This document shows positions 1 to 20,095 of a DNA stretch of 20,095 bases, piece after piece (the stretch's first letter is position 1; each line of letters starts with the position of its first letter). The translations under genes and the position numbers were made by a program. The DNA lies in IMG/VR virus record IMGVR_UViG_3300020176_000129, positions 1 through 20,095 of that record; one strand, given 5' to 3'. A model generated the notes under the pieces. It was given only the letters and a program-made list of their open reading frames with translations. It searched no databases and was not told the origin of the DNA. Source of the DNA: a virus.

Positions 1-1
1 T

Positions 2-55
2 CCCTTAGTTAAAAATGAATTGTACTACATATATCGAAACAATAGCAAAGGTTAA
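2..55 (+). CDS. Possible C-terminal end of an upstream gene (partial)
   Basis: Reading from base 2, one frame is open from the left edge to a TAA at 53-55 and would encode about 17 residues ending NELYYIYRNNSKG. It stops four bases before the next start codon, as expected in this compact gene order. In phages of this layout the large terminase often lies just before the portal region, but so short a tail cannot identify a family. The stretch is AT-rich and may instead be an intergenic leader carrying the AAAGG ribosome-binding site (47-51) of the next gene. Confidence 0.3.
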   Translation, partial: PLVKNELYYIYRNNSKG

Positions 56-58
56 ATA

Positions 59-352
59 ATGGCACCCCGAGCCCCAAAAGACCCGCGCCTAGCCAAAGCA
101 GGCGTCTCCGGTTACAATCAACCGAGGCGCACCCCCTCGCACCCGACCAAGTCGCACGTCGTTGTGGCGAAGTCTGGCGATCAGATTAAGACGATCCGCT
201 TCGGTCAGCAGGGCGTGAGTGGCTCGCCAAGTCGAAAAGGTGAAAGCTCATCCGACGCGGCGCGACGCAAGAGCTTCAAGGCGCGTCACGCGCAGAACAT
301 AGCCAAGGGCAAGATGTCTGCGGCGTATTGGGCTAACAAGGAGAAGTGGTAG
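59..352 (+). CDS. Small basic conserved phage protein, 97 aa
   Basis: This protein is rich in Lys, Arg, Ser and Gly and has no membrane segment or known catalytic motif. Its most distinctive part is the C-terminus, with the order FKARH, NIAKGK, SAAYWANKEKW; the middle holds SHVVVAKSGD and KTIRFGQQGVSG. I recall this pattern in small proteins of marine phages and some other viruses (possibly the family called DUF6321; from memory, unverified). Function is unknown; the positive charge and aromatic C-terminus would fit nucleic-acid or virion binding, which is inference. An AAAGG site sits about 7 bases before the ATG. Its TAG stop shares a base with the GTG start of the next gene (TAGTG), suggesting coupled translation. 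Confidence 0.8.
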   Translation: MAPRAPKDPRLAKAGVSGYNQPRRTPSHPTKSHVVVAKSGDQIKTIRFGQQGVSGSPSRKGESSSDAARRKSFKARHAQNIAKGKMSAAYWANKEKW

Positions 353-507
353 TGTCGCTCTACCAGAATATCGCAAACAAGCGCGCCAGAATTAAGGCTG
401 GGTCAGGCGAGAAAATGCGCAAACCCGGCGCTAAAGGCGCACCAACTGCGGCAGCGTTCAAGGCCGCCGCCAAAACCGCAAAGAAAAAGAAAGTGTCAAA
501 AGCATGA
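352..507 (+). CDS. Very small, highly basic protein, 51 aa, GTG start
   Basis: I translated this by hand. A GTG at 352-354 overlaps the stop of the previous gene (TAGTG), and the frame runs 51 codons to TGA at 505-507, which overlaps the next ATG (ATGA). The product begins MSLYQNIANKRARIKAGSGE and contains KMRKPGAKGAPTAAAFK, then an AKKKK run. It has 12 Lys and 3 Arg against a single acidic residue. I recall very similar small proteins, with the KRARIKAGSGEKMRKPG core, in marine phages, which supports a real gene despite the GTG start and short length. Function is unknown; charge suggests nucleic-acid contact. Without this gene there would be an unexplained 151-base gap inside an otherwise gapless set. 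Confidence 0.75.
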   Translation: MSLYQNIANKRARIKAGSGEKMRKPGAKGAPTAAAFKAAAKTAKKKKVSKA

Positions 508-704
508 AAGTATGTCCAGACTGCCCATATCGCGGGCGTTGCGCAGACAAGCAGCGCTGTATTCAGGGTAAAAATCCCTTGCCGCTACCAGAGCCCGTGC
601 CTGACTTCCCCCAAAATGTTTTGACAAGCTCGGGCGACAAGCCGACCAAGCGCGTCGAAGCTCCGTCAATTTTCAAAAAGAAAGTTAAAAAAGATGATCA
701 ATAA
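504..704 (+). CDS. Small protein with N-terminal cysteine cluster, 66 aa
   Basis: The N-terminus reads MKVCPDCPYRGRCADKQRC, placing cysteines at residues 4, 7, 13 and 19. This CxxC-x5-C-x5-C spacing could bind one zinc ion or an iron-sulphur cluster. The middle is a Pro-rich linker (residues about 25-38) and the C-terminus is Lys-rich (FKKKVKKDDQ). It overlaps the previous gene by ATGA and the next by 11 bases, so it sits inside a translationally coupled run. I do not recognise a named family. A structural zinc knuckle on a small nucleic-acid-binding protein is the simplest reading, but there is no direct evidence of function. Confidence 0.7.
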   Translation: MKVCPDCPYRGRCADKQRCIQGKNPLPLPEPVPDFPQNVLTSSGDKPTKRVEAPSIFKKKVKKDDQ

Positions 705-864
705 AAAATACGGAACCGCCGACCCGAAGCACGCGATGAATACTGAGCTGACAGGCCCGTCAACAATGAAGCTGACGCCGCCAACTACGCTGCCAAAGCG
801 TTCACCAGTTCGGGCGCAAAAGATGGTCAACCAAATCCTTGGCAAATATTCAGAAGCCAAGTAA
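694..864 (+). CDS. Very small hypothetical protein, 56 aa
   Basis: I translated this by hand from the ATG at 694-696, which lies inside the end of the previous gene, to TAA at 862-864. The product begins MINKKYGTADPKHAMNTELT and ends VNQILGKYSEAK. It is basic and probably has a short C-terminal helix (about residues 40-54). The stop overlaps the next ATG as TAATG. Family and function are unknown. Support for a real gene is positional: it fills the interval exactly and overlaps both neighbours the way the other genes here do. A minus-strand ORF over the same bases is a poorer candidate because every other gene is on the plus strand. Confidence 0.6.
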   Translation: MINKKYGTADPKHAMNTELTGPSTMKLTPPTTLPKRSPVRAQKMVNQILGKYSEAK

Positions 865-1040
865 TGCGGTTGAATTTTATGCGTGCACAGCGCCGCCGCA
901 CCTTGACTTCTGAGGTTCCGGTGGTGTCTGGCACGGATTTATGCGATAATGAGCCTCAGTCGACGTTGACGGACAAGCCAAAACGTGCGCCAAAGAAACG
1001 CGCAAGGGGTGTAAAAACCAATGCCAAAAAAAATGGATGA
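864..1040 (+). CDS. Very small hypothetical protein with basic C-terminus, 58 aa
   Basis: I translated this by hand from an ATG overlapping the previous stop (TAATG, 862-866) to TGA at 1038-1040, 20 bases inside the portal gene. The product begins MRLNFMRAQRRRTLTSEVPV and ends in a dense Lys/Arg tail (KPKRAPKKRARGVKTNAKK). The middle is acidic and polar. Family is unknown. The overlap with the portal start is larger than elsewhere in this run, so the gene is less certain than its neighbours. If it is not translated, this interval is simply the leader of the portal gene, containing the AAGGGG ribosome-binding site at 1004-1009. Confidence 0.5.
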   Translation: MRLNFMRAQRRRTLTSEVPVVSGTDLCDNEPQSTLTDKPKRAPKKRARGVKTNAKKNG

Positions 1041-3105
1041 CATTGAACTCAGCTCGGCGTTGTCGAGCGAGATCAGCGATGCCCTTAATTATTTCGACAG
1101 CGAGTACAGCCAAGACCGCTTGCGCGCTATGGATTTCTATATGGGCGAGCCATTTGGCAACGAGGTCGACGGCCGCTCTCAGGTTGTTGCTACCGAGATG
1201 GCCGACACCATTGAGGCCGCTATGCCCAACATTATGCGGGTGTTCTTTTCGTCTGACGAATATGTCAGGTTTAGCCCGCGCACTGCCGAAGACGTTGAGC
1301 CGGCACAGCAGGCTACGGATTACGTCAATTATGTAATCCAGTCGCAAAATGACGGGTATAAATTATTTCACACTTGGTTCAAAGATGCGTTCATGTTCCG
1401 GCTGGGCGTCATCAAGTATTTTTGGGAAACCGAAAAAGAGGTTGAGGAGGAAAGCTACAGCGGGCTGAATGAGGCTGAACTGGCTTTGCTGCTTGAAGAC
1501 CCAGACGTTGAGATCGTTGAGCAGACCGAGACTGTGGTTAACAGCTACACCGACGAGGAAAGCGGCGAGCTGGTCGAGCTGGAAAGCGAATACGACCTGA
1601 CTGTGCGCGTGACCCGCGAGAGTGGCCGCATCAAGGTTATCAACATCCCCTCAGAGGAGTTCTTGGTATCGCGCCGCGCCGTGTCGCTTGAGGACGCCAA
1701 CTTTATGGCTCACCGCACCACCCTGACTATTTCTGACTTGGTGTCTATGGGTTACGACTACGATGAGGTTGAGGAGTTTGCCGGATCAGGCGACTTGGAC
1801 ATTGACCGCGAGAAGTCAACGCGCTTCCAAGATTTAGAGAGTGCCGCACGCACAGAGCCAGCAGACCCATCACTGCGCGAAGTGCCTTACTACGAGTGCA
1901 TCGTCAAGATGGACGTTGACGGCGACGGCATTGCCGAGCGCCGCCGCATTTGTGCGATTGGCCCTGAAGGGCAGCACATCCTGCACAACGAGCCGTTCGA
2001 TCATGTGCCGTTTGCGTGCGTCACGCCTATTTTGATGCCGCACCGCCTAATCGGCCGCAGCATTTACGACATGACTGAGGATTTGCAGGTCATCAAGTCT
2101 ACCTTGATGCGCCAGTACCTCGACAGTGTCTACTCGTCGACCTTGCCGCGTATGGTTGCGGTTGAGGGTCAGGTTAATATGGATGACTTGCTGTCTGGCT
2201 CCGCTGGCTCAGTAATCCGTGCACGCCAGCCTGGTATGTTGCAGCCGATTACCGGCGCATCAGTCGGCGGGGAAATCCGGCCTCTTATGGATTACCTAGA
2301 CACCGTAAAAGAGACCCGCACAGGCCTCTCTAGGGCGTCTCAAGGCCTCGACGCTAACAGTCTACAGTCAAGCACCGCAAGCGCCGTCAGCGCGACTGTA
2401 CGCGGCGCGCAGGTTAAGTTGGAGAGCTACTGTCGCACATTTGCCGAGACAGGCGTTAAAGATTTGTTCCGTGGTATTTTGCATCTAGTAACCAAGCACG
2501 ACAACAAAGAGAAAATCATCCGCCTTCGCAACAAGTTTGTTCCGCTGAACCCTGCCGAGTGGAAGTCTCAGTTTGACACGATTGTGCAGGTTGGGTTGGG
2601 CACGACTGACGATGAAACCAAGATTGCGTTTTTGACGCAGATTGCAGCCAAGCAAGAGCAAATCCTGATGCAGCTAGGGCCTGATAACCCAGCCGTGTCT
2701 ATGGATCAATATATTTCGACCTTGCGCTCTATTGCTGAGATTGGTGGCTTCAAGGATGCCGACTTGTATTTCAGCTCGCCTGAAGTGATCAAGCAGAAGA
2801 TGGCTGAGGCGCAGGCCAAGGCAAGCCAAGAGCAGCAGCAGCCGTCGCCTGAGCAGCAAATGCTTCAGATGCAGATGCAGCTTGAGCAGCAAAAGGCGCA
2901 GGCACAGATTGAGCTTGAGCGTGAAAAGGCTATGGCCAAGCTGGAGCTGGAGCGCGAGAAGTTCCAAGCAGAAATGCAGATGGAGCGCGAGAAGATGGTC
3001 GTGGAGACCGAGCTGCGCCAGCAAGAGCTTCAGGCCGAGGCTGAGTTGCGCGTCGCCAAGGCTGTGACTGATGCACAGATTTCAACTAACCTGCCGAGGG
3101 TATAG
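1021..3105 (+). CDS. Portal protein (P22-like), 694 aa
   Basis: The portal is the dodecameric ring at one head vertex through which DNA is packaged and ejected and to which the tail attaches. The pattern is that of the P22-like portal family: a helical N-terminus (residues 5-40), a conserved block with EMADTIEAAMPNIMRVFFSS and TDYVNYVI (about 58-106), WFKDAFMFRLGVIKYFWE (about 118-136), and a region near residues 425-470 with GLSRASQGLDANSLQ. Residues about 600-690 form a long Gln/Glu/Arg helix expected to be the C-terminal barrel. At 694 aa it is close to the 725 aa of P22 gp1. AAGGGG at 1004-1009 supports the ATG at 1021; the ATG at 1033 is an alternative. The scaffold and capsid genes follow, as expected for a head operon. 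Confidence 0.93.
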   Translation: MPKKMDDIELSSALSSEISDALNYFDSEYSQDRLRAMDFYMGEPFGNEVDGRSQVVATEMADTIEAAMPNIMRVFFSSDEYVRFSPRTAEDVEPAQQATDYVNYVIQSQNDGYKLFHTWFKDAFMFRLGVIKYFWETEKEVEEESYSGLNEAELALLLEDPDVEIVEQTETVVNSYTDEESGELVELESEYDLTVRVTRESGRIKVINIPSEEFLVSRRAVSLEDANFMAHRTTLTISDLVSMGYDYDEVEEFAGSGDLDIDREKSTRFQDLESAARTEPADPSLREVPYYECIVKMDVDGDGIAERRRICAIGPEGQHILHNEPFDHVPFACVTPILMPHRLIGRSIYDMTEDLQVIKSTLMRQYLDSVYSSTLPRMVAVEGQVNMDDLLSGSAGSVIRARQPGMLQPITGASVGGEIRPLMDYLDTVKETRTGLSRASQGLDANSLQSSTASAVSATVRGAQVKLESYCRTFAETGVKDLFRGILHLVTKHDNKEKIIRLRNKFVPLNPAEWKSQFDTIVQVGLGTTDDETKIAFLTQIAAKQEQILMQLGPDNPAVSMDQYISTLRSIAEIGGFKDADLYFSSPEVIKQKMAEAQAKASQEQQQPSPEQQMLQMQMQLEQQKAQAQIELEREKAMAKLELEREKFQAEMQMEREKMVVETELRQQELQAEAELRVAKAVTDAQISTNLPRV
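2881..3078 (+). repeat. Six 11-residue (hendecad) repeats in the portal C-terminus
   Basis: Portal residues 621-686 divide into six consecutive 11-residue units without gaps: LEQQKAQAQIE, LEREKAMAKLE, LEREKFQAEMQ, MEREKMVVETE, LRQQELQAEAE, LRVAKAVTDAQ. The register also shows in DNA: the 14-mer TGGAGCGCGAGAAG occurs at 2948-2961 and 2981-2994, exactly 33 bases apart. An 11-residue period favours straight or slightly right-handed helical bundles over classic heptad coils, which fits a parallel helical barrel along the portal axis. Confidence 0.85.
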
Positions 3106-3107
3106 AT

Positions 3108-4139
3108 ATGGCTAAAGTTAACAAGATGATGCCGCCACGCAACACGACCATTCGCGGTCAGGATCACCTGCTGGCCTATATTACGCCAGAAGAAGCGCAG
3201 CTTTTGATGGACAATGGCGGTGCCGGCAAACCAGGGCCGATGGGTATTCCTGCGTTTTACAGCGACGAAGACGACGCTTTCGCTGGCGAGGCTATGAGTT
3301 CTTACGAAAGCGACTATGGTGGCAATGATAGCTACAACGACGACAGCGCTGGCTATGATTACTCTGACTTTTACCAAGAAACTCCAAGTCAATATGGCGG
3401 CGCAAGCGACTATAGTTTGATGGGTGAGGCTCCTGCCGTAAATCAATACGACACTACGGTTGAGCAACTAATGCAGCTCAACAAAGATTTGCAGAACCTG
3501 TCCAGACGCGAAAAGATAGCTGTAGACAGAATGAACTCGCCAATGTCTCTGTTGCCGCTTGTGGGGTTGGGTAACTATCTTGGCCTGCAAAATGTTAGAA
3601 ATCTTGCAGGCGCTATGGGCGGCAACCCCCCGGGATTTTTCTCTAGCCTTGGATTTGGTGACAGAAACGCAAATAAGTTTGGTGGGCTAGACCCATCTGC
3701 GTTGGCCGCATTGCAAAGTAATGTGATAAGAGACAAGTCTGGTAACCCTGTTGCGTTTACAGATGAATACGGAAACGTGAAATATGGCACAGACCCTAAT
3801 GCTGATTACGGCGGCCGCGACGGATACGAAGAAGTCAAGCCAGTAGACCCAGAGACCGGCCAGTGTGAAGATGGCTATATATTTGATGAGGACTTGCAGG
3901 CTTGCCGGCTTGATACCGGCACAGCCGCTGGCACAGGCGGCGGCACCGTTGCAACCCCGACAACCGGCGGTTACGCACAGATGGGATTGCTTGATATGGC
4001 GCCAACAGGCTTGCCGCAATTCCAACAGCAGTACGGCGCAGGCTTTGGAACGCCGTCACAATTTGCGGCGGCAAACACGGACTTCCGCAGACGCGGGGCA
4101 GTAATGCCAGCATACCCTGGTTACACATTGTTAAGTTAG
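3108..4139 (+). CDS. Unknown structural-block protein, 343 aa
   Basis: This gene starts two bases after the portal stop. The N-terminus (residues 9-50) holds the motif PPRNTTIRGQDHLLAYITPEEA followed shortly by GPMGIPAFY, split here by a Gly-rich turn; I recall this in unnamed proteins of uncultured marine phages. Residues 50-110 are rich in Asp, Ser, Tyr and Gly and probably disordered. Residues 125-145 look helical (QLNKDLQNLSRREKIA). Residues 150-200 are Gly- and hydrophobic-rich. A cysteine pair at 253 and 266 flanks EDGYIFDEDLQA, a small loop resembling secreted cysteine-stapled motifs. The C-terminus ends PAYPGYTLLS. Function is unknown; lying between portal and scaffold suggests a minor head or ejected protein. 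It is a real gene by position and codon texture. Confidence 0.8.
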   Translation: MAKVNKMMPPRNTTIRGQDHLLAYITPEEAQLLMDNGGAGKPGPMGIPAFYSDEDDAFAGEAMSSYESDYGGNDSYNDDSAGYDYSDFYQETPSQYGGASDYSLMGEAPAVNQYDTTVEQLMQLNKDLQNLSRREKIAVDRMNSPMSLLPLVGLGNYLGLQNVRNLAGAMGGNPPGFFSSLGFGDRNANKFGGLDPSALAALQSNVIRDKSGNPVAFTDEYGNVKYGTDPNADYGGRDGYEEVKPVDPETGQCEDGYIFDEDLQACRLDTGTAAGTGGGTVATPTTGGYAQMGLLDMAPTGLPQFQQQYGAGFGTPSQFAAANTDFRRRGAVMPAYPGYTLLS

Positions 4140-4146
4140 GACACTT

Positions 4147-4431
4147 ATGGACGAAGGCAAGGCGAGGGAAAAGCAGGTAAGAGCAGAAAAGGCTGAGGCC
4201 ATACTGCGAAATGACCTGTTTAACGAGGCGTTTGCATATCTCGACGCGCAGTTTTTGGATGCGTGGCGGCAGAGTGACGTCGCCGACGTCGAGAACCGCG
4301 AGAGGATTTACCAATTAACCCAAAGTCTTGCGACTTTAAAGGGGTATTTCCAAAGTGTGGTCGAGGATGGTAAGTTAGCGCAAGTGCAGCTTGATGATTT
4401 CAAGCGGCGAGTGTCAATTAACAAAAGGTGA
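4147..4431 (+). CDS. Small helical head-block protein, 94 aa
   Basis: This protein is almost entirely predicted helix, with AEAILRNDLFNEAFAYLDAQFLDAW (residues about 17-41; cited as a region) and a second helix pair ending FKRRVSINKR. I recall short proteins of this type, with a LF.EAF..LEA...AWR..P signature and a VE.G.LA motif, next to portal and scaffold genes in many podovirus and siphovirus genomes, annotated only as hypothetical. A packaging or head-assembly helper is plausible by position but unproven. AGGA at 4138-4141 lies 5 bases before the ATG. Its end carries the AAGGTGA ribosome-binding site of the scaffold gene, so the two are probably co-translated. Confidence 0.8.
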   Translation: MDEGKAREKQVRAEKAEAILRNDLFNEAFAYLDAQFLDAWRQSDVADVENRERIYQLTQSLATLKGYFQSVVEDGKLAQVQLDDFKRRVSINKR

Positions 4432-4437
4432 CTTTAA

Positions 4438-5460
4438 ATGTCCGATACCTCTAATGAGACCGGCCCGATTTCAATGAATGATGCAATTAGCCTTCTGAGC
4501 AATCCCTCCGAGGATACTGCGACAGATGAGCGAGCCGAGGTTCAAGCAGAACCTCAACAGCCCGAAGCCGAGGCGCCAGAACCGTTGATGGATAACGTCG
4601 AAGACGACGCCCCAGAAGACGACTATGACGATGAGGCTGATGACGGCGAAGACGTCGACTACGACGATGACGACAGCGAGGATGAACAAGCCCCCGAAGA
4701 AAACGTCTACACCGTAAAGGTGGATGGCGAGGAAATCGAGGTCAGCTTGGATGAGGCGCTAAAGGGTTATCAGCGGCAGAAGGCGTTTACTAAGCGATCA
4801 ATGGAGTTAGCCGAGCAACGCAAAGCCTTTGAGGCCGAGGCGGCTCAGACTAAACAACTGCGGGATGCTTACGCACAGCAACTTGAAGTGTTGCGAGATC
4901 AGATTAGTTCGGCAATCCCTGAGCAGGAACCTGACTGGTCAGCCCTAAAAGATGAGGGCTATTCTACTGACGATATATTTTTCGCCAAGACTGAGTGGGA
5001 CAAATCCCAAAGGCAGCTTGCGGCGGCAAATGCAGAGCGTGAGAGAATTGCCCAAGAACAAGCCTATGAGTATCAAGAGCAGATGAAACGCAGGTTAGCG
5101 GATCAGCGCGTCGAGATGCTCAACCGGATACCTGAGTGGCAAAATGACGACGTCCGTGAAAAAGAGCGGAACGAAGTTATCAAGTATGCCCAGCGCCGGA
5201 TTGGCTTTAGCGAGGAGGAAATTCAATCAGCGTCCGACAGTCGGGCGATTGAATTACTCTACAAAGCGTGGAAGTACGACACACTAATGGAAAAAAAGCC
5301 AAGTGCAAAACAGCGTACACGCAAATCGCCAAAAATGGCTAGGGCAGGTCAACCAACCACCAAGCGAGATGTTGCTAATCGTTCACGGCGTGAGGCAAAA
5401 AAACGGTTTGAGGCCGAAGGAACTGTCGACGCCGCTGTCAATTACCTAATGGGGCGATAG
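4438..5460 (+). CDS. Capsid scaffolding protein candidate, 340 aa
   Basis: Scaffold proteins direct capsid assembly inside the procapsid and leave before or during packaging. The architecture fits: a disordered, strongly acidic N-terminus (residues 30-90, mostly Asp and Glu), a short conserved segment YTVKVDGEEIEVSLDEALKG (91-110), a long charged helix region (111-160 and 185-255) and a very basic C-terminus (285-325, many Lys and Arg) ending in a helix, AAVNYLMGR. In P22 the basic C-terminal helix-turn-helix of the scaffold binds coat protein. The VDGEEIEVSLDEALKGYQRQ motif recurs in proteins annotated as scaffolds in phages with this gene order. The capsid gene follows 17 bases later. No protease signature is visible, so self-cleavage is not indicated. 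Confidence 0.82.
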   Translation: MSDTSNETGPISMNDAISLLSNPSEDTATDERAEVQAEPQQPEAEAPEPLMDNVEDDAPEDDYDDEADDGEDVDYDDDDSEDEQAPEENVYTVKVDGEEIEVSLDEALKGYQRQKAFTKRSMELAEQRKAFEAEAAQTKQLRDAYAQQLEVLRDQISSAIPEQEPDWSALKDEGYSTDDIFFAKTEWDKSQRQLAAANAERERIAQEQAYEYQEQMKRRLADQRVEMLNRIPEWQNDDVREKERNEVIKYAQRRIGFSEEEIQSASDSRAIELLYKAWKYDTLMEKKPSAKQRTRKSPKMARAGQPTTKRDVANRSRREAKKRFEAEGTVDAAVNYLMGR

Positions 5461-5477
5461 CCCAGAAAGACTAACAA

Positions 5478-6431
5478 ATGGCGACCTATACTACCCAAGC
5501 AGCCATTGGTGAGCGCGAAGACCTTGCCAATGTAATTTATCGGATTGATCCAAGTGAGTGCCCCGCATTTTCTGCGATCAAGAAGACAACAGCCTCATCA
5601 ATTTTTACAGAATGGCAAGTTCAAAATTTGGACACGGCATCTGCTGTTAACTATCACGATGAGGGTGCGACAACTGCAACTGGCACAGCCGTACCTACCG
5701 TAAGGGTCGGAAATTATTGCCAAATTTCCAAAAAGGTATTTGCTACATCCGGTACCCTGGATGCAGTAGATTTGGCGGGCCGCGAGCGTGAACACAATTA
5801 TCAAAAGATTTTAAAATCTTTAGAATTGCGTCGCGATATAGAGAAGTCGATCACCGACACAAACCAAGCTCGCGACGGTTCAGACCCTCGCAAATCAGCC
5901 TCGCTGATGACTTGGATTTCAAACGGCTCAGTCGGTGCGACTGGTGCGTTTGCTGTCGGTGCCAACGGTACTGCAACAGTCACCGCAGGTACTGCACGCG
6001 CCTTGACCCTCGATATGGTTCAGGACGCGATGCAGGCAGCGTGGGAAGACGGCGGCAACCCTAAGATGCTTCTGGCATCTGCCACCAACCGCGCCAACCT
6101 GTCTGACCTGTCAGCCACTGGCAACCTTGTGTCAAACGACGTGAACATGACAGCAGCTAAGGCACCAACATATGTGTCTTCAGTTTCAGTCATGCTGACT
6201 GACTTCGGCACAATTGACATTGTCCCATCACGGTATATGTCAAACGACAAAATCTTCCTGATCGACCCAGACTTTGTTGAGCTGGCTACACTCAACGGTC
6301 GTAACTTCAAGGAAGAAGCACTTGCCAAAAATGGCGATGCCGAGACTAGCCACATCCTCGTGGAGTGGGCACTCAAGCCTACAGCTCCGGCTGCACACGC
6401 TGGCATCTTCGACCTAGATGGCACCATCTAA
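5478..6431 (+). CDS. Major capsid protein, SU10-like (DUF5309), 317 aa
   Basis: This is the shell protein, expected to have the HK97 fold. The sequence has features I associate with the SU10-like/DUF5309 capsid family: an N-terminal arm with ANVIYRIDPSECPAFSAIKK (residues about 18-37), then a G-T-rich loop (HDEGATTATGTAVPT), RVGNYCQISKKVFATSGTLD, a helix KSLELRRDIEKSI, and a C-terminal domain with IVPSRYMSNDKIFLIDPDFV and LVEWALKPTAPAAHAGIF. The length is normal for that family. Position after the scaffold and directly before a strong terminator also fits the most abundantly made virion protein. No decoration protein gene is next to it. Confidence 0.93.
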   Translation: MATYTTQAAIGEREDLANVIYRIDPSECPAFSAIKKTTASSIFTEWQVQNLDTASAVNYHDEGATTATGTAVPTVRVGNYCQISKKVFATSGTLDAVDLAGREREHNYQKILKSLELRRDIEKSITDTNQARDGSDPRKSASLMTWISNGSVGATGAFAVGANGTATVTAGTARALTLDMVQDAMQAAWEDGGNPKMLLASATNRANLSDLSATGNLVSNDVNMTAAKAPTYVSSVSVMLTDFGTIDIVPSRYMSNDKIFLIDPDFVELATLNGRNFKEEALAKNGDAETSHILVEWALKPTAPAAHAGIFDLDGTI

Positions 6432-6438
6432 CTAAAAC

Positions 6439-6474
6439 TGAGGGGGCGGGCAACTGCCCCCTCATCCTTTTATT
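6439..6474 (+). terminator. Rho-independent terminator after the capsid gene
   Basis: A perfect 9-bp stem, TGAGGGGGC (6439-6447) paired with GCCCCCTCA (6456-6464), encloses an 8-base loop and is followed by TCCTTTTATT. It begins 7 bases after the capsid stop codon. The T-run is short and interrupted, so termination may be partial, allowing lower read-through into the connector and tail genes. T7 likewise has its late terminator just downstream of its capsid gene. Confidence 0.88.
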
Positions 6475-6485
6475 AAGGGTGTAAA

Positions 6486-6809
6486 ATGAAGCGAATTATC
6501 AGAGACGACGCGGTAACTAAGACCAAGACAACCATCCAGCAAGAGGCTGATGGCACCAGCGTTTTTGAGACCACACAAAATTTTGACACGCTAATTAAGC
6601 TGAACAGGCATATGGCTGGGGAGTACCGCGCAGGCCAAATGATTGGCGACACGCAGCGCCACATGCAGCATGTAGCGGAAATACCATTGGTCGTGTATAA
6701 TCACCTGATGGAAAAGCTAGGCAACCCGCGCGAAAATGCACAGGCGTGGAAGGCTTGGCTGAACGATCCCGAAAATCGGGACTTTAGGACTGGTGGCGGG
6801 CGAATTTAA
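6486..6809 (+). CDS. Conserved small protein before the adaptor gene, 107 aa
   Basis: The protein is soluble and mostly helical, with an N-terminal beta-like segment (KTKTTIQQEADGTSVFETTQ) and a C-terminal block YNHLMEKLGNPRENAQAWKAWLNDPENRDFRTGGGRI in which LGNPRENAQAWKAWLNDPEN (residues about 78-97) is the most recognisable part. I recall this ending in short proteins placed between capsid and adaptor genes of marine podoviruses and pelagiphages; none has a function I can name. A head-completion or tail-attachment role is inferred from position only. It is the first gene after the terminator. The stop overlaps the next start as TAATG. Confidence 0.8.
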   Translation: MKRIIRDDAVTKTKTTIQQEADGTSVFETTQNFDTLIKLNRHMAGEYRAGQMIGDTQRHMQHVAEIPLVVYNHLMEKLGNPRENAQAWKAWLNDPENRDFRTGGGRI

Positions 6810-7453
6810 TGGCGATCACGACATATGCAACCTTGCAAACAGCTATAGCCAATTTTTTGGCTCGTAGCGACCTTACGGCGCAGATACCTGACTTCATTAC
6901 GATGGCTGAGGCTCGCATGAACCGAGAGCTTGAGACACGCGCTCAGGAAAAGCGGTCGACAGCTACGCTTGTGGCGGGCAACGAGTATATTGCGTTGCCT
7001 ACTGACTTGCGGGAGGTTCGCGAAGTTAAGCTCAATACCTCGCCCCTGACGGTGCTTGAGTATTACAGCCCAACTGCGCTGGACGAGCAATTCCCGACAG
7101 CCGGTCACGCGAAGCCTCGCGGCTTTTCGATTATCGGGCCTGAGATGAAGCTGCGCCCAATCCCTGACACGGCTTACACGGCTGAGATTGTTTACGTTGG
7201 GGATATTACGCCTTTATCTGCGGCTGCGCCTAGCAACAACATATTGCTGCGCTCGCCCGACGCTTATTTGTATGGGGCTTTAGCCGAGGCCTACGCATAT
7301 TTACTTGATGAGACTAGGGCTGCGCAATACATGCAGCGCTTCAACACTGCGCTAGAGGAAATCAAGATTGATGAAAGCCGCGCGCACTACGGGACTGGCA
7401 GCCTTCAGATTACCAGTATTTATCAACGTCAAAATTCTTCTGCGGAGAAATAA
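6809..7453 (+). CDS. Head-tail adaptor protein (SU10/P22 gp4-like), 214 aa
   Basis: Adaptor proteins form the ring below the portal that joins head and tail. The N-terminus is helical with the typical pattern ATLQTAIANFLARSDLTAQI, then PDFITMAEARMNREL (residues about 8-41). A beta-rich middle has EYIALPTDLREVREVKL and YYSPTALDEQFP, and a C-terminal helix pair has SPDAYLYGALAEAYAYL and AAQYMQRFNTALEEI. This helix-sheet-helix order is what I know of the SU10 adaptor family and of phage gp4/gp11-type connectors. The length of 214 aa is in the normal range. Position, after capsid and before the nozzle gene, agrees. Confidence 0.87.
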   Translation: MAITTYATLQTAIANFLARSDLTAQIPDFITMAEARMNRELETRAQEKRSTATLVAGNEYIALPTDLREVREVKLNTSPLTVLEYYSPTALDEQFPTAGHAKPRGFSIIGPEMKLRPIPDTAYTAEIVYVGDITPLSAAAPSNNILLRSPDAYLYGALAEAYAYLLDETRAAQYMQRFNTALEEIKIDESRAHYGTGSLQITSIYQRQNSSAEK

Positions 7454-7455
7454 TT

Positions 7456-7842
7456 ATGAGCGCTATGAGTGACTACCTCGAGAACAAGGTGTTGGATCAT
7501 GTGCTAGGCACATCGGCCTACACTATGCCAACAACAATATATATCGGCCTATCCACGGGCTCGTTTAATGACGATAACAGCGGCACAGAGCTGTCAGGCA
7601 ATGGATATGCCAGACAGTCTATTGCTTTTAACGCTGCGGCGTCAGGCACTGCCGACAACACGGCTGCCGCTGAGTTTTCGCCTGCAACGGCGTCTTGGGG
7701 CACCGTCACGCACTTCGGTTTGTTTGACGGCCTAACGGGCGGAAATCTGTTGATCCACGGCGCGTTTACTGTGGGCAAGCTGATTGACACTGGCGACATC
7801 CTTAAAGTTTCTGCTGGCGACCTAGACATCACGGCAGCTTAG
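7456..7842 (+). CDS. Small beta-rich virion protein (Gp80-like), 128 aa
   Basis: The N-terminus MSDYLENKVLDHVLGTSAYT followed by the strand TTIYIGLST, a disordered turn, GNGYARQSIAFNAA, and later SWGTVTHFGLFDGLTGGNLL and DTGDILKVSAGDLDI is the pattern of a small phage structural family found near tail or fibre genes, annotated as tail fibre or Gp80-like protein (name from memory). It is probably a beta-sandwich. No catalytic motif is present. Which virion part it forms is not visible here; its place between adaptor and nozzle genes suggests the neck or an appendage. It starts two bases after the adaptor stop. Confidence 0.8.
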   Translation: MSAMSDYLENKVLDHVLGTSAYTMPTTIYIGLSTGSFNDDNSGTELSGNGYARQSIAFNAAASGTADNTAAAEFSPATASWGTVTHFGLFDGLTGGNLLIHGAFTVGKLIDTGDILKVSAGDLDITAA

Positions 7843-7850
7843 GTTAGCCA

Positions 7851-8570
7851 ATGGCAACCAATACACCAACGCTTGAACAGTTAACCGGCAGCCTAGATGC
7901 GCTGTCGGGCAGCTTGGACAACCTAGATGGTTTGCCTTGGTGTAACCCCACGCTTGAACAGTTAGACGCTTGGGGTGGCCTAGAAGCCCTAGACGCATTT
8001 GGCTACAACCTAGAGCAGCTTAACCAGCTATGCGTTGTTGTCGCAGATGGGGCTGCCTCAGTGGCTATCACGACGGCTGCTGAAATTCAGTTTGCCGAGC
8101 TTGTCGACGCGTCGGTAGATATCTCCGCATCCGCTACTGCCGCACCAACAAGAACGGTAGCTATGCAGGCGTCAGTGACCGGCGCGGCCGGCGTCACGGC
8201 GTCAATGACACCAACGCGGCAGGTTACTGCCGCCGTGAATATTACCGCTTCCCAGTCTAGCGAGATTGCACGCACAAGACAGCAGGTCGGCGCAGCTTCG
8301 ATTGTGGCGACCACAAGCGCCTTGGCTGGGGTTGTCTACAGAGTGAACTCTGCCATCAACGTGTCGGCCTCTACAACAGCCGCCTCAAGTGGTATATTTG
8401 TCACAGCAGGTCGGCCAAGGGTTGTGGCGAGTACGTCAATCAATGTAAAGGTTCTTGGCGAAGACTGGATCGACGTGGCCGCAGGGTCAGAGATTTGGAC
8501 AGATGTTGCCGTTGGCTCCCAAATTTGGGGCGCGGCGGCATCAAGCAGTGGGGCTTGGGCTAGACAATGA
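7851..8570 (+). CDS. Repeat-built virion protein, 239 aa
   Basis: I recognise the style, not the function. Three zones are visible. Residues 8-60 are Leu-rich with repeated LEQL and SLDALSG/SLDNLDG elements; the 15-base DNA repeat ACGCTTGAACAGTTA occurs at 7869-7883 and 7950-7964. Residues 87-201 are Ala/Ser/Thr/Val-rich and fall into about five units of 20 residues (for example ASVDISASATAAPTRTVAMQ and AINVSASTTAASSGIFVTAG). Residues 202-239 have tryptophans at 206, 216, 226 and 236, exactly 10 apart. Such ends, like GSEIWTDVAVGSQIW, occur in minor structural proteins of marine podoviruses. A fibrous or beta-solenoid virion component is likely. It overlaps the next gene by ATGA. Confidence 0.8.
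   Translation: MATNTPTLEQLTGSLDALSGSLDNLDGLPWCNPTLEQLDAWGGLEALDAFGYNLEQLNQLCVVVADGAASVAITTAAEIQFAELVDASVDISASATAAPTRTVAMQASVTGAAGVTASMTPTRQVTAAVNITASQSSEIARTRQQVGAASIVATTSALAGVVYRVNSAINVSASTTAASSGIFVTAGRPRVVASTSINVKVLGEDWIDVAAGSEIWTDVAVGSQIWGAAASSSGAWARQ
8109..8567 (+). repeat. Nested 20- and 10-residue protein repeats
   Basis: Within the 239-aa protein, residues 87-187 form five units of about 20 residues (pattern A-V-D/N-I-S/T-A-S, then a variable segment, often ending R-x-V), followed by a partial unit (188-201). Residues 202-239 form a 10-residue tryptophan repeat (W206, W216, W226, W236), with units WIDVAAGSEI, WTDVAVGSQI and WGAAASSSGA. DNA copies have diverged, so this is a protein-level repeat, not a recent DNA duplication. 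Confidence 0.7.
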
Positions 8571-10018
8571 TACAACTAGGTGAATGGCTGCCGGATCAGG
8601 CTGACATAATGAACAGCGGCGTAACCGTGGCCACAAACGTATTCCCAGCGGCAATTGGCTATCACTCAATGAACTCGTTTGTGCCGTACTCTAACGCGGC
8701 AACCAACACGATTAAAGGCATCTTTGCGGCAAAGGATACAGCCTCAAACACCAAGCTGTTTGCCGGTGATGCGACTAATTTGTACCTGCACTCAACATCA
8801 ACCAACAATCTCGACCCAGTCAGTAAGGTTGGCGGTTACACGCTGGACGACGGAGAGACTTGGCGGTTCGTGCAGTTCGGCGACTACGTCCTTACTTCTG
8901 GGGGCGTTGGCGAGACTGTCCAGTCGTTTGAGTTAGGTGCAAGCTCTAACTTTGCAGACTTGACCAATGCGCCAAAGGCTGACTTTATCGCGGTGGTTCG
9001 TGATTTTGTCTGGACTGCAAACGTGGACACGGGCGCTGGGCGCCTACCATACCGCTGCCAGTGGTCTGGATTTAACGACATAACAAGCTGGGTTCCTGGT
9101 GTTGATCAGGCAGATTTCCAAGACCTGCCCGATAGCGGCGCCATAACTGGCTTAGTCGGCGGTGAATATGCGACTGTGCTTTGTGAAAAAGCTATTTACC
9201 GCGCCACATACACAGGCCCGCCACTCATTTGGCAGTTTGACAAGGTTGTAGCTGAACGCGGCTGCGCGTTTAAAAATTCTGTCTGCAACTCCGGCAATCT
9301 TGTGTTCTTTTTGGCGTCTGATGGATTTTACGCATTTGACGGTCAAAAGGCTTCGCCAATAGGGTCCGAGCGCGTTAACGAATTTTTCTTGCAGGACTTT
9401 GATAGTAACTACGACTATCGCATGTCTTGCAGCGTCGACCCGCTGAACGAAGTGGCGATGTGGTCTTACACGTCAACGCAGTCGCCAACCGGACAGCCTG
9501 ACAAAATCATCATCTATAACTATGTTCTAAACAAGTGGTCTCTAGCCGAGATCGAGGCTGACTATTTGGCGCCTATGTTCTCAGCCGGATACACGGTAGA
9601 CGACCTAGATAATCTGGCTGCCACTGTGGACGGACTGAGCCAGCAGCTAGACAGCCGGTTTTTTAAGGGTGGTCAGTATTTCTTTGGCGGCGCGTATGGA
9701 GACAAAATTTATACCTTTAGCGGTGCGCCAATGGACGCCGTCATCGAAACAGGTGAAGCGCCTATGTCTATGGGCAAGCACTCAATCGTGGTGAGAAGTT
9801 ACCCATATTATGAAGACGGCAGCGTCAGCATTTCTGTCGGCACCAGAAACAACCAATCGTCTTTGGTGACGTATTCCGCCCCAAGCACGCCCAACGTGTC
9901 TGGGTTCGCGCCGCATAGGTCGCAAGGCAGGTATCATAGAGCTAAACTTAATTTGTCGGGTGGATGGAACAAGGTCATTGGCTTAGACGTTGAGGCTAGG
10001 GAGATCGGCCGGAGATGA
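8567..10018 (+). CDS. Tail nozzle / DNA stabilisation protein (P22 gp10-like), 483 aa
   Basis: This protein probably forms the tail channel below the adaptor and helps hold packaged DNA in place. The evidence is a repeated beta-blade texture with turns such as FAGDATNLYLHS, WRFVQFGDYVLTSGG, GLVGGEYATVLCEKAIYRA, GNLVFFLASDGFYAFDG and NEVAMWSYTS, typical of the beta-propeller-containing P22 gp10 and T7 gp12 nozzle proteins. Its length (483 aa) is close to P22 gp10 (472 aa). The N-terminal GEWLPDQADIMNSGVTVATN and GYHSMNSF match how such proteins start in related phages (P.NSG...A.NV.P...GY). The segment SPIGSERVNEFFLQDF (about residues 263-278) is another common block. It overlaps both neighbours by ATGA. 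Confidence 0.85.
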   Translation: MIQLGEWLPDQADIMNSGVTVATNVFPAAIGYHSMNSFVPYSNAATNTIKGIFAAKDTASNTKLFAGDATNLYLHSTSTNNLDPVSKVGGYTLDDGETWRFVQFGDYVLTSGGVGETVQSFELGASSNFADLTNAPKADFIAVVRDFVWTANVDTGAGRLPYRCQWSGFNDITSWVPGVDQADFQDLPDSGAITGLVGGEYATVLCEKAIYRATYTGPPLIWQFDKVVAERGCAFKNSVCNSGNLVFFLASDGFYAFDGQKASPIGSERVNEFFLQDFDSNYDYRMSCSVDPLNEVAMWSYTSTQSPTGQPDKIIIYNYVLNKWSLAEIEADYLAPMFSAGYTVDDLDNLAATVDGLSQQLDSRFFKGGQYFFGGAYGDKIYTFSGAPMDAVIETGEAPMSMGKHSIVVRSYPYYEDGSVSISVGTRNNQSSLVTYSAPSTPNVSGFAPHRSQGRYHRAKLNLSGGWNKVIGLDVEAREIGRR

Positions 10019-10338
10019 CAATTGAGCAGCGTACAACTAATTTTCGCACGCTTAACCCGATCACGGCCACAACGCGTGAGATTGCAGAAGTTCTGAACCG
10101 CACGATCAACGGCGGGCTGAATAGTGTTGGGTATGTAACTTTGCCGGCGAACATAACCCAGACGACAGTTAATGATCCGCGCTATTCGACATCTAGCTTG
10201 GTGTTTTTTACTGGGGTCGACCACGACCCGTGGCACCATAACCCATATATCGACGGCACCAGCGTAGACGGGACTATGGTTATTAACTTTAGCAATCAGG
10301 GGCACGATGCACTATTCGCCTACTTTATTGTCGGCTGA
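10015..10338 (+). CDS. Small conserved connector-region protein, 107 aa
   Basis: The N-terminus RTTNFRTLNPITATTREIAEVLNRTINGGLN is distinctive: I recall NFRTLNP.TAT.REVAE.VN at the start of short virion-block proteins in many marine and environmental phages, all without a named function. It has one helix (residues 20-33) followed by beta strands (YVTLPANITQTTVND; TMVINFSN; FAYFIVG). Unusual here is a His/Trp-rich loop DHDPWHHNPYID (69-80), which could bind a metal or be a surface loop. It overlaps the nozzle gene by ATGA at the start and the next gene by 32 bases at the end. Confidence 0.78.
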   Translation: MTIEQRTTNFRTLNPITATTREIAEVLNRTINGGLNSVGYVTLPANITQTTVNDPRYSTSSLVFFTGVDHDPWHHNPYIDGTSVDGTMVINFSNQGHDALFAYFIVG

Positions 10339-10708
10339 AGACCGGCTAACGGATCAGTGGCGCCGCTGTCATAAGTGGATTAGCGAGGCGCTGGAATATT
10401 CTGGCGGCACACACTCTATGGACGACGTGTTTGGCGCCGTGGCTGTTGGGGATGCGCAGTTACATCCACTAGAGAAGTCTGCTATTATAACCGAAGTCGT
10501 AGATTACCCAAGGTTGACAGTGTGCCGCATATGGCTGGCAGGCGGAGACCTAGACGAGCTGATGCAGGCGGAAAAGTCTATAGCGGTCTGGGCTAAAAAC
10601 TTAGGCTGTGACGCAATGGAGATTAACGGTCGTATGGGCTGGAAGCGGCAGCTCAAAGATTACACCGCAACATCGGTGATTTTGACAAAGGATTTGAGAA
10701 ATGAGTAA
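10307..10708 (+). CDS. GNAT-like protein, candidate internal virion protein (T7 gp13-like), 133 aa
   Basis: The protein contains HSMDDVFGAVAVGDAQLHP (residues about 36-54), EKSAIITEVVDYPR, a strand CRIWLAGGDLDELM (73-86), then IAVWAKNLGCDAMEINGRMG and WKRQLKDYTATSVILTKDL. The last part follows the end of the GNAT fold: a helix ending A..LGC, a strand, G(R)xGW, and a final strand pair ending in K-D/E-L. T7 gp13, a small internal virion protein just before the ejection genes, belongs to a related family (Pfam DUF2833), and this gene holds the same place. There is no clear acetyl-CoA pyrophosphate loop (Q/RxxGxG/A), so it is probably structural rather than an enzyme. The start overlaps the previous gene by 32 bases; AGGGG at 10298-10302 supports it. 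Confidence 0.72.
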   Translation: MHYSPTLLSAEDRLTDQWRRCHKWISEALEYSGGTHSMDDVFGAVAVGDAQLHPLEKSAIITEVVDYPRLTVCRIWLAGGDLDELMQAEKSIAVWAKNLGCDAMEINGRMGWKRQLKDYTATSVILTKDLRNE

Positions 10709-11450
10709 AGGCGGCGGCGGAGACACCCGACAAATCACACAGACAACAGCGGCGCCAGAATACGCGCAGCCGTTTCTGGAGTTTGGCTTGTCAGAGGCTA
10801 AAAACCTATACGGCAATCAGCCATCATATTACCCAAAGCAAACCACGGTAGGGTTTAGCCCCGAAAGCGAGATGGCTTTGCAGGCCACCCGCCAAAAGGC
10901 AATTACCGGCTCGCCATTTATCGGCGCAGTCCAGAACGCCGTGATGCAGAACCTAACCGGCACAAACCCGCTGTTGAACGCGGCGTTCCAGCCAGCGGTA
11001 CAGCAGGTTCAGGCTCAAGCCTCGAAGGCTGGCCGTTACGGCTCAGGTTATCAACAGGGCGCGTTGGCTTCAGCCTTGGCACCTATAGCCTATCAGGCAC
11101 AACAAGAGGCAATTGCCCAAGCGCCTGGTGCCCGTGAGTTTGGGTTTGCTGACCTTAATACCCTTGCCGGTGTCGGTGGCGCGCGTGAGGCTCAGTCTCA
11201 GGCCGAGCTGCAAGCTGACATTGACCGCTTTAACTTTGAGCAAAATCAGCCAATGACTTCTCTGGCTAATTATATGGGCATCGTCAAGGGTGGCACGGTT
11301 GGTGGCACAAGCACCCAGCCGGTATTCCGTAACACCGCCGGCAACGTCCTGTCAGGCGCACTTGGTGGTGCAGAGTTAGGCGGGATGATACCAGGCCTTG
11401 GCGCGGCCGGTGGCGGCGGTCTTGGCGCAATCTTAGGTCTTTTGGCATAA
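10701..11450 (+). CDS. Candidate ejection protein, first of three, 249 aa
   Basis: The start is Gly-rich (MSKGGGGD), then PEYAQPFLEFGLSEAKNLYG, a Gln/Ala-rich helical middle with NPAF-like turns (LLNAAFQPAVQQVQAQASKA, then GRYGSGYQQGALASALAPIA), QQEAIAQAPGAREFG, and a Gly/Ala-rich hydrophobic C-terminus (residues about 218-249) that could insert in a membrane. The A..GR.GSG..Q.AL motif recurs in podovirus internal or injection proteins. Size and position match P22 gp7 (229 aa), the first of three proteins ejected with DNA to build a channel across the cell envelope. The overlap with the previous gene is 8 bases. A structural tail protein is the main alternative. Confidence 0.68.
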   Translation: MSKGGGGDTRQITQTTAAPEYAQPFLEFGLSEAKNLYGNQPSYYPKQTTVGFSPESEMALQATRQKAITGSPFIGAVQNAVMQNLTGTNPLLNAAFQPAVQQVQAQASKAGRYGSGYQQGALASALAPIAYQAQQEAIAQAPGAREFGFADLNTLAGVGGAREAQSQAELQADIDRFNFEQNQPMTSLANYMGIVKGGTVGGTSTQPVFRNTAGNVLSGALGGAELGGMIPGLGAAGGGGLGAILGLLA

Positions 11451-11460
11451 GGGGGTCTGG

Positions 11461-12732
11461 ATGAGCATTTTCGACAGATTTAGCCGTTTAGAGCAGGGCA
11501 AGTCGCCTTTGCCTCGGGCTAATATTATGCGCCAATATCAGACGCCTCAGGGGATTATTCCGCCAATGGCATTGCCTCGGCCTAGCCCGCCTCAGTCGGA
11601 AATGACGAAGTACCAGCAAAACCTGACGCCTATGGGCAGACGCATACTGGAAGGTCTGGCGGCCAAACGCGAAAGCGAAGGTGAGGCATCAACCCCTGCG
11701 GCCGGTCAGGTTAGCCTTAGCGGGCAACCAAAGGGCACTGACAGCTTCATGTCTCGCCTGATGACCCCACAGAGCCAAGGTATGCTAAGTGCCGCCGCTG
11801 CTGGCCTTGAGGCATCTGGGTGGCAAGACCGCCCCGTGTCGCTCGGTCAGGTTCTGGGTCGTATGGGCACTGCTGGGATAGAGGCTTACGGCGCGGCGCA
11901 AGACCGCCAAGAGGCGGCTGAGGAAAGAAAGCTGTCAAATCTGTTGAAGCAAGCAAAGATAGGCACCGAGCTTGCCAAAGGCAGTCAGGCTTTTAGCGGT
12001 ACTAGCATGACATCTCAGTCGTTTAATACACTTCTGAAAATAGGCCCTAAAATAAAAGCTGGCACAGCTACAGAGCCAGAGATGGCGCGGTACGATCTTG
12101 CCTTCGGTTATTTGGCAAAGCCAAAACAGCAAAAGACATACGACGACCTCGGCAATGAGACGATTACAACTATCCCAGCACAAGACCTTTCACAGTTTCC
12201 GTTGCCAAGAGGTGGGGCTGGCACAGTAGGGAAGGAAACAACGAAGCCGTCAACAGAGGCAATTAAGTCAGACAAGTTTGTCAAGTCTATGGATAGTATG
12301 GCTTTGAACGTAAACGCATATAGGCAAGCTCTGGCAAAACTAGACAGGCTTGATATGCTTAGTGGCGCGGCAGAAGTTCCTACAGATGCAATGGCAAACG
12401 CCGCATCTATAGCAGAAAGCCTCAGGCTAAATCTAAAAGAACTTTATGAACTCGGCGCTCTTGTGGGCGGTGACTTCCAAATTCTTGATAACCTATTGAC
12501 TAGCCCTAATTCAGCTAAGGCAGCAAAAATGGGCGGTACTGCACTTTCTATTCAGCTTGACCAACTTGAAAAAATACTTGGTCAAAAACTAGCTGAAAAA
12601 GACGCCACCTTATCGGGGACGTACAGCACCCCTATTCCTGTCAGTACCCCCGAAGAATGGGCGAAAGTTAAAATTGGTCAATACGGGAGACTACCAAACG
12701 GCCAAATTAAAATGAAGGTACAAACTCAATGA
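11461..12732 (+). CDS. Candidate ejection protein, second of three, 423 aa
   Basis: I do not recognise a named family. The N-terminal 75 residues are Pro/Gln-rich and look disordered. Residues about 97-165 form an amphipathic region with FMSRLMTPQSQGMLSAAAAG and VSLGQVLGRMGTAGIEAYGAA followed by a charged helix QDRQEAAEERKLSNLLKQAK. A second helical part spans about 275-390, with MALNVNAYRQALAKLDRLDM and IQLDQLEKILGQKLAEKDAT. The C-terminus ends PVSTPEEWAKVKIGQYGRLP and a short tail. A soluble, Ala/Gln-rich, helical protein of this size between the two neighbours parallels P22 gp20 (471 aa). It overlaps the next gene by ATGA. The ejection role is inference from size, order and composition. 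Confidence 0.62.
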   Translation: MSIFDRFSRLEQGKSPLPRANIMRQYQTPQGIIPPMALPRPSPPQSEMTKYQQNLTPMGRRILEGLAAKRESEGEASTPAAGQVSLSGQPKGTDSFMSRLMTPQSQGMLSAAAAGLEASGWQDRPVSLGQVLGRMGTAGIEAYGAAQDRQEAAEERKLSNLLKQAKIGTELAKGSQAFSGTSMTSQSFNTLLKIGPKIKAGTATEPEMARYDLAFGYLAKPKQQKTYDDLGNETITTIPAQDLSQFPLPRGGAGTVGKETTKPSTEAIKSDKFVKSMDSMALNVNAYRQALAKLDRLDMLSGAAEVPTDAMANAASIAESLRLNLKELYELGALVGGDFQILDNLLTSPNSAKAAKMGGTALSIQLDQLEKILGQKLAEKDATLSGTYSTPIPVSTPEEWAKVKIGQYGRLPNGQIKMKVQTQ

Positions 12733-14393
12733 GCAATTGGTATGACAACTTGGATGATGCCGTTGACGTCGGGCCGGCTCCGGCTCCTCAGTCCTCAAGA
12801 GAGTTTGACCCTATAGAGTTTGCCACTGGCCTTGCCCGGTCAATCGGTCAGGGGATTACGTTTGGAACGGCTGACGAGGCGGAGGCTTGGGCTACAAGCC
12901 TGCTCGGGGATGAGACTTACAAGCAAGCCCGTGATCGAATTAGAACTGAGCTTGAGCAGTTTCGCTCTGACTACCCCAAGACTGCTTATGGGTCGGAGAT
13001 AGCTTCATCGGTGGCGATGCCATTTGGCGTCGCAAAACTTGCTGGGAAAGGCATTGTCAAAGGCGCGGAAATGCTTAACAAGCCTGCCGCAGACTTAGCG
13101 GCGCAAAAACTTATGCAGGCCGGACAAAGCATTGCCGCAACAGCTCCAAAGGTCACAAAGGCGGTCACAAGCCCTGTGGGCACCGCCACAGGGTTAGGCG
13201 CAGCCTACGGCGCTGGTGCGGCTCCAGAGGTGTCGGATATACCCGAATATGCCGCCACGTCAGCCATACTATCTGGTGGGGCTCAAAAAGTATTGCCGCC
13301 AATTACAGAAGCCGCAAAAGACCTTATGCGGCGCGGCGTGCCCCTGACAGTCGGGCAGAAGTTTGGCGGCGCTATTGGCGGCCTTGAGGAGCGCCTGTCT
13401 GGATTGCCTATCGCTGACTTCTTGGTCGGTGGCGCTCGGCGTCGAGCTATTGATAAGTTTGGCACCGCCGCGTACAACGAGGCTTTAGCTCCAATTGGCG
13501 AGAAATTGCCTATGAAACTGAAGGGGCGTGACGCCTATATTGCCGCCGAAAGCAAAATAAATAACGCATACAAAAAAGTTTTGAGCGATGTGACTATCCC
13601 CGCGCCAACTGCGTTGGTTGCGTCGGTTGGTGCTATGGCAGCAGACTTGCCAGAGAAAGAGGCCAAGCAATTGGCGGCCATTATTAAAAGAGAAATCTCT
13701 CAAAGAGTTAAAGACGGAAAATTAACTGGTGAGGCGTTTAAAGAGGCTCAAAGCGCAATCAGGGGAAAGGCCTATCAGTTCACAACGTCAACCGACGCAT
13801 ATCAAAAGCAACTGGGTCAAGCCCTGAGTGACGCGGCTGAGGAGCTAACTTCTAGCCTAGCTAGAGCCAACCCCCAAAAGGCTGGTGAACTCAAAAACAT
13901 CGACACCACTTGGTCGCGTTTCAAGCCAATGCAGTTAGCTGCTGGGTCAAAAGGTCAAGAGGGCGGCGTCACGCCAGCCAAGCTGTTGGAAAAAGTTTAC
14001 AGCCAATCACGCCGTGCGCCTAGCGTTCTCGCTCGCGGGGAGGGGCGTATGCAATCCTTGGCCGAAACCGGCAAGGAAGTCCTCGGCACAAAGGTGCCGG
14101 ACACCGGAACAGCAGGCCGAAACCTATTCGCCCTTGGCGCACTTGGGTATGGCATTGATCCGGTCACAACAGCTTTAGCTGCTGGTGGCTTGGGTGCGGC
14201 GTATTCCCGCTCAGGGCAAGCGCTGGCGTCTGGGGCTATTGAGGCTGCACGGCGTGCCGGCAGGTCGCCGGCTGCCGCTGGGCTTCTTTCGGCGGAAGCT
14301 GACAAAATTGTTGGATATGAAAAAATTAGAGACAAAGCCGGAAACTTGGTGAATGTCGCTAAGACCGCTGGCGGCAGGTGGATACGACAATAG
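12729..14393 (+). CDS. Candidate ejection protein, third of three, 554 aa
   Basis: The N-terminal block has FATGLARSIGQGITFGTADE, LLGDETYKQARDRIRTELEQ and YPKTAYGSEIASSV (residues about 31-94), a combination I recall from large phage virion proteins (G.TFG.ADE.EA, then hP..A..GEi). Ala/Gly-rich hydrophobic stretches at about 145-190 and 465-530 could cross or perturb membranes. The middle (200-400) is helical and charged, with LTVGQKFGGAIGGLEERLSG and FGTAAYNEALAPIG. The long Ala/Gly segments suit a protein that unfolds, passes through the portal and refolds in the cell envelope. The length approaches P22 gp16 (609 aa). No lytic transglycosylase motif is evident. It is the last gene before the fibre cluster and is followed by a 43-base gap. 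Confidence 0.66.
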   Translation: MSNWYDNLDDAVDVGPAPAPQSSREFDPIEFATGLARSIGQGITFGTADEAEAWATSLLGDETYKQARDRIRTELEQFRSDYPKTAYGSEIASSVAMPFGVAKLAGKGIVKGAEMLNKPAADLAAQKLMQAGQSIAATAPKVTKAVTSPVGTATGLGAAYGAGAAPEVSDIPEYAATSAILSGGAQKVLPPITEAAKDLMRRGVPLTVGQKFGGAIGGLEERLSGLPIADFLVGGARRRAIDKFGTAAYNEALAPIGEKLPMKLKGRDAYIAAESKINNAYKKVLSDVTIPAPTALVASVGAMAADLPEKEAKQLAAIIKREISQRVKDGKLTGEAFKEAQSAIRGKAYQFTTSTDAYQKQLGQALSDAAEELTSSLARANPQKAGELKNIDTTWSRFKPMQLAAGSKGQEGGVTPAKLLEKVYSQSRRAPSVLARGEGRMQSLAETGKEVLGTKVPDTGTAGRNLFALGALGYGIDPVTTALAAGGLGAAYSRSGQALASGAIEAARRAGRSPAAAGLLSAEADKIVGYEKIRDKAGNLVNVAKTAGGRWIRQ

Positions 14394-14425
14394 CCAAAAC
14401 TATGCTATAAATAAGCTACGGCTTA
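14384..14425 (+). promoter_or_regulatory. Possible promoter or RNA hairpin before the fibre genes
   Basis: The 43-base gap 14394-14436 is one of the largest in the window. ACGACA (14384-14389) and TATAAA (14406-14411) with a 16-base spacer resemble a sigma70 promoter (4/6 and 5/6 matches). TAAGC (14412-14416) and GCTTA (14421-14425) form a 5-bp stem closed by a cUACGg tetraloop, a very stable RNA loop class, just before the CGGAG ribosome-binding site (14426-14430). The two readings partly exclude each other, because transcription from the promoter would start inside the hairpin. Confidence 0.3.
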
Positions 14426-14436
14426 CGGAGACTTAG

Positions 14437-14904
14437 ATGCCAAAAACAAAGATATCAGAGTACGACAGCGTCGCGGCTCAAAACACCGATCTTGACGGGA
14501 TAAACCTGTCGGAAGGTGTTATGGTGCCTAGCGACTTGAATAACTACTGCCGCGAGCAAATGGCACACCTAAAGGACTTCTCTGACGGCACTAGCGGAAT
14601 TGACGTACTAAACCTGCAAGACGACGCCGGCACGGCCTCTATCAAGCTGCAAGCGCCCGCAACGGTAACAACAACTGTGACGCTTACCCTGCCAGACGGA
14701 GTTGGCTCTGCAAATCAGGTATTGCAGACGGACGGCACCGGCACACTGTCTTGGGGCAGCGCGGTTAACTTTGGCAACTGGACTATCACAATGGACGTCA
14801 GCGGCAACCTGATTTTCACGCACAGCGGCACCGACGCTATGAAATTGTCCAGCGCAGGCGACTTGACCGTAATCGGTGACGTTACAGCATTTGGTACAAT
14901 CTAA
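14437..14904 (+). CDS. Tail fibre protein with N-terminal module A, 155 aa
   Basis: Residues 1-55 form a module with ISEYDSVAAQNTDLDG, SEGVMVPSDLNNYCRE and AHLKDFSDGTSGI. Residues 68-107 (IKLQAPATVTTTVTLTLPDG, then LQTDGTGTLSWG) align without gaps to the gene at 17123, with 25 of 40 residues identical by hand alignment. The C-terminus DVSGNLIFTHSGTDAMKLSS and AGDLTVIGDVT is the short-strand pattern common in fibre shafts. The protein is complete yet lacks a recognisable receptor-binding tip, so it may be an adaptor on which another fibre protein sits. CGGAG at 14426-14430 precedes the ATG. The stop overlaps the next gene as TAATG. Confidence 0.75.
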   Translation: MPKTKISEYDSVAAQNTDLDGINLSEGVMVPSDLNNYCREQMAHLKDFSDGTSGIDVLNLQDDAGTASIKLQAPATVTTTVTLTLPDGVGSANQVLQTDGTGTLSWGSAVNFGNWTITMDVSGNLIFTHSGTDAMKLSSAGDLTVIGDVTAFGTI

Positions 14905-15527
14905 TGGCCTTGCAAGCGTCTGGAGCCATCAGCATCAGCGAACTCGCCACGGAGTTTGGCGACACCGTGCCTAACTCTTTATCCGAGTTTTACAACGGTG
15001 GTTCGCTAGTTCCTGCCATTGCCTATGACCCTGTGACGGCCAGTAACTTGGCAGGCAGCAATTCCGCAAACCTAAGAACAGCACAATTTGGTGGATACGA
15101 CCCAGCAATCAATACAACCACCCCTACTACTTGCATTTACCTGCACCAGCTATGGGCAGATAACGGCTCGACAGGGACTGTCAACAGAACCTTTGTTGTT
15201 GATAAAACCGGCACATACAGCATTTATTTTGGTTGGTACTCTTATGGGTTTACCGCGCCGCTTACTGTTACGGTTAATGGGTCGCAGGTGTATTATAATA
15301 CTTTAATTTCGTACAATAGCACTGTTTCAACAACTGGTACATTTACCGCGTCTGCTGGCGACACGATAGGAATTGTGACAAGTTTCCCTTCTAGCGGGTG
15401 GTCTGGGCATTACACTTATATTGGTGGTAGCAGCGCGACTAGCAGAAGCATTGAGATTGCTAACAACTCATCTGTGCCTACAAGCGGTGTATTGTCGTTG
15501 TCCAACTTTTACGGAGCAAGCAGCTAA
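14904..15527 (+). CDS. Tail fibre / receptor-binding candidate, 207 aa
   Basis: The N-terminus ALQASGAISISELATEFGD (residues 2-20) and PNSLSEFYNGG, together with the C-terminus SGVLSLSNFYGASS (194-207), are motifs I know from the ends of cyanophage and other marine phage fibre proteins; both ends contain a variant of S-[LI]-S-[EN]-[FL]-Y/A-x-G. The middle (about 55-185) is beta-rich with many Thr, Ser, Tyr and Gly (KTGTYSIYFGWYSYG, TVTVNGSQVYYNTL, TASAGDTIGIVTSF), like a jelly-roll tip. The AT-rich middle contrasts with the GC-rich N-terminus. It is probably a virion adhesin; the receptor is unknown. Its stop overlaps the next start as TAATG. Confidence 0.72.
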   Translation: MALQASGAISISELATEFGDTVPNSLSEFYNGGSLVPAIAYDPVTASNLAGSNSANLRTAQFGGYDPAINTTTPTTCIYLHQLWADNGSTGTVNRTFVVDKTGTYSIYFGWYSYGFTAPLTVTVNGSQVYYNTLISYNSTVSTTGTFTASAGDTIGIVTSFPSSGWSGHYTYIGGSSATSRSIEIANNSSVPTSGVLSLSNFYGASS

Positions 15528-16813
15528 TGGCAAATACAATCAGAGATTACTCCGCAACCGCCGCCTCAAACACGGTAGTTGACGGCGCAGACATCTCCGA
15601 GGGTTGCAGCCCCGCAGGCATCAATGACGCAATTCGCGGTGTTATGGCTGACCTCAAGGACGTGTCTACCGGCGCGGTTGCGCTGGAAAGCCCTGCCGCT
15701 GACAGCTTGAGCGTAACCGGCAACGTGAGCGCGGCTACATTTAGCGGCGATGGCTCTAGTCTCACAGGCATCCCGACACCAACGCTAACCAGCTTGGGTA
15801 TTCCTAATCACGACCAAGTAACTGTGGATGGCTCTGGTAACGTGGGCATTGGTGGTTCGCCAGCTACGAACCTTCACATCCAACAAACTGGCAACGCTGG
15901 TAATAACTACAAACAAGGTAGTATTAAAATTGGTTCAACTTACGGAGTTGAAATAGGTTATAATGGTCTAAGTTCAGGACGAGCTAGCTTCACTTCGTTA
16001 AACAACGCTGGTACGACAAACAACAGAATGTCGTTTGGTTTTGGTGCAATCACAAGCGGCGGTGAACCAACAACTAATGTAATGACGCTAAACCAAGCGG
16101 GTGACGTGGGCATAGGGACATCAAATCCTGCTGGTAACAAACTTACTGTTGAAGGCGGTGCTAATGGCAGTGGGGTTTATCAACGGCTAAAGCACACAGG
16201 AAGCGCAGGGCAAAACAATACTGCCATATTTAATATTTCTACAGCTTCTAATACTAATAGTATGGAAGTAAATGAGCAGTATAATTATTCTGCTTTCCGT
16301 CATTACGGTAATTTGGTCAATCATTATTCGGATGTTGATAACCACCACTTTAGAACAAAAGGTGGCACAACAAAGATGACCATCGACAGTTCAGGCCGTG
16401 TCACGATGCCGTATCAGCCAGCTTGGGGCGCAAGATCTTTGTCTAACGCCACTAGCAGCGGCGGCACAAGCAATGCTAACGAAATTCTTAAATTTAGTTC
16501 AATAATTGTCAACACAGGCAATCATTATAATTCAAGTACAGGAGTTTTCACCTGCCCAGTTGCAGGACGCTATTTTGTTACGTTCAGTGGTCTTTATGAT
16601 GATAGTTACAACAATACTGGAGCAGTTTATATCAGACATAATGGATCGGAGAAATATCGAGGTTATCATCAAAACTCCGGTAGTTATTATGAACAGATTA
16701 GTATGAGTGGTGTAATAGATGCCGCTGCAAATGACACAATAGACATTTATTCGGTGATAGCCGGATGGCATATTGGTGGAGAAACTAGCTGGTCTGGTTT
16801 TCTAATTGGCTAA
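15527..16813 (+). CDS. Tail fibre protein with C1q-like tip, 428 aa
   Basis: Three parts are visible. Residues 1-50 are an N-terminal module related to those at 14437 and 17123 (IRDYSATAASNTVVDGADIS, then INDAIRGVMADLKDVSTG). Residues 55-290 are a shaft with repeats GNVGIGGSPATNLHI (about 107-121) and GDVGIGTSNPAGNKLTV (about 193-209). Residues 294-428 form a C1q-like domain: F323, N329, Y334, F341, G347, Y349 and F353 follow the C1q signature spacing F-x5-N-x4-Y-x6-F-x5-G-x-Y, with V351 in place of the usual Phe, and the end WSGFLIG is typical. C1q domains form trimeric jelly-roll heads that bind ligands, so this is a strong receptor-binding candidate. GC drops from about 58% (15541-15660) to about 33% (16201-16320). 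Confidence 0.87.
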   Translation: MANTIRDYSATAASNTVVDGADISEGCSPAGINDAIRGVMADLKDVSTGAVALESPAADSLSVTGNVSAATFSGDGSSLTGIPTPTLTSLGIPNHDQVTVDGSGNVGIGGSPATNLHIQQTGNAGNNYKQGSIKIGSTYGVEIGYNGLSSGRASFTSLNNAGTTNNRMSFGFGAITSGGEPTTNVMTLNQAGDVGIGTSNPAGNKLTVEGGANGSGVYQRLKHTGSAGQNNTAIFNISTASNTNSMEVNEQYNYSAFRHYGNLVNHYSDVDNHHFRTKGGTTKMTIDSSGRVTMPYQPAWGARSLSNATSSGGTSNANEILKFSSIIVNTGNHYNSSTGVFTCPVAGRYFVTFSGLYDDSYNNTGAVYIRHNGSEKYRGYHQNSGSYYEQISMSGVIDAAANDTIDIYSVIAGWHIGGETSWSGFLIG

Positions 16814-16831
16814 CTCAACGGAGTAAAAACA

Positions 16832-17116
16832 ATGACACAAACAATTACAATCGAACTGACAGATACTCAGTTCAAAGGACTAGAATACGCTGCATTGTCT
16901 CCGCAAGAGTGGGCTGAGAACGCAGTGACTGAACGTGCAAGGATTGCTAACGATGAAATCGTGCAGCTAACAGTCCAGCATTGCTTAGACAACGGCATCC
17001 AAGTTCCTGCTACTCGTGAAGCAATCGTAGCGTATGCGTTCGATAACGACATTGTTAAGACTGCTGCGGTACGTCAGGCGGAAGCTGAAGCGCAAGCCAT
17101 CCCCCAGCCGGAGTAA
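16832..17116 (+). CDS. Small conserved protein of the fibre cluster, 94 aa
   Basis: The protein starts MTQTITIELTDTQFKGLEYA and has SPQEWAENAVTERARIANDE, IVQLTVQHCLDNGIQVPA and a C-terminal charged helix ending AEAQAIPQPE. The first strand and following helices resemble a short ribbon-helix type fold, but no DNA-binding family can be asserted. I recall proteins with ELTD..YKALEFAA.SP.EW..NAV...RI..DEI beside tail fibre genes in marine phages, unnamed. Possible roles are a fibre chaperone or minor structural protein; position is the only support. CGGAG at 16819-16823 is a good ribosome-binding site 8 bases before the ATG. Confidence 0.75.
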   Translation: MTQTITIELTDTQFKGLEYAALSPQEWAENAVTERARIANDEIVQLTVQHCLDNGIQVPATREAIVAYAFDNDIVKTAAVRQAEAEAQAIPQPE

Positions 17117-17122
17117 CCCATA

Positions 17123-17920
17123 ATGGCACGCGACAAGCTAATAGAGTACGACCAGACCGCCGCGAATAACACGGTGATTGGTGACGTCAACACCAGCGAG
17201 ACTATGTTGCCGTCTGAGGTTAACGACGCCTTTCGCGAGCTTGCCAGCCACCTCAAGGAGTTTGCCGACGGCACCAGCGGCATCAACGCCCTGAGCCTGA
17301 CTGACGATACCGACACCAACGCAATCAAGTTCCAGGCGCCTGCAAGCGTTACCGCGACCACCACCTTCACGCTGCCTGACGGCGACGGCACCAGCGGTCA
17401 GGCCATTATCACTGACGGCGCTGGCACGCTGACTTGGGGCGATGCTGGCGGCGGGTCAAACGTGTTTACGCTGTTTGAGTTTACGGCCACGTCAGGCCAG
17501 ACCACATTCACTGGCGCGGATGACAACGCCGCGACACTGGCATACGGCGCAGGCAAAATCATCGTGACGATGAACGGCGTGACGCTCGACCCATCGGATT
17601 ACACCGCCACCAACGGCACCAGCCTTGTGCTGGCATCTGGGGCTGCTGTGGGCGACATAGTAAACATTTACGCCTTCAGCACATTCTCTGTGGCTGACAC
17701 GGTTGCGGCCTCAACAGGCGGCACTTTTTCTGGTAATATAACCGCACCAAGTTTCCAGACTACGGCCACAAAGATGCACACGGCAGTATTCCGTACTAAT
17801 GAGCAGACGGTTACGCAGAACACGACAATTGCTACGGCAGAAAATGCGCTGGCTATTGGCCCACTGACTATAGACCCATCAGCCACAATCACGGTTGACG
17901 GCAACTTAACAATACTGTGA
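17123..17920 (+). CDS. Tail fibre protein with module A and T7-fibre-like domain, 265 aa
   Basis: Residues 1-106 repeat the module of the 14437 gene (LIEYDQTAANNTVIGDVNTS; MLPSEVNDAFRELASHLKEF; DGTSGI; QAPASVTATTTFTLPDGDGT). Residues about 118-190 (FEFTATSGQTTFTGADDNAA, then GKIIVTMNGVTLDPSDYTAT and AAVGDIVNIYAFSTF) are a beta domain found at the start of many phage fibres and resembling the N-terminal, virion-attaching region of the T7 gp17 family. The C-terminus (about 222-265) with NEQTVTQNTTIATAENALAI and TIDPSATITVDGNLTIL is a common short fibre ending. It lacks a large tip domain. Its GC is high (70 of 120 bases at 17161-17280), like the structural genes and unlike the fibre-tip genes around it. 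Confidence 0.82.
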   Translation: MARDKLIEYDQTAANNTVIGDVNTSETMLPSEVNDAFRELASHLKEFADGTSGINALSLTDDTDTNAIKFQAPASVTATTTFTLPDGDGTSGQAIITDGAGTLTWGDAGGGSNVFTLFEFTATSGQTTFTGADDNAATLAYGAGKIIVTMNGVTLDPSDYTATNGTSLVLASGAAVGDIVNIYAFSTFSVADTVAASTGGTFSGNITAPSFQTTATKMHTAVFRTNEQTVTQNTTIATAENALAIGPLTIDPSATITVDGNLTIL

Positions 17921-17927
17921 GGCATAG

Positions 17928-18491
17928 ATGGCTTCGATATTAAATGTAGACCAAATCAACAACGCCGCTGGGACAGGTGCTATTACGATTGACGCAAGCA
18001 CAGGTAAGCCATCGTTTCCGAATGGTGCGAACTTGCCAGCGGGTAGTGTGCTTCAGGTTGCTCAGTCCAGAAAAACAGACACAACATTTACAACAACATC
18101 TACCAGTTTTGTAAGCGTTCCAGATTTAAGCGTAACACTTACCCCAACAAGCACCTCCAGTAAATTTTTGGTAACAGCGAGTGTTTCAGTTGGGGCGTAT
18201 TGGTGGGCGGCAAATGGTTATTTTGGCGTTTACGCAAATGGAACTACTATTGCGGGAGATGGCGGCAACTTGTGGGTGTATCAATATGGTGCAGATTCTT
18301 CAAACTCTGTGGGTGAGACAATGCAGTGGTCTGAAGAAGTCCTTTACGCACCAAGCACAACCTCACCAATCACCTTTCAAGTTGTTGTAGCATCAAGCAC
18401 TTCCTCTTATGCACTTTGTGTAAACAGGCAGCAAGTTGCTGCAAATAAACGTGGTAATAGTTGGATTACCGTTAGGGAGATTGCTGGATGA
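17928..18491 (+). CDS. Fibre-tip protein, paralogue 1 of 3, 187 aa
   Basis: The N-terminus MASILNVDQINNAAGTGAIT is the short attachment-type motif seen in all three paralogues (SILxVxxIxN). It is followed by SVLQVAQSRKTDTT and the core SVTLTPTSTSSKFLVTASVS (residues about 64-83), then NGYFGVYANGTTIAGDG and a final strand WITVREIAG. I know TPTSTSSK-LV plus RDGT/ANGT-type domains from many phage fibre tips; they are beta-sandwiches. It is probably a receptor-binding or tip component. It ends ATGA into paralogue 2. The N-terminal coding part is GC-richer than the core. The 16-mer AGTGTGCTTCAGGTTG at 18045-18060 recurs exactly in paralogue 3. Confidence 0.8.
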   Translation: MASILNVDQINNAAGTGAITIDASTGKPSFPNGANLPAGSVLQVAQSRKTDTTFTTTSTSFVSVPDLSVTLTPTSTSSKFLVTASVSVGAYWWAANGYFGVYANGTTIAGDGGNLWVYQYGADSSNSVGETMQWSEEVLYAPSTTSPITFQVVVASSTSSYALCVNRQQVAANKRGNSWITVREIAG

Positions 18492-18976
18492 GTACGCTCT
18501 ACGTTGATACGATTAACGAGAAGACTAGCGGCAACGGTGTGCAGATTCCGGGTCATGTGGTGCAGGTACAAAATGTTGAAGGAAACACACAAACTTCTGT
18601 TTCTGCTAGTGGTACTGGTAGAGTTTATGCTGACCTTTTAACAATTTCATACACTCCAACATCCTCCTCAAATAAAATTGTTTTACTTGGAACTTGTGGG
18701 TTTGGCAGTAATACTAGCGAATCAGCGGCGGGTGCCTTTGGTGTTATTTTTGAGGTTAATGGCACTAATCACGGTTTTGGAAATTATCCGTGGTATGATA
18801 GCGCTCTTGTGTATCCGCTTTACCCACCAGACACAACAATTTCAAAAACCGTAGCAGTCCCTACTGGAAGCACTTTTGATATAAAGCTAAAAGGATATTC
18901 ATATAATGAATCGATCGGCACTATGACGGTAAGATTCTATGAATACTCATTGACCGTGATGGAGATTGCACAATGA
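18488..18976 (+). CDS. Fibre-tip protein, paralogue 2 of 3, 162 aa
   Basis: It starts MSTLYVDTINEKTSGNGVQI, the same attachment-type motif with L-Y-V-D-T-I-N in place of I-L-N-V-D-Q-I-N. It continues PGHVVQVQNVEG, the core SYTPTSSSNKIVLLGTCGFG (about residues 51-70), FGVIFEVNGTNHGFGN and the closing strand LTVMEIAQ. It is the most diverged of the three and has no 16-base repeat. Its shared ending (V/L-x-E-I-A) and core order place it in the same family. The sampled interior, 18601-18720, has 45 of 120 G or C. It overlaps both neighbours by ATGA, so the three are likely made from one message. Confidence 0.78.
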   Translation: MSTLYVDTINEKTSGNGVQIPGHVVQVQNVEGNTQTSVSASGTGRVYADLLTISYTPTSSSNKIVLLGTCGFGSNTSESAAGAFGVIFEVNGTNHGFGNYPWYDSALVYPLYPPDTTISKTVAVPTGSTFDIKLKGYSYNESIGTMTVRFYEYSLTVMEIAQ

Positions 18977-19455
18977 CGAGCATATTGAAAGTCTCCACAA
19001 TCCAGAACACGGCGGGTGGCGCACCGACTGCGGCTGACTTGGGGCTGAATGTAACTGGGAGTGTGCTTCAGGTTGTAAGTAACTTTACCAAAGCAGACAT
19101 TAATACATCCTCCAGCAGCTTTGTGTCCACAGGACTTTCAGCAAGCATCACCCCAACATCCACGTCAAGTAAAGTGCTTGTGATTGTAAGTGTTGGTAGT
19201 TTTTATGTGAATGCAAATAACGCTCTCGCAACCGTTTTTAGAGACACAACCAATATTGGTGACAGTAGTGCTGGATTAATGCAGGTGTACCAAAATGCTT
19301 CTTATGCGCCAGCAACCTGTCAAGTTTTAGACGCACCTGCTAGCACATCCTCTTTAACTTATACGGTTCACTTTCGTGCGGCAAACGGCATAAGTTACAT
19401 TTCGTACCCAACTTATGGACATTTCACCATAACCCTAATGGAAATCGCAGGATAA
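18973..19455 (+). CDS. Fibre-tip protein, paralogue 3 of 3, 160 aa
   Basis: It starts MTSILKVSTIQNTAGGAPTA and continues GSVLQVVSNFTKADINTSSS, the core SASITPTSTSSKVLVIVSVG (about residues 55-74), a strand LATVFRDTTNIGDSSAG and the last strand FTITLMEIAG. The RDTTNIGD element is the usual RD-T-x-I-G of this fibre-tip type. It is closest to paralogue 1: the same SVLQV motif (coded by the identical 16-mer at 19060-19075), core and ending. It lacks paralogue 1's longer loops, hence 160 rather than 187 aa. It is followed by a 14-base gap with GGAG before the chaperone gene. Confidence 0.8.
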   Translation: MTSILKVSTIQNTAGGAPTAADLGLNVTGSVLQVVSNFTKADINTSSSSFVSTGLSASITPTSTSSKVLVIVSVGSFYVNANNALATVFRDTTNIGDSSAGLMQVYQNASYAPATCQVLDAPASTSSLTYTVHFRAANGISYISYPTYGHFTITLMEIAG

Positions 19456-19469
19456 CAGGAGTAAATAAA

Positions 19470-19856
19470 ATGGCATCAATAGCAGAGGCTCTGACCGAAC
19501 TAGGCATCACCGAATGGGTGTTGCGCGGTGAGCCAACAAATGAAGCAGAGTTCAACGAGATGTTCCGTAAGGTTACGGGGGCTGACGCAAACGGCTCGGC
19601 TATCGAAAGCAGCAACCAAGCTGACTGGGGATGTAGCTGGGCAACCGTCAACGCAAAGCTAACCGAGCTTAACGCAGCAGAGCCTTTGAAGCTGTTACGC
19701 GCCGAGCGTGACCGCTTGATTGCGGCTACCGACTGGTGGGCATCGTCTGACCTTACAATGAGCGCCGAGCGTACAGCATACCGTCAGGCACTGCGTGATA
19801 TCACTGACAGCTACACCTCGCTTGACGATGTTGTGTGGCCTACAAAGCCGGAGTAA
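19470..19856 (+). CDS. Tail fibre assembly chaperone candidate, 128 aa
   Basis: Residues about 76-128 match the tail assembly chaperone pattern I know from Pfam PF16778: LRAERDRLIAATDWWASSDL, then RTAYRQALRDITDSYTS and a closing VVWPTKP. The N-terminal half (ALTELGITEWVLRGEPTNEA and MFRKVTGADANGSAIES) is a second conserved element that often accompanies it in marine phages. Such proteins help fibre trimers fold or assemble and are usually encoded beside the fibres, as here. The name rests on the C-terminal pattern; the function is inferred from family and place. GGAG at about 19458-19461 lies about 9 bases before the ATG. Confidence 0.8.
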   Translation: MASIAEALTELGITEWVLRGEPTNEAEFNEMFRKVTGADANGSAIESSNQADWGCSWATVNAKLTELNAAEPLKLLRAERDRLIAATDWWASSDLTMSAERTAYRQALRDITDSYTSLDDVVWPTKPE

Positions 19857-19860
19857 GTAA

Positions 19861-20095
19861 ATGAGCAACGCCCGTAATCTAGCAAACCTACTTGGTACTG
19901 GAACGCAGATAACCACTGCCTATATTGCTGATGGGGCGTTTCAGGCAAACAGAAACCTCGTCATCAATGGTGCGATGCAGGTGGCACAGCGAGGTACTAG
20001 TGGTGCAACTGGAAATGGCTACAATAGTGTTGACAGGTTTAGAATAGCTAGTGGTGGTACTAGCCAGTGGGCATTAACGCAAACCCAAGAAACCG
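19861..20095 (+). CDS. Tail fibre protein, 5' part only (cut by window edge)
   Basis: An ATG at 19861, four bases after the chaperone stop, opens a frame of 78 codons that runs off the right edge. It begins MSNARNLANLLGTGTQITTA and contains IADGAFQANRNLVINGAMQV, AQRGTSGATGNGYNSVDRFR and a Trp shortly after. NLxINGAMxVAQRGTS followed by Y..DRW/F is a widespread fibre motif in cyanophages and other marine phages, thought to start a beta-rich carbohydrate-binding or fibre domain. The C-terminus and full length are not in the window. SD-like GGAG overlaps the end of the previous gene (19849-19853). Confidence 0.8.
   Translation, partial: MSNARNLANLLGTGTQITTAYIADGAFQANRNLVINGAMQVAQRGTSGATGNGYNSVDRFRIASGGTSQWALTQTQET

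Follow-up and report, generated by a model that had tools for sequence, protein, structure and literature searches.

The tail fibre gene analysed here probably encodes a receptor-binding protein with an N-terminal anchor, a shaft and a swappable C1q tip, whose assembly is assisted by the product of a small partner gene. The partner may well represent an undescribed family of helical proteins of ~90 aa dedicated to folding or trimerisation of C1q heads. Head and partner would then make up a mobile two-gene cassette that passes between T7-like, T4-like and other phages, and locally the head of ~370 bp would be swapped alone between two short, near-identical blocks; we hold this reading with middling confidence. 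The window, by which we mean the whole stretch of DNA analysed, is a linear virus record of 20,095 bp. It contains portal, scaffolding, major head and other virion genes together with a DNA-ejection-type gene, and its gene order is close to that of Methylophilales phage Venkman EXVC282S. As part of the same overall explanation, the phage is likely podovirus-like and of a marine type. Short fibre genes stand in a row from position 14437 to the end of the window, and the features discussed below are collected in Table 1.

Table 1. Positions of the fibre gene, its parts and its surroundings in the window.
Feature	Position	Strand	Basis
Tail fibre gene, 428 aa	15527..16813	+	ATG-started open ORF; C1q domain; within the fibre-gene row of a tailed phage
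Virion anchor module (putative), residues 1-96	15527..15816	+	Common to two neighbouring genes and Venkman gp50
Probable shaft, residues 97-293, GNVGIG...-type repeats	15817..16405	+	Sequence
C1q head, residues 294-428	16406..16810	+	Pfam, PDB profile, AlphaFold, Foldseek
5' DNA block at the shaft-head junction, GGCCGTGTCACGATGCCGTATCAGCC	16394..16419	+	Recurs in IMG/VR contigs
3' DNA block: last head codons, ribosome-binding site, partner gene start	16802..16900	+	Near-identical across phages with different C1q heads
Partner gene, 94 aa, predicted all-helical	16832..17116	+	Linked to C1q heads; model pLDDT 92.7
Neighbouring fibre gene, same anchor, other C-terminus	14437..14904	+	Anchor alignment
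Neighbouring fibre gene, same anchor, other C-terminus	17123..17920	+	Anchor alignment

On profile matches and a predicted fold, the C-terminus of the fibre protein is a true C1q domain. The sequence-only reading had proposed such a head, and the reading frame, the residues F323, N329, Y334, F341, G347, Y349, V351 and F353 and the WSGFLIG ending were found exactly as it quoted them. Pfam PF00386 matched residues 315-427 with an E-value of 7.6e-14 and 52.4 bits, against a gathering cutoff of 23.7, and the head alone scored 55.4 bits. A phmmer search of the PDB returned C1q-like 2/3, adiponectin and C1q itself. The profile of 69 sequences, comprising the window and IMG/VR heads, was matched by C1q-family chains in the PDB at positions 13-142 of 143, with an E-value of about 5e-21 for single-domain chains. 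The AlphaFold single-chain model of residues 282-428 (mean pLDDT 90.1) is a beta-sandwich of nine strands with the C1q/TNF jelly-roll fold. Its top 50 Foldseek matches in the PDB are all C1q-family heads, the first being C1QL2 (E 1e-12, TM 0.86 by target length). Neither of the two outcomes that would have spoken against the proposal, a fold of another kind or the lack of a C1q-family profile hit, was obtained. The MPYQPAW motif at the shaft-head junction marks the start of the domain, and WSGFLIG, at the stop codon and resembling the endings of animal C1q heads, marks its end. By profile and predicted fold the window head is the same domain as the heads of animal C1q, C1q-like 1-3 and adiponectin, but it is only about 25% identical to the animal family and sits on a phage shaft and anchor instead of a collagen-like stalk. 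The eight-position signature on which the proposal had leaned is present at seven positions, with V351 for Phe, but it proved a poor criterion. Its complete form occurs in 12 of 187 viral C1q heads (and in 0 of 1053 non-C1q ORFs), and as a membership test it was rejected as too strict for viral heads.

Residues 1-96 would fix the fibre to the virion, followed by the shaft and, at the tip, the C1q (gC1q) head, presumably a trimer in contact with the host surface. The anchor is common to two other fibre genes, as had been claimed, with E-values of 7e-7 for the upstream neighbour and 6e-5 for the downstream one in addition to the alignment. The gene has the N-terminal virion anchor common to other fibre genes of tailed phages. 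The window is homologous at the DNA level to two syntenic relatives, L092 and L093, as far as 15816 and no further. The 80 IMG/VR loci fetched with the anchor showed many different C-termini behind similar first ~55 residues, and C1q was present in none of the 58 complete anchor-bearing fibres among them that had enough downstream sequence. Residues 97-293 gave no Pfam match and likely form the shaft.

The suggestion that the head is exchangeable gained support at the DNA level from shared flanking blocks and from other heads behind the same shaft DNA or anchor. In related phages the head is replaced by unrelated heads at sharp DNA boundaries. On the 5' side, the GGCCGTGTCACGATGCCGTATCAGCC block is present in 17 IMG/VR contigs, with 18 occurrences in all, and the 16 readable heads behind it are all C1q, 15 of them distinct. 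One contig (L091) is 100% identical to the window from 12027 to 16422 (4,396 bp) and ends 3 bp past this block. Two others (L255 and L266) share 93% DNA identity over 213 bp of shaft and block, whereas their C1q heads beyond it are only 35% identical. On the 3' side, L011/L273 is 92.7% identical to the window from 16802 on, through the last head codons, the partner gene and the start of the next gene, and its C1q head has no significant match to that of the window. In five phages that differ in their C1q heads, the DNA running from the final head codons into the small gene is almost identical. Over the 45 nearest loci, by comparison, DNA identity of the heads was 0.59-0.68, which is the level of shuffled sequence (0.62). 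Contig ends fell within 50 bp on the head side in 3 of 35 matches to either block, against 0.2 expected (Poisson p 0.001), and these ends are likely assembly forks with several heads behind one flank.

A larger replacement is seen in L092, where the neighbours and the anchor are as in the window. In place of window positions 15817 to about 17106, this relative carries a shaft and a Gly-rich head (PF21722, E 3.6e-23), together with a 120-aa gene other than the partner. The unit of exchange would be either the head alone, between the two blocks of Table 1, or the shaft, head and partner gene together, when compared with this Gly-rich version. The small downstream gene, which the sequence-only reading had left unmentioned, is often part of what is exchanged. 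Homologous recombination involving these short blocks of common DNA may bring about head exchange. We also considered the junction block as globally conserved DNA and rejected this, synonymous codon identity over 63 diverse loci being 0.44 for the block and 0.40 for the head. Across these loci the junction is kept as protein and not as DNA, so the blocks reflect exchange among related phages and no universal site. Further along the row, positions 17928-19455 of the window hold three more short fibre-like genes with other anchors, 4-bp overlaps and a common ...EIA(Q/G) ending, and a PF16778 tail chaperone gene follows them at 19470-19856 (Pfam). In L273 the starts of these three genes match the window and the heads differ, so the whole row may vary as the C1q head does.

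The partner gene starts 19 bp past the fibre stop. Its relatives lie 12-30 bp behind C1q fibres in a T4-like contig (L004), another phage contig (L005), S-SRM01 (L006) and Limnohabitans phage DC33 (L007). The partner loci, the best 80 of 461, were fetched with the small protein alone, a query that had first been noticed beside C1q. In these best 80 loci, the 75 partner copies with an upstream ORF form 46 clusters, and the upstream ORF is C1q in 44 of the 46, compared with 16 of the 326 remaining ORFs at these loci. Since the loci counted here had also served to iterate the viral C1q profile, an independent check matters, and Pfam called C1q in 44 of 47 members, including the window, among the upstream ORFs of these best 80 of 461 loci. 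Of the members without a Pfam C1q call, one is a PF16778 chaperone gene and another an HNH endonuclease inserted in the small gene. Over all fetched ORFs of at least 150 aa, the partner lies directly behind 125 of 218 C1q ORFs versus 1 of 921 others; the roughly 40% of C1q ORFs with no adjacent partner gene are mainly short fibres. None of the 58 non-C1q fibres bearing the window anchor is followed by the partner, which, together with the 44 of 46 clusters, ties the partner to the head and not to the anchor.

The linkage extends over 82 non-redundant fibre-partner pairs in 32 anchor clusters, with a median gap of 16 bp, and at four loci with two C1q fibres each fibre has its own partner copy. 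Four loci were reached in other ways, one in Roseobacter phage CRP-403 and three on MAG contigs, and in each of them the viral profile identifies the ORF immediately upstream as C1q-type; Pfam missed the C1q of CRP-403 and left one more of the four below cutoff. In CRP-403 the pair is gp35/gp36, the fibre has a T7-type anchor, and the viral profile detects its C1q tip with an E-value of 2e-15; CRP-403 and Limnohabitans phage DC33 are cultured phages with the natural pair. A scan of 84,980 prokaryote genomes gave three partner loci, all on phage-like MAG contigs with C1q upstream, and found no cellular use of the gene.

Several observations were made beside these counts. At L074:1120-2034 an HNH endonuclease stretch is apparently inserted into a partner-gene copy, and in L036, L037, L039 and L040 the small gene comes after a PF16778 chaperone gene and is separated from the C1q fibre by several genes. 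A gene of ~120 aa starting MAHFAKV... (L092:4785-5147 and relatives) lies directly behind Gly-rich heads at all but one locus found, and it has no Pfam or NCBIfam match. That Gly-rich heads have their own 120-aa follower would agree with a general pairing of each kind of head with one kind of follower. Phage DC33 (PQ492659.1) is filed under Inoviridae, a taxonomy that looks wrong because the record is 39 kb long and relatives of its C1q fibre gene occur in tailed phages.

The modelled partner protein includes one helix of 31 residues, and neither its sequence profile nor its fold gave an accepted match in Pfam, PHROGs, NCBIfam, PDB or BFVD. Weak matches to DHOase (Pfam) and dnd_restrict_1 (NCBIfam) were rejected as below the curated cutoffs, the DHOase match being absent in other members. 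Having no sequence or fold match to APC PF16778, Tfa or DUF4376, the protein is not filed under any of them. Its gene lies directly downstream of, and is linked to, the fibre that would be its client, which is the position of a fibre chaperone. In cyanophage Pam3, the chaperone gp25 serves the fibre gp24, which has a TNF-like domain; gp25 trimerises via a helical bundle and is undetected in the virion (PMC9608196). The Pam3 pair resembles the window pair in its TNF-like fibre domain, small helper gene and helical part of the helper, but gp25 is Tfa-like, 162 aa long and has a beta-sandwich arm (PMC9608196), whereas the 94-aa window protein has no such domain and gave no match in sequence or fold. 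Alteromonas phages A5/V22 likewise have a fibre and a cognate chaperone shared across distant phage families, although there the helper is DUF4376 and the heads are lectin-like, not C1q (PMC10579305). Chaperone-like position, linkage to C1q and these analogues favour an assembly factor, and by analogy with dedicated tail-fibre chaperones the small protein may help the C1q head to fold or trimerise. This reading is weakened by the roughly 40% of C1q ORFs that lack an adjacent partner, by the weak correlation between head and partner distances given below, and by the absence of any sequence or fold resemblance to known chaperones.

The presence of one partner copy per C1q fibre, directly downstream, would also suit a structural piece of the fibre tip, such as a cap or co-receptor subunit, that stays on the virion instead of acting transiently in assembly, and the lack of a match to known chaperones points the same way. 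We regard this as unlikely, since the partner is small and all-helical, its position tracks the change of head as that of fibre chaperones does, and Pam3 gp25 is absent from virions (PMC9608196). A gene with no role in the fibre is less probable still. It could be a hitch-hiker that provides right-hand homology for exchange, or it could act in superinfection exclusion at the receptor. The partner DNA is indeed the conserved right-hand flank of the head, and distances between heads and partners correlate weakly (Mantel r 0.22, compared with 0.26 for anchor and partner), so that tight co-divergence of head and partner was rejected. However, an intact protein is kept, with W27, R35 and R37 invariant in 45 sequences, and a hitch-hiker would not need linkage to C1q over 32 unrelated anchors and in distant phages. 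As to a protective role, the partner sequence, judged by eye, shows neither an evident signal peptide nor a membrane stretch. An assembly factor for the C1q head thus remains our preferred reading of the small protein.

The sequence-only reading had taken C1q heads to be rare, though known, in bacteria and phages; among aquatic phages they are in fact common, and they have been published before (PMC3909814). A scan with a single conserved C1q peptide pattern gave at least 339 confirmed viral stretches in IMG/VR. A DNA-similarity search with the window protein alone returned 10 phage records, and an alignment query reached more C1q loci. In IMG/VR loci such as L203, L213 and L225 we observed runs of very short C1q fibres of about 160-190 aa whose anchor is of the MxSxLKVDxI type. 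No partner gene accompanies these fibres, which form a second class of C1q fibre. The available parts of Mizuno et al. (2014) place C1q-domain genes among the commonest identifiable genes of marine phage variable islands, and report that metavirome reads were recruited far better by the N-terminus than by the C1q part (PMC3909814). They describe hypervariable receptor-binding genes with a C1q domain in pelagiphage clusters C24/C28 (PMC3909814). Like the window gene, these have a C-terminal C1q in the fibre region, with a conserved N-terminus and a hypervariable C1q part; unlike our analysis, that account in its available parts describes neither exchange boundaries nor a partner gene (PMC3909814). 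C1q/TNF-like heads on viral spikes, tail proteins or phage-derived fibres, as in the window, are also reported for cryoconite phages (PMC7468147), eCIS fibres (PMC12923769), tectivirus Toil gp30 (PMC5773508) and cyanophage S-B05 (PMC7824862). Their anchors differ from that of the window, and the accessible portions of these reports mention no partner gene.

The position, variability and exchange of the head suggest that it binds a host surface ligand. The gC1q domain nucleates trimers in collagens VIII and X, and several relatives of the window head also match BclA_C weakly. A C1q domain serving as a trimerisation cap only, with host recognition elsewhere in shaft loops or neighbouring fibres, is nevertheless quite improbable, since the head is the most divergent part, is swapped for others, including non-C1q heads, on the same anchor, and is under-recruited relative to the N-terminus in metaviromes according to the available parts of the published analysis (PMC3909814).

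Given the published cases and the IMG/VR relatives, a C1q-tipped phage fibre alone is not new, and hypervariable ones were already known in pelagiphages; the new elements are the boundaries of exchange and the helical gene linked to the head. Published accounts of hypervariable marine phage C1q fibres, in their available parts, do not explain how heads are exchanged or how they are assembled. The boundaries described here illustrate how a phage can retain its anchor yet change its head. If the partner is an assembly factor for C1q heads, this immune-type fold would become testable in cultured phages, and the small gene would serve as a marker for receptor-binding genes in poorly annotated viromes.
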